DNA of 64,000 nucleotides from assembly GCF_002752655.1 (NCBI RefSeq), contig NZ_CP023737.1:930001-994000 (forward strand), written 5' to 3'. The position numbers were made by a program, and so were the translations under genes. The stretch comes from Methylosinus trichosporium OB3b (lineage in GTDB: Bacteria > Pseudomonadota > Alphaproteobacteria > Rhizobiales > Beijerinckiaceae). Each line of letters starts with the position of its first letter. The stretch's first letter is position 1. Under the pieces are notes generated by a model, which did not search any database, was not told where the DNA came from, and saw nothing but the letters and a program-made list of their open reading frames with translations. Of the stretch, positions 1-64,000 are shown piece by piece.

Positions 1-1511
1 TAGAACATCTCGCGAAAGGCCGGGTCCTGCTCGGCCGCCCATTCGTCGAAGACGAGGATCGGCCTGTCCTCGAGGCAGGCGGCGAGCAGAGCGAGCCGCT
101 TTCTCTGTCCGCGCGACAGCTCGACCGTCGAGAATCGTCCGTCCCGGACCTCGACCTTCTCGGCGAGACGCAAGCGCTCCAGCAGCTCCTCGGCGCGCCG
201 CCGCGACGGCTCGTCGCTATAGCCGAGCAAAGCTTCGAAGACATGGGCGTCGGCGAAGACAGCGGCGAAATTCTGCCGATAGGCTTCGCGGTCGGCCGCC
301 GCAACGGGGCGTCCGCCGATGCGGATCTCCCCCATGTCCGGCGCGAACAGGCCGAGCAGCACGAGCGCGAGCGTCGTCTTGCCGCCGCCATTGCCGCCGG
401 TGACGAACAGAATCTCGCCCGGCTCGATGCGAAGATCGATCGGGCCGAGATCATAGGAGCTGTCGTCGGTCGGCCCGCGCCGACGATAGGTCACTCCGCG
501 CAGCTCTATGGCGCCGGGCGGGAGGGCGGCGCGATCGACCGGCGCGGCGACAGCCGGCTCGGCGAGGCCCATCGCCTCGATGTTGCGCATCGCCGCCACG
601 CCCTTGCCGATGATCGGCAGCCAGGCGCCGACCATCCCCAGCGGCCCGCTGAGAAACATGGTCCCGAGCGCGAAGCCGGTCAGCGTCTCGGGCGCGACCG
701 CGAGGAAGCGGGGAACCAAGAACAGCAGCAGCCCCAGGAACAGGAAGAACAGCGTGTCCGACGATCGCTCCACCAGAACGAAGCTCGTCTGCGCCTTTAT
801 GCTGTGTCCGCGGAAATCATCCGCGGCGCGAGCGAGCTCCTCGTCGAGGAAGGCGCGCCGGCGGCGGGCGTTCATCCTCAGCTCCTTTCCGCCTTCGACG
901 AGCGAGCGGAGCGCGCCGAACAGCGCGTTCTCGGTCCGCCGCGCGCTGTCGAGCCAGCCCTGCGCGCGCGTCAACGCTGGCCGCCGCGCGCAGAGGACGA
1001 CGCCGACATAGAGCAGAATGAACAGGCACAGGAGCGGCGACAGCCATAGCAGATAGACGAACACGGCGACGACCTTCGCGCCTTCGATCACCAGCGTCGG
1101 GAGCAGCTTCTGCGCCGCGACGATGCTGTTCGCATCCTCCGTCAGCACCGCGAGCAGCCGATGCGCGCCATGCGCTTCGGCGACATGCAGCGGCGTCTCC
1201 AGAATGCGGCGCGCGAGGCCGAGGCGCAGATGAAAGAGATTGTCCTGCGCGAGGCGCGACAGCAGCAGCAGCGAGGCGGCGCTCGACGCCAGGAAGACGA
1301 CGCAGAGGAGGAAGAATCCGACGACGACCTCCGTCGTCTGCTCACGGCCCGCGGCAATGCCGCGCGTGAGAAGATCGAGGAGGCCAGCGCTGGCGGCGCC
1401 GGCGATCACGCCGGTGACGAGCGACACCGCGAGCGTGCTCTTCGACGCGGCGAAGACGCTCCACAGGCTCCAGGCGCCGGCGCGTCGCGGCCGCGCGCGG
1501 CGATCATGCAT
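1..1511 (-). CDS. Cyclic-peptide-type ABC exporter, fused permease/ATPase (3' end outside window)
   Basis: This inner-membrane exporter has a transmembrane half (about residues 20-300) fused to an ATPase half. The ATPase shows Walker A GGNGGGKTT near residue 370, an LSRGQRKRL signature near 467 and Walker B ILVFDE near 485, with the degenerate 'DEWAAEQDP' that follows it in the PvdE/SyrD family. That family exports non-ribosomal peptides and siderophore precursors. The start at 1511 (MHDRRARP) gives the usual short basic N-terminus; no stop lies just upstream in frame, so a slightly longer protein is possible. The last residues lie beyond base 1. It is divergent from a glycosyltransferase, with 265 nt between them. 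The fold is certain; the cargo is unknown. Confidence 0.85.
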   Translation of the reverse strand, partial: MHDRRARPRRAGAWSLWSVFAASKSTLAVSLVTGVIAGAASAGLLDLLTRGIAAGREQTTEVVVGFFLLCVVFLASSAASLLLLSRLAQDNLFHLRLGLARRILETPLHVAEAHGAHRLLAVLTEDANSIVAAQKLLPTLVIEGAKVVAVFVYLLWLSPLLCLFILLYVGVVLCARRPALTRAQGWLDSARRTENALFGALRSLVEGGKELRMNARRRRAFLDEELARAADDFRGHSIKAQTSFVLVERSSDTLFFLFLGLLLFLVPRFLAVAPETLTGFALGTMFLSGPLGMVGAWLPIIGKGVAAMRNIEAMGLAEPAVAAPVDRAALPPGAIELRGVTYRRRGPTDDSSYDLGPIDLRIEPGEILFVTGGNGGGKTTLALVLLGLFAPDMGEIRIGGRPVAAADREAYRQNFAAVFADAHVFEALLGYSDEPSRRRAEELLERLRLAEKVEVRDGRFSTVELSRGQRKRLALLAACLEDRPILVFDEWAAEQDPAFREMF

Positions 1512-1776
1512 GACGCGGCCTCCGCGCGGCGGGCGCTCTACGTGGCCTGCGGCCTCTAGAGTCGAATGTTCGAGCGTCGGCGCGATGGAGCGGCACGTCG
1601 CGATCCTGCGAAGAGCGGGCGCGCCGGCGGCGTCCCTATGCGCCACCAAGACGCATGGACGAGCGAAAGCGTGCCAGCGGGCTCACGCTGCTGGCGCGAT
1701 GAGTCCAGCCGCCACGTCTTCGAGCAGGCCGCGCCGCCGCAGCGAGCGCGGCGCTGCAATCTCGAGGATCGACCAC

Positions 1777-3150
1777 ATGGCGAATATTCTGTTCTTCATC
1801 GTGCACGAAGTCGGCTCGCTCAACGCCAGCTTTCGGCTCGCCTTGGACCTGAAAGAACGGGGACACGGCGTCGCCTACGCCGGCGTCGCCGATTCGCGCG
1901 CGAGCGTGGAGGCGAACGGATTCGAGTTCATCTGCCTCTTCGAGCGCTTCTTTCCGAAAGGAAGCATTGCCGGCCTCGTCGAGCCCGAGAGGCCGTGGCG
2001 GCTTTCGGCTCGGCTCGCCAGGAACGCGATGTTCGCCCGTTTCATCGACGCGCTGGTGGCCGGGGCCGACGCCGAGGTGTTCGAGGCCTTCGAACGCGCC
2101 AAGCCCGACCTCGTCCTGCTGTCCGGGGGCCGATACGCCGAATGGCCGGCGCTGATGGTCCACTCTCTCGGCGTCCCAGCGGCCTTTCTCGGCAGCACTC
2201 TGGTTCCAAGACGCGGTTCTGGACTTCCTCCGATCAGTTCTGGCCTCATTCCGAGGCCCGACGGCTCGATATGGCAGGCGCTGAGGATTCGCGCGGCCTG
2301 GACGAGGCGAGAAATCACGCTCGCCCTGCTCGAGGGCCGACACGCCGTCCTCACTCGACGGCTCGCCGCCAAATACGGCGTCGTCGGCTACAGGCGCGAC
2401 GCGGACTTTCCGATGGAGATCGCCGTCACGCTGCCCCAGATCATCCCGTTTCCCAAATGCTTCGACTTTCCCGGCTACGACGCGCCGGACCAATATTTCA
2501 TCGAGCCTTCGATCAGCCTCGAGCGCAACGACGGCGGCTTCGTCTCGAGCGACATCGCGGACGACCGGCCGCTCGCCTATTGCGCGCTCGGCACCTACAA
2601 ATGGCGTCCCAAGCGCGATTACCTGCGCTTCTTCCGCGCCGTGCTGGGCGCAGCGGCGGCGTCTCCGCATCGCCGCTTCGTGATCGCCCTCGGCGGACAT
2701 GTCCGGCCCGAGGAGCTCGGCGAAGCGCCCGCCAACGCCCGGCTCGTCGACTATGCGCCCCAACTGCAGATGCTGCAGCACGCCGATGTGATGATCGGCC
2801 ATGCGGGCGCCAACAGCGTGAAGGAATGCATTTTCTTCGGCGTGCCGTCGGTGCTGTTCCCCCTCGGCGCGGATCACCCCGGCATCGCCGCGCGAGCGCG
2901 CTATCACGGCCTCGCCGTCTGCGGGGATTTCGGGACGGTGACGAGCGCCTCGATGAAGTCCCTGATCGACGACGCGACGACGAGCCTGTTCATCAAGGCG
3001 CAGCTGCGGATCATGCGGGCGCGCTTCGCGGAAGCGGAACGCTCCGGCGCCGGCGTCGCCCTCATCGAATCGCTGCTGCCGCGAGACCGGCGCCCGAGCG
3101 GCGCAGCCGACGCCCCGCGCGCGCTGCAATTGCTCGAAGCCGACGCCTGA
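1777..3150 (+). CDS. UGT-like glycosyltransferase (GT1 / macrolide-glycosyltransferase fold)
   Basis: The protein is predicted to transfer a sugar from a nucleotide donor to a small acceptor in the cytosol. It has 457 residues and a GT-B layout. The N-terminal half begins with MANILFFIVHEVGS and binds the acceptor; the C-terminal half carries the donor-binding motif GHAGANSVKECIFFGVP near residue 341, with the conserved His, Gly, Asn and Glu of UGT/MGT enzymes. The ATG at 1777 is chosen because GAGGA precedes it by about 9 nt and the protein then aligns at the beta-strand. The frame stays open upstream to about 1240 but that part is low-complexity. Its divergent neighbour is a peptide exporter, so glycosylation of an exported metabolite is possible but unproven. 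Confidence 0.8.
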   Translation: MANILFFIVHEVGSLNASFRLALDLKERGHGVAYAGVADSRASVEANGFEFICLFERFFPKGSIAGLVEPERPWRLSARLARNAMFARFIDALVAGADAEVFEAFERAKPDLVLLSGGRYAEWPALMVHSLGVPAAFLGSTLVPRRGSGLPPISSGLIPRPDGSIWQALRIRAAWTRREITLALLEGRHAVLTRRLAAKYGVVGYRRDADFPMEIAVTLPQIIPFPKCFDFPGYDAPDQYFIEPSISLERNDGGFVSSDIADDRPLAYCALGTYKWRPKRDYLRFFRAVLGAAAASPHRRFVIALGGHVRPEELGEAPANARLVDYAPQLQMLQHADVMIGHAGANSVKECIFFGVPSVLFPLGADHPGIAARARYHGLAVCGDFGTVTSASMKSLIDDATTSLFIKAQLRIMRARFAEAERSGAGVALIESLLPRDRRPSGAADAPRALQLLEADA

Positions 3151-3207
3151 GGCCGTTTCACGAACTCGGCGAGGCGCGGCAGGATGACGTGACGGCGCTC
3201 GTCGGCG

Positions 3208-3330
3208 ATTCTGCTCGTCGGCGGCGACAAGACCTGGGACGACCGCTTCTACGAGCGCACGATCCCGGTCGCCGACCGGCTCGACGACATCGACATCGAG
3301 GAACAGCGGAACGAGGGGATGATCCTATGA
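3208..3330 (+). pseudogene. RelE/HigB-type toxin, C-terminal remnant
   Basis: Forty residues beginning ILLVGGDKTWDDRFYER and ending EGMIL match the C-terminus of one RelE/ParE (HigB) toxin subfamily, whose members typically end in GGDK followed by RFYE and IPxADRLYD. No start codon or N-terminal domain precedes it: the in-frame sequence reaches a stop within a few codons. The toxin stop overlaps an ATG (ATGA) at 3327, the usual coupling to a downstream XRE antitoxin. I infer a decayed toxin gene whose 5' two-thirds has been lost. Confidence 0.6.
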
Positions 3331-3424
3331 CCGGACGCCGGCCAAGTTCAGCGATCTCAGCAGAGATTTAACGCCCGCGCGCCGGGCGCGGATCGCCGAG
3401 AAGGCGGCGGCGCTGCGGGAGCAG

Positions 3425-3646
3425 ATGACGCTCGAGGAGCTGCGCAAATCACGCGACCTCTCGCAAGAGGAGGTCGCGGCGGCGCTCGCCGTGGGCCAGC
3501 CGGCCGTCGCGAAGCTCGAAAAGCGCGCCGACATGCGGCTGAGCAATCTGCGGCGCTATGTGGAGGCGCTCGGCGGAAGGCTCGAGATCACCGCGCATTT
3601 CGGGGAGGAGAGCGTGGTGGTGGATGTGGGGGAGGAGGCGGTGTAG
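3425..3646 (+). CDS. XRE-family HTH antitoxin-like protein, 5' end frameshifted
   Basis: The protein has an intact Cro/C1 helix-turn-helix (LRKSRDLSQEEVAAALAVGQ, then PAVAKLEKR) and the C-terminal VEALGGRLEITAHF tail typical of HigA-type antitoxins. The family normally starts at an ATG overlapping the toxin stop. Here that ATG (3327) is one base out of frame, while the expected N-terminal sequence TPAKFSDLSRDLTPARRARI is readable in frame from 3332 without a start codon. A single-base loss after ATGACC explains this. The ATG at 3425 would give a 73-aa protein that keeps the HTH. With the toxin broken, it is probably a relic or at most an orphan regulator. Confidence 0.6.
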   Translation: MTLEELRKSRDLSQEEVAAALAVGQPAVAKLEKRADMRLSNLRRYVEALGGRLEITAHFGEESVVVDVGEEAV

Positions 3647-3750
3647 GGCTATCGCGCCATGGCCGGGATTGCTGTTCGTCTCGACTGACGTAACAGACGC
3701 TTGCGACATTAACGCGGCGACTTCAGATTGGCCGGGGGAGCCGGGTTTGC

Positions 3751-5514
3751 ATGAACGAGATTTTGAATGGAATTGCACCAACTTTTCGGACAACTAGCGA
3801 GTCAGAAGCTTGGCTGAAGGACAAGCCACACGAGTGGCGCATCGTGCTCGCCACGAGGGCGGCGATGCGGGTGCTACCTCTCGTTTCAGAGATATCACAA
3901 CAGGAGATGAATGACCGAATTTCCCTCCTGCTTCTATTGTCTTCTGCGGCATTTCGCTGCGTCGCTATTGGGCGGATTGCTGCAAAATACCCTACTCGAC
4001 CGTTTGATCGCGCCGCAGTCGACGCGGCCGGCTATGCAGCTCGCGTCGCGGCCTTCACCGCCCGCACTGATGAGTTTGCAGGCGCCGCCTACGCCACCGA
4101 TGCCGCCGCCGACGCTGCATTCGCGGTGACTGCTGGCACCTCCTTTACTCCCGCCTTCGACGCCAACTGGAAGGCTGTGTCACGTGACGCCCATTTTCTC
4201 GCCAATGGTGGGTCGGCGAGCACACTGATAGCAGAACCGCTTTGGTTCGGCGACGCATGGCAGCCAATACCTACAAACTGGTCGCGGCTCCGATCAACCC
4301 TGCCAGAGGACCAGAATTGGAAAGTTTGGATCGACTGGTACGAGGCCGGCCTGAAGAAATCTCGCTGGAGCATGAAAAGAGAACTGATCTATGCGAGCGT
4401 CCCTCTCAATATCTGGGAGCAAGGCCATGTCGCCGCCAACACTTGGATTTACGAGGAGCTGCAGAACCTGAAGCAGAAAAAGCCGCGCCGTGAGGACCGA
4501 GCGCTCGACGATCGCGAGTTCGCCGAGCAATCTCCGGCGCCGACCAGCTTTCGCATCGTCGGCGACAAGATCGACGCGGCGCCGGAGACGGCGGCTTCCA
4601 TCGACGAGACGATCGCCGCGGCCTTCTACGACGAGGCCAAGCGCAAGGCGCGCGAGTTGCGGGAGCGGCTGGAGCGCGCGCAAGCGGATAAGAGATTGCA
4701 GGCCAATCTCGCCCTGCTCGAAGCGCGGCTCGGCGCCGCGCTCGCCGATGTGAGCGTCGGGCATCTGCTGCCGTCGCTCTATTCGCTCGAGCGTGATTTC
4801 AACGTCTATAATTCGCAGGACGGCCGCAAGGAGCATTCGCTCGAGCTGATCGCCGCGCTCGGCGACGCCGCCGGCGCCGTGCGCGATTTCGTCTCGCTGT
4901 TTCCGAAGGTGCGGCTGATTGAGGCCGAGGCGCTGGCGCTGCGCATCGTTCAGCAGCCGGAGCTGCAAGAAGACATCGCCGAGCAAGGCAGGAGGGCGAT
5001 CGCGGCGGCGAGCGAGTCGCCGCACGTCACGCCGGCCGCTGCGAGCGCGCTGCAGGACACGGAAAAGTCCGTGACCATTGCGCGCGACGCCGACGAGCGG
5101 GCGCGGCAATTGTCCTATCTCGTGCTCGATCTTCGCAACTTCGCGCGGGCCGGCCTTGCGCTCGTCTTAAAAGAAGCCGGCGGTCTCGCAGGAGACTGCT
5201 GGGTCGATATAAGAAAGAAGGTTCCGCCCGTCGTCGGCACGCTGACGCGGATCAGCCTCTTCGCATTTGGTCTCTCGACGCTGGTGGATCAGCTGGCGCC
5301 AGCGAAAATCAAGCTGCTGAAGGAGGTGGGCGGCGTCGCTCGCGATCTCGGAAAGGCGATCGAGGACGGCGCGCCGGCGAAGCTGAGCGAAAGGCCGAGC
5401 GCGCCCGAGAAGAGCGAAAGCGAGTCATCGCCACCGCGCGAGTCTCACCGCGCGGAAAAGACCGCTCCGCATGCGAAAAGCGGCAATCGCACGCCGCAAA
5501 GGCGCAAGCGTTGA
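3751..5514 (+). CDS. Hypothetical protein, Ala-rich N-terminal region and charged C-terminus
   Basis: I do not recognise this 587-aa protein. Residues 1-230 include an Ala-rich stretch around 90-130 (AAYATDAAADAAF) and a Trp-rich segment near 150-225. Residues about 285-345 are strongly charged and likely helical or coiled-coil. A weakly hydrophobic segment lies near 485-515 and the last 50 residues are basic and disordered. The first third of the gene uses more A/T-ending codons than neighbouring genes, which suggests acquired DNA. It lies between a decayed toxin-antitoxin locus and an insertion sequence. The ATG at 3751 is taken because GGGGGAGCC lies just upstream. No function can be assigned. 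Confidence 0.55.
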   Translation: MNEILNGIAPTFRTTSESEAWLKDKPHEWRIVLATRAAMRVLPLVSEISQQEMNDRISLLLLLSSAAFRCVAIGRIAAKYPTRPFDRAAVDAAGYAARVAAFTARTDEFAGAAYATDAAADAAFAVTAGTSFTPAFDANWKAVSRDAHFLANGGSASTLIAEPLWFGDAWQPIPTNWSRLRSTLPEDQNWKVWIDWYEAGLKKSRWSMKRELIYASVPLNIWEQGHVAANTWIYEELQNLKQKKPRREDRALDDREFAEQSPAPTSFRIVGDKIDAAPETAASIDETIAAAFYDEAKRKARELRERLERAQADKRLQANLALLEARLGAALADVSVGHLLPSLYSLERDFNVYNSQDGRKEHSLELIAALGDAAGAVRDFVSLFPKVRLIEAEALALRIVQQPELQEDIAEQGRRAIAAASESPHVTPAAASALQDTEKSVTIARDADERARQLSYLVLDLRNFARAGLALVLKEAGGLAGDCWVDIRKKVPPVVGTLTRISLFAFGLSTLVDQLAPAKIKLLKEVGGVARDLGKAIEDGAPAKLSERPSAPEKSESESSPPRESHRAEKTAPHAKSGNRTPQRRKR

Positions 5515-5550
5515 CGGCTCTCCGACTCTCGCCGCGCGTTTCCTTCTCCC

Positions 5551-5557
5551 GCAGGGC
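5551..5557. repeat. Target-site duplication, left copy (GCAGGGC)
   Basis: GCAGGGC directly abuts the left inverted repeat of the insertion sequence and recurs immediately after the right inverted repeat at 6862-6868. Joining the flanks across one copy restores CTTCTCCC-GCAGGGC-GGGAGAAG, a palindromic intergenic repeat of which another copy lies at about 6967-6990. Confidence 0.8.
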
Positions 5558-5575
5558 GCACGGCTGTCCGGGGAA
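5558..5575. repeat. IS left terminal inverted repeat
   Basis: GCACGGCTGTCCGGGGAA, a perfect inverted match to 6844-6861. The transposase stop codon is only 2 nt inside it. Confidence 0.85.
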
Positions 5576-5577
5576 AA

Positions 5578-6753
5578 TCAGGCATAGGCGAGCTCCAGCT
5601 GCCTCGGCGATATGCGCCGCCGCGCGGCCTGATATTTGGGCGGCGGCCGTTCGAGTCTGTCGATCGGTCGCCGCTCGAACAGAAACCTGCCGGCGAGCTC
5701 CGAGAACCGCAGATGCGCGAGTTCGATATCGTGGCGGTGGGCGGCGATGCGCAGCAGCACGAAAGCGATCATCGCCGCGATCAGCTGCAGCCGCACGGCG
5801 TTCTCGTTTTCGCCGAGAAACTTGCGGATGTTGAGATGCTGCTTGATCCAGCGGAACAGCAGCTCTATGGCCCAGCGCGCCTTGTAGAGCGCGGCGATCT
5901 CGACCGCCGAACGCGTCATGTCGTTGGTGATCACGACGATCAGCTGCGGCTTGCCGTCCTTCAGCGCATCGCGTTGAATATGAAGGCGACGCAGCGGCAT
6001 GGGCAGTTTCGAGTCGCCCTTGCTGGCGAGCTCGACCTCGCAATCCCTGAGCACGGTGTAGCCTTCGCCGCGCGTCTGCGGCATCTCCCGATCCGCGAGG
6101 TCGGTGAGGCGGGTGTTGCTCTTGGGGCGCGTGACGAACAAGGCTCGGGCCTCGTGAATGTCCCTCCACCATTTGAAATCATAATAGCCCTTGTCGAAGA
6201 CATAGGTCGCGCCGGCCTCGATCGGCGTCTTCTTGCCGATCTCGACATCGTTGACATTGGCGGGCGTGACCTCGACGCAGAAGGGGCGGTCGACCCCGGG
6301 ATCGTAGACGACGTGCATCTTCATGCCGTGGATGCGGCCGTTCGAGCGGGCGAAGTCGTGGAATTTGCTCAACGGGATAGGCGTCGAATCGATGAGGCGC
6401 AGCAGCTCGGCGCCGTCGCGGCGCGTTCTGCGGTCGAGTTCGCAGGAGAGGCGCGCGAAAAGATCGGCGAAGACGCCGACGGGCCGGCGTGCGTTGGCTT
6501 CGGCGAGGGTGGAGCGGGCGATCCTGCGGACGCCGAGGTGATAATGGGAGCCGCTGTTGGCGTTGAAGGCGGCCTCGAGGCTGCGCAGGCTCGTTTCGCC
6601 GCCGAGCTGAGCGGCGATCAGGACGACGAGATGATCCCAGCTCTTGAAGGATTTGTCGTAGGCGTCGCCCTTGTGGCGCGCGACGATTTGGCCGAACGCG
6701 CGACGATCGATCGGCTTGAGCAAGTCGACAAAAACGCTATTCTGGAAGCGCAT
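5578..6753 (-). CDS. IS4-family transposase with DUF4372 N-terminal domain
   Basis: This DDE transposase of about 391 residues moves the surrounding element. The N-terminus (FVDLLKPIDRRAFGQIVARH, then SWDHLVVLIAAQLGG) is the DUF4372 domain. The catalytic acidic residues are visible in LRLIDSTPIPLS, in VFDKGYYDFKWW, and in the Y-(2)-R-(3)-E-(6)-K signature within YKARWAIELLFRWIK. No frameshift is seen. The ATG at 6753 is preferred over one ten codons upstream because AGGA stands about 9 nt before it and family members begin near this point. Confidence 0.88.
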   Translation of the reverse strand: MRFQNSVFVDLLKPIDRRAFGQIVARHKGDAYDKSFKSWDHLVVLIAAQLGGETSLRSLEAAFNANSGSHYHLGVRRIARSTLAEANARRPVGVFADLFARLSCELDRRTRRDGAELLRLIDSTPIPLSKFHDFARSNGRIHGMKMHVVYDPGVDRPFCVEVTPANVNDVEIGKKTPIEAGATYVFDKGYYDFKWWRDIHEARALFVTRPKSNTRLTDLADREMPQTRGEGYTVLRDCEVELASKGDSKLPMPLRRLHIQRDALKDGKPQLIVVITNDMTRSAVEIAALYKARWAIELLFRWIKQHLNIRKFLGENENAVRLQLIAAMIAFVLLRIAAHRHDIELAHLRFSELAGRFLFERRPIDRLERPPPKYQAARRRISPRQLELAYA

Positions 6754-6843
6754 GTCTGGTCCTTTATTTTCCAGTCTCGACAACCGGAAAATACCCCGAA
6801 ACCTTCGGAAGTACCAGGCATGCGCCCGCGACTTATCGACTCA

Positions 6844-6861
6844 TTCCCCGGACAGCCGTGC
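6844..6861. repeat. IS right terminal inverted repeat
   Basis: Exact reverse complement of 5558-5575. It is followed directly by the right target duplication GCAGGGC (6862-6868). Confidence 0.85.
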
Positions 6862-6990
6862 GCAGGGCGGGAGAAGGTGGCCTCGCGAAGCGAGGTCGGA
6901 TGAGGGCCTCGAAGAATAGCGCGATATCGGATGGACCCTCATCCGACCCGGCTACGCCGGGCCACCTTCTCCCGCCCTGCGGGAGAAGGA
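6862..6990. repeat. Long palindromic intergenic repeat (REP-like), interrupted by the IS
   Basis: Two arms face each other: GCAGGGCGGGAGAAGGTGGC followed by a GCGAGGTCGGATGAGGG-type segment on the left, and CCCTCATCCGACCCGGC plus GCCACCTTCTCCCGCCCTGC on the right, with about 30 nt between. The right arm ends in its own short palindrome (CTTCTCCCGCCCTGCGGGAGAAG). The whole could fold into a long hairpin downstream of the nucleoside-transporter gene. It looks like a dispersed non-coding repeat. Confidence 0.7.
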
Positions 6991-7019
6991 ATGCGCCTTT
7001 GTCTTCATGGCCGCGCGCG

Positions 7020-8297
7020 TCATCCCGGCAAGTGAATCGCGCCCAAATCGAACAGCACTCCCGCGACGCAGCCGCTCATCGCGGTGGCGAGCGTGCCCGA
7101 CACGATCGACAAGAGGCCGAGGCGGGCGATCTCGGCGCGGCGCTCGGGCAGCATCACATTGAGCCCGCCGACCAATATGCCCATGCTGCCGAAATTGGCG
7201 AAGCCGCACATCGCGTAGGTGAGGATCAGCCGGCTCTTGGGCGACAGAGTCTCGGGCCCGACGCCGCTCATGTCGCGATAGGCGACGAATTCATTGACCA
7301 CCGTCTTCGTCGCCATCAGCGCGGCGGCCGGCGCGCTCTCGCTCCAGGGCACCCCGATCAGCCAGACGACGGGGCGAAACAAAAACGCGAAGGCCCATTG
7401 CAGGCTGACCGTCTCGCCGCCGACGACGGGCAGATGCGCGAGCGCCATGTTGACGAGCGTCACCAGCGCGATCGTCGTCAGCAGCACGCTGACGACGCCG
7501 ACCAGCGGGCCGACGCCGTCGGCGACGCCTTTGACGATGGCGTCGAAGGCGCCGGTCGGCGGATGCTCGACGACGAGCTGCGCGTCGCGCTTCTCGCCGG
7601 GAACCCAAGGCGTCATCACCGCGGCGACGGCGATGGCGGCCGGAGTCGCGATCACCGAGGCGACGAGAATATGGCCGAGCGCATCGGGGAGGCGAGGCGC
7701 GAGAAATCCCGCATAGATCACCATCACCGTGCCGGCGACGCCGGCCATGCCGCAGCTCATCAGCGCGAATAATTCGCCGCGCTGCATGCGCGCGAGATAG
7801 GGGCGGATCAGCAGCGGCGCCTCGATCATGCCGACGAAGATGTGCACGGCGGCGCCGAGCGCCAACGGGCCGGAGACGCCGAGGGAACGTTGCAGCACAA
7901 AGGCGAAGGCGCCGGCGATTCTCTGCAGCACGCCCCAATGGAACAGCAGCGAGGCGAGCGCCGAGATGGTCAGCACCATCGGCAGCGCCTTGAAGGCGAG
8001 AATGAAGCTCGCGCCCGCATTCTTCTCCTCGAAAGGCGGCGCGGCGCCGCCGAGATAGCCGAACACGAAGCTGGAGCCCGCGTCCGTCGCCGCCTGCAGC
8101 GCATGAGCGGCGTCATTGGCGACGAGCACGATTTTTTGCGCAGGCGGGAAGCCGATCAGGATCGCGGCGGCGGCGAATTGCAGGGCGAGCCCGCCGATCA
8201 CGACGCGCCAGGGAATGCGCGCGCGATCCTCGCTCACGGCATAAGCGACGAGGAAGAAGCAGAGGAAGGCGAGCGCGGCTCGCGCGAGATCCGCCAT
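7020..8297 (-). CDS. nupC: Concentrative nucleoside transporter (CNT/NupC family)
   Basis: The protein imports nucleosides across the inner membrane, driven by a cation gradient. It has 425 residues, about the family length, with an N-terminal group of hydrophobic segments, a gate domain around residues 95-200 and a C-terminal core. Typical CNT motifs are visible: FVGMIEAPLLIRPYL in the middle, TKTVVNEFVAY and YAMCGFANFGSMGI near the C-terminus. The start at 8297 (MADLARAALAFL) is chosen because GGAG lies about 10 nt upstream; a start 15 codons earlier would add a non-hydrophobic tail. It appears monocistronic, and its 3' side abuts a palindromic repeat. Which nucleosides it prefers cannot be told. 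Confidence 0.9.
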   Translation of the reverse strand: MADLARAALAFLCFFLVAYAVSEDRARIPWRVVIGGLALQFAAAAILIGFPPAQKIVLVANDAAHALQAATDAGSSFVFGYLGGAAPPFEEKNAGASFILAFKALPMVLTISALASLLFHWGVLQRIAGAFAFVLQRSLGVSGPLALGAAVHIFVGMIEAPLLIRPYLARMQRGELFALMSCGMAGVAGTVMVIYAGFLAPRLPDALGHILVASVIATPAAIAVAAVMTPWVPGEKRDAQLVVEHPPTGAFDAIVKGVADGVGPLVGVVSVLLTTIALVTLVNMALAHLPVVGGETVSLQWAFAFLFRPVVWLIGVPWSESAPAAALMATKTVVNEFVAYRDMSGVGPETLSPKSRLILTYAMCGFANFGSMGILVGGLNVMLPERRAEIARLGLLSIVSGTLATAMSGCVAGVLFDLGAIHLPG

Positions 8298-8410
8298 GGC
8301 TTTCGGTATCTCCGGTTCGATGCGTCCGGAGACTAATGGCAAGAACCGCGCCGGTCACGCTGGGAGCGCGGTCTGGACCGCGAGCCTCAGAAGCTCGCTC
8401 TGGAAAGAGA

Positions 8411-8698
8411 TCAATCCCCGAGATCGTCGGGAAGGATGGTTCGCTCGTCCACGATCGCCGTCGCGATCTGCGTGCGCGTGAGGTTGCGGGCGCCTGTGAA
8501 GTCGGCGCCTCTCAGATTGGCTCCGTCCAGCTTGGCGTCACGCATATTCGCGCCGCGGAAGTTCACGAAAGCGCAATCTGCGCCGCGAAAGTCGGCGCCT
8601 TCGAGATCGGCGTTGCTGAGATCGGTCCGCCGAATGAACGTCCCGCTCAGATCGATCTTGAACTCACGGGGCGCCGCGCTGCGAGCTGCCTGCGTCAT
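8411..8698 (-). CDS. Pentapeptide-repeat protein
   Basis: A 95-aa protein with about nine consecutive A(D/N)LxG-type pentapeptides between residues 15 and 75 (for example LSNADLEGADFRGADCAF and LDGANLRGADFTGA), predicted to form a short right-handed quadrilateral beta-helix. No signal peptide is seen. Its ATG overlaps the stop of the upstream frame (ATGA at 8695-8698), so translation is probably coupled to that gene. Small pentapeptide proteins range from topoisomerase inhibitors to structural modules, and nothing here fixes the role. Confidence 0.8.
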   Translation of the reverse strand: MTQAARSAAPREFKIDLSGTFIRRTDLSNADLEGADFRGADCAFVNFRGANMRDAKLDGANLRGADFTGARNLTRTQIATAIVDERTILPDDLGD

Positions 8699-9091
8699 CC
8701 TCTACGTCCTCTCCGGTCGCGCACCAGCCGGACGATCTCGCGAACATCCGGCGGGGGCTCGGCTTCTCCATAGTTTACAGCGCTTTCCCGCAGATATATA
8801 GTCAGCAGTTGCAGCACGGGACCAGACAAGTCGGAGAAATCGAGACAAATCTGCTCGAGCGTGAAGATCGCCCCCAGCCGCACCTCGAGCTTTTCGTCTC
8901 TCAGCTGCCCCACCGCCCGGTTGAAGCTCCGCGACATGGTCCCGGCGGGTCAACTCCGCCTGACGGGTCTGCGCCTCGGCCTGCCGATTGGCGACCGTCA
9001 CCCGCTTCCAGCCCAGATAAACGCCGACGGCGCCGCCGAGCACGAGGCCGAGATTCCGAACGACTTCAGAAAATTGCAGCCACCATTGCAT
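8695..9091 (-). pseudogene. Membrane-anchored hypothetical protein, frameshifted
   Basis: Two overlapping frames together make one sensible protein. The first (from 9091) starts MQWWLQFSEVVRNLGLVLGG, has one transmembrane helix and a Gln/Ala/Arg-rich helix, and goes out of frame after RRDHVAEL. The second continues as FNRAVGQLRDEKLEVRLGAI and ends at 8695 after a Glu/Asp-rich stretch. Restoring two bases in a CTCT run at about 8935 (GAGCTTC to GAGCTCTTC) would join them. Similar proteins with a helix followed by a LRDEKLEVRLGAI-like segment commonly precede pentapeptide proteins. This is either a true disruption or a sequencing error. Confidence 0.6.
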
Positions 9092-9113
9092 CCGAGTTCC
9101 CGCCCGCGCGCCC

Positions 9114-11663
9114 CTACTCCGCCGCCTCTATGTCGAACGCCCCGCGGTCGATCCCGCCGCCCACCAATATCTCGCGCTTGCCCGCGTGATTGGCCTGGCC
9201 GACGACGCCCTCCCTCTCCATCTGCTCCACCAGCGAGGCCGCCTTGTTGTAGCCGATCGACAGGCGCCGCTGGATGTAGCTGGTCGAGCATTTGCGGTCG
9301 CGCAGCACGATCGCCACCGCGCGGTCGTAGAGATCGCCCGATTCCTCCGCATCCATCGAGCCGGGCGCGGCGGCCTCGACCGCCTCCTCGGCCATCTCGT
9401 CCTCGGTGGTGATGGAATCGAGATATTGCGGCTGCCCCTGCGTCTTCAGATGCGCGACGATCTTCTCCACCTCGGCGTCGGAGACGAAAGGCCCATGCAC
9501 GCGCGAGATGCGGCCGCCTCCGGCCATGTACAGCATGTCGCCCTGGCCGAGCAGCTGCTCGGCGCCCATCTCGCCGAGGATGGTGCGGCTGTCGATCTTC
9601 GAGGTGACCTGAAACGAGATGCGCGTCGGGAAATTGGCCTTGATCGTGCCGGTGATGACGTCGACCGAGGGACGCTGCGTCGCCATGATGAGATGAATGC
9701 CGGCCGCGCGCGCCATTTGCGCGAGGCGCTGGATCGCGCCTTCGATATCCTTGCCGGCGACCAGCATCAAATCCGCCATCTCGTCGACGATCACGACGAT
9801 GAAGGGCAGCGGATGCAGATCCATCTCCTCATGTTCGAAGACGGCCTCGCCGGTCTCCTTGTCGAAGCCCGTCTGCACGGTGCGGGTGATGACCTCGCCC
9901 TTCGCCTGCGCCTCGACGACGCGCTGGTTGAAGCCCTCGATATTGCGCACGCCGAGCTTCGACATCTTCTTGTAGCGGTCCTCCATCTCGCGCACCGCCC
10001 ATTTCAGCGCCACCACCGCCTTCTTGGGGTCGGTGACGACGGGCGTCAGCAGATGGGGAATATTGTCATAGACCGAGAGCTCGAGCATTTTCGGATCGAC
10101 CATGATGAGGCGGCACTCTTCCGGCCGCATCCGATAGAGCAGCGACAGGATCATGGTGTTGATGGCGACCGATTTGCCGGAGCCGGTGGTGCCGGCGACG
10201 AGAAGATGCGGCATGCGCGCGAGATCGACGATCACCGGCTCGCCCCCGATGGTCTTGCCGAGCGCGATGGCGAGGCGATGCTTGGTCTTCTCGAAATCCT
10301 CGCAAGCGAGCAATTCGCGCAGGAACACCGTCTCGCGGCGATGGTTCGGCAATTCGATGCCGATGGCGTTGCGGCCCGAGACGACGGCGACGCGCGCGGA
10401 CACCGCCGACATGGAGCGGGCGATGTCGTCGGCGAGGCCGATCACGCGCGAGGATTTGATGCCGGGCGCGGGCTCGAGCTCATAGAGCGTGACGACCGGG
10501 CCGGGGCGTACATTGATGATCTCGCCCTTGACGCCGAAATCCTCGAGCACGCCCTCGAGCAGGCGCGCGTTCTGCTCCAGCGCGTCCTGCGAGACCTTGG
10601 CGCCGACGGCCGGCTTCTTGGGCTCGCTCAGCAGCAGCAGGCCCGGCAGCTCGTAATGCGCCGCGCCCTTGCCCTCGAACAGCGACGGCTGGCGCTCGCG
10701 CAGCACGCGCTTGCCGAGCTTCAGCGGACCGGCCGGCTCCATCACCCGGGCGCTCGCCGGCGGCGGGACGTCCTCTTCCTCATAGGCGACGGGCGCCGCG
10801 GCGGGCGCAGCGCGGGTGCGGGACGGCGCCGGGGGCGCAGGCGTGAAGGCGGCGGGCGCGAAGGAGAATGTGTCGAACACCGGCTCGCGGCGGGCGCCGA
10901 GCAGGGGCGGTCCGGCCGGAATGTCGAGCGCATCCGCCGGGCGACGCGCGAACAGCCGCGCGAGCCGCATGGAGACCTGTGTCCTCACCGTCAGCGCCAC
11001 ATGGATCAACGCGCCGAGCGAGACGAGCGCGACGCCCGGCTCCTCGTCCGCATCCTCGTCGCTCTCTCTTTCGGGCTCGAGGTCGTCAGCCGCGACCTCC
11101 GGCCGCGATTCGAAGCCGAAGCCGGCGGCGCCGGTGAGCGCGATGATGGCGAGGCCGCAGGCGAGCGCGGCGACCAGCGCCATGATCGCGGTCGATTCGC
11201 CGGCGATGCGCCGGGGCAGAGACAGAATCGCGTCGCCGAGGACGCCGCCGAGCCCTGTGGGCAGCGGCCAGCGATCGGTGACCGGCAGGAAGGAGGCCAC
11301 CGCCGCCGCCGCGCCGGCTCCGACGATCCACAGGCCGATTCGCAACAAAGGGCGGTGGACCATGCGTTGGGTCAGCAGCCGCGCGCCGAGCAGAGCCAGC
11401 GGCAGAATGGCGGCGATGGTGGCGACGCCGAGCATCTGCATCGAGATATCGGCGACGATCGCCCCGCCGGAGCCGAGCAGATTGCGCACCTTGCCGCTCG
11501 TCGCATGGTTGAGCGAGGGATCGCGCGCCGACCAGGAGACGAGCGCCAAAGCGGCCGCCAGCGAGCCGGCGAGCAGAGCGGCGCCGGCGAGCTCGGCCGA
11601 CCGCCGCGCGACGAACTCGCGGACGGGCTCAGGAACTCGGCGAAGAGCGTTGCTGCGCGGCAT
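9114..11663 (-). CDS. ftsK: DNA translocase FtsK
   Basis: FtsK pumps DNA at the division septum and activates XerCD recombination at dif to resolve chromosome dimers. The 849-aa protein has four hydrophobic segments in residues about 25-190, an acidic then Pro/Ala-rich linker to about 330, and the RecA-like motor with Walker [10 protein letters not shown] near residue 490 and Walker [12 protein letters not shown] near 620. The C-terminal winged-helix gamma domain ([20 protein letters not shown]) that reads KOPS sequences is present. The length suits alphaproteobacterial FtsK. A CtrA-type box lies 97 nt upstream at 11760-11774, pointing to cell-cycle control. ppdK is divergent. Confidence 0.96.
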
Positions 11664-12019
11664 GAGGAGAGGCCCGATGGTCTTATGCGAAAACGACAGC
11701 GAGGCGGCCTGCGACCCGAGCCTCCGCCGGATGTCGATTCCGAGCCTAGGAAAGCGGGGTTAAGGGGCGATTAACCCTCGCCGGCCCGGGCCGCGCCGCT
11801 GCTGCGGCGCCGTCCAAAAACTCCCTGCGGGGGACGCCCCGTTAGCCTTGACGCGCAACGACCCGCCTTCGCCTCTTCCTGCAGCGCCGTCGAGCGCTTA
11901 AGCTCCTATATGCGATATATCGCCCTCGGCGCGGCCGTTCCGCGCCCGACGGTCCGGTTCTTGTATGGAGCGGCGCGACTTGGAGTGCGCTGCACAATGG
12001 CGCCTCGGAAAGCGATGCG
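11664..12019. other. Divergent intergenic region ftsK / ppdK
   Basis: These 356 bp hold the upstream regions of both genes. Besides the CtrA-like box at 11760-11774 there is a GC-rich inverted repeat around 11790-11815 (GGCGCCGTCC side). No further gene is supported; short open frames here are shadows. Confidence 0.5.
11760..11774. promoter_or_regulatory. CtrA-type box TTAA-N7-TTAA
   Basis: The sequence TTAAGGGGCGATTAA (followed by C) is an exact match to the CtrA consensus of alphaproteobacteria, TTAA with a 7-nt spacer and TTAA(C). It lies 97 nt before the ftsK start codon, a position compatible with direct control of its promoter. Binding is inferred from sequence only. Confidence 0.6.
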
Positions 12020-14698
12020 ATGACCAAATGGGTCTATCATTTCGGTGCGGGAGCCGCGGACGGCTCGGCCGCCCTGCGCGACCTTCTCGGCGGCAAGGGC
12101 GCCAATCTCGCCGAAATGGCCGCTCTCGGCCTGCCGGTGCCGCCCGGCTTCACCATCACCACCGAGGTTTGCACGCATTTCTACGCGAACGGCAAGACCT
12201 ATCCCGCTGATCTCGAAGCGGAGGTCGAAGCGGCGCTGACCCGGCTCGGCGAGATCGCCGGCCACGCCTTCGGCGAGACGAACTGGCCGCTGCTGGTCTC
12301 GGTGCGCTCGGGCGCGCGCGCCTCCATGCCCGGCATGATGGACACGGTGCTGAACCTCGGACTCAACGACGAGACCGTCGAGGCCCTGGCGAAGATCGCC
12401 CGCAACGAGCGCTTCGCCTATGATTCCTATCGCCGCTTCATCGAGATGTACTCGACCGTCGTGCTCGGCCTCGAGCATCACGAGTTCGAGGACGCGCTCG
12501 AGGCTTACAAGGCGGCCCGGGGCCAGACGCTCGACACGGAGCTCACCGCCGAGGATTGGCGCAAGGTGGCCGCTCTGTTCAAGGAGATTGTCGAGAAAGC
12601 GACCTCCCGCCCCTTCCCGCAGGACGCGCGGCAGCAATTATGGGGCGCGATCGGCGCGGTGTTCTCGTCCTGGATGAATGCTCGCGCGATCATCTACCGG
12701 CAGCTGCACAATATTCCGGAGAATTGGGGCACGGCGGTCACTGTCCAGGCCATGGTGTTCGGCAATATGGACGATCAGTCGGCGACCGGCGTCGCCTTCA
12801 CCCGCAATCCCTCGACCGGCGCGCGCGAACTCTATGGCGAGTTCCTGATCAATGCGCAGGGAGAGGATGTGGTCGCCGGCATTCGCACGCCGCAGTCGAT
12901 CACCGAGGCGGCGCGCCGCGCCGGCGGGTCGGAGCGGCCGTCGATGGAGGCGGCCCTGCCGCAGATATTCGCCGAGTTCCGCGCCATCGCGCAGCGGCTG
13001 GAGACGCATTACCGCGACATGCAGGATATGGAGTTCACGGTCGAGCGCGGCCGGCTGTGGATGCTGCAGACCCGCGCCGGCAAGCGCACCGGGCCGGCGG
13101 CGCTGAAAATCGCCGTCGACCTGGCGACCGAGGGGCTGATCTCGCGCGAGGAAGCGATTTTGCGCATCGATCCGCTGTCGCTCGACCAATTGCTGCATCC
13201 GACCATCGACCCCGACGCCAAGCCGGCGATTCTCGCGAGCGGACTGCCCGCCTCCCCCGGCGCCGCGGCTGGTGAGATCGTGTTCGACGCCGCCGAGGCG
13301 GAGAAGCTCGCCGCCGCCGGGCGCAAGGTGATTCTCGTGCGCGTCGAGACGAGCCCGGAGGACATCGGCGGAATGCACGCCGCCGAGGGCATTCTGACGA
13401 CGCGCGGCGGCATGACCTCGCATGCGGCGGTCGTCGCGCGCGGCATGGGCAAGCCCTGCGTCTGCGGCGTCGGCGCGATCCGCGTCAATTACGAGGAGCA
13501 GAGCTTCTCGGTCGCCGGCCGGCGCTTCTCCAAGGGCGATCTCATCACCATCGACGGCTCGGCCGGCCGTGTGATCGCCGGCGCCGTGACGATGCGCCAG
13601 CCCGAGCTCACCGGCGAGTTCGCGGTGCTGATGGGCTGGGCCGACAAGGCGCGGCGCATGCGCGTGCGCGCCAACGCCGAGACCGCGGCGGACACCCGCG
13701 CTGCGAGACGATTCGGCGCCGAAGGCGTCGGCCTCGCCCGCACCGAGCATATGTTCTTCGAGGGCGAGCGCATCGTCGCGGTGCGCGAGATGATCCTCGC
13801 CGACGATGCGGCGGGACGGCGCGCCGCCCTCGCCAAGCTGCTGCCGATGCAGCGCGCCGATTTCCAGGAATTGTTCGAGATCATGTCCGGCCTCCCGGTC
13901 ACGATCCGCCTGCTCGATCCGCCGCTGCACGAGTTCCTGCCCCATTCGGACACCGAGATCGCCGAGGTCGCCCGCGCCATGGGCGCCGACCCGGCCAAGC
14001 TGCGCCAGCGCGCGCGCGAGCTCTCGGAGTTCAATCCGATGCTCGGCTTTCGCGGCGTGCGCCTCGCCGTCGCCTTCCCCGAGATCGTCGAGATGCAGGC
14101 GCGCGCCATTCTCGAGGCGGCCATCGCCGCCGCGGCCGTGACCGGCGTCGCCGCCACGGTCGAGATCATGGTTCCGCTCGTCTTCGGCCGGCCCGAGCTC
14201 GATTTCGTGCGCGCGCAAGTGGCGGCGACAGCCGCAGCAGTGACCGAGGAGACCGGCCTCACGCCCTCCTACAAAGTCGGCACGATGATCGAATTGCCGC
14301 GCGCCTGCCTGCGCGCCGGCGAGATCGCGCAGACGGCGGAGTTCTTCTCCTTCGGCACCAATGATCTGACGCAGACCGCGCTCGGCGTCTCGCGCGACGA
14401 CGCCGGCGCCTTTCTCGGCGTCTATTCCCAAAAGGGCATTCTCCCCGCCGATCCTTTCGTGACCATCGATCAGGAGGGCGTCGGCGAATTGGTGCGCCTC
14501 GCCGCGACGCGCGCCCGCGCCGAACGGCCGGGCATCAAGCTCGGCATTTGCGGCGAGCATGGCGGCGATCCGGCCTCGATCGCCTTCTTCGAGAGCGTCG
14601 GCCTCGACTATATCTCCTGCTCGCCCTTCCGCGTGCCGATCGCCCGCCTCGCCGCGGCGCAGGCGGCGCTGGGGAAGACGGCGACGAGCACGGCTTGA
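12020..14698 (+). CDS. ppdK: Pyruvate, phosphate dikinase
   Basis: The enzyme interconverts pyruvate, ATP and phosphate with phosphoenolpyruvate, AMP and pyrophosphate in the cytosol. The 892-aa length is normal. The ATP-grasp domain begins with GGKGANLAEMAALGLPVPPG. The swivelling phosphohistidine domain carries GGMTSHAAVVARGMGKPCVC with the catalytic His near residue 467. The C-terminal TIM barrel holds FFSFGTNDLTQTALG and the catalytic Cys in GICGEHGGDP near residue 843. It is monocistronic and followed by a strong terminator. In serine-cycle methylotrophs PEP supply feeds PEP carboxylase, which would fit the suspected lifestyle. Confidence 0.97.
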   Translation: MTKWVYHFGAGAADGSAALRDLLGGKGANLAEMAALGLPVPPGFTITTEVCTHFYANGKTYPADLEAEVEAALTRLGEIAGHAFGETNWPLLVSVRSGARASMPGMMDTVLNLGLNDETVEALAKIARNERFAYDSYRRFIEMYSTVVLGLEHHEFEDALEAYKAARGQTLDTELTAEDWRKVAALFKEIVEKATSRPFPQDARQQLWGAIGAVFSSWMNARAIIYRQLHNIPENWGTAVTVQAMVFGNMDDQSATGVAFTRNPSTGARELYGEFLINAQGEDVVAGIRTPQSITEAARRAGGSERPSMEAALPQIFAEFRAIAQRLETHYRDMQDMEFTVERGRLWMLQTRAGKRTGPAALKIAVDLATEGLISREEAILRIDPLSLDQLLHPTIDPDAKPAILASGLPASPGAAAGEIVFDAAEAEKLAAAGRKVILVRVETSPEDIGGMHAAEGILTTRGGMTSHAAVVARGMGKPCVCGVGAIRVNYEEQSFSVAGRRFSKGDLITIDGSAGRVIAGAVTMRQPELTGEFAVLMGWADKARRMRVRANAETAADTRAARRFGAEGVGLARTEHMFFEGERIVAVREMILADDAAGRRAALAKLLPMQRADFQELFEIMSGLPVTIRLLDPPLHEFLPHSDTEIAEVARAMGADPAKLRQRARELSEFNPMLGFRGVRLAVAFPEIVEMQARAILEAAIAAAAVTGVAATVEIMVPLVFGRPELDFVRAQVAATAAAVTEETGLTPSYKVGTMIELPRACLRAGEIAQTAEFFSFGTNDLTQTALGVSRDDAGAFLGVYSQKGILPADPFVTIDQEGVGELVRLAATRARAERPGIKLGICGEHGGDPASIAFFESVGLDYISCSPFRVPIARLAAAQAALGKTATSTA

Positions 14699-14708
14699 CG
14701 CGAAAAAA

Positions 14709-14747
14709 CGAGCGCGACCGACAGCCGCGCTCGCTCGCATTTTTTTC
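14709..14747 (+). terminator. Rho-independent terminator of ppdK
   Basis: CGAGCGCG pairs with CGCGCTCG across a short loop, followed after CTCGCA by a run of seven T residues. It lies 10 nt after the ppdK stop, before the convergent gene ending at 14754. Confidence 0.75.
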
Positions 14748-14753
14748 TGCGCC

Positions 14754-14984
14754 CTACTTCGGCAGCGCCGCCGCGCAGGCCGGGGATAGCTCGCTCGAAT
14801 GGCTGCGCAGGCAGGCGAGAATGCGGCCGCCGCCCGGCATGACGCCATTGCACAATTGCTGATAATCGTCGCGACAGGCTTTCTTCAGCGCCTCCTTCAA
14901 ATCGGCGCGCTGGTCCTGCGCGCTCGCAAGGGGCGCATAGGCGGCGGCGAAGAGCGTTGCGATCAGGATGGTTCTACGGATCAT
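14754..14984 (-). CDS. Small secreted cysteine-rich-repeat protein
   Basis: A 76-aa precursor with a clear signal peptide (MIRRTILIATLFAAAYAPLASAQ). The mature part has four Cys in the pattern KACRDDYQQLCNGVMPGGGR and ILACLRSHSSELSPACAAAL, which resembles the short 'cysteine-rich repeat' domain (PF00839-like), here a single unit in the periplasm. The start at 14984 is preferred to in-frame upstream Mets because GGAG stands 12 nt before it and the signal peptide then begins properly. It follows the sterol-desaturase-like gene by 22 nt on the same strand, so co-transcription is likely. Function unknown. Confidence 0.75.
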   Translation of the reverse strand: MIRRTILIATLFAAAYAPLASAQDQRADLKEALKKACRDDYQQLCNGVMPGGGRILACLRSHSSELSPACAAALPK

Positions 14985-15006
14985 CTTCTCAACTCCGATC
15001 ATGCGA

Positions 15007-15894
15007 TCAAATCGCGAAGCGGCGGTCATGGACGGACTCGGATGCAGGGCGGGCGGCGCCCGGCGGCGCGAAGAGCGCCGCGAGAACGCCGCGCCAGTCG
15101 CGCGCGGCGCGGGCGTCGGCGAGCATCGCCGGCCATTCTCCGAAGGCGATGCGCAGCGGATTATAGCTCGGCCGCGCGCCGACGAGCCCATATCGCATCG
15201 CCTCGCGCCGCGGGGCCTCGGCGAAAGTGCCGAACAGGCGATCGAACAGGATCAGCACGCCGCCGAAATTCTTGTCGAGGCAAGAATCGTTGGAGGCGTG
15301 ATGAACGCGGTGATGCGCCGGCGTGTTCAGCACATGCTCGAGAAAGCCGAGCCGAGGGCCGAGCTCGGTATGAATGAAGAACTGATAGAGGAGGTTCAAG
15401 GTCAGCATTCCGACGATCGCGACCGGATGAAAGCCGATAAAGGCGAGCGGCAGAAAGAAGACAAAACCGCCCGAGACGCCGCCTGTCCAGCCGAGGCGCA
15501 CCGCCGCGGTGTAATTGAGCCGGGTGGACGAATGATGGACGCAATGCGTCGCCCATAGCCAGCGCACGCGATGCGACGCACGATGATGCCAATAATAGAA
15601 GAACTCGACGCCGACGAAGAGCGCGACGAGCGCGAGCGCGCTCATCTGATCGAAGTCGAGCAGCCTGTGCTCATAGGCGAAGGCGAAGGGCCAGACGACG
15701 GCGAAGCCTTCGACGCCGCGCAGCAGTATGCGGCCGAACGCGACGCCGAGCGAGGCGGCGCTCTCGCGCAGATCGTGCTCATCGCGACGAGCATGGCGTG
15801 AGAACAGATATTCGAGCGTCATGAAGCCGATGGCCGCGGCGAGAATGATCATGCGCATTCGCAGATCGAGGGATGAGCTTTCGAGACTGAGCAT
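15007..15894 (-). CDS. Sterol desaturase / fatty acid hydroxylase superfamily membrane protein
   Basis: A 295-aa integral membrane di-iron enzyme with the eight-histidine signature of the superfamily: HHRASH near residue 108, HCVHHSS near 121, and HHRVHHASN near 200. Four to five hydrophobic segments surround them. Members hydroxylate or desaturate lipids such as sterols, carotenoids or fatty acids, and the substrate here is not evident. The ATG at 15894 (MLSLESSSLDLRMRM) is chosen because the frame upstream encodes only low-complexity sequence from the two-component region, and an AGG lies 8 nt before it. The small Cys-rich gene follows 22 nt later. Confidence 0.85.
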   Translation of the reverse strand: MLSLESSSLDLRMRMIILAAAIGFMTLEYLFSRHARRDEHDLRESAASLGVAFGRILLRGVEGFAVVWPFAFAYEHRLLDFDQMSALALVALFVGVEFFYYWHHRASHRVRWLWATHCVHHSSTRLNYTAAVRLGWTGGVSGGFVFFLPLAFIGFHPVAIVGMLTLNLLYQFFIHTELGPRLGFLEHVLNTPAHHRVHHASNDSCLDKNFGGVLILFDRLFGTFAEAPRREAMRYGLVGARPSYNPLRIAFGEWPAMLADARAARDWRGVLAALFAPPGAARPASESVHDRRFAI

Positions 15895-15956
15895 AATGGG
15901 GCCTCGTGGAAGAGAATGAAGGGCGACGTCTCGCCGCGCTCGCTCGGGGCGTCCGT

Positions 15957-16256
15957 TCAACGGTAGACAGAGCGGGAATAGCCATAGGCGTAGCCGTGCG
16001 GGCCAACGCCGCGTCCCGAGACATTGCAGGCGCCGCCGCCGCAGGAGGCGGAGCCGGAGCGGCTCCATGCTGCTCCATGTGGACCGCGCACGCTGCGCGA
16101 CCAGGAGCAGCCGCCACCCCCGCAGCTCATGGTTCGTCCGTAGGAGGCGCCGCGAGGGCCATGGGCGGAAACGGACCTCGTCCATGCCGCCGCATCGGAA
16201 TCTGCGGCGAGGGAAAGAACGGCGGCGAGCGCCGATGCAACGACAAATCTCGGCAT
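15957..16256 (-). CDS. Secreted Gly/Ser/Cys repeat protein, hypothetical
   Basis: A 99-aa precursor with signal peptide (MPRFVVASALAAVLSLAADS, cleavage near DAAA). The mature part consists of two and a half imperfect repeats of about 26 residues: RSV, then GPxGA(S/A)(Y/W), then SCGGG(G/A)C. It ends in a Tyr/Arg-rich tail. The paired CGGGxC motifs could form disulfides or bind metal. The gene starts 190 nt from the divergent response regulator and lies 62 nt upstream of the sterol-desaturase-like gene on the same strand. I do not recognise a named family. Confidence 0.65.
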   Translation of the reverse strand: MPRFVVASALAAVLSLAADSDAAAWTRSVSAHGPRGASYGRTMSCGGGGCSWSRSVRGPHGAAWSRSGSASCGGGACNVSGRGVGPHGYAYGYSRSVYR

Positions 16257-16446
16257 TTATCGAACTCCTCGTTTCACGCCATCGGCGCCGCTTCGCGTCG
16301 AAGGCCCGAGGAGAGTCGGCCGGCGATGTCGCGCGCCGATCACCAGGGAAAAGCATTTTGTCGTGATTTGTCGCCCATTTGTAACGATGCGTAACAGTCA
16401 CGCCGCGCGTCTTGCTTCGCAACGGCGCAAGATCGACAGTGTCGCC

Positions 16447-17166
16447 ATGAACGCTCCTGCGGCGAGGCTCCTCATGGTGGAGGACGATCCGGAAATCGGC
16501 CGGCTCGTCGGCGATTTTCTGCGGCGCGAGGGCTTCGAGCTCATCGTTGCGCCCGACGCCGCGGCGATGGATGCCGAGCTTTCGCGCGCGCGGCCCGATC
16601 TCGTGATCCTCGATCTGATGCTGCCCGGCGAGGACGGACTCTCCATCTGCCGGCGCCTGCGCGCCCGCGACACAATTCCGATCCTGATGCTGACGGCGAA
16701 GAGCGACGAGATCGACCGTGTCGTCGGGCTCGAAATGGGCGCCGACGATTATTTGACGAAGCCTTTCGGGCCACGCGAGTTGCTCGCCCGCGTGCGCGCG
16801 CTGCTGCGGCGTGCGCACGCCGCGCCGACCCGGCCGGCGAGTCGGCGCCTCGCCTTCGATCGCTTCATTCTCGATCTCGACGCGCGCGATTGCGAAACCA
16901 TCGAGCCGCAGCGGAGCGAGATTGCGCTCACCAGCGCCGAATTCGATCTCCTCGCCTGTTTCGCGCAGCATCCACGCCGCGTGCTGACGCGCGACCAATT
17001 GCTCGACTGGACGCATGGGCGCGCCGCCGATCCGTTCGACCGCTCGATCGACATGCTGGTCTCGCGGCTGCGCAGAAAGCTCGACGCCGCCGGCGCGAGC
17101 GGCGATCTCATCGCAACCGTGCGCAACGGCGGCTATCTGCTCAGAGCCGAGGTCAGGAGAATCTGA
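16447..17166 (+). CDS. OmpR/PhoB-family response regulator
   Basis: The 239-aa regulator has a receiver domain at residues about 8-120, with the acidic pair in MVEDD, phospho-acceptor Asp in LVILDLMLPGEDG and Lys in LTKPFGPRELLARV. A winged-helix DNA-binding domain follows at about 135-235 (LTSAEFDLLACFAQ, then VSRLRRKLD and TVRNGGYLLRA). It acts with the kinase directly downstream: its TGA overlaps the kinase ATG (ATGA at 17163-17168). The start at 16447 gives the standard N-terminus. The stimulus is unknown. The divergent gene encodes the secreted Cys-repeat protein, a possible target. Confidence 0.93.
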   Translation: MNAPAARLLMVEDDPEIGRLVGDFLRREGFELIVAPDAAAMDAELSRARPDLVILDLMLPGEDGLSICRRLRARDTIPILMLTAKSDEIDRVVGLEMGADDYLTKPFGPRELLARVRALLRRAHAAPTRPASRRLAFDRFILDLDARDCETIEPQRSEIALTSAEFDLLACFAQHPRRVLTRDQLLDWTHGRAADPFDRSIDMLVSRLRRKLDAAGASGDLIATVRNGGYLLRAEVRRI

Positions 17167-18518
17167 TGACGTCCCGCTTCACCATCGCCGCGCGCATCAC
17201 GCTCATCGTCGTCATGAGCCTCGTGGCGGCGTGGATCGTCGGCATCGCCGTCTTCTATCGCTTCACCGCCGCGCAGAGCGCACGCGCACGACCCTCGGCC
17301 GAGCGCGTCGCCGCCGTCGTCGACCTCGTCGAGCGTGCGCCGCCGGCCGAGCGCGCGCTGGCGCTGCGGGCGATCGCCTCGCCGCAATTTTCGGCGCAGC
17401 TGCTCGCGGGCGAGTCGGCGCGCGCTCTGCCGGCCGATCCGCGCGTCGCCGAATTCATTCGCCGCGATTACGCAGCCGCGCTCGGCGATCGCTCGCTCGA
17501 TCTCGTCTGGCGGCCGACGACGCCGCTCGGGCGCTTCGCCCCTCGCCTCGCTGGCGCGCTCACCAATGCGCTCGAATTTCGCATCGCCTTGCGCAGCGGC
17601 GAGACATTGCTCATCGACACGCGCGGCGCGCTGGTTCTCGCGCGCACCGGCCTGCCGATCGGACTCGGCGCCGGGCTGTTCGGCACTCTGGTGGCGCTCG
17701 GCGCGCTGATCGTGACGTATCGCGAGACCAAGCCGCTGGCGCGTCTCGCCGCCGCAGTCGATGCGATAGATCTTTCGGGGTCGCCGGCGCCGCTGCCGCA
17801 ACCGCGCGGCAGGGCGCCCGAGGCGCGCGCGCTCATCGCCGCTTTCGAGCGGCTGCAGGCGCGGCTTTCCGCCCTGCTGCGGGCCCGGCTCGCGCTCGTC
17901 GGCGGCATATCGCATGATGTGCGCACTTTCGCCACGCGGCTGCGCCTGCGAGTCGAGCAGATCGCCGACGAGACCGAGCGTCGCCGCGCCATCGGCGACA
18001 TAGAGGACATGATTCGCCTGCTCGACGACGCGCTGCTGTCGAGCCGCGCCGGCGCAGGCGAATTGACGCACGAAATGGTCGACATCGCGGCGCTCGTCGA
18101 AACGGAGATCGCGGACCGCCGCGAGCAGGACGCCGCCGTCGATCTTCGCGGCGCGCTTCCGGCGAGCGCGCCGATCGTGCTCGGGGACCGGCTGGCGCTT
18201 CGCCGCATCCTCGCCAACCTCGTCGACAATGCGCTGAAATACGGCCATGTCGCGCATGTCTCGCTGACGCCTCGCGCCGATGCGATCGAGATCGTGGTCG
18301 AGGACGAAGGGCCGGGAATACCGGAACCTCAGCGTGAGCTGATGCTGGAGCCGTTCAGCCGGCTCGAGGCCTCGCGCAGCCGCGGCGCCGGCGGCGCGGG
18401 GCTCGGCCTTTCGATCGTGCGCGCTGTGGCCGAGGCGCATGGCGGCGCGGTGGCGATCGGGCGCTCGGCGACGGGCGGCGGCCGCATCACGGTCGCGCTG
18501 CCCTTGTTCCAGATTTGA
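17166..18518 (+). CDS. Sensor histidine kinase
   Basis: A 450-aa inner-membrane kinase partnering the OmpR-type regulator that overlaps it by one base. It has TM1 at about residues 10-32, a periplasmic sensor of about 130 residues, TM2 near 165-185, a HAMP linker, then the dimerisation/phospho-acceptor segment LVGGISHDVRTFATRLRLR with His near 253. The ATPase shows NLVDNALKYG, EDEGPGIP and GAGLGLSIV. The usual Pro after the phospho-His (HDLRTPLTRLRL in close relatives) is replaced by Phe-Ala, a mild departure that might alter phosphatase activity. The ligand is not identifiable. Confidence 0.92.
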   Translation: MTSRFTIAARITLIVVMSLVAAWIVGIAVFYRFTAAQSARARPSAERVAAVVDLVERAPPAERALALRAIASPQFSAQLLAGESARALPADPRVAEFIRRDYAAALGDRSLDLVWRPTTPLGRFAPRLAGALTNALEFRIALRSGETLLIDTRGALVLARTGLPIGLGAGLFGTLVALGALIVTYRETKPLARLAAAVDAIDLSGSPAPLPQPRGRAPEARALIAAFERLQARLSALLRARLALVGGISHDVRTFATRLRLRVEQIADETERRRAIGDIEDMIRLLDDALLSSRAGAGELTHEMVDIAALVETEIADRREQDAAVDLRGALPASAPIVLGDRLALRRILANLVDNALKYGHVAHVSLTPRADAIEIVVEDEGPGIPEPQRELMLEPFSRLEASRSRGAGGAGLGLSIVRAVAEAHGGAVAIGRSATGGGRITVALPLFQI

Positions 18519-18616
18519 CGAGCGAAATCCGGCCGCATGTTTCCCGTCTCTCGTCGGCGCCGGCCCCGTCGTTCCCGCTCTGGACAAACGCCCCTCCCCG
18601 CCCGCACATTGGCGTG

Positions 18617-19036
18617 ATGCGACAAGCGCTCCATCATTTCCGCGTCGAGACGCGCGGCAAGGGCTTCTACGACGTCACGCGCTCCGTCTCGGCCTTTGCG
18701 CGCGAGCAGCGATTGACCACCGGCCTCCTCACCCTGTTCTGCCGGCACACCTCCGCCTCGCTGGTCATTCAGGAGAACGCCGACCCCGCCGTGCTGCGCG
18801 ATCTAGAACGCGCCTTCTCCGGGTTGGCGCCGGAGGGAGAAGGGCTCTATGAGCACGACAGCGAAGGCGCCGACGACATGCCCGCCCATATTCGCGCCGC
18901 GCTGACGCAGACGCAGATCTCCATTCCGCTCTCCGGCGGCGCGCTCGCCCTCGGAACCTGGCAGGGCGTCTATCTCTTCGAGCACAGGCGCGGCGCGCAC
19001 GTCCGCGAGATCGTCGCCCATCTCCTCGGCGAATGA
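18617..19036 (+). CDS. YjbQ/UPF0047-family protein (secondary thiamine-phosphate synthase type)
   Basis: A 139-aa cytosolic protein with the conserved family core: LLTLFCRHTSASLVIQENAD and the C-terminal LGTWQGVYLFEHR followed by the conserved R-rich end. The YjbQ family can form thiamine phosphate weakly in E. coli complementation, but its main role is unsettled. The ATG at 18617 (MRQALHHFRVETRGKG) is chosen because homologues begin here; the frame upstream to 18515 is low-complexity. It lies about 100 nt after the sensor kinase on the same strand and probably has its own promoter. Confidence 0.88.
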   Translation: MRQALHHFRVETRGKGFYDVTRSVSAFAREQRLTTGLLTLFCRHTSASLVIQENADPAVLRDLERAFSGLAPEGEGLYEHDSEGADDMPAHIRAALTQTQISIPLSGGALALGTWQGVYLFEHRRGAHVREIVAHLLGE

Positions 19037-19165
19037 TCCATTCTGAGACGCGAATCGCGCAAGCCCTGTAACGGAGCCGCAAGCCTAACAAGCGATAGTT
19101 TCAGCGTCGAGCGTATCGGCGAGCGCTGTGGCTTTTGCGCCACGGAGCCACGCGGGAGTCTGCGT

Positions 19166-20275
19166 ATGAGGCGTCGGTCGGGAGTGAGCTGGGCCATCGG
19201 CGTGATCGCGCCCTGGTGGCTGGGAACGGGTCTGCTGGTGTCCTTCACCGCCGACGCCGGCCAGCGGCCCGCGGATGGCTGGAGCCTCTCGCCCTTCGCC
19301 GCCCGCTCGTCCGCGCGCTCGCGCGTTCATATTGCGCGGCTCGAGATCGGCGCCCCCGACGATCTCGCCGAGCCGCCCGACGAGCGCGAGCCGCATGTCG
19401 TGCTCAAGCAGAATGTCCAGCGCTTTCCCGCGGTCAATCGCGCGCATAAGGGCGATCCGCTGATCGCGCTGCGGCCGAGCTTCGATTCGTGGAATGCGGA
19501 CGGAGTCGAGACGGTGGCCTTGGCGCCCGGCGCCGATGGCGAATCGACGGTCGCCGCCTTCTCGCCCGGCGAAGACGGGCTCGGCGCCGACGACCCCGGC
19601 GCTCCGACCACGCAGCGCGGAGCCGGCCAGGCGTCGCCGCGGCAGCGCGGCTCGGCGACGACGCAGCGCGTCGTCTCCAACGAGGCCACCAAGGAGCGCG
19701 CCGCCCATGGCGCGACGCCGCAGACGCCGCGCGCCGCCGCGCTCGTTTCATCGACGCCGGCGCGGCGCGACGCTCTGCCGATCGAGGTCGCCTCCTTCTC
19801 GCATGCGACGCTCACGCCCGCGACGCCGGCGCGCCCGGATTACGCGGCGCTCATCGACCCCGCCAAGCTCGAGCGCGAGAAGCGTTGCCTCGCCGAGGCG
19901 GTCTATTTCGAGGCGCGCAGCGAGCCCGAAGCGGGACAGGCGGCGGTCGCGCAAGTGGTGCTGAACCGTGTTTCCTCGGGCCTCTATCCTGCGAGCGTCT
20001 GCGGCGTCGTCTATCAGAACCGCACCCATTACAAGGCCTGCCAATTCTCCTTCGCCTGCGAAGGCCGCAGGCTGCGCATCAATGAGCCGGAAGCCTGGGC
20101 GAGCGCGACACGCATCGCCGACGAGGTCATGACCGGCGAGACCTATCTCTCCGACGTCGGCCGCTCGACGCATTACCACGCCAATTATGTGAAGCCGCGC
20201 TGGGCGAAAGCGTTGAAGCGAACGGATCGGATCGGCAATCATATCTTCTATCGACTGCGCCCGGGACAGACGTGA
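19166..20275 (+). CDS. Cell-wall hydrolase, SleB/CwlJ family
   Basis: A 369-aa protein with an N-terminal hydrophobic anchor (residues about 8-28), a long Pro/Ala/Thr-rich periplasmic linker to about 225, and a C-terminal Hydrolase_2 domain. Family hallmarks are CLAEAVYFEARSEPEAGQAA with the catalytic Glu, AQVVLNRV, and STHYHANYVKPRWA. Members cleave peptidoglycan (lytic transglycosylase or amidase-like activity) and in alphaproteobacteria remodel the cell wall. It stands alone between the YjbQ gene and a palindromic repeat directly after its stop. Confidence 0.88.
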   Translation: MRRRSGVSWAIGVIAPWWLGTGLLVSFTADAGQRPADGWSLSPFAARSSARSRVHIARLEIGAPDDLAEPPDEREPHVVLKQNVQRFPAVNRAHKGDPLIALRPSFDSWNADGVETVALAPGADGESTVAAFSPGEDGLGADDPGAPTTQRGAGQASPRQRGSATTQRVVSNEATKERAAHGATPQTPRAAALVSSTPARRDALPIEVASFSHATLTPATPARPDYAALIDPAKLEREKRCLAEAVYFEARSEPEAGQAAVAQVVLNRVSSGLYPASVCGVVYQNRTHYKACQFSFACEGRRLRINEPEAWASATRIADEVMTGETYLSDVGRSTHYHANYVKPRWAKALKRTDRIGNHIFYRLRPGQT

Positions 20276-20300
20276 GGCGCGCGCGCAACGGCCGTCTCTC

Positions 20301-20393
20301 AGAGCGCTATCTGATCCAATTGGATCAGATAGAGCGCATTCTGATCGATCGAACGATTCCGTTCGATCGGAAAGCGCTCTAGAGATTGCGGAA
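20301..20393. repeat. Palindromic repeat family A, copy 1
   Basis: Two adjacent palindromes follow the hydrolase gene. The first is GCGCTATCTGATCC-aatt-GGATCAGAT with flanking AGAGCGC. The second is the family core CGATCGAACG-attc-CGTTCGATCG at 20346-20369, ending in AAAGCGCTCTAG. The core recurs at 25265, 28257 and 51851. Confidence 0.85.
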
Positions 20394-20439
20394 CGCCTCC
20401 CGGCCCACGGTCGTTGACCGACAAAGCGCCGAGGCCGCC

Positions 20440-20634
20440 ATGGTCAAAATCGAGCTGGAACGAAGAAACGCGGAAATCGTCCTCGAGATTCTCGAATACC
20501 GCCTCGAAACCATCCATGAGCTCGAGGGGCGGGACGGCGCGAGCCTGAATATGCATCTGCAACGCGAGAAAGACGCCATTGTCCCCACCATCGTGGCGAT
20601 CGAGGCCAGCCTGAAAGCGGCCCCCCACCAATAG
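20440..20634 (+). CDS. Small hypothetical protein (64 aa)
   Basis: A short, highly charged, mostly helical protein starting MVKIELERRNAEIVLEILEY and containing a Leu/Glu heptad-like pattern. An ATG at 20440 with GAGG 8 nt upstream supports translation from here; the frame extends upstream only into the palindromic repeat. No family is recognised. It sits between the repeat and a stress-type membrane protein on the same strand. Confidence 0.5.
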   Translation: MVKIELERRNAEIVLEILEYRLETIHELEGRDGASLNMHLQREKDAIVPTIVAIEASLKAAPHQ

Positions 20635-20709
20635 CTCCCTCGCCCCCTCCGGCTTTCGCCTTGGAACGCCCTAGATAAGAGGAAGGCGTTCCGCCCGAGG
20701 GAGGTTCTC

Positions 20710-21273
20710 ATGCCGTCCGAAAATGACAGCGGCGATGTCCGCGAGGCCGTCGGCGTGTTCGACACGGCCGACGCGCTGCAGGCCGCGATCGACGAATTGC
20801 AGACATCGGGATTCGATCGCGCCGACATCAGCCTGATGACCAGCGAGCATGTCGTCGAGGAGAAGCTCGGCCACCGCTACAAGAAAGTCTCGGAGATGGA
20901 GGACGACGCCAATGTCCCGCGCACTTTCTATGTCGCGCCCGAATCCATCGGCGAGGCGCAGGGCGCGCTGGTCGGGGGGCTGTTCTATGTCGGCGCGGTC
21001 GGAGCGGCAGGGCTGATCCTCGCGTCCGGCGGCACGATGGCCGCTGCGATCCTCGCCGCGACCGCCGCGGGCGGAGCGGGCGGCGTCATCGGCGCTGTGC
21101 TCGGCAAGCTGATCGGCGATCGTCATGCGCAGACGCTGCAGGAGCAGCTCGACCGCGGCGGATTGCTGCTCTGGGTGCGCGCCTGGGACGAGGATCACGA
21201 GAAGCGGGCGCTCGACATCATGACCCGGCACTCGGGCCATGACGTCCATGTGCATGGCTCGCCGGCTGGGTGA
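20710..21273 (+). CDS. YflT/DUF1269-like stress membrane protein
   Basis: A 187-aa protein whose N-terminal 50 residues (AVGVFDTADALQAAIDELQT, then DISLMTS) resemble the alpha-beta domain of 'general stress' YflT-type proteins. A Gly/Ala-rich hydrophobic region at residues about 83-140 could make a glycine-zipper membrane hairpin. The C-terminus returns to a soluble segment with a His-rich end (HSGHDVHVHG). A GGAGG Shine-Dalgarno lies just upstream of the ATG. The convergent gene begins 7 nt beyond the stop. The exact function is unknown. Confidence 0.7.
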   Translation: MPSENDSGDVREAVGVFDTADALQAAIDELQTSGFDRADISLMTSEHVVEEKLGHRYKKVSEMEDDANVPRTFYVAPESIGEAQGALVGGLFYVGAVGAAGLILASGGTMAAAILAATAAGGAGGVIGAVLGKLIGDRHAQTLQEQLDRGGLLLWVRAWDEDHEKRALDIMTRHSGHDVHVHGSPAG

Positions 21274-21279
21274 CGCGGC

Positions 21280-21972
21280 TCAGGTCGACTCGCGCCGCTT
21301 TTCCGTATGCGATGTCCACCAGAGCGACGCGCCGACGAAGCCGGCGAAGACCACGCCGATCACCAGCACCGTCATCATCAGCGCCGATTGCTGAATCCAG
21401 GCGACCACCGGGACGGCCACCGCCAGAACGACGCCGACGACGCAGATCTGCCAGGCTTCGGCATGAATGCCGGCGAGCACGGTGGCGAGCGCCAGAATCG
21501 CCATCAGAGTGAGGCCGGCGGCGTTGGTGTTCATCACGTCGCGCACCTGCGGCAGATAGACGACATACATCGTCAGCAGGACCGCGAACCAATGCGCCGC
21601 CTGGCTCCAAACCAGCCGCACGCGCTCCTCGCGCGAGTTGGCGTGGCGCCATCCCGCATAAATGCAGGTGATGCAATAGACCGGGGCCAGCGCTTCCCAA
21701 TAGAGCGGCGTCAGCTCGCCTGTGAAGGTGGCGACGCCGATGCCGAGGAAGGCCGCCGTCAACATGATGATATAAGGCAGATCGATCTTCAGCACCCGCA
21801 GGAACAGAACCGGCGGCGGCTGCGTTACGACCTCCTCGATCTCCTCCTCGACCTTCTCGATCCAGCTCTCTTCCGGCGCCGGCTCCAACGCATCCTGCGG
21901 ATGCTTGTCCCCATCCTGCGGCGGCTTCGCGGGCACGCCGTCGTGCGGGATCGGCGGGCGGTCATTGCTCAT
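21280..21972 (-). CDS. Multi-pass inner-membrane protein, hypothetical
   Basis: A 230-aa protein with a Pro/Asp/Glu-rich cytosolic N-terminus of about 60 residues (IPHDGVPAKPPQDGDKHPQD) followed by five to six hydrophobic segments between residues about 65 and 220. The ATG at 21972 is preferred over one 15 codons upstream because GGGAG precedes it at 8 nt. Similar proteins are widespread and uncharacterised in Hyphomicrobiales. It is convergent with the stress-type protein gene. Confidence 0.65.
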   Translation of the reverse strand: MSNDRPPIPHDGVPAKPPQDGDKHPQDALEPAPEESWIEKVEEEIEEVVTQPPPVLFLRVLKIDLPYIIMLTAAFLGIGVATFTGELTPLYWEALAPVYCITCIYAGWRHANSREERVRLVWSQAAHWFAVLLTMYVVYLPQVRDVMNTNAAGLTLMAILALATVLAGIHAEAWQICVVGVVLAVAVPVVAWIQQSALMMTVLVIGVVFAGFVGASLWWTSHTEKRREST

Positions 21973-22099
21973 GGGTGGCTCTCCCTCTCGCAGGGCCGGC
22001 GGCGACGGCTCCGACAACGGCCGCGAGACTCGGTCGATAGGGCGCAGACCATGCCCAAAGGCGCGGCGAACGTCAATTTTTCGTCGCCGCCCTTCGCCC

Positions 22100-22470
22100 T
22101 CACTGCATTCCCACCATGGCCATGACGCCTTTCACATTGGTCACATTGTCGCGAATCATGTTGTCGCCGGCGCTCTCCAACATCGGCGTCGCGCCGAAGC
22201 GAACGACCCTGGTCTTATTCTCGGCGACGAAGGAATGGGAAAGAACGATCTTGCTGTTCGCCCCAGCGGAAATACTGGTCTCGCTGTTGGCCGCCGATCT
22301 GTCGGCGATGGACACGTGATTGCTCCACCGACCTCGACGCCCACCCATTTCGCATTGCTGATCGAGACCCGATCGATTCGTCCATCGGCGGGCGACGCCG
22401 AAACGCCGGCCCAGCCGGAATCGGACATGATCGCGCCGCCCGCATCAGCCGAGCGACACAGCCCATTCAC
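22100..22470 (-). pseudogene. Right-handed beta-helix protein, C-terminal remnant with frameshift
   Basis: Two frames join at about 22320. The first reads GVSASPADGRIDRVSISNAK then WVGVEVGGAI, the second continues HVSIADRSAANSETSISAG and finishes SAGDNMIRDNVTNVKGVMAM. Alternating Ser/Asn/Gly-rich strands ending in a 'GDN-x-I-x-x-N' cap are typical of the C-terminal coils of right-handed parallel beta-helix surface proteins. The N-terminal bulk is absent. It lies right beside the 3' end of tRNA-Asn. I infer a decayed fragment. Confidence 0.5.
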
Positions 22471-22486
22471 ATTTCTGTTGGAAGAG

Positions 22487-22562
22487 TGGCTCCCCGAGCA
22501 GGACTCGAACCTGCGACCCAGCGATTAACAGTCGCTTGCTCTACCGGCTGAGCTATCGGGGA
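22487..22562 (-). tRNA. tRNA-Asn (anticodon GTT)
   Basis: On the minus strand the acceptor arm TCCCCGA pairs with TCGGGGA, followed by discriminator G and an encoded CCA. The D-arm begins TAGCTCAGCCGGTAGAGCA. The anticodon arm AGCGA-CTGTTAA-TCGCT presents GTT. The T-arm contains GGTTCGAGTCC. All stems pair, 76 nt including CCA. Confidence 0.97.
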
Positions 22563-22780
22563 ACGGTGGCCGCGATATAGCCGCTCGGCGTCGCCTTGCC
22601 AAGCCCTCATCGACAGGCATCGCGACTTCTCTTCGGCGCATTCGGCGCCGCCGGGCCGTCTGTCGCGCGGCCGTCTTGACAATGCGGCGCGCCTTCGTAT
22701 GGTGCGCGCAATTCGCCGCCGGGTTCGGGTTGAATCGGGACCGGAGCGACCAGTCCCCTCGACATGCAGGACCGAACCCG

Positions 22781-22948
22781 ATGGCAAAATCCGCCATGAT
22801 CAAGATCAAGCTCCTGTCGACCGCCGACACGGGCACGTTCTACGTCACCAAGAAGAATGCGCGCACCAAGACCGAGAAGCTCGTGTTCAAGAAATACGAC
22901 CCGGTCGTGCGCAAGCATGTCGAGTTCAAGGAAACCAAGATCAAGTGA
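22781..22948 (+). CDS. rpmG: 50S ribosomal protein L33
   Basis: A 55-aa basic ribosomal protein starting [20 protein letters not shown] and containing the family segment [20 protein letters not shown]. It belongs to the zinc-free L33 type, with no CxxC pairs. It binds near the E site of the large subunit. The length is standard. It is followed by a strong hairpin terminator and is transcribed away from the divergent tRNA-Asn gene. Confidence 0.97.
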
Positions 22949-22966
22949 CGCATCCGTAGCGGTGTT

Positions 22967-23009
22967 GCGAAACGCCCCCGAAGCCCTGTGGCTTGCGGGG
23001 GCGTTTCGC
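22967..23009 (+). terminator. Hairpin terminator of rpmG
   Basis: A perfect 14-bp inverted repeat, GCGAAACGCCCCCG and CGGGGGCGTTTCGC, with a 15-nt loop, 18 nt after the rpmG stop. No T-run follows, so termination may rely on the very stable stem or on Rho. Confidence 0.65.
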
Positions 23010-23143
23010 GTCATGGCACTGCAAAGCGCGACTTGCCCGATCGTCGCCTCCCGGCGTCAAGGCGCAAAGAAACGCGCCTTTGGAGCCTCGCTGTCGAGAC
23101 AATGCGGGAGCGTCGCGAAGGGAAGTCGTCGAGAATCCGACCA

Positions 23144-23218
23144 GCGGCTCTGCATTGCTTCGTCGCGTCGCTCCTCCAACGACGGCCGCGTGTCGAGCGA
23201 AGCAATCCAGAGCCGCGG
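23144..23218. repeat. Palindromic repeat family B, degenerate copy
   Basis: CGGCTCTGCATTGCTTCG faces CGAAGCAATCCAGAGCCG about 35 nt later. The same outward motif (GAAGCAATC-AGAGCC with TCATTGCGA on the other side) occurs at 25339 and 57498. Confidence 0.55.
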
Positions 23219-23904
23219 ACCGTTCGCTGAACGTTTTCCTCACCGCAAAAGCGGCGCATAGCGAAGGGAACCGTCGCGCAGCCGATCACGGCGAGCGCTT
23301 CGGCGACACCGAGCCAACGTGAAGGCTCGCTCCGCCCAGTGGCGGAACTTTTCATCTCGGGTGGAACGTCTCCCTCTCTAGAGCGACTGCTTCGCTCTTC
23401 CAGCCTTCGTTCGGGAGAGAAACGAAGGCGGCCGACTGACGCTGGCTTTAAGGAGGCCACTCCAACCAACGCCAGCCGGCCAACCCCACGGACCCAGGAG
23501 ATGCGGCGGACCTGAGCACTCCGCAGGGTATTCGAAGTTGTTTGCCGATACGCATCGAACGCACTGTCACGCCACGGGCTTTTATTCTTCTCGACCGCTG
23601 ACGCCGCCAGACGCGCACCTCGTTTTGGCAGAGATGAGGTTAGCTCAGCCGCATAAAAATGCAACCTTCCAGCAAGATTTTCTACAAAATTCCACACGCC
23701 GACATAAAATCAGTCACTTGCGGAGAGGGTCCGACGGCTTCGACGAGGCGCGGCGGCCGAGCGCGGGCGTCGCCGCTGCGTCGCGCCGCAGATTCGCCCT
23801 TTGCTCGCACTGGCGCTTTGTGGCAAATCGGCCGGGCCGGAGCCGCGACAACGACGACCGCCGGCAAAAAAAGCAGCGCTGCGAGGGCGCGGGAGGAAAG
23901 TTCG

Positions 23905-24312
23905 ATGACGATGAGAGTCCTTCTCTTGGCGGTCACGGCGGCTGCGACGATCGCGCTCGGCGGTTGCAGCGGCGGTCGGGAGCCCGGCGACGCCGTCGGC
24001 GCCAAGGTGCTGCGCAATCTTCTCTCCAAGCAGGATGTCGGCGCCAAGCTGATCGCGTTCAAGAAGGTCGACGGACGCGACGTCAAGACGCCGAGCGCCG
24101 AGGCCTATGAGCTCTGGTACGAGGCGGAGGTGCAATTCCCCGAGGACTACGAGGCGCATTGCGCCGATGAGAAGCTGCGCGGCCGCTGCGCCTATCTCGG
24201 CCTCGCCCAGGATCAGAGCTTCAAGAAGGGCGAGGTGCTGAAGAGCGAGGGCACGCTGCATTTCGTTCGCTCCGACAAGGGCTGGGTCGGCGAGGATCAG
24301 AACGCCTATTGA
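23905..24312 (+). CDS. Putative lipoprotein, hypothetical
   Basis: A 135-aa precursor with a lipobox: MTMRVLLLAVTAAATIALGG followed by Cys, so the mature protein is probably lipid-anchored. The mature domain is charged, with two further Cys (HCADEKLRGRC) that could form a disulfide, and ends VGEDQNAY. GGAGG 9 nt before the ATG at 23905 fixes the start. It precedes pheA by 67 nt on the same strand. Not assigned to a known family with confidence. Confidence 0.7.
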   Translation: MTMRVLLLAVTAAATIALGGCSGGREPGDAVGAKVLRNLLSKQDVGAKLIAFKKVDGRDVKTPSAEAYELWYEAEVQFPEDYEAHCADEKLRGRCAYLGLAQDQSFKKGEVLKSEGTLHFVRSDKGWVGEDQNAY

Positions 24313-24379
24313 CGCCGTGCGCGACGAGCGCTCCAGCGAAGGCCGGCTTCGGCCTTCGCTCGATGTGGAGATGCGTTGG

Positions 24380-25249
24380 ATGACGAATAAGCCGAAAATC
24401 GCCTATCAGGGGGAACCCGGCGCCAATTCCGACATCGCCTGCCGCGACGCCTATCCGCAGCTCGAGCCTTTGCCCTGCGCCAGCTTCGAGGACGCCTTCG
24501 CCGCCGTCACCGACGGCGTCGCCGCGTTCGGCATGATTCCGATCGAGAATTCGATCGCTGGCCGCGTGGCCGACATCCATCATTTCCTGCCCAATTCCGG
24601 CCTGCACATCATCGGCGAATATTTTTTGCCGATTCATTTTCAGCTGATGGCGCCGCGCGGCGCGACCCGTGAGAGCCTGCGCAGCGTCTACAGCCATGTG
24701 CATGCGCTCGGCCAGTGCCGCCGCGCCATCCGCGAGCTCGGCCTCGCCGCCCACACCGCCGGCGACACCGCCGGCGCCGCGCGCGAGATCGCCGAGTGGA
24801 ACGACGCGAGCAAGGCGGCGCTGGCGCCGCGCCTCGCCGCCGACATCTACGGCCTCGACATCATCGCCGAGAATGTCGAGGACGCGGCGCACAACACCAC
24901 GCGATTCGTGGTTTTGTCGAAGACGCCGCAATGGCCGGCGCCGAACAACGGCCCGACCATGACGAGCTTCGTGTTCCGCGTGCGCAATGTGCCGGCGGCG
25001 CTCTACAAGGCGCTCGGCGGCTTCGCCACCAATGGCGTCAACATGACGAAGCTCGAGAGCTATATGGTCGACGGCGAGTTCGCGGCGACGCGCTTCCTCG
25101 CCGATGTCGACGGCCATCCCGACGAGCCGGCGCTCGCCCGCGCGCTCGAGGAGCTGCGCTTCTTCTCCAAGGAGCTCGAGATCATCGGCGTCTATCCCGC
25201 ACATCGCTTCCGGCTGGAGATGAAGCGGCCGTTCGAACACGGCGATTGA
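24380..25249 (+). CDS. pheA: Prephenate dehydratase
   Basis: The enzyme converts prephenate to phenylpyruvate in phenylalanine synthesis, in the cytosol. The 289-aa monofunctional form has a catalytic domain (residues about 5-185) with IAYQGEPGAN, the IPIENSIAGRVADIHHF motif and the catalytic TTRF motif in NTTRFVVLS. An ACT regulatory domain (about 200-285) follows, with TKLESY that mediates Phe feedback. The ATG at 24380 is preferred over 24371 because GGAG stands 9 nt before it. No chorismate mutase domain is fused. Confidence 0.95.
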   Translation: MTNKPKIAYQGEPGANSDIACRDAYPQLEPLPCASFEDAFAAVTDGVAAFGMIPIENSIAGRVADIHHFLPNSGLHIIGEYFLPIHFQLMAPRGATRESLRSVYSHVHALGQCRRAIRELGLAAHTAGDTAGAAREIAEWNDASKAALAPRLAADIYGLDIIAENVEDAAHNTTRFVVLSKTPQWPAPNNGPTMTSFVFRVRNVPAALYKALGGFATNGVNMTKLESYMVDGEFAATRFLADVDGHPDEPALARALEELRFFSKELEIIGVYPAHRFRLEMKRPFEHGD

Positions 25250-25264
25250 TTCGGCGGCAGGGAT

Positions 25265-25288
25265 CGATCGAACGAATCCGTTCGATCG
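25265..25288. repeat. Palindromic repeat family A, copy 2 (core only)
   Basis: CGATCGAACG-aatc-CGTTCGATCG, perfect 10-bp arms, 15 nt after pheA, followed by GGAAATTTTT. With the T-run it may also serve as the pheA terminator. Confidence 0.75.
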
Positions 25289-25338
25289 GAAATTTTTCGA
25301 GCACAGATATTCTGATATGCGCCAACGGAAGCCGGCTC

Positions 25339-25403
25339 GTCATTGCGAACGCAGCGAAGCAATCTAGAGCCGTGCCCCTCGTCGCTGCGGTCCTCGCGAT
25401 GGC
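25339..25403. repeat. Palindromic repeat family B, copy
   Basis: GTCATTGCGAACGCAGCGAA followed by GCAATCTAGAGCCG, with a partial inverse TCCTCGCGATGGCGAC downstream. The same unit is found in better palindromic form at 57498-57580. Confidence 0.6.
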
Positions 25404-25442
25404 GACCGCCCTATCGTTGTGCTTGTTTGTGACGCAGGAGTC

Positions 25443-26591
25443 CTAACCGACCCGCCCCGGCGTCACCCGCAATAGATCGGCGCGGCCAGTGAGCGAATCG
25501 AAGACGCGCGGGTCGGCGCCCGTCATCCACACCTGTCCGCCGATGCGCGCCAGCGCCTCGAACAGAGCCTCGCGGCGCAATGCGTCGAAATGGGCGGCGA
25601 TCTCGTCCAGCAACAGCAGCGGCGCCGTCCCGGTCGTCGCCGCGACGAGGCGCGCATGCGCGAGCACCAAGCCGGTCAGCAGCGCCTTCTGCTCGCCCGT
25701 GGAGCAGGCGCGAGCCGCCTCGTCCTTGGGACCGTGGCGCACGAGAAGATCGCTCGCCTGCGGCCCGCTCAGCGTGCGGCCGGCGGCGGCGTCGCGGCGG
25801 CGCATGGCCGCTAGCACGGAGCGGTAATGATCCTCGACGCGCAGCGCCGGCTCCTCGCCGACTAAGCGCTCAAGCTCGCCGTCGATCGACAGCTCGGCGA
25901 AGGGAAAGGGCGAGGCGTCGTCGCGCTCGGCCGCGATCAGAGCGCGCAGGCGCTCCACCGTGTCGCGCCGCGCCGCGGCGACGGCGACGGCGAGCGCCGC
26001 GATCTCGCGCTCCGCCGCCGTGAGCCAGCGGCTGTCCGCCTGCTCCTCAGCGAGCAGGCGATTGCGGTTGCGCAAGGCCCGCTCGAGGCGCGCCGCGCGC
26101 GCGCCATGCTCGGCGTCGACGCTCATCGTCAGCCGATCGAGGAAACGGCGCCGATCGCCCGCCGATCCGGCGAAGAGTCCGTCCATCGCCGGCGTCAGCC
26201 ATAGCGGCCGCAGATGATCGGCGAAAGCGCGCGCGGAGGAGACCGGAACGCGATCGATGCGGAAGCGGCGCGCGGGAGTCTCGCCGGGCGCGCCGATCTC
26301 GAAGCCGTGCCCGAGCTGCATGAGACGGTCGTCGCTGTCGAGATCGATCGAGACTGCGAAGCCCCCCGCCCCCTGGCGCCGCGCGCATTCGGCGATCTCG
26401 GCGCCGCGCAGCCCGCGGCCGGGAGAAAACAGCGACAGAGCCTCGAGGATGTTGGTCTTGCCGGCGCCGTTCTCGCCGGTCAGCGCGACGAGCGGCGACA
26501 GGATCGCGATATCGAGCGCGGCGTAGGAACGGAAATCGGCGAGCCGCAGCCGGCGCACGCGTGGGGCGAGGGGCGGATCGGCGCTGATCAT
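25443..26591 (-). CDS. recF: DNA replication and repair protein RecF
   Basis: RecF is an SMC-like ATPase that loads RecA at gaps through RecFOR. Residues about 10-50 give LRLADFRSYAALDI and Walker A GENGAGKTNILEALSLF, and the C-terminal part has the ABC signature region STGEQKALLTGLVLAHA, Walker B LLLLDEIAAHFD and the final MTGAD. The 382-aa length is standard. The start at 26591 (MISADPPLAPRVRR) is used as the frame upstream lacks conserved sequence. It is not next to dnaA or dnaN here, as is common in Hyphomicrobiales. Confidence 0.94.
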   Translation of the reverse strand: MISADPPLAPRVRRLRLADFRSYAALDIAILSPLVALTGENGAGKTNILEALSLFSPGRGLRGAEIAECARRQGAGGFAVSIDLDSDDRLMQLGHGFEIGAPGETPARRFRIDRVPVSSARAFADHLRPLWLTPAMDGLFAGSAGDRRRFLDRLTMSVDAEHGARAARLERALRNRNRLLAEEQADSRWLTAAEREIAALAVAVAAARRDTVERLRALIAAERDDASPFPFAELSIDGELERLVGEEPALRVEDHYRSVLAAMRRRDAAAGRTLSGPQASDLLVRHGPKDEAARACSTGEQKALLTGLVLAHARLVAATTGTAPLLLLDEIAAHFDALRREALFEALARIGGQVWMTGADPRVFDSLTGRADLLRVTPGRVG

Positions 26592-26636
26592 CGAGCCTGC
26601 AATATCACGTCGGCGACCCGAGCCGGACGATAGGTG

Positions 26637-26676
26637 CAAAAAAACCGCCGCCGGACGGGTGGCGTCCAGCGGCGGC
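26637..26676 (-). terminator. Rho-independent terminator of the Cys-rich gene
   Basis: Read on the minus strand, CCGCCGCTGGACG pairs with CGTCCGGCGGCGG across a 5-nt loop and is followed by seven T. It lies 33 nt after the stop at 26709, upstream of recF. Confidence 0.8.
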
Positions 26677-26708
26677 CGATTCGCTTCCGCTATGCGGACG
26701 TCAGATCC

Positions 26709-26966
26709 TTACTGAACCTGCAGAACCTTGTCGCCATAAGCGACGCAATCGCACTTCTGGAAGCAAGCGGCGGAGTCCGCCTTGAGCTTCGCCATGTTGG
26801 AGCTGTAGTGCTGCTTGCCGCTGATCCAGCCGTCCTCGCACTTCTCCGAGCACTTCGCCTGCTTGTCCACATCCACGTCGGCCTTCTTGGGGTCGCATTC
26901 CGCGAAAGCGGCGCCGGAAGCCCCGACGAACAGAGCGGCGGCGGCGATAAGGGCGTAGAATTTCAT
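26709..26966 (-). CDS. Small secreted six-cysteine protein, hypothetical
   Basis: An 85-aa precursor with a clean signal peptide (MKFYALIAAAALFVGASG, cleavage near AAFA). The mature part of about 63 residues has six Cys: one near the new N-terminus (ECDPKKAD), a CSEKC pair and a CFQKCDC cluster. It is Lys/Asp-rich. The CxxxC and CxC spacing suggests disulfides or metal binding in the periplasm. A strong terminator follows, so it is a defined transcription unit. No named family recognised. Confidence 0.7.
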   Translation of the reverse strand: MKFYALIAAAALFVGASGAAFAECDPKKADVDVDKQAKCSEKCEDGWISGKQHYSSNMAKLKADSAACFQKCDCVAYGDKVLQVQ

Positions 26967-27449
26967 CTCTGTCTTCCCTCTTCTTCTCTTGACTTCATTC
27001 TTGCTTTTCGACGCCGGCGTTCCACCCTTGTCAGCGTGACCTCGGCGTCGTCGATCCTCTAGAAATCCTTCGCTTCTGGCAAGCGCGGCGGAGCGGCGTC
27101 GGACCTTGGGTCTTGCGCCGTGCGCCGAACGGACAGCCAAATCGTTCTCGTGCGAGGCCTCGCGCCGGTCGCGGTCGTCGGGCTCGACGCACGAACAGTC
27201 GGGACCCGCCGAGTGCGAAAGCCGAAGCCGTGTTTCCACGAAAGCCGCAGCCGCCGTCGCCGGGACGCGAATTCTTCCTTCCCTCTTCTCTTCGGGGGTT
27301 CGACCCTTCTTCTTGTTCTCGGGCGCGTTGCCCCGTGGGGCAAATAGGCCGTTCTCTACGGAGCTGTCAACAATAGACGACAGTTTCGTTACGCGCGTCT
27401 CGCGAGCGGCTCGAAGTCCTGCAATGCAACGCGCTGTCGAGGCCGACGA
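26967..27449. other. Intergenic region between the six-Cys gene and ssb
   Basis: These 483 bp separate two genes on the same strand. A GC-rich inverted repeat lies near 27333-27347 (GCCCCGTGGGGC). Frames in this stretch lack domain or start-site support. The promoter of the six-Cys gene is presumably within about 150 nt of 26966. Confidence 0.4.
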
Positions 27450-27986
27450 TCAGAAGGGAATGTCGTCGTCCAGCTGATCGGAGAGGCGGCCGCCGCCGGC
27501 CGGAGCGGGCGCGGGCGCGCGGTCGCCGGACGAGCGCTCCATCGGCGAGGAGCGTCCGAAACTGGAGCCGCCGCCGCTGCTCGATCCATAGCCCCCGCCG
27601 CCGCCTTCATAATCACCGGCGCCGGCGCCGCCGCCGCGACTGTCGAGCAGCGCCAGCTCGCCGCGGAAGCGCTGCAGAACGACATCGGTCGCGCGGCGCT
27701 GAATCCCATCCTTGTCCTGATATTCGCGCGTCTGCAGCTGGCCCTCGAGATAGATCTTGGAGCCCTTGCGGCAGTACTGCTCGGCGATCTTCGCGAGATT
27801 CTCGTTGAAGATCGACACATTGTGCCATTCGGTGCGCTCGCGCCGCTCGCCGGTGTTGCGATCCCGCCAGCTTTCCGACGTCGCCACCGAGAAGGAGACG
27901 ACGCGGTCGCCGGAAGGAAGCGTGCGCACCTCCGGATCACGCCCCAGATTGCCGACCAGGATCACCTTGTTGACGCTGCCCGCCAT
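27450..27986 (-). CDS. ssb: Single-stranded DNA-binding protein
   Basis: SSB coats single-stranded DNA in replication, repair and recombination. The 178-aa protein has the OB fold at residues 1-112 (SVNKVILVGNLGRDPEVRTL; SVATSESWRDRNTGE; EWHNVSIFNENLAKIAEQY), a Gly/Ser-rich disordered linker, and the acidic tip DDDIPF that recruits partner proteins. The length is normal for alphaproteobacteria. It is monocistronic. Confidence 0.96.
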   Translation of the reverse strand: MAGSVNKVILVGNLGRDPEVRTLPSGDRVVSFSVATSESWRDRNTGERRERTEWHNVSIFNENLAKIAEQYCRKGSKIYLEGQLQTREYQDKDGIQRRATDVVLQRFRGELALLDSRGGGAGAGDYEGGGGGYGSSSGGGSSFGRSSPMERSSGDRAPAPAPAGGGRLSDQLDDDIPF

Positions 27987-28320
27987 CGCCTTCTCCCTTC
28001 AGAACCCGGCTACTTTAATTCGAACCAATGGACGCCGGCGGATATAGGTTCCGTTGTCCACAGTAAAGCGCCCGCTTATGTTCTATTTTCGTTCTAGCAG
28101 CACGCCGCCCCTCGCGCAAGCGGACCGCGCCGCGCTTTCGCCGGGAGCTCTGTCGCGCGAAGCTCTCGCGGGCGCGCTCGCAATGCGCTAGAATCTTATC
28201 CGATCCGATTGGATCGGATAAGATTCTAGCGCTCTTTCGCTCGAGCGAATTCTGATCGATCGAACGATTCCGTTCGATCGGAAAGCGCTCTAGAACGACC
28301 CATCGCAACGGGCCACTCTC
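27987..28320. other. Divergent region ssb / gamma-glutamylcyclotransferase-like gene
   Basis: These 334 bp contain the ssb promoter region (near 28000-28100) and a double palindrome of repeat family A (28185-28293). No gene is supported. Confidence 0.5.
28185..28293. repeat. Palindromic repeat family A, copy 3 (double palindrome)
   Basis: A perfect 22-bp inverted repeat (arms 28185-28206 and 28211-28232, beginning GCGCTAGAATC) is followed by the family core CGATCGAACG-attc-CGTTCGATCG at 28257-28280 and AAAGCGCTCTAG. The layout matches copy 1 at 20301, although the first palindrome has a different sequence. Confidence 0.88.
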
Positions 28321-28773
28321 ATGCCGCTCTATTTCGCCTATGGCGCCAATATGGACACGGCCGCGATGGCGCGGCGCTGCCCGCGCTCGCGCCCGCTCGG
28401 CCGCGCCCGGCTCGCCCGTCATCGCTTCGTGGTGCTGGAGACCGGCTTCGCCGGCGTGATGCGCGACAATCGCGCCGATGTTCATGGTCTTCTATGGGAT
28501 CTCTCCCTCGCCGATGCGCCGGCGCTCGACCGCTATGAGGATGTGGCGCGCGGCCTCTATCGAAAGCTCGTGCTGCCGGTGCTGCGCGAGCGCGCGGCCG
28601 GCTCGGTCCATGCGCTCGTCTATGTCGGCGCCGCGACGCGTGAAGGCGCGCCGGCGCCGGGCTATATGGAGAGCGTCGCCGCCGCCGCCCACGCGGCGGC
28701 GCTGCCCGCCGCCTATGTCGCTCATCTCGACAGCCTCGTCCCTCGCGCGCCCCTTCGCGGCGCGTCTTCGTGA
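28321..28773 (+). CDS. Gamma-glutamylcyclotransferase-family protein
   Basis: A 150-aa cytosolic protein with the fold-defining N-terminus LYFAYGANMD and a later YEDVARGLYRK segment where the catalytic Glu resides in this family (AIG2/GGCT-like). Such enzymes cyclise gamma-glutamyl amines to 5-oxoproline or related products; the substrate is unknown. Its stop overlaps the likely GTG start of panC (28770-28773), so the two are co-translated. Confidence 0.8.
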   Translation: MPLYFAYGANMDTAAMARRCPRSRPLGRARLARHRFVVLETGFAGVMRDNRADVHGLLWDLSLADAPALDRYEDVARGLYRKLVLPVLRERAAGSVHALVYVGAATREGAPAPGYMESVAAAAHAAALPAAYVAHLDSLVPRAPLRGASS

Positions 28774-29654
28774 GCCGCGCCATGACCAGTTCCGCCCCTT
28801 CCGTTCCCCTCGTCGGCTCGCTCGCCGAGCTGCGGCGCCGCGTCGCGGACTGGCGCGCGCGCGGGGAGAGAATCGGCTTCGTCCCCACCATGGGCGCGCT
28901 GCACGACGGCCATCTCTCGCTCGTCGAGGAGGCGCGGCGGCGCGCCGAGCGCGTCGTCGTCTCGGTGTTCGTCAATCCGACCCAATTCGCGGCGAATGAG
29001 GATTTCGGCCGCTATCCGCGCATGCTCGAGGCCGATCTCGACCGGCTCGCGCGCGTCGCCGCCGACCTCTGCTATGCGCCGGCGGTGGAGGAGATGTATC
29101 CGCCGGGTTTTTCAACCGGCGTGACCGTCGGCGGGCCCGCCGAAGCCGATCTCGAGGACCGGTTCCGACCGACTCATTTCGCCGGCGTCGCCGTCGTCGT
29201 CGCCAAGCTGCTCAATCAGGCGGAGCCGGACATCGCCGTGTTCGGCGAGAAGGATTACCAGCAATTGCTGGTGATCCGGCGCATGGCGCGGGACCTCGAC
29301 CTGCGCGCCGAGATCGTCGGCGCGCCGACATTGCGCGAAGCCGACGGGCTCGCCATGTCCTCGCGCAACGTCTATCTTTCGGATGAGGAGCGGCGAGTCG
29401 CGCCGGCGCTGCATCGCGCGCTCGTCGCGGCGGCCGGGCGGATCTCGGCGGGCGAGCCGATCGGCCATGTGATGGGCGAAGCGCGCGAGGAGGTCGCGAC
29501 GGCGGGCTTCGCCATAGATTATCTCGAGGCGCGCCATGCGCTGACGCTGGCGCGCATCGCGCGTCGGCAGGATGGCCCCGCCCGGCTGCTCGCCGCCGCG
29601 CGCCTCGGCGCGACGCGGCTCATCGACAACATTGCCGTCGAGGAGGCCCGATGA
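28770..29654 (+). CDS. panC: Pantoate--beta-alanine ligase
   Basis: The enzyme joins pantoate and beta-alanine with ATP to make pantothenate. The 294-aa protein has the nucleotidyltransferase motif MGALHDGHLSLVEEA (HxGH), FVNPTQF, EKDYQQL, and MSSRNVYLS. The GTG at 28770 overlaps the upstream stop; an ATG at 28782 is an equally plausible start and would remove four residues. It overlaps the acylphosphatase gene by 4 nt, so 28321-30768 forms a tight operon of four genes. Confidence 0.94.
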   Translation: MSRAMTSSAPSVPLVGSLAELRRRVADWRARGERIGFVPTMGALHDGHLSLVEEARRRAERVVVSVFVNPTQFAANEDFGRYPRMLEADLDRLARVAADLCYAPAVEEMYPPGFSTGVTVGGPAEADLEDRFRPTHFAGVAVVVAKLLNQAEPDIAVFGEKDYQQLLVIRRMARDLDLRAEIVGAPTLREADGLAMSSRNVYLSDEERRVAPALHRALVAAAGRISAGEPIGHVMGEAREEVATAGFAIDYLEARHALTLARIARRQDGPARLLAAARLGATRLIDNIAVEEAR

Positions 29655-29950
29655 ATTTCCAGGATCGCCGCATTCTACGCATCATCGTGGAGGGCCGCGT
29701 GCAAGGCGTCGGCTTTCGCGCCTTCGTCGCGCGCGAGGCCGGGCGGCTCGCGCTCGAAGGCTGGGCGAGCAACCGCCGCGACGGCTCGGTGGAGATTGTC
29801 GCGGGCGGTCCCGCGGCGGCGATCGAGGCGCTCGTCGCCGCCGCGCGGCGCGGACCGCCGGCGGCCCGGGTCGACGCGCTGCGCTGCGACGACGCCGAGG
29901 AAGCCGTCCTGCGCGAGGGCGCGGGCGACATCGGCTTTCCGCCCGCATGA
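29651..29950 (+). CDS. acyP: Acylphosphatase
   Basis: A 99-aa cytosolic enzyme hydrolysing acyl phosphates. It shows the two catalytic motifs, GRVQGVGFRAFVAREA with the phosphate-binding Arg, and GWASNRRDGSVEIVAGG with the catalytic Asn. Length is standard. ATGA overlaps join it to panC upstream and to cysQ downstream (29947-29950). Confidence 0.93.
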   Translation: MNFQDRRILRIIVEGRVQGVGFRAFVAREAGRLALEGWASNRRDGSVEIVAGGPAAAIEALVAAARRGPPAARVDALRCDDAEEAVLREGAGDIGFPPA

Positions 29951-30768
29951 TGATCGACGATCGCGAGCGCGATCGCCTCGCACTGGCTTTCGCCGATCTT
30001 TCGGCGCGCGCCGGCGTCATCGCCATGGATGTTCTCGCGGCGCCCGATATCGTCGCACGGCTCAAGAACGATTCGAGCCCGGTCAGCGAGGCCGACGAGC
30101 GGATCGAGGCCATGCTGCTCGCCGAGCTCGCCATCATCGCACCGGGCGTTCCGATCGTCGCCGAGGAGGCGGCCGCCAAGGGCGTGATTCCCGGCGCCGC
30201 CGACCTCTTCCTGCTCGTCGACCCACTCGACGGCACGCGCGAGTTTCTGGCGCGGAGCGGCGAGTTCACCGTCAATATCGGGCTCGTCTGCGACGGCGTC
30301 CCCTGCGCCGGCGCCGTGTTCGCGCCCGCGCTCGGGCAATTATGGTTCGCGGGCGCGCTCGCCTATGGCGCCGCCGCCGCCCCCGGCGCGCCGGCGCCGC
30401 CGCCGGACGCATGGCGCCGGCTGGCGACGCGGAAGACTCCGCCGACCGGGCCGACGGCTCTCGTCAGCCGCTCGCATATCGACGCGGAGACCCAGGCCTT
30501 TCTGCGCGCGCATGGCGTGACGGAGATTCGCGACGCCGGCTCCTCGGTCAAATTCTGCCGGCTCGCGGAGGGCGGCGCCGATCTCTATCCCCGCTTCGGG
30601 CCGACCATGGAGTGGGACACCGCCGCGGGCGACGCCGTGCTGCGCGCCGCCGGCGGCGCCGTGCTCGATCCCTCCGGCCGTCCGCTGCGTTACGGCAAGG
30701 CCGAGGCCGGCTATCGCAACGGCCCCTTCATCGCGCTGGGAGATCCGACCGACGCAAGATTTTGTTAA
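29947..30768 (+). CDS. cysQ: 3'(2'),5'-bisphosphate nucleotidase (CysQ, inositol-monophosphatase family)
   Basis: The enzyme removes the 3'-phosphate from PAP, a by-product of sulfate assimilation. The 273-aa protein carries the metal-binding motifs VAEEAAAKG, DPLDGTREF and MEWDTAAGDAVL in order, as in the lithium-sensitive Mg-dependent phosphatase family. The motif order and the SSVKFCRLAEGGADLYPRFG segment are CysQ-like rather than IMPase-like. It is the last gene of the operon beginning at 28321. Confidence 0.88.
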   Translation: MMIDDRERDRLALAFADLSARAGVIAMDVLAAPDIVARLKNDSSPVSEADERIEAMLLAELAIIAPGVPIVAEEAAAKGVIPGAADLFLLVDPLDGTREFLARSGEFTVNIGLVCDGVPCAGAVFAPALGQLWFAGALAYGAAAAPGAPAPPPDAWRRLATRKTPPTGPTALVSRSHIDAETQAFLRAHGVTEIRDAGSSVKFCRLAEGGADLYPRFGPTMEWDTAAGDAVLRAAGGAVLDPSGRPLRYGKAEAGYRNGPFIALGDPTDARFC

Positions 30769-30843
30769 GCTTCGCGCGAGATTCTTGGCCTCGGCAAGCG
30801 TGGAGCCGGCTCGGCGCTCGCGCCTCGCCGAGGAGTTTTCCGC

Positions 30844-31431
30844 ATGAGCGCTGCGTCTTCGTCCTCCCGCAGGGATATTCTCGCTCTCGCCGGCGCCTGC
30901 GCGCTGGCGCCGGCCCTTCCCGCCTTTGCAGCCCGTGAAGAGCGGCCCGAGGACATGTCGGGCGACGAGGTGGTTCGAAGCGGCCACCGCTTCTTCGGCT
31001 CCATCGCCCGCAATCTGGCGCTCGCCGTACAGGAGGCCGCGCGCCGCTGGGGCCAGCCCAACGCCTATGTGCTCGGCCAGGAGGCCTCGGGCGCCTTCGT
31101 CGGCGGGCTGCGCTATGGCGAGGGCGTGATGTTCACCCGCAACGCCGGCAAGAAACGCGTCTATTGGCAGGGACCGACGCTCGGCTTCGACGCCGGCGCC
31201 GACGGCGACCGCACCATGATGCTCGTCTACAACCTGCCTTCGGCCGAGGCGATCTACACGCGCTTCGGCGGCGTCGACGGCTCCGCCTACCTCGTCGGCG
31301 GGCTCGGGCTGACCGAGCTGATGGCGGGCGATATCGTGCTCGCGCCGATCCGCTCGGGCGTCGGCGCGCGCCTCGGCGTCAGCTTCGGCTATCTGAAATT
31401 CACGCGCGAAGCGACCTGGAACCCCTTCTGA
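30844..31431 (+). CDS. DUF1134 protein (EipA-like envelope protein)
   Basis: A 195-aa exported protein. The N-terminus MSAASSSSRRDILALAGACA is a signal peptide with a twin-arginine look, cleavage near AFAA. The C-terminal two-thirds matches the DUF1134/EipA domain, with GFDAGADGDRTMMLVYNLP, GGVDGSAYLVGGLGLT and the terminal GYLKFTREATWNPF. EipA supports envelope integrity in Brucella and Caulobacter relatives. GAGG about 10 nt before the ATG supports the start. Confidence 0.85.
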   Translation: MSAASSSSRRDILALAGACALAPALPAFAAREERPEDMSGDEVVRSGHRFFGSIARNLALAVQEAARRWGQPNAYVLGQEASGAFVGGLRYGEGVMFTRNAGKKRVYWQGPTLGFDAGADGDRTMMLVYNLPSAEAIYTRFGGVDGSAYLVGGLGLTELMAGDIVLAPIRSGVGARLGVSFGYLKFTREATWNPF

Positions 31432-31562
31432 CGGGCCGCGCCCTCCCCGGCTCTTTCCACCTTGCGACAGATCGTCGCGCCGTTCGCGCCTCGTCTCGGC
31501 GGCCGCAGGCGCGTAAGCTGCGGACAAGCGCTGGATCGCGAGACGCCGGTCGAGAGGAGCTC

Positions 31563-31670
31563 ATGCGGAACGCCGATGACAGCAGAGAGATGGTGCGGCT
31601 CGCCGCCATCATAGCGATTGTCGCAGTCGTCTCCATGGCTGTCGCGGTCGGCCTGCGCATGTGGAAATGA
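31563..31670 (+). CDS. Small single-pass membrane peptide (35 aa)
   Basis: MRNADDSREMVRLAAIIAIV and the following hydrophobic residues make one transmembrane helix with a short charged N-terminus and a GLRMWK end. AGGAG stands 6 nt before the ATG, and a strong terminator follows at 31691, both supporting a real small gene. Function unknown. Confidence 0.5.
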   Translation: MRNADDSREMVRLAAIIAIVAVVSMAVAVGLRMWK

Positions 31671-31690
31671 TCGCACCCCGCGACAGACGC

Positions 31691-31732
31691 AAAATCCGGG
31701 AGCCGCCCGGCAGGACGGCTCCCGGATTTTTT
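31691..31732 (+). terminator. Rho-independent terminator
   Basis: AATCCGGGAGCCG pairs with CGGCTCCCGGATT across a loop and is followed by TTTTTT. It ends the small membrane peptide unit and, with AAAA on the other side, can also act on the convergent gene at 31755-31886. Confidence 0.85.
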
Positions 31733-31754
31733 GTCGAAGCTTAGTCGCTCGGAA

Positions 31755-31886
31755 TCAGAAGCCGCCGTGCGAAATGATCGGCGCGTAATGGATGAGCGTG
31801 AAAATCAAGCCCACCGCACCGAGGAACCAAGCGAGCGACTTGACCATCTCCTTGCCGGACCGCTGCATGGGATTGTCGGACATCAT
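31755..31886 (-). CDS. 43-aa membrane protein of the putative copper module
   Basis: MMSDNPMQRSGKEMVKSLAW starts the protein, one transmembrane helix spans about residues 17-39, and it ends ISHGGF. GGTGGAG 7 nt upstream of the ATG at 31886 supports the start. Its upstream region carries a palindrome (31964-31976) shared with two other units of the locus, 78 nt before the start. A diverged duplicate of the gene and its leader lies at 32147-32352. No known family recognised; the small size suggests an accessory subunit or a membrane-tethered regulator peptide. Confidence 0.65.
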   Translation of the reverse strand: MMSDNPMQRSGKEMVKSLAWFLGAVGLIFTLIHYAPIISHGGF

Positions 31887-31963
31887 TTTATCTCCACCGA
31901 CGCTTCTGCTCACGACAGAAGGATGCTGAGCGCAGAAGCGTCGAGACGCCCCAGCATGTTTCG

Positions 31964-31976
31964 TCGCAGTACGATG
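31964..31976. promoter_or_regulatory. Shared palindrome, site 1 (degenerate)
   Basis: GTCGCAGTACGAT, with 3 differences from ATCGTACTACGAT at 32340, lying 78 nt upstream of the 43-aa membrane protein gene (minus strand). One half-site (ACGAT) is intact. Confidence 0.45.
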
Positions 31977-32146
31977 CATCGCTGTGCGGAGCAAGCCTTT
32001 TTTTTGAGCTAAATGTGCTTTTCTTTCAAATGGTTCTGACAATGTTCGAGCGCGCGCCCCCGGCGCGCCGCTAATGCGGAATCGCGCCGCGAGCACGCTC
32101 GTGCGGGTCAGAGTGAATTGGAGTCTGGCCCCGGTTTCATCGTGAC

Positions 32147-32272
32147 CTATCCCGATACGTATCCGGGAGCCGCCCCGCCGGGAACGTCTCCCGGACTGCT
32201 CGTCGCTCCGACGAACCAGGCGAGCGACCTCACCGTTTCCTTGCAGGACATTTTCAAGGGACTATCAGACAT
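32147..32272 (-). pseudogene. Truncated duplicate of the 43-aa membrane protein
   Basis: MSDSPLKMSCKETVRSLAWF is clearly homologous to the first half of the 31755-31886 protein. After LAWFVGA the reading frame diverges into a Gly/Pro/Ala-rich tail with no transmembrane segment and stops at 32147. The DNA upstream (to about 32352) is also similar to that of the intact copy, including the palindrome. I infer tandem duplication followed by loss of the 3' half. Confidence 0.6.
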
Positions 32273-32339
32273 GTTTAAATCTCCGCCGACGCTTCTCCTC
32301 GAGACACCGAGCGGAGAACCGTCGAACGCCACCTCTTTA

Positions 32340-32352
32340 ATCGTACTACGAT
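32340..32352. promoter_or_regulatory. Shared palindrome, site 2
   Basis: ATCGTACTACGAT, perfect 5-bp arms around 3 nt, 68 nt upstream of the truncated duplicate's ATG (minus strand). Confidence 0.55.
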
Positions 32353-32488
32353 GCAATCTCACGATACGCAACCACATTTTTTGCATTAAATCATTTATTT
32401 CAAATAGTTATGCGAACACGCGAGCAGGCGCCGCGAAGCGGATCGCTGACGCGAACTCGCTCCGTCGACACGCTTCTCGAGCGCGTGA

Positions 32489-33070
32489 TTATTCAGATTC
32501 CGGCGCCCGCTCGTCGTCGCGGCGCTCCTTCGTGTCGTCACCCCCGTGCTCGCTTCGTCCCGACGACGCCTCGCCGCGCGTTCGCCAGCGCTCCATCGCC
32601 TCGGCGTCATGCGCATGCATCGCGTCCGGCGCTTCGACCGCGGCGTCGATCGTGACCTCTCCGGCCTTCTCGAAGACCAGGGTCATCTCAGCCGCCCAGC
32701 CCACCGGATTCATCTTCGATATGTCGACGAGCTCCACATGCGAGCCGCCGGGCGCCATGGTCACGCGGGAGAGCGGCGGCAGATAGATCGCGTCCTCGCG
32801 CGCGACGAGATGCGGAGCGATATGAAACTGTACCGAGCGGAAATCGGCGGATTTGACGCCGATCAGCCGGTCGGGCCGGTCGGCGGAGTTGACGACCAGC
32901 ATGTAGAGCTGCGCGCGCGTCTCGCCTTCGAGCGGCGCGCGCAGCCAGGGATGCTCGATCTTGATCTTGCCCACGGCATATTCATGCGCGCGCGCCGCGA
33001 ACGGCCGGCCGAGAAGGCCGGCCGCGACCGCAGCGCCGGCCGTGAGAATGCGTCGTCGATCAATGTTCAT
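32489..33070 (-). CDS. PCu(A)C-like periplasmic copper protein, predicted N-terminal histidine
   Basis: A 193-aa precursor. The signal peptide has a twin-arginine pattern (NIDRRRILTAG) and ends AARA, so mature residue 1 is His29 (HEYAVGKIKIEHPWLRAP). The domain is PCu(A)C-like (the IEHPWLRA start, APGGSHVEL near the end). The usual Met ligands of PCu(A)C are missing: FHIAPH replaces the H-x-x-M region and SHVEL replaces HxM. The C-terminal 40 residues are disordered and His/Asp/Glu-rich. GGAGG 8 nt before the ATG at 33070 sets the start. Methanotroph PCuAC proteins (PmoF) bind copper by a histidine brace at the N-terminus, which I take as the closest parallel. It lies 74 nt behind the gene at 33145-33717 and is likely co-transcribed. 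Confidence 0.75.
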   Translation of the reverse strand: MNIDRRRILTAGAAVAAGLLGRPFAARAHEYAVGKIKIEHPWLRAPLEGETRAQLYMLVVNSADRPDRLIGVKSADFRSVQFHIAPHLVAREDAIYLPPLSRVTMAPGGSHVELVDISKMNPVGWAAEMTLVFEKAGEVTIDAAVEAPDAMHAHDAEAMERWRTRGEASSGRSEHGGDDTKERRDDERAPESE

Positions 33071-33112
33071 CGCCGCCTCCGTGGATCGCCGCGCGCCCGG
33101 CGAACGAAGACG

Positions 33113-33137
33113 AGAGGGCCGCTGACGCGGCCCCTCG
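33113..33137 (-). promoter_or_regulatory. Intercistronic hairpin
   Basis: GGGCCGC and GCGGCCC form a stable stem with flanking GAG/CTC in the gap between the two copper-module genes. It has no T-run, so partial termination or mRNA processing that sets the ratio of the two products is more likely than full termination. Confidence 0.4.
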
Positions 33138-33144
33138 GCTCGGT

Positions 33145-33717
33145 TCACGCTTTGGCGGACGGCTTCTTGTTGAAGGAGTTTTTGTACCAGAGACCGAATC
33201 CGACCAGTCCCAGGGCGGCAAAAAACGTCATGACCGTGATGTCGCGCGTGGCGGTTTCACCGACCGAGAAGGGAAAGCGCGACACATAGACTTTCGTCCC
33301 GTCATCGTTCGACGCCTTCACGAGGCCGATGAACTTGCCCTTCTGCGCGAAATTATACTCGAAGTTGAGCGTTCCGGTCCGATATTTCTTGGGCGGAACA
33401 TAGGTCTCGGTGTTCTGCTCGAGATTTTCGTCGTCGTTCTTCTGACCAACGTCGCGGAGCACGCGAATCTCGAGATTCATGTCGCGCAGCTCGTCCTGCA
33501 CCGCGTCGAGCACGATGATGGTCGGCCCCACATCGGGGATATCGTCGCAGAATTGCTCGCGCGACTTCAGCGGCTGATAGCCCGTGAAGTTCATCTGATC
33601 CGGGCCGATCTTCATCTTGCACTGGCCTTCGTCGATGCTGACGCCGCCATGGGCCCAGGCTTGCGACACGCAAAAACCAGTCGCCAGCAATGTGGCGACG
33701 ATGAATTTGACGAACAT
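33145..33717 (-). CDS. Membrane-anchored periplasmic protein, predicted N-terminal histidine, PmoD-like layout
   Basis: A 190-aa precursor: signal peptide (MFVKFIVATLLATGFCVSQA, ending AWA), mature protein beginning HGG (His23), a soluble domain with Cys33, Met35, Met42 and Cys57 (QCKMKIGPDQM, EQFCDDIPDVG), and a C-terminal helix at about residues 160-178 followed by a Lys-rich tail. That places the domain in the periplasm tethered to the inner membrane. The layout and Cys/Met set recall the copper protein PmoD of methane oxidisers, but I see no CxC and call this resemblance tentative. The start at 33717 gives a normal signal peptide. The palindrome at 33799-33811 is 82 nt upstream, between this gene and the MarR gene. 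Confidence 0.65.
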   Translation of the reverse strand: MFVKFIVATLLATGFCVSQAWAHGGVSIDEGQCKMKIGPDQMNFTGYQPLKSREQFCDDIPDVGPTIIVLDAVQDELRDMNLEIRVLRDVGQKNDDENLEQNTETYVPPKKYRTGTLNFEYNFAQKGKFIGLVKASNDDGTKVYVSRFPFSVGETATRDITVMTFFAALGLVGFGLWYKNSFNKKPSAKA

Positions 33718-33798
33718 TCCGCTCTCTCCCCGCTCGCGCATTCGATAGCGCTCGTTGATCTTGCGCCGCGCGCCGCTCGCGGTTCCGCGTCACTATAA

Positions 33799-33811
33799 AT
33801 CGTGCTACGAT
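33799..33811. promoter_or_regulatory. Shared palindrome, site 3, between PmoD-like gene and marR
   Basis: ATCGTGCTACGAT, within a wider near-symmetric AT-rich context (CTATAA on one side, ATATCG on the other). It lies 82 nt before the PmoD-like start and 174 nt before the marR start. Plausible operator for the divergent regulator. Confidence 0.55.
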
Positions 33812-33984
33812 ATATCGACAAGCTTCGAGATCGAGCCCTATTGTCGCAGGGCGCGCGGGGCTTTGCGTCTCATCCCTCGGCGCAGGTGATTCGGAAGCGC
33901 GACCCACTGGGCGCCTTGACCAAGCGGGACGCGAAGGCCATCATTCTCCACCCGTCGACGAGGTCGCGAGCACGAGGAGCGAGC

Positions 33985-34542
33985 GTGAACCCGGCAGATT
34001 GCGATATTCTGGAGGCGCCCACCGCAAAGGCGCCGAAGGCGCGCCCCAGCGAGGACGAGCTGATCGCTTTGGCCAAATTCCGCCATGCGCTGCGGCGATT
34101 TCTGGCTTTCAGCGAGCAGGCCGCCGCCGATGTGGGCCTCACAATGCAGCGCTATCAGGCGCTTCTGGTGATCAAGACGTATCGCGGCGGCGATCATATC
34201 AGCGTCGGCGAGCTGGCCGAGCAGCTCATCATACGCGATCATAGCGCGGCCGAGCTGGTTTCCCGCCTGGTGCAGGCGAAGCTCGTGCGACGAAAGACCG
34301 ACCCGGAGGACCGTCGCCGTTCTCTCGTCGTCATAACGCCTTCGGGCGACCGCCGGCTAACGGAGCTGGCGGCCGCTCATCTGACGAAGCTGCGCGCCGA
34401 CAGGAAGGCTTTCCTCGATCTCTTCGACGGCCGGGAGCCTACGGCTCTGCGTCGCGACGACCTCGATGCGACAACCTTCGATGCGGCCGCCTTCGACGCC
34501 GCTGTCTTCGCGCGGCGGCCTACCCTTGCGAGCGACACGTGA
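33985..34542 (+). CDS. MarR-family transcriptional regulator
   Basis: A 185-aa winged-helix regulator. The core GLTMQRYQALLVIKTYRGGD, VGELAEQLIIRDHSAAELV and KTDPEDRRRSLVVITPSG are typical MarR elements: helix 2, recognition helix and the DxRxxxVxxT wing. GAGGAG 5-6 nt before a GTG at 33985 marks the start, although the frame is open to 33802. The C-terminal 30 residues are Asp/Ala-rich and unusual. It is divergent from the copper-module genes and probably controls them through the palindrome between; the ligand is unknown. Confidence 0.85.
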   Translation: MNPADCDILEAPTAKAPKARPSEDELIALAKFRHALRRFLAFSEQAAADVGLTMQRYQALLVIKTYRGGDHISVGELAEQLIIRDHSAAELVSRLVQAKLVRRKTDPEDRRRSLVVITPSGDRRLTELAAAHLTKLRADRKAFLDLFDGREPTALRRDDLDATTFDAAAFDAAVFARRPTLASDT

Positions 34543-34550
34543 ATCCTTCA

Positions 34551-34582
34551 CCCGAGCGTCGTCGCAAAGCGACGACCTCGGG
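34551..34582. terminator. Bidirectional hairpin between convergent genes
   Basis: CCCGAGCGTCGTCGC faces GCGACGACCTCGGG around an AAA loop, 8 nt after the marR stop and before the convergent gene ending at 34600. There is no T-run. Confidence 0.5.
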
Positions 34583-34599
34583 AGAAGCGCAAGCCCGCG

Positions 34600-35295
34600 T
34601 CACGCCTGCGACGACCACGGACGCATGAAGCTCAGCACCGTGGTGCTCAACGTGCTGCCCGTCAGAACGAGCGTCGCGCCGAGCGCGAGCAGGGCGACGA
34701 GGTTTAGAACCACGTCATTGCTGGCGCCCGCGACCGCCAGGACGCCGAGCACGATCGCGCCGAGACCCGCGAGCGACTGAATGCCCGCCGAGCCGGACGC
34801 CATCTCGCTCGCCAGGAACTCGCCGCCGAAGCTCTGAGACTGCGTCGTCTCGCTCTTCGCGGCCGCATGGCGAAGCACATAGAGCTGCCAAACCGCATTG
34901 CTGCTGAGAACGAGAGCCGTTCCGAATGCGATCGCCGCGATCTGCGTCAACGCCGGCGGGCTGATGCCGAGCAGCGCCAGCACGCCGAGCACGATGCCGG
35001 CGGCGCCGACGAGGAACACCGCCGACAGGCTGCCGCCGCCGAAATGCTCGACAGTCGAGGACTGAGAGCCGGCTGGAAAGATGATCTGCGCATATTCGGA
35101 CAGCATCGTTCCGCCCTGAATGAGCAGCGCGACGCCGAACACGATCGTCGCGATCGACGCGAACAGCTGGGGATTGACGCCGGCGAGACCGACGACCGCG
35201 AGGACGATCGTCGCGATGCCTCCCACGGCGTCGACGAGGCCGCCATAGACTGCGGCGTTCTCCTGAGTAGTTGCCTCTCGGAAGGACATGGACAT
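34600..35295 (-). CDS. Six-helix inner-membrane protein, hypothetical
   Basis: A 231-aa protein made of three similar helix pairs: VGGIATIVLAVVGLAGVNPQ, VGAAGIVLGVLALLGISPPA and GLGAIVLGVLAVAGASNDVV, each followed by a LVLxxGxxL-type second helix. This internal threefold repetition is visible in the protein. GGAG about 9 nt upstream supports the ATG at 35295; ATG 35289 is an alternative. No function is known to me. It is divergent from the 145-aa gene. Confidence 0.65.
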   Translation of the reverse strand: MSMSFREATTQENAAVYGGLVDAVGGIATIVLAVVGLAGVNPQLFASIATIVFGVALLIQGGTMLSEYAQIIFPAGSQSSTVEHFGGGSLSAVFLVGAAGIVLGVLALLGISPPALTQIAAIAFGTALVLSSNAVWQLYVLRHAAAKSETTQSQSFGGEFLASEMASGSAGIQSLAGLGAIVLGVLAVAGASNDVVLNLVALLALGATLVLTGSTLSTTVLSFMRPWSSQA

Positions 35296-35512
35296 CGAAG
35301 ACACTCCATTGCCAGCAGCCCCGGCGCTCCAAATAGTCGAAGCGTCAGCCGCGACAAGCGTCCTTCGCCGCGCGGGAAGGCCGGGCCGACGCCGCATGGC
35401 GCAGCTCGCGTCGGCGCAGGATTTTCGGCCGGAACCAATCCGGGCCAAGCGTGTTCAAAGGCTGGGGATCGGATTTCGCGGGCGCAGCGGCCCATTGGCG
35501 ACGGAGGGCGTG

Positions 35513-35950
35513 ATGAAGCACAGAACTCTGGAAGAAGTGACGAAAATTGCGGCGATCGAGCCGATCGCCAAGAAGGAGGAGCCGCCGCGTCGCGCGCGGC
35601 TCGAGCGTCTCGCCGACATCCTCTCGGCCTATTCGGGACGCATTCGGCTGTTCTCCATGATGGAATATGTTCCGGTGCGCGAGCGCGTGAAGCTGCGTCA
35701 GGACGAGTCGCCGCTGTCGATCGCCTATCGCGATCCGCAGTTTCGCCAGGACGGGCTCGCCGGCGATCGGCTCGGCGACGCCATCCAGTTCTTCGGCCTG
35801 TCGATGCGCGAAGCGCATCATCTCTTCTGCGACTGCAATTATTCCGGCGCCATCACGCCCGGCGCCGTCGCCTCGCGCGCCCGCTCGCTGGCGCAGAAGC
35901 GCACGCTCACGCAGATGTGGCAGGACTTGCGTCAGCGGCTCGGCTGGTGA
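35513..35950 (+). CDS. Hypothetical protein, 145 aa
   Basis: MKHRTLEEVTKIAAIEPIAK starts a soluble, basic, largely helical protein with FSMMEYVPVRERVKLRQDES and a Cys pair in HLFCDCNYSG. GGAGG 8 nt before the ATG at 35513 decides the start; upstream in-frame sequence is antisense to the neighbour. Similar short proteins occur in Hyphomicrobiales, but I cannot name the family. It ends 5 nt from the convergent deacetylase gene. Confidence 0.6.
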   Translation: MKHRTLEEVTKIAAIEPIAKKEEPPRRARLERLADILSAYSGRIRLFSMMEYVPVRERVKLRQDESPLSIAYRDPQFRQDGLAGDRLGDAIQFFGLSMREAHHLFCDCNYSGAITPGAVASRARSLAQKRTLTQMWQDLRQRLGW

Positions 35951-35954
35951 CGGC

Positions 35955-37010
35955 TCAGGCGGCGACGCGGCGCCCGCCATTCATCAGAGCGAAGGGCGCG
36001 CCCGACAGGAGAATGTCGAGCGCAGCGACGCTCTGATAATGACCATTGACCGAAAGGCGCGGCAGGGCGTGCAGCCGCTCACGATGAGCGGGGAAGATCA
36101 TGCCCGGCCGCGTCGTCGCCGCGCTCTCGAAACCGAGCGTCGCGGCGAGCGCGAACTCGCGCTCGCCAGCGGCGGCGCGATTTCCATAGGGATAGCAGAA
36201 ATGCGCCGCGGCGACGCCGAGCTCGTCGCGCAGCCGGCGACGGCTCTCCGCCATCTCCTCGCAGGCGCTCGCGCGCGCGAGACGCGCGAGCCGCGGATGA
36301 TTGAGCGTATGCGCGCCGATCGTCGCCAATGGGCGCCGCGCCAACATGCGCAGCTCGTCCCATCCCAGACACAGCTCGCGCGTCAGCGCCTCCGGCTCAA
36401 ATCCCGCCTGCGCCGCCAGCGCGGCGACGATGCGCAGACGCTCGTCGTCCTCGCAGGCGTCGAGCCGCGCATAGAGATCGGCGAAAGCCGCTTGCTTCAG
36501 CGCGGCCGTCGTCGTCGCACGGGCGATGCGCAGGCCGCCGGCGACGACATCGATGCGATCCAGCCGACGGATCGCCTGCTCCAGCTCCGCCCACCAAAGG
36601 CGCGCGGAGCCGTCGGCGAAGCCCGCCGTCACATAAGCGACGAAGGGCGCCTGATGCTTCTCGAGGATCGGCAGCGCATGAACGGCGAGGTCGCGATAGC
36701 CGTCGTCGAAGCTCAGCACCGCGAAAGGCGCGCGATCGGAATCGCCCTCGCGCAAACGCGCGAGCGCCGCATCGAGCGTGATGATCTCGAAGCCACGGCG
36801 GCGCAGATGCGTCAACGTGGCTTCGAAAAACTCCGGCGTGATCTCGATCGGCCGATTGGGCTCGAAGCCGTCGTCGCGCCGCGGCCGCACGCTGTGAAAC
36901 GTTAGTATAACGCCCACACCGCGTGTAAACGGCTCGGCGAGGCGGTGGGCTCCGCTCGCGTGAAAGAAAGCCATGCCTGCGTCGATCGCCAGCCGGCGCC
37001 AATTGGCCAT
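35955..37010 (-). CDS. Polysaccharide deacetylase (NodB-type, CE4)
   Basis: A 351-aa protein with the CE4 fold: VILTFHSVRP, the first motif LSFDDGYRD carrying the metal-binding Asp, then TIGAHTLNHPRLARL with two metal His (H-x-x-x-H), and HFCYPYGNRAA. Such enzymes N-deacetylate polysaccharide chains. No signal peptide is evident from the start at 37010. It lies at the edge of the exopolysaccharide locus, divergent from the CelD-like gene, and probably modifies the polymer or an intermediate. Confidence 0.88.
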   Translation of the reverse strand: MANWRRLAIDAGMAFFHASGAHRLAEPFTRGVGVILTFHSVRPRRDDGFEPNRPIEITPEFFEATLTHLRRRGFEIITLDAALARLREGDSDRAPFAVLSFDDGYRDLAVHALPILEKHQAPFVAYVTAGFADGSARLWWAELEQAIRRLDRIDVVAGGLRIARATTTAALKQAAFADLYARLDACEDDERLRIVAALAAQAGFEPEALTRELCLGWDELRMLARRPLATIGAHTLNHPRLARLARASACEEMAESRRRLRDELGVAAAHFCYPYGNRAAAGEREFALAATLGFESAATTRPGMIFPAHRERLHALPRLSVNGHYQSVAALDILLSGAPFALMNGGRRVAA

Positions 37011-37101
37011 GCCTCGCCCCTCCCTCCCCCGCGCACGTCTCGTTGACCTTTGCCTGCTAGCTTGAAGCAAAGGACAAGATCGGCAACGGGACCGTCGAAA
37101 C

Positions 37102-38262
37102 ATGGTAAATGCAATCGATTGCGGCGTTACGACTGTTTCACGCGCGGCCGCGCCGGCGCGCCTCGCGCTCGATATTTTCACGCGGCTCGAGGATGCGCGC
37201 GCGGATTGGAGCGAGCTTTTCGTCCGCGCGCCGGCGAGCCCTTATCAATCCTATGATTTTTGTCGCCTCTGGTTGGAGACGCTCGGCCGCGCGCAAGGGC
37301 TCGCGCCGATGATCGTCGTCGCCCGGACGAGCGCCGGCCGGCCGTTGGCTCTGCTGCCGCTCGCACAGGGACGCGTCGGCCCGCTGCGCGTCGCGCGCTT
37401 CATCGGCGGGAGAGACAGCAATCTCAATGCGGCGCTGATCGACCGCGACGCTGCGCTCGGCGATCCGCGCACGCTGCTGCGACGGGCGGCGCGCATGGCG
37501 AGCGTCGATCTTTTCGTGCTGCGCAATCAGCCGACGCTCTTCGCCGGCGCCGCCAACCCATTGGCCTTTCCCGGCTCCTCCGCCAGTCCGAGCTTCGCCC
37601 ATGCGCGCGCTCTGCCCGCCGCGGCCGCGGACCTCGACGCGCGGCTCAGCGGCGACGCGCGCAAAAAGTTGCGCAAGAAGAAGGCGCGGCTCGAAGCGCT
37701 CGGCGCGCTCGCCTTCGAGCATAACGCGAGCGGGCGCCGCGCGCGCGACATCGCCGAGGCGCTCATCGCGCAGAAAGCCGAGCGGCTGCGCGGCGTCGAC
37801 AGGTCCTTCGAGCAGGAGGAGATGCGCGATTTCATTCTGCGCCTCTCCGAGACGGGCGCGCTCGAGATCCATGCGCTCACTCTCGACGGGCGCATCATCG
37901 CCGCTTATGCGGGCCTCGCGCATGAGCGCTGCTTCTCGGCCATGCTCAACTCCTTCATCGCCGACGAGGAGATCGCGCGCTCGTCGCCGGGCGATCTGCT
38001 GCTGCATGCGCTGATGCGCGATCTCGTCGCGCGCGGCTTCACGCGCTTCGATCTCGGAATCGGCGAAGCGCGCTACAAGGATGCGGTCTGCGACGAGACG
38101 ATCGTGCTCGTCGACACGATCATTCCGACACGCTCGCTCGGCTTCGTCGCCGCGCCGCTGCTCGTCGCAGCGACGCAGGCCAAGCGCAAGATCAAGCAGA
38201 CGCCCATTCTGCTCGCATGGGCCGCGCGCCTGCGCGGATTCAGGCCGCCGAAGCGCTCATGA
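37102..38262 (+). CDS. GNAT-family acyltransferase, CelD/BcsL-like
   Basis: A 386-aa protein with tandem GNAT folds (Acetyltransf_6 type). The N-terminal half has SPYQSYDFCRLWLETLG and the C-terminal half has the SGDARKKLRKKKARLEALGA linker, followed by GLAHERCFSAMLNSF and RFDLGIGEARYKD. This family is common in exopolysaccharide loci, where it is thought to acylate sugars or lipid-linked intermediates. ATG at 37102 is 91 nt from the divergent deacetylase start. The downstream co-polymerase gene is convergent. Confidence 0.8.
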   Translation: MVNAIDCGVTTVSRAAAPARLALDIFTRLEDARADWSELFVRAPASPYQSYDFCRLWLETLGRAQGLAPMIVVARTSAGRPLALLPLAQGRVGPLRVARFIGGRDSNLNAALIDRDAALGDPRTLLRRAARMASVDLFVLRNQPTLFAGAANPLAFPGSSASPSFAHARALPAAAADLDARLSGDARKKLRKKKARLEALGALAFEHNASGRRARDIAEALIAQKAERLRGVDRSFEQEEMRDFILRLSETGALEIHALTLDGRIIAAYAGLAHERCFSAMLNSFIADEEIARSSPGDLLLHALMRDLVARGFTRFDLGIGEARYKDAVCDETIVLVDTIIPTRSLGFVAAPLLVAATQAKRKIKQTPILLAWAARLRGFRPPKRS

Positions 38263-40454
38263 GCGCTTCATCCTCGAGCAGGACGACATCATCGATTCCG
38301 GCCTGCTCCAATTCGTCGCGGACGAGCGCGGCGATCTCGTCGTCGCCGCCGACCAGAACGAAGTCGAAACAATGAGCGACGGCCAGCGCGCGCTCATAGC
38401 GGCGCGTGGCGAAGACGACGAAATCATAGGCGCGCGTCAGCGCCTCCAACGCGAAGGCCGTGTCCTCGTCGGGCGGAGGCTCCGCGCAGCCGCCGGGCAT
38501 CACATGCAGCCGCGAGCGGGCGTCGCGATGAATCGCATCGGCGAAAGTGATCTCGCGCGCCGCGAGATCGGCGAAGCCGTGCGGCGGCTCCGGATCATCG
38601 CCAGCGACGAGCCGGTCATATTCATCGTCGTCGTCGACAGCGACGAGAATAGCGCTGCCGCGCCGCGCCAGCGCGCGCGCAAATCGCGTCGCCGCCTCGC
38701 AGCTCTCTCGCGCCGGCGCGCAGCCGACGAGCAGGACGGCGACCGAGGCCGCCTCGTCGCGATCCGCGATGCGACCGACGACCTCGACCATGTCTTCCGC
38801 TCGCGCCTCGCTCCGAGGCGCCGCTTCCGGCTCGACCCGAACCGCCGCGCGGCGAAACAGCGTCGGCCCCTCCTCCTCTTCGACGTCGTCGAAGATGTCG
38901 TCGTCCTCGACGTCGTCTTCGAGATCGTCGTCGATGTCTTCCTCGTCACGATCCTGCTCGCGCTCCTCGTCGGGCGCCGGAACGCTCATCAACGCGGGCT
39001 CGATGCGCATCTGCGCAGCGGCGGGAAGCGCGCGGTTCGCGGATCGGCGCGGACGCCCGGACAACAGCTCCATGGCGATGACGCCGCCCGCCGACAGCAC
39101 CAGAGCGGCGATCGTCGCAAAGGCGGTGGATCGGCAGCTTCTTCGGGAAGGACGGATTGGGCGGCGCCACGGCGGCTTGAATGATGCGTGCGTCTGCGGG
39201 CGATGATTTCGCGCCCTCGCGCGCCAGCGCTTCCTGATATTTCGCCGAATCCGCCTCGAGCTGCTCCTTCAGCACGCGGGCGGCGCGCTCGAGCTCGCGC
39301 AGCTGCACCTCCTCCGCGCCGGCCTCGCCCGCGAGCTTCTTCTGCTGCTCCATCGCCCGCGTCAGATTGTCGACCCGCGATGCGGCGATTTGCGCCTCGT
39401 TCTCCAATGTGCGCGCAGTGCGCTCGGCGGCGCGGCGCAGATCGCCCTCGAGGTCGTTGAGCTGCGCATGCAGCTCCTTTATGCGCGGATGGGCCGGCAA
39501 CAAGGTGCGCGACTCGAGCGCGAGCTGCGCGCGCAGCGCCACGCGCTGCTCGCCGATGCGCCTTATCATCTCATTGTTGGCGACGTCGGGAATATCGCCG
39601 ACACGGTTCTGCCGCAGCATCTCCCGAACGAGCTTGCCCTTCGCCTCGGCGTCGGCGTGGGCGGTGCGGGACAGCGACAGCTGATTGGTGAGATCGCCGA
39701 GCTGCTGCGTGGCGATCGACATATTATTGCTGCCGGCGAGCAGGCCGGATTTGATGCGGAAGGCCTCGACCTTGGCCTCCGCCTCGGCGACGCGCACGCG
39801 CAGATCGGAAACCAGCGGGCTCAGCGCCCGCGCCGCCGCGCGGGCGTTCTCGCGCTTGGCCTCGCGCTGAATCTCGATGTAATGCGCGGCGATGGCGTTG
39901 GCCGCGCGCGCTGCGAGGTCGGGATCGCGCGAGGAGAATTCGATCTGCAGCACGCGCGTCTTGGTCGGCGAGAGAATGGTCAGCCGATCGAAATAGGCGT
40001 CGAGCATCCGCTCTTCGGGCGAAAGCCGCGTCGGGTCGCGCGAGACGCCGAGCGCGACTCCGATGCGCGTCAGCAGCCCCGGCCCGCCGGCCAGCGGATC
40101 GAATTCGACATTGCCCTCGAGCTCGAGCGCCTTCAACGCTCTGCGAGCCAGATCGCGCGAGGTGAGGAGCTGGATCTGGCTCTGCACAGCCTCGGCGTCC
40201 GGCGCCGCAGCGGCGTCGGAACGCTCGCCCTTGTCGGCGCGGGTGAGATAGCTCTCCTGATTCTCGAGCAGGACGCGCGCCTCGGCGGTGTAGCGCGGCT
40301 TGACGAGATTCACATAGGCCAGCGCGCCGACGCAAGCGATGAGCGTCGCGCCGATGACGACGCGCCGACGCCGCGACAACGCCGCCGCGATCTGAGCGAG
40401 ATCGATCTCGCCCTGGCCCATCGGCTCCACGTCTCGCGAATCGCCGGCGTCCAT
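38240..40454 (-). pseudogene. Wzc/ExoP-type polysaccharide co-polymerase, frameshifted at about 39125
   Basis: The 5' part (40454 to about 39125) has the Wzz domain with TM1 (VVIGATLIACVGALAYVNLV), a long coiled coil, and the pre-TM2 motif PPNPSFPKKLPI. There the frame is lost: one extra C (CACCGCC) shifts it, while TM2 (AFATIAALVLSAGGVIAMEL) and the rest continue in the next frame to 38240. That C-terminal part has a very acidic linker and a Rossmann-like domain resembling a BY-kinase, but I see no Walker A P-loop and no Tyr cluster. The ATG at 40454 has GGGGAG about 9 nt upstream. Divergent from wza. Either a true break, two separate proteins, or a sequencing error. Confidence 0.7.
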
Positions 40455-40600
40455 CGTCCTCTCCCCATCCGCACCGATTGATAGCGAGATCATGGTTTCC
40501 GCGCGGTTAATCGCGGCGATCAATCTTTGTTAACCATACCGCCCTAAAAATCCCCGCGCGGAAGACGGCGATAAGCCGTTCCTCGAGATCAAGGTCAAAA

Positions 40601-41167
40601 ATGCCGAGATATGGCTTCCTCCTTCTTTGGCTGATCATGAGCGCGACAATGGCCGGCTGCGCCCTGCCCGGCGCGACTGTCCCGGAGCTTTTGGCGACCA
40701 CGCCGGACGAGCCCTATCTGCTCGGCGCCGGCGATCGGCTGCGCATCATCGTGTTCGGACAGGATGCGCTGTCCAACAGCTATACGGTCGACGGTTCCGG
40801 CCATATCTCCATGCCGCTGATCGGCCTCGTGCCGGCTCTCGGCCGAACCACGCAGGATCTGCAGCACGAGATCGCCGCCAAGCTGCGCAACGGCTTCGTT
40901 CGCGATCCGCATGTCTCGGTGGAGGTCGAGGCCTATCGGCCCTTCTATGTGCTCGGAGAGGTGATCAACGCCGGCCAATATCCTTATGTCGAAGGGCTCA
41001 CCGCGCAGAAGGCGATCGCCATCGCCGGCGGCTTCAGCCCGCGCGGCTATCAGGACGCGGTGGATCTCACCCGCGACATGGGCGGCGTTTCGGTGACGGG
41101 CCGCGTGCCGCTGCTGCAGGCGGTGCGGCCGGGCGACACGCTCACCGTGCGCGAGCGGATTTTCTGA
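40601..41167 (+). CDS. Polysaccharide export lipoprotein (Wza/GumB family)
   Basis: A 188-aa outer-membrane export protein. The signal peptide ends in a lipobox (MSATMAGC, Cys at residue 20). The PES domain starts YLLGAGDRLRIIVFGQDALS and a SLBB-type segment follows (VEAYRPFYVLGEVINAGQYP). The short form, without the C-terminal helix of E. coli Wza, is usual in alphaproteobacteria. It is divergent from the co-polymerase and 4 nt before the glycosyltransferase, so it heads the export/assembly operon 40601-43928. Confidence 0.92.
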   Translation: MPRYGFLLLWLIMSATMAGCALPGATVPELLATTPDEPYLLGAGDRLRIIVFGQDALSNSYTVDGSGHISMPLIGLVPALGRTTQDLQHEIAAKLRNGFVRDPHVSVEVEAYRPFYVLGEVINAGQYPYVEGLTAQKAIAIAGGFSPRGYQDAVDLTRDMGGVSVTGRVPLLQAVRPGDTLTVRERIF

Positions 41168-41171
41168 CGAC

Positions 41172-42386
41172 ATGACGGCGCGGCGCGAAACGGGCGACGA
41201 CAAGCTGCGCATCTTGCATGTGATGCGCGCGCCGATCGGCGGACTGTTTCGCCATGTCGTCGATCTCGCCGGCGAGCAGGCGGCGCGCGGCCACAAGATC
41301 GGGCTGATCGTCGACTCCACCACCGGCAATGAGCGCGCCGAGACAGTGCTGCGACGGCTGGAGCCCGCGCTGGCGCTCGGCGTCACGCGCATCGGCATGC
41401 GCCGTGAGCCGCATTGGAGCGACGCCTATATCGCCTGCCGCATCGCCGCCGTGCTGCGCCGGCTGGAGCCCGACGTCGTGCATGGCCATGGCGCCAAGGG
41501 CGGACTCTATGCGCGCCTGCCGGCGCTGCTGCCGTTTTTCCCGTCGCCGAAGCATCCGCTGATCCGCGTCTACACGCCGCATGGCGGCACGCTGCACTAC
41601 GACCCCGACGCGCTCGCGCATCGACTCTATCTCGCCGTCGAGGCCGCGCTCGAGCGCGTCACCGATTTCATCCCCTTCGAGAGCGCTTTCGCACAGGCGC
41701 GCTTTTGCGAGACGATCGGCGTCGCGCGCGCGCTGACGCGCGTCGTGCCCAATGGGCTGCGCCGCGACGAATTCGCGCCGGTCGCGCCCGCCGACGGCGC
41801 CGCCGATTTTCTCTATGTGGGCGAATGGCGCCGCTGCAAAGGGGTCGACACTCTGATCGAAGCGCTCGCGCTCGTCGGCGCGCAGACGGGCGCCGCGCCG
41901 CGCCTCGCGCTCGTCGGCTCGGGGCCGGACGAGGCGGCGCTGCGCATGCTCGCCGAGCGCCGCGGCGTGTTCGGGCAATTGACCTTTCGCCCGCCGACTC
42001 CGGCGCGCGAGGCGCTGCGGCTCGGCCACATATTGGTCGTGCCGAGCCGCGCCGAGTCTCTCCCCTACATCGTGCTCGAGGCGATCGCCGCCGGCGCGCC
42101 GCTGGTGGCGACGCGCGTCGGCGGCATTCCCGAGATCTTCGGTCCGTTCGCCGACAGGCTCGTTCCCCGCGACGATCCTTCCGCGCTGGCGGCCGCCATG
42201 ATCCGCACGCGGGACGCGGAGCCGCAGAGGCTGCGAAGCGACTGCGACGCGCTGGCGGCGCGCGTCGCAGAGACCTTCAGCCTCGAGGCGATGACGGAAT
42301 CGGTGGTGCGCGGCTATCGCGACGCGCTCGCGACAACGACAAGGCGAAGCCGCGCCGACGCGGCGACAGCGCCGCAGAAAGCTTGA
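41172..42386 (+). CDS. GT4-family glycosyltransferase
   Basis: A 404-aa GT-B enzyme that probably extends the lipid-linked oligosaccharide. N-terminal RILHVMRAPIGGLFRHVVDL and HGHGAKGGLYARL belong to the acceptor domain. The C-terminal donor-binding domain shows FLYVGEWRRCKGVDTLIEAL, the conserved Glu pair in VVPSRAESLPYIVLEAIAAG and GGIPEIF. It starts 4 nt after wza and precedes the initiating transferase by 12 nt. The linkage made is not predictable. Confidence 0.9.
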   Translation: MTARRETGDDKLRILHVMRAPIGGLFRHVVDLAGEQAARGHKIGLIVDSTTGNERAETVLRRLEPALALGVTRIGMRREPHWSDAYIACRIAAVLRRLEPDVVHGHGAKGGLYARLPALLPFFPSPKHPLIRVYTPHGGTLHYDPDALAHRLYLAVEAALERVTDFIPFESAFAQARFCETIGVARALTRVVPNGLRRDEFAPVAPADGAADFLYVGEWRRCKGVDTLIEALALVGAQTGAAPRLALVGSGPDEAALRMLAERRGVFGQLTFRPPTPAREALRLGHILVVPSRAESLPYIVLEAIAAGAPLVATRVGGIPEIFGPFADRLVPRDDPSALAAAMIRTRDAEPQRLRSDCDALAARVAETFSLEAMTESVVRGYRDALATTTRRSRADAATAPQKA

Positions 42387-42398
42387 ACGGAGGAAAAA

Positions 42399-43928
42399 AT
42401 GTGCGCTTTCGCGCTGCGCGACATGAAATCCGTCGATGAGTCCGCCGCCGCTCCGGGGCCGCGAACGGCGTCGCGCGCGCTTCTCGCCGAGATCGCCGCC
42501 GATGCGACGCCGACGCGCGCCTATTCGCCGATCGTGCTGTCGGGCCTCGTGCGGCTACTCGAGCTCACGATCATCATCGTCTCCGGCTTCGGCGTGCATC
42601 ACCTCCATGTCGCGCCGACCTGGGGCTATAGCGCGGAATATTTCATCGTCATTCCGGGCATGGCGCTGCTCGCCGTCGTCGCTCTGCAGGCGCTCGAGCT
42701 CTACACGACGCAGGCGCTGCGCGCGCCGATCGGCCATGGCGTTCGGCTCGTCTGCGGCTGGACCTCGGTGTTTCTCGCCGCGCTCGCGGCCATCTTCTTC
42801 CTGAAGCTGGACGGCGCTCTCTCGCGCGTCTGGCTCGCCGGCTGGTATGCGACGGGCCTCGGCCTCATCGCCGCCGAGCGCTTCGCCGTCGCCGCTCTGG
42901 TGCGGGCGCTGACGCAGCAGGGACGGCTCGACCGCCGCACCGTCATCGTCGGCGGCGGCCCGGCCGCCGAGCCGGTGCTACGCGATCTCGCCGCCGCCCA
43001 GCAGGACAGCGACCTGCGCATCCTCGGCATTTTCGACGATCGCTCCGACAGCCGCTCTCCCGATGTCGTCGCCGGCTATCCCAAGCTCGGCGGCGTCAAC
43101 GATCTCGTCGAATTCGCGCGCCACACCCGTCTCGATCTCGTGATCTTCACCCTGCCGATCTCGGCGGAGGGTCGGCTGTTGCAGATGCTGCGCAAGCTGT
43201 GGGTGCTGCCGGTCGACATTCGTCTCGCCGCCCACACCAACAAGCTGCGCTTTCGGCCGCGCTCCTACTCCTATATCGGCAATGTGCCGGTGCTCGACGT
43301 GTTCGACAAGCCGATCGCCGATTGGGACGTCTTGATCAAGACGGCTTTCGACAAGATCGTCGGAGCCCTCTGCCTCGTGCTGCTCGCTCCGGTGATGGCG
43401 GCGGTGGCGATCGCCGTGAAGCTCGATTCGCGCGGTCCCGTGCTGTTCAAGCAGGATCGCTACGGCTTCAACAATGAGAAGATCGAGGTGTATAAATTTC
43501 GCTCCATGTATGTGGACCAGTTGGATCACACGGCGGCCAAGCAGGTGACGCGCGGCGATCCGCGCGTGACGCGCGTCGGGCGCTTCATCCGCAAGACCTC
43601 GCTCGACGAATTGCCGCAGTTGTTCAATGTGGTGCTCAAAGGCAATCTCTCGCTCGTCGGCCCGCGCCCCCACGCCGTGCATGCGCGCGCGGCGGAGCGC
43701 CTCTATGACGAGGTGGTCGACGGCTATTTCGCGCGCCATCGCGTGAAGCCCGGCCTCACCGGCTGGGCGCAGATCAACGGCTGGCGCGGCGAGACCGACA
43801 CGCCGGAGAAGATCCAGAAGCGCGTCGAGTGCGACCTTTATTACATCGAGAACTGGTCTATTCTGCTCGATATCTATATTCTGGCGCTGACGCCGCTCGC
43901 TCTCGTGAAGGCGGAGAACGCCTATTGA
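42399..43928 (+). CDS. Undecaprenyl-phosphate sugar-1-phosphate transferase (WcaJ type)
   Basis: This enzyme starts repeat-unit synthesis by moving glucose- or galactose-1-phosphate from UDP-sugar to undecaprenyl phosphate at the inner membrane. The 509-aa protein has four N-terminal TM helices, a CoA-binding-like Rossmann segment ([20 protein letters not shown]), and the catalytic domain from about residue 320 with [40 protein letters not shown] and [18 protein letters not shown]. Full length, frame intact. Confidence 0.93.
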
Positions 43929-43987
43929 AGGATTTTTGCGCGATCGGCGCAGCCAGTGATTTCAACCACAGATCTGAGAGGCCATTC

Positions 43988-44212
43988 ATGAGCACTATGA
44001 TTTCCGAGGCCTATGACGCATTCGTCTCCGCGGGCGCGCCGGAGGAAAAAGCGCGCAAGGCCGCCGAGGCGCTGAGCGGACAGGACGGCCATGTCGTCAA
44101 GATCGAGGCGGAGCTCGTCGTCATTCATGGCGAGCTCGCGCTATTGAAATGGATGCTCGGCCTCGCCCTCATCCTGCTCTCCGCGGTCGCGCTGCGACTG
44201 TTCATGCACTGA
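43988..44212 (+). CDS. Small coiled-coil/membrane protein (74 aa)
   Basis: MSTMISEAYDAFVSAGAPEE is followed by a charged helix and one C-terminal transmembrane helix (LLKWMLGLALILLSAVALRL). Proteins of this type (short helix plus TM, with VKIEAELVVIHGELALLKWM) are common near integrases and transporters, role unknown. It lies 59 nt after the sugar transferase; GAG before the ATG at 43988 supports the start. Confidence 0.65.
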   Translation: MSTMISEAYDAFVSAGAPEEKARKAAEALSGQDGHVVKIEAELVVIHGELALLKWMLGLALILLSAVALRLFMH

Positions 44213-44241
44213 GTTTCGGCGCGTTTCCGAAAGGCCCGGCC

Positions 44242-44628
44242 ATGCGGCGCTCGATGTTCATCATTGTTTTCGTCGCGGCGCTCGAAGGCGCCGCGGGCGT
44301 CGTGGCGGCGGCGGCCGCCGCCCATGTGGAAGCGAGCCCATTGCTCGACACGGCGAGCCGCTTTCTGATGATCCATGCGGCCGCGGGCCTCGCCCTCGCC
44401 GCGCTCGCGGCCTCGGTCGGCTCGTCCTTGCGCTGGCTGCTCGCCGCGACCTTCGCGATGCAGGCCGGGGCGGCCCTGTTCTCCGGCGACCTCGCCGTCA
44501 GGGCCCTCGCCGGAACGCGGCTCTTTCCCTATGCGGCGCCCATCGGCGGATCGCTGCTCATCGCCAGCTGGGCGGCGCTGGCGGTTTTTGCGCTCGTCTG
44601 CGCCCTTCGCGCCCGGACGGATCGATAA
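44242..44628 (+). CDS. DUF423-family membrane protein
   Basis: A 128-aa protein with four transmembrane helices and the DUF423 pattern: the first helix ends GVVAAAAAAHV, then RFLMIHAAAGLALAALA, SGDLAVRALAGTRLFPYAAP and GGSLLIASWAALA. The YgdD-like family has no settled function. The start at 44242 is used since the frame upstream overlaps the preceding gene. It converges on the helicase gene, with a hairpin between. Confidence 0.82.
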   Translation: MRRSMFIIVFVAALEGAAGVVAAAAAAHVEASPLLDTASRFLMIHAAAGLALAALAASVGSSLRWLLAATFAMQAGAALFSGDLAVRALAGTRLFPYAAPIGGSLLIASWAALAVFALVCALRARTDR

Positions 44629-44636
44629 GCGAAGCG

Positions 44637-44660
44637 GACGCGAGCCCGAGGGCTCGCGTC
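44637..44660. terminator. Bidirectional hairpin between DUF423 and helicase genes
   Basis: GACGCGAGCCC and GGGCTCGCGTC form a perfect 11-bp stem with a minimal loop, 8 nt after one stop and 10 nt before the other. There is no T-run, but the position suits a shared terminator. Confidence 0.6.
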
Positions 44661-44670
44661 ACGTTTGGAC

Positions 44671-46014
44671 TTACGGCCGACGGCCGGAGGAGCTCGCGCC
44701 GCTCTTCTGCGGGCGACCGGCGCCGGAGGGCTTGCCAGGACGTCCGCCGGCGGCCGGCTTGCCATGCGCATGGGCGCGGCCCGCGGGCTTGCGGCTCGCA
44801 TCCGGGCGCGGCTCATGGGGGCGGCGATGCTCCTGCGGCGCGCGGCGCGGCGCGCCTTCTTCCTGCCCTGCTTGCTGTCCCGCTTGCGCGCTGCGCCGAT
44901 CGACGACCGGCAACGACTGCCGCGTCGATTTCTCGATCGCCCGCAGCAGCGGCCGCTCGCTATTGTCGCACAGCGAGATCGCGGCGCCGCCGGCGCCGGC
45001 GCGCGCCGTGCGGCCGATGCGATGCACATAGGCCTCGGGCGTCTCGGGCAGCTCGAAATTCACGACATGCGTCACGCCGTCGACATCGATGCCGCGCGCG
45101 GCGATATCGGTGGCGACGAGGGCGCGCGTGCGGCCGCGACGAAAATCGTCGAGCGCGCGCATGCGCTGGCTCTGGCTCTTATTGCCATGGATCGCCGCCG
45201 AGCCGACGCCATGCGCCTCGAGATGCTGCGACACGCGATCGGCGCCGCGCTTGGTGCGCGTGAACACGATCGCGCAGGCGAGCGCCGGATCGGCGAAGAG
45301 CTCGACCAGCACGTCGCGCTTGGCCGCGCCGTCCACCAGCAGCACGCGCTGATCGACGCGCTCGGCGGTGGTCGCCGTCGGCGTCACCTGCACGGAGACC
45401 GGATTGTTCAGCATGTCGGCGGCGAGCGCGGCGATCTCCTTCGGCATGGTCGCCGAGAAGAACAGGCTCTGCCTTTGTTTCGGCAGGCGCGACACGATCT
45501 TGCGGATCGGCGCGAGAAAGCCGAGGTCGAGCATATGATCGGCCTCGTCGAGCACGATCGTCCGCGTCGTGTCGAGCCGCAGGGCGCCGCTCGCGATATG
45601 ATCCAGCAGCCGACCGGGCGTCGCCACCAGCACGTCGACGCCGCTGGCGAGCATCTTGATCTGCGGGCCATGGCCGACGCCGCCGACGATGACGCCGACG
45701 CTCATGCGGGCGAAGCGGCCATAGGAGCGGAAGCTGTCGGCGATCTGCGCGGCGAGCTCGCGGGTCGGCGCGAGCACGAGCGCCCTCGCCGTCTGCGGCG
45801 CAGGACGGCGCCGCTCGTCGAGCAGTCGATGAAGGATCGGCAGCGCAAAGGCCGCGGTCTTGCCGGTGCCGGTTTGAGCGATGCCCAACAAATCTCTTCC
45901 CTCGAGCAGCGAGGGGATCGCCTGCGCCTGGATCGGCGTCGGAGCGACATAACCTTCTTGCGCGAGCGCGCGCAAAATGACCTCGGCGAGGCCGAGATCG
46001 GCAAATTTTGTCAC
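44671..46014 (-). CDS. DEAD-box ATP-dependent RNA helicase (RhlE-like)
   Basis: A 447-aa helicase for RNA remodelling in ribosome assembly or mRNA decay. All motifs are present in order: Q motif APTPIQAQAIP, motif I AQTGTGKT, PTRELAAQI, GG, TPGRLLDH, motif II DEAD (VLDEADHMLDLGF), motif III SAT, then IVFTRTKR, ARGIDVDGVTHVVN and HRIGRTARAG. The C-terminal 75 residues are Arg/Gly/Pro-rich and disordered, as in RhlE. A GTG at 46014 gives the family start VTKFADLGL; the frame is open further, to 46146. It may be cold-inducible, but no leader was identified. Confidence 0.92.
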   Translation of the reverse strand: MTKFADLGLAEVILRALAQEGYVAPTPIQAQAIPSLLEGRDLLGIAQTGTGKTAAFALPILHRLLDERRRPAPQTARALVLAPTRELAAQIADSFRSYGRFARMSVGVIVGGVGHGPQIKMLASGVDVLVATPGRLLDHIASGALRLDTTRTIVLDEADHMLDLGFLAPIRKIVSRLPKQRQSLFFSATMPKEIAALAADMLNNPVSVQVTPTATTAERVDQRVLLVDGAAKRDVLVELFADPALACAIVFTRTKRGADRVSQHLEAHGVGSAAIHGNKSQSQRMRALDDFRRGRTRALVATDIAARGIDVDGVTHVVNFELPETPEAYVHRIGRTARAGAGGAAISLCDNSERPLLRAIEKSTRQSLPVVDRRSAQAGQQAGQEEGAPRRAPQEHRRPHEPRPDASRKPAGRAHAHGKPAAGGRPGKPSGAGRPQKSGASSSGRRP

Positions 46015-46325
46015 GTTTGATCTTTCGAGTGGATCGAAGCCACTCCGGCGCCTATCGCCGAAGGAGTTCGACGGTGAGAGGGTGACTTGCCTCGCGTAAG
46101 GGCCCGTCGTCTGGAAAAGGTGGCGCTCGACAGGAATTCGACCCACAGGATCGATCTACGCGACTGGAGCTTTGATGCCGCATTGCAGCATCACTGCTGT
46201 TAAAGCGATCCTCACCCCTTGTCAACCGCCAATTCTGAAGCGCGACCGCCCGCTGCTCCGTGCGAGCCCCTGCGTCTCGTCACGAGGTCGCTCCTGTCTG
46301 GACAGGCGCGGGATTCCGCCCCACC
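46015..46325. other. Divergent intergenic region, helicase / receiver protein
   Basis: These 311 bp hold the 5' leader of the helicase gene. Whether codons up to 46146 are translated is uncertain. Nothing else is recognised. Confidence 0.35.
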
Positions 46326-46772
46326 ATGAGCGCCATGGCGGAGTCGAGCGACGGACGGGACGCGATCGTGAACGACGATCGGCGCGCGCAGGCGGCCGAC
46401 GCGCTGACGGGAAGGCGCGTCCTCGTCGTCGAGGACGATCCCTTCATTTCCTCCGCGCTCGAGGACATGCTGACCGAGCACGGCTGCGTGGTGATCGGCT
46501 CGGCCCGCACCGTGGCGCGGGCCCTGCATCTCGCCGCCAGCGAGCAGATCGACGTCGCTCTGCTCGATGTGAGCGTCGGTCCAGAGCGGGTCGATCCGGT
46601 CGCCGAGCTGCTGGCCGGACGCGACTGTCCCTTCATCTTCACCACCGGCTACGGCCGCGCCGGCCTGCCGGAGGCGCACGCCTCCCGGGCCATGGTCGAG
46701 AAACCCTTCTACTGCGACGAGGTGATCGACGCGCTGCGCAGCGCGCTGCGGCGATCGTCGCGCGAGGCGTAA
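46326..46772 (+). CDS. Single-domain response regulator (receiver only)
   Basis: A 148-aa protein with a basic/acidic 30-residue lead and one receiver domain: VLVVEDDPFISSALEDML, phospho-Asp in VALLDVSVGP, switch Thr in FIFTTGYGRAG and Lys in MVEKPFYCDEVIDAL. No output domain, like the stand-alone receivers common in alphaproteobacteria. ATG 46326 or 46335 could be the start. No partner kinase is nearby. Confidence 0.85.
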   Translation: MSAMAESSDGRDAIVNDDRRAQAADALTGRRVLVVEDDPFISSALEDMLTEHGCVVIGSARTVARALHLAASEQIDVALLDVSVGPERVDPVAELLAGRDCPFIFTTGYGRAGLPEAHASRAMVEKPFYCDEVIDALRSALRRSSREA

Positions 46773-46874
46773 ACCAAACCAGACATCGAGGGTTGCCGAA
46801 CGCCGCGCTGCGCCATGTATGGGGGTATCCTCGACCTGGGCGCCTCCGCCCGGGCGCTCGGCGAAGGTCTGGTC

Positions 46875-47786
46875 ATGCGTTTGCGTTTGTTCCGAGCGTC
46901 GGCTCCTCCCGGCCGGCGCGGAGTGGTTCTCGTCGCCGTTCTGCTGCTCGCCGCCATTGGGGCGGGCGGTCGCCTCACCTCCTCCGACGCTCTCGCCCAG
47001 GGCTTCTTTCAAGACGTGTTCGGCGCCTTTCCGGACCAGAGCTATCGGCCTTCCCAGCAGCAGATGCGCGAGACCCGCGCCCGGCGTCTTCGTCGCGCCG
47101 CGCGCAATCCGACGCCGTTGGCCGCGCGTCTCGCGGAAACGCCGCGCCTGCGCCGGACGGCGGCGCCCGATCCGGCGCCGGATCGCGGCGTCGTCGTCGA
47201 TCAGCCAGGAGGACTGCAGTCCTACTGCGTGCGCGACTGCGACGGCTATTTCTTCCCCGTCGGCGTCTACACGGGCTCGGCCGACACGACGGCGCATCAG
47301 CGCGCCTGCGGCAGCCTGTGCCCCGGCGCGCGGACGACGCTGTTCATCCTGCGCTCGGGCTCCGACAAAATCGAGGACGCCGTCGCCGCGCGCGGCCGCA
47401 GCTCCTATTCGCGCCTCACGGCGTCGCTGCGCCGTCGCGGCGACGCGGAGAAGGACAAGCGCTGCTCCTGCCAATCCGAGACCGCGGCCGCGGAACCGCC
47501 GGCGAGCGCGCTCTACCATGATCCGACGCTGCGCCGCGGCGATGCGGTGATGACCGCCCATGGCGTGGAGGTGTTCCATGGCGGCGGGCGCTATCCGTTC
47601 ACAGCGAATGATTTTCGGCCCTTGTCGCAAACGCGCGACGTTCCGGAGGGAATGCGCCGCAAGCTCGTCGCGCTCGATCGCGCCTCGGTGCGCGGACGCT
47701 CCGCCGAGCGCCGCGCCGCGGCGACGCCGCGCGAGCATCGCAGCCTGAGCGGACGCCGACACTACCGCCACCGCCAGAGCGAGTGA
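46875..47786 (+). CDS. DUF2865-domain exported protein
   Basis: A 303-aa protein with a signal-anchor at residues about 17-40 (VVLVAVLLLAAIGAGG). The mature part carries the Cys-containing DUF2865 core: SYCVRDCDGYFFPVGVYTGS, ACGSLCPGARTTLFILRSGS. Then comes a basic middle, a KRCSCQ segment, and an Arg/His-rich tail. The family is restricted to Hyphomicrobiales and is uncharacterised. The ATG at 46875 gives a normal basic N-region; one at 46815 is possible. It ends 46 nt before the convergent comEC gene. Confidence 0.75.
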   Translation: MRLRLFRASAPPGRRGVVLVAVLLLAAIGAGGRLTSSDALAQGFFQDVFGAFPDQSYRPSQQQMRETRARRLRRAARNPTPLAARLAETPRLRRTAAPDPAPDRGVVVDQPGGLQSYCVRDCDGYFFPVGVYTGSADTTAHQRACGSLCPGARTTLFILRSGSDKIEDAVAARGRSSYSRLTASLRRRGDAEKDKRCSCQSETAAAEPPASALYHDPTLRRGDAVMTAHGVEVFHGGGRYPFTANDFRPLSQTRDVPEGMRRKLVALDRASVRGRSAERRAAATPREHRSLSGRRHYRHRQSE

Positions 47787-47832
47787 GCTCGCGTTCGCGC
47801 TCCTGCGACAGCGAAGGGGAATTAGCGAGCCG

Positions 47833-50079
47833 CTATTCAATGCGCTCCTCCTCATCCGCGGACGCCGACGTCTCGCGTTCGGGTCGCCGAAGCGGCGCCC
47901 TGGACCATGGCCGATCCTCGCCCGGCGCGCGCGCCATGCGCCAGTCGATGCGCTCGCTCGCAAAGCGCAGCGTCACCGCGCCGGTCTCGGCGAGCTTGCG
48001 GCGATCGAGCACGATCGGCGCGCCGCAGCCCGCCGGCGCATCGAAGGACGCGATCACGATCTGCGCGCGCGCGCAATCCTCGATCAGCGCGCGCCGATCG
48101 AAGACGAGCGCGACGAAACGGCCGTCGATCGTCGTCGTCACACAGCCGAGCTCGTCGCAGGAGACGCCGCGCGCATCGGCCGGCGCGCGGGCGTCGGCGT
48201 CCGCGCGCAGCCATTGCTCGCCGATGAAAGATAGCTTGCCGCGCCCGAGCAGCGCCAGCTCGCCGCTCGGGCGCCGCACCGCCGCCGCCTCGCCGGAGGG
48301 CGCGACCGCCATGTCGAAGCCCTCGCCATTGGCCGCGCCATAGAGGCCGATCGCCGCGAAGGGAATGGCGCTCGCGCGCAGCAGCCAGCTGCGCCAGAGC
48401 ACAGCCGACAGCACGGCGAGCGAGAGGAAGACGAGCGCGAAGGGCGCAAAGCTCCTGACCGGCAGGCTCGCGCCCGGCGCCGCGCCGATGAATCCGGCGA
48501 TGCGCGTGACGAGATCGATGCCGAAGCCGAGATAGGACCAGACCAGCGCGTCGAGTCCGAACGGATAGAGCATGGCCCCGAGCAGCGCCGCCGGCACGGC
48601 GAAGAATTCGATGATGGCGAGCGTCAACGGATTGCCGATCAGCACATAGGGGCTGAGCTCATGGAAGTTCCCGGCCATGAAGGACGCCGTCGCCGAGGTG
48701 GCGCAGAAGGTCGCGAACAAAGGCGCGCCCGGCCCGCGCAGCAGCAACCCGGACAAATTCTCACGCCAGGGCGGCGCGCCGCGTGCGGCGGAGAGGGGCG
48801 GCTCGCGGCGCGGCGCCGCCATCTCGCCGCGCGCCTCATAGACGGCGACGAGCGCCGCCACCGCGGCGAAGGACAATTGGAAGCTCGCGCCGAGCAATGC
48901 CTCCGGCTCGAAGGCGACGACGAAGAAGACGGCGAAGGCGAGATTGCGCATCGACAGCGACGGCCGATCGAATATCACTGCGATCAGCATCACCGAGGTC
49001 ATCACCAGCGCGCGCTCGGTGCCGACGCGCGAGCCTGTTGCGATGTCGTAGAAGATCGCGCCGAGAATGGCGAGCGCGGCCGACCATTTCTTGATCGGAT
49101 AATTCAGCGCCAAGGTGCGCGACAGCGCCAGCAGGCGGCGCAGGCCGACGAAGAACAGGCCGGCGACGAGAGTCATCTGCACACCGGAGATGGTGATGAT
49201 GTGGAAGATGCCGGCGCGGCGGATCAGCTCCTTGGCCTCCTCGCTCAGAAAATCGCGCTTGCCCGTCACCATCGCCGCGGCGATGGCGCCGGCGTCGCCT
49301 CCGAGCCGATCATAGACGCGCCGTGCGAGATCATTTCGTAGCCGGTCGACGCTCGCGAAGAATCGCAGAGACAGCGGCGGCGGATCGGGTGGCGGCATGA
49401 TCTCGACGCGGCCGAGCGCATTGCCGACGCCGCCGAGCCCGGCGAAAAAAGCGTCGCGGGCGAAATCATAGCCGCCCGGCAGCGCCGCATGGGCCGGCGG
49501 CAGCACGCGCGCCTTCAGCGCGATGAAATCGCCGGCGGCGAATTTCGGCTCGCCGCGGGTCGTCAGGCGCACCCGCCGCGGCCGCGCGTCGCCGGGCAGG
49601 CCTTCGGCGCTGGCGACGCGCAGGATGAAGCGCGCGCCGGAGCGGCGTGGATCGAGCTCTTCGACGAAGCCGGTGAGAAAGCCGACGCCGGCGCGCGGGA
49701 CGATCGGCGCATCGACCCGCGCCGCGCGCCAGGCCGCCGAGAGGAAACCGCCCGACAGGCAGGCGAGCGCGAGGAACAGCGCGCGCGCGGCGCGATGATC
49801 GCGCAGCGCGATCGCCAGCGCGGCGCAGATCGCGAAAGCGCCGGACGCGACGGCGAGCGAGGGCTCGCGATCAGCGCCGAAATAGAGCAGCGCGCCGGCG
49901 CCGGCGGCGACCGGCAGCCACAGGAACGGACGGCGCAGCGCGATCTCGCGCGCGATCGCGGCGCGCCAGGCGTCGCCGAGGACGCGCGCGAGCGCGAGCC
50001 GGGGGAGCACCGCTTCCCCGGCCCGATCGACTGCGCCCGCCGCTCTCGCACCCCGCCCCGCCACGCGCACTCCGTTCAA
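47833..50079 (-). CDS. comEC: ComEC/Rec2-family DNA-uptake channel protein
   Basis: A 748-aa inner-membrane protein. It has an N-terminal DUF4131-type OB region (about residues 90-210), then the competence channel with GIFHIITISGVQMTLVAGLF, GSRVGTERALVMTSVMLIAV and 8-10 hydrophobic helices to about 575. The last 170 residues are soluble and lack the metallo-beta-lactamase HxHxDH motif, as in other alphaproteobacterial ComEC. The start at 50079 gives an Ala/Arg-rich lead, and other starts are possible. In relatives comEC often neighbours gltX; here a 4.3-kb segment separates them. Confidence 0.87.
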   Translation of the reverse strand: MNGVRVAGRGARAAGAVDRAGEAVLPRLALARVLGDAWRAAIAREIALRRPFLWLPVAAGAGALLYFGADREPSLAVASGAFAICAALAIALRDHRAARALFLALACLSGGFLSAAWRAARVDAPIVPRAGVGFLTGFVEELDPRRSGARFILRVASAEGLPGDARPRRVRLTTRGEPKFAAGDFIALKARVLPPAHAALPGGYDFARDAFFAGLGGVGNALGRVEIMPPPDPPPLSLRFFASVDRLRNDLARRVYDRLGGDAGAIAAAMVTGKRDFLSEEAKELIRRAGIFHIITISGVQMTLVAGLFFVGLRRLLALSRTLALNYPIKKWSAALAILGAIFYDIATGSRVGTERALVMTSVMLIAVIFDRPSLSMRNLAFAVFFVVAFEPEALLGASFQLSFAAVAALVAVYEARGEMAAPRREPPLSAARGAPPWRENLSGLLLRGPGAPLFATFCATSATASFMAGNFHELSPYVLIGNPLTLAIIEFFAVPAALLGAMLYPFGLDALVWSYLGFGIDLVTRIAGFIGAAPGASLPVRSFAPFALVFLSLAVLSAVLWRSWLLRASAIPFAAIGLYGAANGEGFDMAVAPSGEAAAVRRPSGELALLGRGKLSFIGEQWLRADADARAPADARGVSCDELGCVTTTIDGRFVALVFDRRALIEDCARAQIVIASFDAPAGCGAPIVLDRRKLAETGAVTLRFASERIDWRMARAPGEDRPWSRAPLRRPERETSASADEEERIE

Positions 50080-50132
50080 CGAATGCGCTCATGCTAGACC
50101 GATCGCGGCGGATGGGGATAGGCCGACCCTCC

Positions 50133-50864
50133 TCAGAATGAGGTGGTCAGGCGTGTCAGCCAGTCCGGCGAGGCGGCGACGAGGGCGGCCTCGAGCGGCT
50201 TGTCGAGCTCGGTCGCCACGACGAGGCCGATCGTCGCGAGCGCGACGCCGAAGGCGCTCTTGGCCCATTTGCCGCCGCTCATCAGCCGCTCGCGCCAGCC
50301 CATCAGCGCACGCCGCGACAAAGCGCCGAGCGCGATGAGCGGCAGCCCGGCGCCGAGGCCGAACAGCGCCATGGTCGCGCCGACCGCGGCGAGATCGCGG
50401 CCCTGCGCCGCGAGCGCGGAGGCCGCGCCGAGCGTCGGCCCGACGCAGGGGCTCCACACCGCGCCGAGCAGCAGGCCGAGCGCGAATTGCCCGCGCAGGC
50501 CCGTGGTCGCGAAGCCGCCGAAGCGACGGTCGATGAAATTGCTGAGCGGCCCGCCGGCCGCCGCGAGCCGCACTTGCAGCGCCGGGACGGCGAGCACGAC
50601 GCCGATGGCGATCATCAGCAGCGCCGCGCCGAAGCGGAAGCTGTCGCCATCGACGCCCGAGCCGAAGCCGATGAGCGCGACGACGAGGCCGATGGCCACG
50701 AAGGACAGAGCGAGGCCGCCGGCGAGCGCGGCCGGCCCCAGCCTGTGCTCGCTCGCCGCCGCGCCGAGAATGATCGGCAGCAACGGCAGCACGCAGGGCG
50801 AGAGCACCGAGAGCAGCCCCGCCACGAAGGCGAGGCTAGGGCCGGCGAGATCGGCGGCGCTCAC
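50133..50864 (-). CDS. CcdA/DsbD-type transmembrane electron carrier
   Basis: A 243-aa protein with six transmembrane helices. It passes reducing power from cytosolic thioredoxin to the periplasm. The first helix has SVLSPCVLPLLPIILG and the fourth has GAVWSPCVGPTLGAASALAA, the two Cys that shuttle electrons. It starts at GTG 50864, overlapping the thioredoxin-like gene's TGA by 3 nt, so the two are coupled and act as a pair. Confidence 0.9.
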   Translation of the reverse strand: MSAADLAGPSLAFVAGLLSVLSPCVLPLLPIILGAAASEHRLGPAALAGGLALSFVAIGLVVALIGFGSGVDGDSFRFGAALLMIAIGVVLAVPALQVRLAAAGGPLSNFIDRRFGGFATTGLRGQFALGLLLGAVWSPCVGPTLGAASALAAQGRDLAAVGATMALFGLGAGLPLIALGALSRRALMGWRERLMSGGKWAKSAFGVALATIGLVVATELDKPLEAALVAASPDWLTRLTTSF

Positions 50865-51247
50865 TGCGTCTCGCCCAGCAGCGCGGCGATCTGCTCCTCG
50901 CGCGTCTCGCCGGTGGAGCGGGCCTTCTCCTCCTTGCCATGATAAGCGATCAGAGTGCTCTGGCGACCGGCGCGAAAGCGCGTCAACGCGTCCTTCTGGC
51001 TGTCGAAATCGACGCGAAACACTTGCAGGGACGCGAATTTCGGCTGCGCCTCCAATTTCTCCAGCACGGCCTCCTGCGCCTTGCAGGTCGGGCACCAGGG
51101 CGCATGAACCTCGACGAGGATCGGCTTGCCCGCCGCCTGAGCGGCGTCGAAGGCCTTCGCCGTATAGGCGTGGCGCTCGGCGGCGGAGAGCGGCGCGGCG
51201 ACGAGCGCGACAGCGGCGGCGAGCGCCAGAGCGAAGCGAGACGGCAT
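50861..51247 (-). CDS. Periplasmic thioredoxin-like protein
   Basis: A 128-aa exported thioredoxin fold. The signal peptide (MPSRFALALAAAVALVAAPL) ends near SAAE, and the active site APWCPTCKAQE (CPTC) lies near residue 52. The cis-Pro region is replaced by RQSTLIAYHGKE, so the usual cis-Pro motif is weak. It probably receives electrons from the overlapping CcdA-like protein for cytochrome c maturation or disulfide reduction. Confidence 0.88.
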   Translation of the reverse strand: MPSRFALALAAAVALVAAPLSAAERHAYTAKAFDAAQAAGKPILVEVHAPWCPTCKAQEAVLEKLEAQPKFASLQVFRVDFDSQKDALTRFRAGRQSTLIAYHGKEEKARSTGETREEQIAALLGETQ

Positions 51248-51406
51248 GAGACTTCCCTTTCCTTTTTGTTCGAACGGCCCGAGGCCGCTCGAAATGTGTC
51301 TTCGTCGGCGACCAGCGGCGCGTTACAGCGATCCGCGCTTGAAACCCGGCCTCGCTCCCGCCATTTGTGGGATACGCCTTCCTCATGAAGGCATGGAGGC
51401 TTCTCG

Positions 51407-51841
51407 ATGCATGTCGATATCGCCGCGGCGGAAGCCGCGATCGCGGCCGCGCGCCGGCGCGCCGAAGAGCTCGGAACCAAAATGTGCATCGCGGTCGTCG
51501 ATTCCGGCGCCGATCTGAAGGCCTTCCATCGCATGGACGACGCCTGGGTCGGCAGCATCGACATTGCGATCAAGAAGGCCAAGACCGCCGTGTTCTTCGG
51601 CATGCCGACCGGCGAGATCGGCAAGCTGTCGCAGCCGGGCGGCCCGCTCTTCGGCATCGAGCATTCCAACCAGGGCCTCATCACCTTTCCCGGCGGCCTG
51701 CCGATCGTGGACGAGAACGGCGTGCTGGTCGGCGCGATCGGCGTCAGCGGCAGCTCGGTCGAGAACGACCATGCGGTCGCTGTGGCGGGCGTCGCGCCCG
51801 TCGGGGTCAGCGACCTGCCGGCGCATCCCTGGCGAACGTAG
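51407..51841 (+). CDS. GlcG/HbpS-family protein
   Basis: A 144-aa soluble protein of the DUF336 fold: [20 protein letters not shown], then [20 protein letters not shown] and [18 protein letters not shown]. Relatives include HbpS (haem-binding) and GlcG beside glycolate oxidase. No signal peptide is seen. Neither glc genes nor a two-component system are adjacent, so its ligand is open. It is divergent from the thioredoxin gene. Confidence 0.85.
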
Positions 51842-51908
51842 AGCGCTTTCCGATCGAACGGAATCGTTCGATCGATCAGAATTCGCTCAAACGAAGGAAT
51901 TCTAGAGC
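51841..51908. repeat. Palindromic repeat family A, copy 4 (inverse orientation)
   Basis: GAGCGCTTTC-CGATCGAACG-gaat-CGTTCGATCG (core 51851-51874), then TCAGAATTCGCTC and TTCTAGAGC. It begins directly at the stop codon of the GlcG-like gene, so it may act as its terminator. Confidence 0.85.
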
Positions 51909-52780
51909 CCTGGATAGACGCGCGGCGGCGCCCCCGCCGCGCGTTGCGCGCCGGTTGGACAAGGTCGTCCGGGACGCCGCGGCTTCCAATGGCCACGGCC
52001 TTTGCAAAAGAAGCGCGATGCGGAAGCCTCGAGGTCCCGGACGCGGTTCGCCTGTTATTTTCACCGCCTCCGGAGCCAGGGTTGTTTTCCCCTCTCGGGT
52101 AGTCTATCCCCGCGCGACCCTCGGACATTCGGCCGACTTTCGCCTTTGTTTCCAAAGGCCTCCGCACGAAGGAGAAGCCGGACCGGCGGAGGAGCGTTCG
52201 AGCGCGCGGACGAGGGCAGCCGCCCCGCTTCTCTCGAAAACCGCACCCACGCCGGCCCCGCCCCGGCCCGGGCGAAGCCCTTGCCGTTTCGGCGAGGGTG
52301 ACGGAGCATAGGAATATTTTCCGAAAATTGTCAAGGGGGCGCCACCCTCCCCTCGAGGGGGCGGCCGGCGAAGCCGAACGGGGTGGGCCCTCGGTGACCG
52401 AAAGCACGCGCGTCGGCCGCACGACCACATCGATCGGCTGAAACTCGAAAGCGAGAACCGCGGGTAATTTCGGCTTCGTGTCGCCCTATTCTGCCGGACG
52501 CTCAACCGACCCAGCTTCGTCGAGCGACTCATGCGCAAATTCGGCTCGGCGACAGGAGATGCTGAGACAAACTCTCCTAAAAGCAAACAATACCTATGGA
52601 AAACGCCGAATTGCCGATATACATCGCAAAAATTAACCTCCGCGGATAGAGTAACCTCTCGTTATCTAAGCAACTTCTGTGATCGAACGATCGCAATTTA
52701 GAAGTCGTGCTAGATATATTCGATATATACGGTACTATATGCATGATAGTTTCGTCAACTCGAACGAGATGGAGACAGAA
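51909..52780. other. Non-coding stretch with sharp base-composition change
   Basis: About 870 bp without a supported gene. Near 52340-52400 is a GC-rich repeat-like block (CCCTCCCCTCGAGGGGGCGG). From about 52570 the DNA turns AT-rich, unlike the rest of the window, and holds the likely promoter of the GloVer gene. An open frame at 52104-52586 (minus) lacks domain support. Confidence 0.5.
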
Positions 52781-54091
52781 ATGTTTCACGAATGCATTAT
52801 TTTCCGCACGGCTTTGACTCGTCGTGCAGGAGAAACACTCCTATCAGCAACAATATTTTTATTTGCTTGCGCAATCGACGCTAGATCTGAAGATAATATT
52901 CTATCACTTCCGTCATATGCCAAGATTTACGACCTCGTCGATCGCGATGGCGGGTGGTATCCTTCTAATAGCGACCTCGCCGTAGACGCCAATGGCGCGC
53001 TCTATGGGACGACTCAGGCCGCAGGCGCCAACAATGCCGGGACAGCGTATCGACTGACGCCTCCAAGAGGCTACCGGTCGCAATGGACGCGCGACGTGCT
53101 CTACGCCTTCAGAGGCGGCAGCGACGCGGCTAATCCGAAAGGCGGCGTCGTTTCCGACAGATATGGCGCATTCTATGGCACGAGCTGGGAAGGGGGAGGG
53201 TCTTCGAATTGTCCGGCAGGATGCGGGACGGTCTTTAAATTGACGCCGCCGTCGAAAGCCGGAGAAAGCTGGAGCGAAAAAGTCCTCTACTCGTTCAAAG
53301 GCGCAGACGGAGCAAATCCGGCAGGAGCATTGGCGTTCGATACGCGTGGAGCGCTTTACGGGACGACATTTAATGGCGGAAGCGCGAATCTCGGCAGTGT
53401 ATTCAAATTGACGCCGCCGCGCAGAGCCGGTGATCCCTGGAAGTTCACGCAATTGCACAGCTTCACAGGCGGAGCCGACGGATATCATAGCTATGCGAAG
53501 CTGGCGTTCGACGACGATGGCTCATTATACGGAACAGCGGTGCTGGGCGGAAATTGCGGTAATGGGCTCGTTTTCAAATTGACGCCCGCGCCATTCGGCG
53601 GCGAGACTTGGACGAAGTCTGCCGTGCATCATTTTTGTGGGGCCGACGGCGGGTTTCCCGGTTCGGGTGTCGTGTTCGGCCCGAACGGCGCGCTGTTCGG
53701 GACGACGCAAAGCGGAGGAGGCGTGTATCGCTTGTCCCGGCGTCGATCAGATCCCGATGGGCTCTGGGATCTGACCGTGCTCTACGCATTGACCACCGCC
53801 GCCAGTGGTTATGGACCCTTTGGAGGCGTAACCTTCGCTTTCAACGGCTCGCTATACGGAGCGACGACGCAAGGCGGAAGCTTCGGGCAGGGCGTCGCGT
53901 TCAAGCTGACGCCGCCGAATCGCCCCAACGACGCCTGGACCCAAACCGTTCTGCATAATTTCAGCGGCGGAACGGATGGGTCTTCGCCGCAAGCAGGTCT
54001 CACCCTCGGTTACGGCGGCCTGCTCTACGGCACGACTTATCAGGGCGGCGGCGCGAACGCCGGCGTGGTCTATCAGCTCCCTTTGCGCTGA
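52781..54091 (+). CDS. GloVer-repeat exported protein
   Basis: A 436-aa exported protein with a signal peptide (TLLSATIFLFACAIDA) and seven copies of the TIGR03803-type 'GloVer' repeat: GxLYGTTxxGG, then G-x-V(F/Y)KLTP, then a W-x-x-x-VLYxF strand. Each repeat would form a beta-propeller blade or beta-helix coil. Such proteins are predicted to be surface or secreted; their function is unknown. GGAG 6-7 nt before the ATG at 52781 sets the start, though the frame is open to 52679. The N-terminal codons and leader are AT-rich, suggesting transfer. Confidence 0.8.
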   Translation: MFHECIIFRTALTRRAGETLLSATIFLFACAIDARSEDNILSLPSYAKIYDLVDRDGGWYPSNSDLAVDANGALYGTTQAAGANNAGTAYRLTPPRGYRSQWTRDVLYAFRGGSDAANPKGGVVSDRYGAFYGTSWEGGGSSNCPAGCGTVFKLTPPSKAGESWSEKVLYSFKGADGANPAGALAFDTRGALYGTTFNGGSANLGSVFKLTPPRRAGDPWKFTQLHSFTGGADGYHSYAKLAFDDDGSLYGTAVLGGNCGNGLVFKLTPAPFGGETWTKSAVHHFCGADGGFPGSGVVFGPNGALFGTTQSGGGVYRLSRRRSDPDGLWDLTVLYALTTAASGYGPFGGVTFAFNGSLYGATTQGGSFGQGVAFKLTPPNRPNDAWTQTVLHNFSGGTDGSSPQAGLTLGYGGLLYGTTYQGGGANAGVVYQLPLR

Positions 54092-54367
54092 GATGAAATT
54101 GTTCGCGCCGTTCCGCCGCTCGGCGGGCGTCGCTGCGCTTCTCGATCCTGGCATCGCGCGGGCGTGGGTTCGTCCGCGTGAGCCGGTGCGAGCCGCCCAT
54201 GCGCGAGGCGAGGCCGCGCGGCGGTTCGACCCGAGCCCCGCGCCCGCTTCGAGACCTCTACCCCAGCCATCGGCCGAAGGTGCGAGCGGACGCGCCTCGG
54301 TTCCCCCTCAGCCCGCAGCGTGCTAGACGGGGCCGCTCTCCGGTTTCTAAGGACCTCCGCCGCGCTC

Positions 54368-55840
54368 ATGCCCCAAACCGCGCCCCAAGTCGTCACGCGC
54401 TTCGCCCCCTCGCCCACGGGCTTCCTCCATATCGGCGGGGCGCGCACCGCTCTGTTCAATTGGCTCTACGCCAAGCGCCATGGCGGGCGCTTTCTGCTGC
54501 GCATAGAGGACACCGATCGCGAGCGCTCCACGCAAGGCGCGATCGACGCCATTCTCGACGGCATGCGCTGGCTCGGGCTCGATTGGGACGGCGACGTCAC
54601 CTATCAATTCTCGCGCGCGCCGCGCCATCGCGAGATCGCCGAGCAGCTGCTGGCGATGGGCAAGGCCTATCGCTGCTACGCCAGCGCGCAGGAGCTGGAG
54701 GAGATGCGCGAGACGGCGCGGCGCGAGGGGCGCCCGCCGCGGTATGACGGGCGCTGGCGCGACCGCTCGCCCGAAGAGGCGCCCGCCGGCGTCGCGCCGG
54801 TCATCCGGCTGAAGACGCCGCAGGAGGGCGAGACGGTGATCGAGGACGCGGTGCAGGGCCGCGTCACCTTCCCCAACAAGGATATCGACGATTTCGTGCT
54901 GCTGCGCTCGGACGGCGCGCCGACCTATATGCTCGCGGTCGTGGTGGATGATCACGACATGGGCGTGACGCAGATCATTCGCGGCGACGATCATCTCACC
55001 AACGCCGCGCGGCAGAAGCACATCTACGAGGCGCTGGGCTGGACGGCGCCGGCGCTCGCGCATATTCCGTTGATCCACGGGCCGGACGGCGCCAAGCTCT
55101 CCAAGCGCCATGGCGCCCTCGGCGTCGACGCCTATCGCGGCATGGGCTATCTGCCGGCGGCGCTGCGCAATTATCTGCTGCGTCTCGGCTGGAGCCAGGG
55201 CGACCGCGAGTTCTTCTCGACGGCGGAGATGATCGAGGCCTTCGATCTCGAGAGCATTCATCGCTCGCCGGCGCGCTTCGACTTCGTGAAGCTCGAGAAT
55301 ATGAACGGGCATTATCTGCGCGATGCGGACGATGCCGAATTGCTGGCGACGCTGCTCGCCTCCCTGCCCTATCTGGAAGGCGGACAGGCGATCGCGGACA
55401 AGCTCGACGAGCGGCGGAAGACGCAGCTCGCCGCGGCCATGTCCGGGCTGAAGGCGCGCGCCAAGACGCTCAACGAGCTCGTCGACGGCGCCGGATTCCT
55501 GTTCGCCGAGCGGCCGCTGCCGCTGGAGCCCAAAGCAGCGGCGCTGCTCTCGCCGCAGGCGCGCGAGGGGCTGGCGGCGCTGACTCCGCGCCTCGCCGCG
55601 CTCGAGGAGTGGGGCGCGGCGACGACCGAGGCCGTGGTGCGCGAAACCGCCGCTTCGCTCGGCGTCAAGCTCGGCGATCTGGCGCAGCCGCTGCGCGCCG
55701 CGCTCACCGGCCGCGCCACCTCGCCCGGCATTTTCGACGTGCTGGCGATCCTCGGACGCGAGGAGAGCCTCGCCCGCCTCGCCGATCAGGCGCATCCGCG
55801 GTCTCCCGATTCCCCCGCCGCGAGCGCGCATGTCGCTTGA
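54368..55840 (+). CDS. gltX: Glutamate--tRNA ligase
   Basis: Charges tRNA-Glu (and in some alphaproteobacteria tRNA-Gln) with glutamate. The 490-aa class I synthetase has the HIGH motif in [20 protein letters not shown], a discriminating [10 protein letters not shown] segment, and the KMSKS-equivalent [17 protein letters not shown]. The C-terminal anticodon-binding domain is helical. The start at 54368 ([16 protein letters not shown]) is the usual one. Confidence 0.95.
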
Positions 55841-56146
55841 AGGATAGGCGGGGAATGCTATAGTTTGTGCAACGCACAACCCTGAGGTTGCGACGCGAGC
55901 GTCGCAACCCGCGCTCGAGCCGACGGGGCGAAACCCCGGCCCCGGGCGCGCTGTCCGAATGACATGAGTCGACAGCAATTCGATGGCTCGCTCGCCGAGG
56001 TCGGCCGCCCTGCGCCTCCGCTCCCCCGCGAGCTCGCCCAAGCAGCGGGCGCCCGCACGGCCTTAGCCGCGTCTGGCGCAAATTATGCTGCGATCACAGA
56101 TCGTAAGCTCGTCTAGAGCGCGGCGCGCGCAACCAAAGGTGGGGCC
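55841..56146. other. Intergenic region gltX / gltA
   Basis: These 306 bp contain a stable hairpin GTTGCGAC-gcgagc-GTCGCAAC (55887-55908), a possible gltX terminator without T-run. The gltA promoter region follows. No gene is supported. Confidence 0.45.
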
Positions 56147-57433
<1,287 letters not shown>

Positions 57434-57497
57434 GGGCGAGCGGCGGGCCGTCCGCCTCTTGGCTCCACCGCGTCGCTGGAAATCGCTGAAGTCGCGC

Positions 57498-57580
57498 CGT
57501 CATTGCGAGGAGCGTAGCGACGAAACAATCCAGAAGCCGCCCCACGGCTCTAGATTGCTTCGCTTCGCTCGCAATGACGG
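57498..57580. repeat. Palindromic repeat family B, full copy
   Basis: CCGTCATTGCGAGGAGCG on one side is mirrored by CGCTCGCAATGACGG on the other, with GAAACAATCCAGAAGCC and GGCTCTAGATTGCTTCGC inside. ACTGTTTTT follows, so it may also terminate gltA transcription. Confidence 0.75.
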
Positions 57581-57703
57581 GACTGTTTTTCAAAAACTCG
57601 AGATGATCTGGCTACCGCCCGCCGTCCCTCCCCGTCTGTGCGCTGGCGCACAGACCGTTCCGCCCTCTCGCTTCAGATTGCGGCAACGCTCTGGGAGGCG
57701 AAG

Positions 57704-58354
57704 ATGGTCACGACGAAGGAATGCGAGTTCATTGGTTTCGACGAAGCGCGGGACAGGCTGCGCTTCGACAGATGGATCGGCCTCGGCTCGATCGATCTCT
57801 CATCCTTCCGCGTCGCTCATTGTCCCGGCGATCTTCTCCATCCGGGACGGCTCGAGCTCTATGAATGGATGTGGCGCGACAAGATCGCGGGGCTCGTCGT
57901 CGACGGCGATCTGACCATCGACGGCAATCTCGAGGATAATTCCTTCAACGGAGCCGCCGCCTTCATTCTGGCGCGCGGCGATCTCGAGGCGACGACGATC
58001 ACGCTCGGCGGCGCCGAGGTCGTCGTGCTCGGCGATGTGCGCGCCCATGGCCCGGTGTTCAACAGCCAGGGCGCCGGGCGCTTCGAGATCGGCGGCTCGC
58101 TGCGGGCGAGCCATCTCGTCACCGACGATCACGCCACCGTGGTCGAGGGCGCCATTCCGGCGCGCGCCTATGCGCTGGGCTTCGTCGAGGCGGCGATGCG
58201 CGACAAGGTGAGGCGCATCGAATCCTATCGCGAGATTTTGACGCCGAAGGCCGCCGCCGAGCTCGCCGAGGGCTGCGGACGGCTCGACGGCCCCAATGTC
58301 GCGCTGCGTCTCATCGAGGCGGTGCGCTGCGGACGCGCGGCGCTGCGCGACTGA
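57704..58354 (+). CDS. Bactofilin-like beta-helical protein, hypothetical
   Basis: A 216-aa protein whose middle (residues about 60-150) is a run of short strands separated by Gly (GLVVDGDLTIDGNLEDNS, TTITLGGAEVVVLGDVRAHG, GGSLRASHLVT), like polymer-forming bactofilin or other beta-helix proteins. The N-terminal 60 residues and C-terminal 60 helical residues lie outside this. GGGAGG before the ATG at 57704 decides the start. No signal peptide. Function unknown. Confidence 0.65.
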   Translation: MVTTKECEFIGFDEARDRLRFDRWIGLGSIDLSSFRVAHCPGDLLHPGRLELYEWMWRDKIAGLVVDGDLTIDGNLEDNSFNGAAAFILARGDLEATTITLGGAEVVVLGDVRAHGPVFNSQGAGRFEIGGSLRASHLVTDDHATVVEGAIPARAYALGFVEAAMRDKVRRIESYREILTPKAAAELAEGCGRLDGPNVALRLIEAVRCGRAALRD

Positions 58355-58590
58355 GGCCGGCGCCTGCGGAACTCCGAGGCTCGCTATGAGGGCGGCGCGC
58401 GTCGTAAGATGCGCGCGCCCATTTCGATTCGCTTGCCGTTCCTGCCTGTCATTTCCATGCGGCGCGCCTGCGCCGATCCGATTGCGCGCACGCGTCGCTT
58501 TTCCCGCCGGGCTCGCGTGGCGATCCCGGACAATCGAGGAAGCCGAAGCCGAACCGAGGTCGGGCCCCATGGGCGCGGCCCGAGGGAGAG

Positions 58591-59745
58591 ATGATGGTTG
58601 CACTGGATGGATCGGCGCGGCGGCCGATGCAGGAGGCGGATGAGCGCGACTGGAACGAGCTCGAGGCGCGATATCGCGAGGAATGCGCCGCTCTGCTCGG
58701 CGACGCGCGGCGCCATCTCGAGCAGCGCGTCGCCGGCGAGCAGGCCAAGATCGAAAATGCGCTCGCGGGCTTCTCCCGCGATTTCGACGCCTGGCTCGCG
58801 CGCGAGCGACGTGGCGAGGCGTCGCCCAAGCCGAACCTCTCCACTTTGTTCGAGATTTGGCTCGAGCGCGCGCCGCGCTCCTCCGACGCCGCCGCCGAGC
58901 GGGCGAAGCGCCGCGCCGCCGAGGCCGAGGCGGAGGCCCTGCGCGACCGGCTCGGCGCCGAAACGGCGCGGGCCGAGGAGCTGGAGCGCCGGCTGCGCGA
59001 GGCCGAGGCGGCGGTCCCTCCCCCCGCGCCGCGGCGCGGACGAACGCCCGGCGTCGTCGCCGTCCTGCTGGCGGCGGCGCTCGGCGCGATGCTCGCGGCG
59101 GCGGCCTTCGCGCCGCGCCTCGCCGATTCGCGCCGGACGGCGGACGCGCCGACCCAGCAGGCCGCGGAAACGCCGACCCCGCCCGCCGCCGAGGAGGCGC
59201 GCGCGGAGGCGCCGGCCGAAGCGCCGACCCCGCCCGCCCCGTCGCCTGCGCCGGCGGCCGCGCCCGAGCCGGAGCGGACTGCGGCTTTTCGCCTCGCCTT
59301 CGACAATCGCGACATCGCCGGCGCGCAGATCGCGGCGCTACGCAATGTCGATCAGCCCGGCTGCCTCGCCGCCTGCCGCCGCCGTGCGGACTGCCGCGCC
59401 TATGTCTTCGACAAATGGAACCACGCGTGCCGGCTGAAGGCTGACGCCATCGCCTTCACCCTCAATCCGCGCGCGACGAGCGGGCTGCGCGACGATTCGC
59501 CGCTCCCGCGCGCGCCGGCAGGGCCGATCGCGATGGAGCGCTATCCGTCCAGGGCGTTTCCGGGCGAGGGCTATCGCATCGACGCGAGCGAAGGCCCGCA
59601 GGCCTGCGAGGCCCTCTGCCGGGACGATGCGGTCTGCGTCGCCTTCACCTTCCGCCTCGACGAGGGCGTCTGTCATTTGTTCGCGACGACGGGAGAATAT
59701 TTCCCTAACGCGCTGGCCGACAGCGGCGGCAAGCGGCAGAATTAG
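58591..59745 (+). CDS. Coiled-coil membrane protein with two PAN/Apple-like domains
   Basis: A 384-aa protein in four parts. Residues 1-140 are charged and coiled-coil, presumably cytosolic. One transmembrane helix follows (VVAVLLAAALGAMLAAAAFA, about 153-172), then a Pro/Ala linker to about 230. Two Cys-rich domains follow, with CLAACRRRADCRAYVFDKWN / CRLKADA and ACEALCRDDAVCVAFTFRLD / VCHLF, the disulfide pattern of PAN domains that bind protein or carbohydrate in the periplasm. AGGGAGAG directly before ATG 58591 fixes the start. A cytosol-to-periplasm linker role is conjecture. Confidence 0.75.
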   Translation: MMVALDGSARRPMQEADERDWNELEARYREECAALLGDARRHLEQRVAGEQAKIENALAGFSRDFDAWLARERRGEASPKPNLSTLFEIWLERAPRSSDAAAERAKRRAAEAEAEALRDRLGAETARAEELERRLREAEAAVPPPAPRRGRTPGVVAVLLAAALGAMLAAAAFAPRLADSRRTADAPTQQAAETPTPPAAEEARAEAPAEAPTPPAPSPAPAAAPEPERTAAFRLAFDNRDIAGAQIAALRNVDQPGCLAACRRRADCRAYVFDKWNHACRLKADAIAFTLNPRATSGLRDDSPLPRAPAGPIAMERYPSRAFPGEGYRIDASEGPQACEALCRDDAVCVAFTFRLDEGVCHLFATTGEYFPNALADSGGKRQN

Positions 59746-59925
59746 GAAAGACGGCGGCGCCTTCAGGAAAGACGACGGCGCCCGCCGCCGCCTCTCCCCG
59801 CCCCTGGCGGGGAGAGGCGGCGGCCAGCGCCGCGGGCCGCCGACAGAGCGACGGCGGCCGCTGGCGGAATGGCCGTGAAATCATCGGCGTCGACGCGAGC
59901 TCGGCCATGTTCGATTTTTTTACGC

Positions 59926-59954
59926 TTGACACTTGTGCGCCGCAGCATTACAAC
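59926..59954 (+). promoter_or_regulatory. Sigma-70 promoter of the sRNA (TTGACA-N17-TACAAC)
   Basis: A perfect -35 hexamer TTGACA (59926-59931), a 17-nt spacer and TACAAC (59949-59954). The predicted start point is about 59961, exactly where the first hairpin of the sRNA begins. Confidence 0.7.
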
Positions 59955-59960
59955 AGTGCG

Positions 59961-60050
59961 ACGCAGCGAGATTGGTGTCTCGCTCCGTAGCCCTCCTTGG
60001 GCGTTTCCTCCCTTGACTTGGGCCGCTGGCTTCCGGCGGCCCTTTTTTTT
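59961..60050 (+). ncRNA. mmgR: MmgR/suhB-family trans-acting sRNA
   Basis: About 90 nt with three hairpins. The first pairs ACGCAGCGAG with CTCGCTCCGT (one mismatch). The second is a short GCCC-tcctt-GGGC. A single-stranded TTTCCTCCCT (60004-60013) follows, then a Rho-independent terminator, GGGCCGCTGG-ctt-CCGGCGGCCC plus eight T. The TTTCCTCCCT core, anti-Shine-Dalgarno in character, and the GACTTGGGCCGCTGG terminator are what I remember of the MmgR (Rfam suhB) family of alphaproteobacteria, which limits polyhydroxybutyrate accumulation in Sinorhizobium meliloti. A near-consensus promoter stands upstream. Confidence 0.8.
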
Positions 60051-60148
60051 GCGCCGCTCCCGGCTGTGGGTAGCGGTGACGAGGAGCCTTTGCATCGCAC
60101 GGGCGACCGGCGAGGTGCTACAAGGCTTCGACTCCGACTCTGGCCGCC

Positions 60149-62080
60149 ATGCGATACCCCCCTTCCTTCCTCGACGAGATCAGAGCGCGCGTGCCGGTCT
60201 CCGCCGTTGTCTCTCAGAAGGTCAAGCTGAAGAAGCAGGGCCGCGAATGGCGCGGGCTGTCACCGTTCAACGCCGAGAAGACTCCCTCCTTCTATGTCAA
60301 CGACCAGAAGGGATTCTATCATGACTTCTCCTCCGGCAAGAACGGCGACGGCTTCACCTTTCTGATGGAGACCGAGGGGCTCACCTTCCCCGAGGCGGTC
60401 GAGAAGCTCGCCGGCATGGCCGGACTGCCCATGCCGGTCGAGACCACAGAGGCGCGCGAGGCCGAGGCGAAGCGCGCCTCGCTCGGCGACGTGCTCGAAT
60501 GGGCGGCGCTCTATTTCGAGGCGCAGCTGCGCGGCCCGGCCGGCGGCGCCGCCCGCGCCTATCTCGCGGGCCGGTCGATCGGCGAGACGGATCGGGCGCG
60601 CTTTCGCCTCGGCTTCGCGCCGAACGAGCGCCATGGGCTGCGCGATCATCTTGCCGGCAAGGGCGCGAGCGTCGAGGCGATGATCGAGGCGGGTCTGCTG
60701 GTCCATGGCGAGGACATCGTCGTCCCCTACGATCGCTTCCGTGATCGGATCATGTTTCCGATCCTGGACCGCGCCGGGCGCGTCATCGCCTTCGGCGGCC
60801 GCGCGATGCAGAAGGACGCGCAGGCCAAATATATGAACTCGCCGGAGACGCCGCTCTTCCACAAGGGCGCGACGCTCTACAACCACCACAACGCCCGCAA
60901 GGCGGCGCATGAGGCGGGCACGGTCATCGCGGTCGAAGGCTATGTCGATGTGATCGCCATGACCGCGGCCGGGTTCGCGCAGACGGTCGCGCCGCTCGGC
61001 ACGGCGCTGACGGCCGAGCAGTGCAACCTGCTGTGGACCATGGCCGAGGAGCCGATCCTGTGCTTCGACGGCGACAAGGCCGGCCGCAAGGCCGCCGATC
61101 GGGCGATCGACACCGCCCTGCCGCTGCTCGGCCCCGGCCGCAGCTTCCGCTTCGCGCTGCTGCCCGACGGGCAGGACCCGGACGAATTGTTCCGCGCCGG
61201 CGGGCCGGCCGCCATCGCCGAGGCGATCGGCGCGGCGCGCCCGCTCGTCGATCTGCTATGGGCGCGCGAGACGGAAGGGGCGCGCCTCGACACGCCAGAA
61301 CGGCGCGCCGCGCTGGAGCGCCGATTCGCCGAGCTCGCCCGCAACATCGCCGACGAGGCGCTGCGCCGGCACTATTCGCAGGAGCTCATCGACCGCTGCG
61401 CGACGCTGTTCGGCCGCTCGCGGAACTATCCGCCGCGGCGTGAGCAGCGCAGCGGCGGGGGCGGGGGCGGTCGCGGGCCGATGCGGCGGTTCGGCGGCAA
61501 TGAGCAGCCCTCGCTGCGCGGGCCGGTGACCATCGGCGCCTCGCTCGCCCGCTCGCCCCTCTTCCGCGGCGAGGGCGCGGCCATCGCCCCGCGCGAGGCG
61601 CTGATCCTGCTGATCCTGCTCAACCACCCGCAATTGCTGCTGGAGCGGCTGGAGGAGATCGCGGCGCTCGATTTCGCCTCGGCGGAGGCGCGCGAGCTGC
61701 TGGCGGCGCTGTTCCGCGCCGCCGACGACGGCGCGCCGGACGAGGAGAGCGTCGCGCGCGAGATCGCCGCAGCCGGGCTCGAGGCGTTTTGCGCGCGGCT
61801 CGCCGGGATGGGAGCGCATGCCTCGCTGTGGAACGTGCGCCGCGGGGCGGCGACGACCGACGCCGCCGAAAGCCTACGTCAAGCTCTGGTCTTGCAACAT
61901 CGGGTGCGGGCGCTACATAAAGAACTCAGAAAAATCGAGCAGAGGCTGGCGGACGCGCCGAGCGACCATGATTTCGCCCGCCTGAGCGATATTCAAGCGC
62001 AATTGAACGCCATCGAGGGAACCGAAGCCATGCTCGACGGGTTCGGTTCTCTGTCCGGTCGGACGTCTCGCTCGCTTTGA
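60149..62080 (+). CDS. dnaG: DNA primase
   Basis: Makes RNA primers at the replication fork. The 643-aa protein has the N-terminal CHC2-like domain, the RNA polymerase/TOPRIM core (residues about 190-370: VIAFGGRAMQKDAQAKYMNS, VIAVEGYVDVIAMTAAGF, CFDGDKAGRKAADRAID) and a C-terminal helicase-binding domain. In the N-terminal domain the zinc ligands are gone: GLSPFNAEKTPSF replaces GLCPFHxEKTPSF, and YHDFSSG replaces YHCFxCG. Relatives in Hyphomicrobiales share this. It lies before rpoD, the usual macromolecular-synthesis order without rpsU. Confidence 0.95.
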   Translation: MRYPPSFLDEIRARVPVSAVVSQKVKLKKQGREWRGLSPFNAEKTPSFYVNDQKGFYHDFSSGKNGDGFTFLMETEGLTFPEAVEKLAGMAGLPMPVETTEAREAEAKRASLGDVLEWAALYFEAQLRGPAGGAARAYLAGRSIGETDRARFRLGFAPNERHGLRDHLAGKGASVEAMIEAGLLVHGEDIVVPYDRFRDRIMFPILDRAGRVIAFGGRAMQKDAQAKYMNSPETPLFHKGATLYNHHNARKAAHEAGTVIAVEGYVDVIAMTAAGFAQTVAPLGTALTAEQCNLLWTMAEEPILCFDGDKAGRKAADRAIDTALPLLGPGRSFRFALLPDGQDPDELFRAGGPAAIAEAIGAARPLVDLLWARETEGARLDTPERRAALERRFAELARNIADEALRRHYSQELIDRCATLFGRSRNYPPRREQRSGGGGGGRGPMRRFGGNEQPSLRGPVTIGASLARSPLFRGEGAAIAPREALILLILLNHPQLLLERLEEIAALDFASAEARELLAALFRAADDGAPDEESVAREIAAAGLEAFCARLAGMGAHASLWNVRRGAATTDAAESLRQALVLQHRVRALHKELRKIEQRLADAPSDHDFARLSDIQAQLNAIEGTEAMLDGFGSLSGRTSRSL

Positions 62081-62301
62081 TTCGCCGGGGACAATGGGCT
62101 CCGAGCGAAAGCGGGGCGTGCGGTTAACGGAGTGTCAAGCCGACGCTCCGAGTGTGGGGCGACCGGCGAATCGCCGCGGCGGCAGGGCCGTCCGCGGCTT
62201 GTCTTGTGCTTGCTCCTGTGGTTTTCGTAAAGAACGAGCCAAGGACGGCGGAACCTCAGGCGCGGCCGCGGGCAACCGCATCGCGGGCTTTGGAGCGAGG
62301 A

Positions 62302-64000
62302 ATGGCGAAAAAAGACGACGAGAAAGTCGAAACCGAGGGCGCGGTCGCGGTGGAAACCGCCGACGGTCCTCTGCTCGACCTCAACGACGCCGCCGTCAAG
62401 CGGATGATCAAGCTCGCCAAGAAGCGTGGCTTCGTCACCTATACCGAGCTCAATGCGGTGCTGCCGTCGGAGGAAGTCTCCTCCGACCAGATCGAGGACG
62501 TCTATGCGATGCTGCAGGAGATGGGCATCACCGTCTCCGAGGGCGACGATCCCGACGACGCCGAAGGCGAGGAGCAGCAGGAGGAGGAGGAGGCCGAGAC
62601 CGGCGGCGAGGTCGTCGAATCGGCCCGCGCCACCGCCGTCGCGACGCGCAGCTCCGAGCCCGCCGACCGCACCGACGATCCCGTGCGCATGTATCTGCGC
62701 GAGATGGGCTCGGTCGAGCTGTTGTCGCGCGAGGGCGAGATCGCGATCGCCAAGCGCATCGAGGCCGGCCGCGAGGCGATGATCGCCGGGCTCTGCGAGA
62801 GCCCCCTCACCTTCCAGGCCATCATCATCTGGCGCGAGGAGCTCGAGGCCGGCAAGGTTCTGCTGCGCGACATCATCGACCTCGAGGCGACCTACGCCGG
62901 GCCCGAGGGCAAGAACGCCAAGCCCCCGGCGCCGCAGGACGACCTCGCCCCGGCGACCGCGCCGCGCTCGCCGCCGGCGGCGCTCGACGAGCCGGGCGCG
63001 CCCGCCGAGGAGAGCTTCGAGGAAGAGGACGATCTCGAGAATTCGGTGTCGCTCTCGGCCATGGAGGCCGAGCTGAAGCCGCGCGTGCTCGAGACCTTCG
63101 CCCGCGTCGCCGACGCCTATAAGAAGCTGCGCCGGCTGCAGGATCAAAATGTCGAGAACAAGCTCAAGAACGAGACGCTGACTCCGGCGCAGGAGCGCAA
63201 ATACAAGCAGCTCAAGAAAGAGATCGTCACCGATGTGAAGTCTCTCTCGCTGAACCAGAACCGCATCGAGGCGCTGGTCGAGCAGCTCTACGACATCAAC
63301 AAGCGCCTCGTCGGCTATGAGCGCAAGCTGTTCATGCTCGCCGACGCGCAGGGCGTGCAGCGCGAGGACTTCATCGACAAGTTCCAGGGGTCGGAGCTCG
63401 ATCCCAAATGGATCAACCGCGTGTCCAAGCTCGGCTCGCGCGGCTGGAAGGAGTTCGTCGCCAACGAGAAGGACCGTATCCGGGAGCTGCGCGGCGAGAT
63501 TCACGCGCTCGCCACCGAGACCGGCCTCGAGATCGCCGAGTTCCGCAAGATCGTCCAGATGGTGCAGAAGGGCGAGCGCGAGGCGCGGCAGGCGAAGAAG
63601 GAGATGGTCGAGGCGAACCTCCGCCTCGTGATCTCGATCGCCAAGAAATATACGAACCGCGGCCTGCAGTTCCTCGACCTCATTCAGGAAGGCAATATCG
63701 GCCTGATGAAGGCGGTCGACAAATTCGAATATCGCCGCGGCTATAAATTCTCGACCTACGCCACCTGGTGGATTCGCCAGGCGATCACCCGCTCCATCGC
63801 GGACCAGGCGCGCACGATTCGCATTCCGGTGCATATGATCGAGACGATCAACAAGATCGTGCGCACCTCGCGGCAGATGCTGCACGAGATCGGCCGCGAG
63901 CCGACGCCGGAGGAATTGTCCGAGAAGCTCGCCATGCCGCTCGAGAAGGTGCGCAAGGTGCTGAAGATCGCCAAGGAGCCGATCAGCCTCGAGACGCCGA
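62302..64000 (+). CDS. rpoD: RNA polymerase primary sigma factor RpoD (3' end outside window)
   Basis: The first 566 residues of the housekeeping sigma factor. Region 1.1 ([20 protein letters not shown]), an acidic stretch, region 1.2 ([20 protein letters not shown]), a non-conserved region with an extra Pro/Ala/Glu segment, then region 2 with [40 protein letters not shown] and [20 protein letters not shown]. Region 3 begins with [16 protein letters not shown]. Region 4 lies beyond the window. GGAGCGAGGA directly before ATG 62302 sets the start. A TTAA-N7-TCAA near-CtrA site lies about 165 nt upstream. Confidence 0.96.

Follow-up and report, generated by a model that had tools for sequence, protein, structure and literature searches.

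A MarR-type regulator and a recurrent palindrome at a pmoD–pCuAC locus of Methylosinus trichosporium OB3b: a candidate copper-responsive regulon

Genes and palindromes of the locus

The window (the whole 64-kb stretch of DNA analysed here) comes from Methylosinus trichosporium OB3b. The region 31755..34542 embeds the following features, where "operator" denotes the 5-3-5 palindrome ATCGT-N3-ACGAT and the evidence for each assignment is given in brackets:

31755..31886, minus strand: gene for a 43-aa protein that has a single hydrophobic span and ends in IHYAPIISHGGF (orthologues downstream of pCuAC)
31963..31975: operator 3, ATCGTACTGCGAC on the gene's strand, degenerate, before the 43-aa gene (position and orthologues)
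32147..32272, minus strand: partial, degenerate duplicate of the 43-aa gene (DNA alignment and protein identity)
32340..32352: operator 2, ATCGTACTACGAT, before the partial duplicate (exact arms)
32489..33070, minus strand: pCuAC copper chaperone gene (PF04314 and identity to a solved structure)
33145..33717, minus strand: pmoD-like gene of the Cx8MxnC class, probably MettrDRAFT_3934 (match to a PmoD crystal chain, and motif)
33792..33821, minus strand: likely pmoD promoter, TTGTCG-18-TATAGT, wrapping operator 1 (promoter scan)
33799..33811: operator 1, ATCGTGCTACGAT, inside the pmoD promoter spacer (exact arms)
33916..33944, plus strand: likely marR promoter, TTGACC-17-CATCAT (promoter scan)
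33985..34542, plus strand: gene for a MarR-type regulator of 185 aa, GTG start (MarR domain profiles and orthologues divergent from pmoD)

The pmoD-like and pCuAC genes are consecutive, and marR is divergent from them. The marR product possesses a winged-helix MarR domain (PF12802 MarR_2, 40.2 bits on a longer reading of the frame, cut-off 27; PF01047, 28.7 bits, cut-off 24.6). The pmoD-like gene was read from ATG 33717, another in-frame ATG lying at 33741; its translation, in which hydrophobic stretches were recognised by eye at both termini, matches the PmoD crystal chain 6cpd_A (E 1.3e-22), and the two invariant PmoD cysteines are represented by C41 and C65 (M50 lying between them, in the numbering of the 198-aa reading). 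The motif of the CuA-forming subclass, Cx7MxHxnC, is not present, since C41-x8-M50 lacks the His; the gene was therefore not assigned to that subclass. PCuAC scores 57.9 bits with PF04314 (cut-off 29.4), and its residues 29–159 are identical to 6p1f_A and 6p1g_A, the 6p1f_A chain starting at His29; through the 6p1f_A identity it corresponds to a solved structure named as a copper chaperone.

According to PMC6189053, the type of methane monooxygenase used by OB3b is set by copper availability, the Cx8MxnC subclass of PmoD is common near PCuAC genes, and the OB3b pmoD adjacent to pCuAC (MettrDRAFT_3934) is up-regulated by copper together with its pCuAC. The copper role that had been proposed for the locus from its PCu(A)C and PmoD families is sustained by this report and by the solved chaperone structure. 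The gene in the window is probably MettrDRAFT_3934, matched by elimination rather than by locus tag: the three pCuAC genes of OB3b lie in the pmo operon, in the window and at 2601000, the last with neither a detectable pmoD in 10 kb nor a site of up to one mismatch in its 10-kb stretch. The elimination is limited by our search having recovered seven of the eight published pmoD genes. The word MarR does not occur in the main text of PMC6189053, and no mention of MarR control of these genes was found in the titles or abstract beginnings of the literature searched.

Concerning the palindromes, the preliminary description had placed exact copies before the pmoD-like gene, between it and the divergent marR, and before a truncated duplicate; both are where it put them. 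The near-constant spacing also holds, the site-to-start gaps being 81, 67 and 76 nt for operators 1, 2 and 3 (rather than 82, 68 and 78), or 57 nt for operator 1 if pmoD starts at ATG 33741. The third palindrome exists as well, with two mismatches in its 10 arm positions instead of the three originally counted. Operators 1 and 2 are the only perfect-arm sites in the window; first-order Markov simulation (200 runs) gave a mean of 0.12 such sites, with two or more in 3 runs and two within 1.5 kb in no run. A scan of the window allowing three mismatches returned 30 matches versus 44.8 expected, that is, fewer than the shuffled sequences, and is uninformative by itself; operator 3 was therefore assigned from its position and from orthologues. 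Counterparts precede the 43-aa gene in Methylosinus Sm6 (two mismatches) and FeB_33 (one mismatch), and two of the nine orthologues (L122 and L113) have no upstream site of up to two mismatches; operator 3 is a weak candidate for a regulator site.

The 43-aa protein has six database relatives, and orthologues of its gene sit directly 3' of pCuAC in G042 and G078; moreover, CopC and CopD genes occur within the same gene run in G105 (Pfam) and FeB_33 (inspection of the sequence). The designation of 32147..32272 as a truncated duplicate is borne out by its DNA alignment with the 43-aa gene and by 63% protein identity over residues 2–25 (the C-terminal half being unalignable), and the duplication takes in the upstream region. 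This raises the question of whether the likeness of the three sites simply reflects a recent duplication of one promoter within the locus: for operators 2 and 3, each of which lies before a copy of one small gene with alignable upstream DNA, such an origin may be partly true, but it is contradicted by operator 1, whose downstream gene is unrelated, and 10 other loci retain sites ahead of pmoD or pCuAC. As an account of all three sites, we regard it as most improbable.

Distribution of the palindrome in related and distant genomes

The test set in advance was whether the palindrome is kept before orthologues, and the marR-linked loci passed it. Wherever marR was found divergent from pmoD or pCuAC, the site lies in between (11 of 11 loci, the G042 and G105 loci, also retrieved as L124 and L125, being counted once): nine loci harbor site pairs 21–23 bp apart and two a single exact copy, with up to one mismatch in 10 loci and 2 + 2 mismatches in G114. 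None of the 26 unlinked pmoD loci examined has a site of up to one mismatch within 350 bp ahead of the match (30 of the 60 pmoD matches were examined, four of them linked). MarR orthologues 73–78% identical to the OB3b protein are divergent from pmoD in G042, G078 and G105; in the sister genus the regulator is divergent from pCuAC and not from pmoD; G017 retains the sites there and G114 has weaker ones, and the sister-genus pmoD genes closest to that of the window (L022–L025) have no site of up to one mismatch. Speaking against the proposed regulation, 15 of the 26 close MarR orthologues have neither an adjoining pmoD or pCuAC nor an upstream site of up to one mismatch. Site pairs are rare: a strict pair pattern matched in four of eight genomes, and its reversed control in none.

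The same operator was found beside more distant MarR homologues (41–56% identity; Methylobacterium, Bradyrhizobium, Caulobacter and others, L142–L200), the homologue scan having kept the best 80 of 126 relatives. This set comprises 59 loci, or 58 once L151, with too little upstream sequence, is dropped. In the 350 bp upstream, an exact site occurs in 24 of 58 loci, one of up to one mismatch in 44 and reversed arms in none; a search window 12 bases longer would give 25 exact sites, and the former count is used here. In 48 of the 59 loci the regulator is divergent from a ClC-like gene (tblastn; two channels named by Pfam), and no pmoD or pCuAC match was found in any of the 59. Among them there is one weak pair (L191). 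Since distant homologues keep the same site upstream, mostly beside a ClC gene, the operator appears to be a property of this MarR subfamily that was re-used for copper genes, and the link between MarR and palindrome receives independent support. The ClC genes of OB3b and its relatives were rejected as regulon members because no site of up to one mismatch was found at them (eight stretches, including about 1.5 kb at the two ClC genes of OB3b).

Elsewhere in OB3b, a gene for a Cys-rich secreted protein has paired sites, exact or with one mismatch, as it does in G042 and G078, and in G105 it has a single one-mismatch site; this protein is likely a further member of the regulon, which would thus likely extend outside 31755..34542. 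SulP and RND genes of OB3b have paired sites too. Four further single exact sites of OB3b weigh against the proposal: two fall within predicted genes, and formate dehydrogenase genes follow the other two. That of the fdsG-like gene (3486689), followed in seven genomes, is exact in OB3b and G089, with two mismatches in three genomes and three in two; that of the alpha-like gene (3378606) is exact in OB3b and has one mismatch in G078, these being the only two among 11 examined. The formate dehydrogenase genes were not counted as members, because a LysR-type gene adjoins fdsG in OB3b and its product may own that element; the binder at the formate dehydrogenase sites could be another regulator of this kind. 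Six other exact sites were found in G078 and G042, five in or overlapping predicted genes and one in a short intergenic gap.

It might be argued that some other regulator binds the palindrome and that the neighbouring marR is incidental, given that sites occur where no marR is seen alongside (the OB3b Cys-rich, SulP, RND and formate dehydrogenase genes and a G089 cluster). Such sites can, however, be acted on in trans, and the site tracks the MarR subfamily across alphaproteobacteria despite changed neighbours (the 24 exact loci of 58, none in the control), which makes this explanation very unlikely.

Promoter architecture and proposed regulation

Operator 1 lies in the spacer of the likely pmoD promoter; a similar layout, with the operator between −35- and −10-like boxes, was judged by eye to hold for most promoters of linked pmoD and pCuAC genes, and likewise at the Cys-rich gene. 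The boxes fit the promoter consensus reported for Methylosinus sporium 5, TYGMSV, 17 nt, TATAHT (PMC12403871). No palindrome lies inside the likely marR promoter (33916..33944), and the pattern TTGA[CT]...AT[CG][AT]T upstream of marR was found in 8 of 11 linked loci and in none of the 8 unlinked loci examined out of 15.

Building on the observed sites, their geometry, their conservation and the gene linkage, we consider it probable that MarR represses pmoD–pCuAC, and probably the 43-aa gene, via the palindrome, and that copper, directly or not, relieves this repression. MarR would be a dimeric repressor of ATCGT-N3-ACGAT, occupying the −35/−10 spacer upstream of the divergent pmoD, where it would block RNA polymerase; where a second palindrome is present, two helical turns downstream, a second dimer would probably help. 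When copper is available, the repressor would come off the DNA, either because copper acts on it or through a copper-dependent signal, allowing the synthesis of PmoD, PCuAC, probably the 43-aa membrane protein and, from its separate locus, the Cys-rich secreted protein. We infer that these products act on copper at the inner membrane and in the periplasm, most likely to provide it to the particulate methane monooxygenase. The marR gene itself would not be repressed in the same way, because its own promoter is without the palindrome.

Activators of the MerR type also bind in the promoter spacer, and one could imagine that MarR activates pmoD from this position. The spacers of MerR promoters are 19–20 nt long, though, and those found here are 16–18 nt, near the optimum; moreover, the second site, where present, lies 3' of the −10-like box, and a protein bound there would obstruct transcription. 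Activation is thus hardly credible in comparison with repression.

Copper is not an obvious ligand for this MarR, since the usual partner of its distant homologues is a chloride channel. It is possible, if clearly less likely than copper-relieved repression, that MarR represses through the palindrome in response to a small organic acid, a halide, or an acid or redox signal, as inherited from a ClC-linked ancestor, while the copper induction of pmoD is due to another regulator. The 48 ClC-divergent homologues and the paired sites at the SulP and RND genes speak for this possibility, together with the absence of any conserved Cys in the close MarR group (seven aligned; 26 close orthologues). Yet all 11 linked loci have pmoD or pCuAC, the matched operon is reported to respond to copper (PMC6189053), and the two ClC genes of OB3b have no site of up to one mismatch within about 1.5 kb. 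In addition, His71 is invariant in 26 of 26 close orthologues, whereas P and A are the commonest residues there in the distant ones; for this reason the sensing part of the protein may have changed.

A bolder and doubtful version, offered tentatively, is that a ClC-associated MarR was recruited with its operator as a copper-up regulator of Methylosinus-type methanotrophs, forming an unrecognised arm of the copper switch. It would sense copper directly and without Cys, the candidates including the group-specific His71, and its targets would be PmoD, PCuAC, the 43-aa membrane protein, whose tail carries His, and a novel secreted copper protein with six Cys. In practical terms, the favoured reading, repression by MarR relieved by copper, gives a candidate that can be tested for a share in the copper response of methanotrophs: one protein, one operator and a short target list in a model strain.

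Comparison with known systems

The PmoD of the window shares with its family (PMC6189053; PDB 6CPD) the two conserved cysteines and a homologous periplasmic domain, but is devoid of the Cx7MxH ligands of the CuA-forming PmoD and is encoded outside the pmo operon. For the PCuAC chaperones (PDB 6P1F/6P1G), the identity over residues 29–159 leaves no difference at the protein level, and only the regulation is new here; for the related PmoF1 (6P16/6P17), a histidine-brace Cu(II) site has been described (PMC10952591).

As in other MarR repressors with a divergent target, we find a MarR domain, a divergent gene, a palindrome in the target promoter and a probable relief by a signal; the 5-3-5 palindromes, often paired at 21–24 bp, and the copper-gene targets are different. 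The copper response of Escherichia coli MarR is Cys-based, unlike anything expected in the close OB3b group, which has no conserved reactive Cys. Finally, the ClC-linked subfamily possesses a homologous regulator and the same ATCGT-N3-ACGAT upstream, next to a neighbour that is usually a ClC channel gene and not pmoD or pCuAC. This suggests that regulator and operator were kept together as a pair while the gene beside them switched from a chloride channel to copper genes.

The palindrome and its gene neighbourhood

The genome carrying the window consists of four contigs (5.18 Mb); since plasmid NZ_CP119870.1 of Methylosinus trichosporium OB3b is 100% identical to 10 kb of contig 2, the window is assigned to the OB3b chromosome. 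On the minus strand, the genes run from right to left in the order pmoD-like gene, pCuAC gene, partial copy and 43-aa gene; the MarR gene is divergent from them:

33985-34542, divergent from the minus-strand genes, MarR gene
33145-33741 (longest reading), minus strand, pmoD-like gene
32489-33070, minus strand, pCuAC gene
32147-32272, minus strand, partial copy of the small gene
31755-31886, minus strand, intact 43-aa gene

The best form of the motif is ATCGT-N3-ACGAT (mismatches are counted in the 10 arm positions), with two perfect copies in the 64-kb window, at 32340, before the partial copy, and at 33799, on the pmoD side. Simulated sequences (n = 200) contained 0.12 sites on average, two or more in 3/200 and two within 1.5 kb in 0/200. 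The site at 31963, before the 43-aa gene, has two arm mismatches; since a window search at three mismatches gave 30 matches versus 44.8 in shuffled sequence, i.e., fewer than in the shuffled one, what speaks for this site is conservation only.

Conservation in close and distant MarR homologues

PmoD relatives are present in 8 of the 119 genomes of the family. In three genomes (G042, G078, and G105), MarR orthologues 73-78% identical to that of OB3b are divergent from pmoD, and in every case a pair of palindromes spaced by 21-23 bp lies between the two genes. In G017 and G114, of the sister genus, the MarR gene is divergent from a pCuAC gene, not from pmoD. The gap harbors a palindrome pair with 22-bp spacing, which is strong in the former genome and weak (2 + 2 mismatches) in the latter. 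A scan of named genomes by MarR alignment, of which the best 80 of 126 loci were considered, retrieved seven close loci with pmoD and site(s) (L121, L122, L123, L124, L125, L126, and L140), L124 and L125 being G042 and G105 again and thus counted once. Together with the window, G078, G017, and G114, the site is found in 11 out of 11 loci in which marR adjoins pmoD or pCuAC (linked loci), so that the check proposed in the preliminary description, conservation of the palindrome before orthologues, is borne out for the linked loci. The remaining close MarR orthologues (14 among the best 80 of 126 loci, plus G089) have neither adjoining copper genes nor an upstream site with up to one mismatch; as a control, pmoD loci without this MarR alongside, drawn from the fetched half of 60 match rows, have such a site in 0/26 cases (350 bp before the match).

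The pmoD linked to marR in L140 (Methylosinus sp. Ce-a6) was matched by tblastn in three pieces, as would be expected of a broken frame or a mis-assembly. A small gene follows marR in L048:10302-10673, L050:7541-7978, and L123:8445-8840, with a common stretch around VVCxRKxDIIKV (similarity by look).

The same best 80 of 126 loci include 59 distant homologues (41-56% identity) from Methylobacterium, Bradyrhizobium, Caulobacter, Hyphomicrobium, and others, 58 of them with sufficient upstream sequence. Within 350 bp upstream, the exact site occurs in 24/58 and a site with up to one mismatch in 44/58, while arms read backwards gave 0/58 at either threshold; an earlier count had given 25/58 exact sites upstream versus 0/58 in an equal-length downstream stretch. 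A ClC-like gene is divergent from marR in 48 of the 59 loci (tblastn; two named by Pfam), among which are 21 of the 24 with an exact site, and no match to pmoD, pCuAC, the Cys-rich gene described below or the 43-aa gene was listed by script in the 59 loci. From sequence comparison, we take the motif to belong to this MarR. Given the site and the ClC-like neighbour in distant homologues, with no copper-gene matches, the operator seems to predate the copper link, with the copper genes apparently re-wired to it later. In the stretches scanned, no site with up to one mismatch accompanies the ClC genes of OB3b or of its relatives. On an OB3b plasmid contig, a distant MarR gene (33% identity; G000:C3:107156-107434) immediately precedes a ClC channel gene; no palindrome with up to one mismatch was found in the 4-kb stretch scanned.

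Other genes preceded by the palindrome

A strict two-palindrome pattern matched in 4/4 genomes of the window's genus and 0/4 of the sister genus (reversed control, 0). It picks out the G105 pmoD promoter, the gene of a small secreted Cys-rich protein (OB3b, G042, and G078), and an OB3b SulP permease, where two exact palindromes 24 bp apart lie about 140 bp upstream of the gene (L059:9502-9538; G000:C1:4096502-4096538). A relaxed pair pattern, again with a reversed control of 0, adds the G042 and G078 pmoD sites, the G017 pCuAC site, and an OB3b RND gene; five further matches are likely due to chance. Downstream of the SulP gene come membrane subunits resembling those of hydrogenase-4 (by look), and the RND-like efflux gene set has a 2 + 1-mismatch palindrome pair upstream (L060:9480-9513; G000:C1:2029480-2029513).

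The Cys-rich protein has six cysteines invariant in ten sequences and no Pfam match, and is a candidate copper protein; in G105, the site of the orthologue has one mismatch and is flanked by TTGACA and CATATT.

L058, L098, L099, L050:956-1237, loci of this Cys-rich secreted protein (9 database proteins found)

The 43-aa gene directly follows pCuAC in G042 and G078. Among nine orthologues examined, with positions counted from where the match begins, three have a site with up to two mismatches at -89 to -100, three a common 3-mismatch version at -80 to -98, and one an exact site at -345; two have no site with up to two mismatches. CopC and CopD are in the same gene run in G105 and in FeB_33, a Methylocystaceae MAG, whose MarR-divergent run (L123; names partly by look) comprises two pmoD genes, one of them of the CuA type (Cx7MxH), CopC, CopD, PCuAC, a small protein, and the 43-aa gene.

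The exact sites of OB3b number nine. The window contains two, SulP has another two and the Cys-rich gene one; a further two are inside predicted genes, and two formate dehydrogenase genes are preceded by one each:

L004:1501-1513 (G000:C1:3486689), exact palindrome before the fdsG-like gene
L202:4606-4618 (G000:C1:3378606), exact palindrome before the formate dehydrogenase alpha-like gene
L237, grouped with both of these loci

The fdsG element is exact also in G089, but five other genomes carry it with 2-3 mismatches; relatives do not retain the element of the alpha-like gene, except for one mismatch in G078. A LysR-type gene adjoins fdsG in OB3b, and the regulator of these sites may be the MarR or a different one. 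G089 harbors three exact ATCGTNNNACGAT sites in about 4 kb (L097:7526, 9291, 11577; G089:C1:3547526-3551589). The genes among them look like those of an MFS transporter, a KefB antiporter, and a UspA protein (named by look); no marR was seen alongside.

Promoter geometry, copper response and known families

The operator is enclosed by the predicted window pmoD promoter (TTGTCG-18-TATAGT), while the predicted marR promoter (TTGACC-17-CATCAT), about 100 bp off, has none; this arrangement suggests that the copper operon is repressed, rather than simple autorepression. By eye, a similar layout (TTGC-like box, 3-5 nt, palindrome, TATA) recurs in most linked pmoD/pCuAC promoters and at the Cys-rich gene; the 43-aa, SulP, and RND promoters fit it more poorly. 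The TTGACC-type marR promoter is found in 8/11 linked loci versus 0/8 unlinked ones examined (of 15).

According to PMC6189053, the pCuAC-adjacent OB3b pmoD MettrDRAFT_3934 and its pCuAC are up-regulated by copper (qPCR), in parallel with csp1 and the pmo operon. Three PF04314 genes occur in OB3b; since, besides the window gene, one is the pmoD neighbour in the pmo operon (with PmoA and PmoB named by Pfam) and one has no pmoD match in 10 kb, the window pmoD would be MettrDRAFT_3934 by elimination, not by locus tag. Our OB3b search found seven pmoD genes of the eight counted in PMC6189053. On this evidence, the likelier picture is a MarR repressor that would occupy the pmoD promoter under copper scarcity. 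The close MarR group has no conserved cysteine; His71 is invariant in 26/26 close orthologues and is not among the four commonest residues at that position in distant homologues, where His86 and His132 are kept in 52/59 and 55/59, respectively. The repressor might be released either through a direct copper site lacking cysteine or through an indirect signal. Control of these genes by MarR was not found described in the open-licence literature (listings and abstract starts, mostly without subscription papers).

PmoD, PCuAC, and MarR are already known families. Residues 29-159 of the window pCuAC product are identical to PDB 6P1F, whose chain begins at His29. The window pmoD product aligns with 6cpd_A, a PmoD crystal chain (E 1.3e-22); a motif check retrieved C41-x8-M50 and C65 and no Cx7MxH ligands of the CuA type. 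PMC6189053 describes copper binding, with no CuA features, for one tested member of the Cx8MxnC class and states that this PmoD class is common near PCuAC genes.
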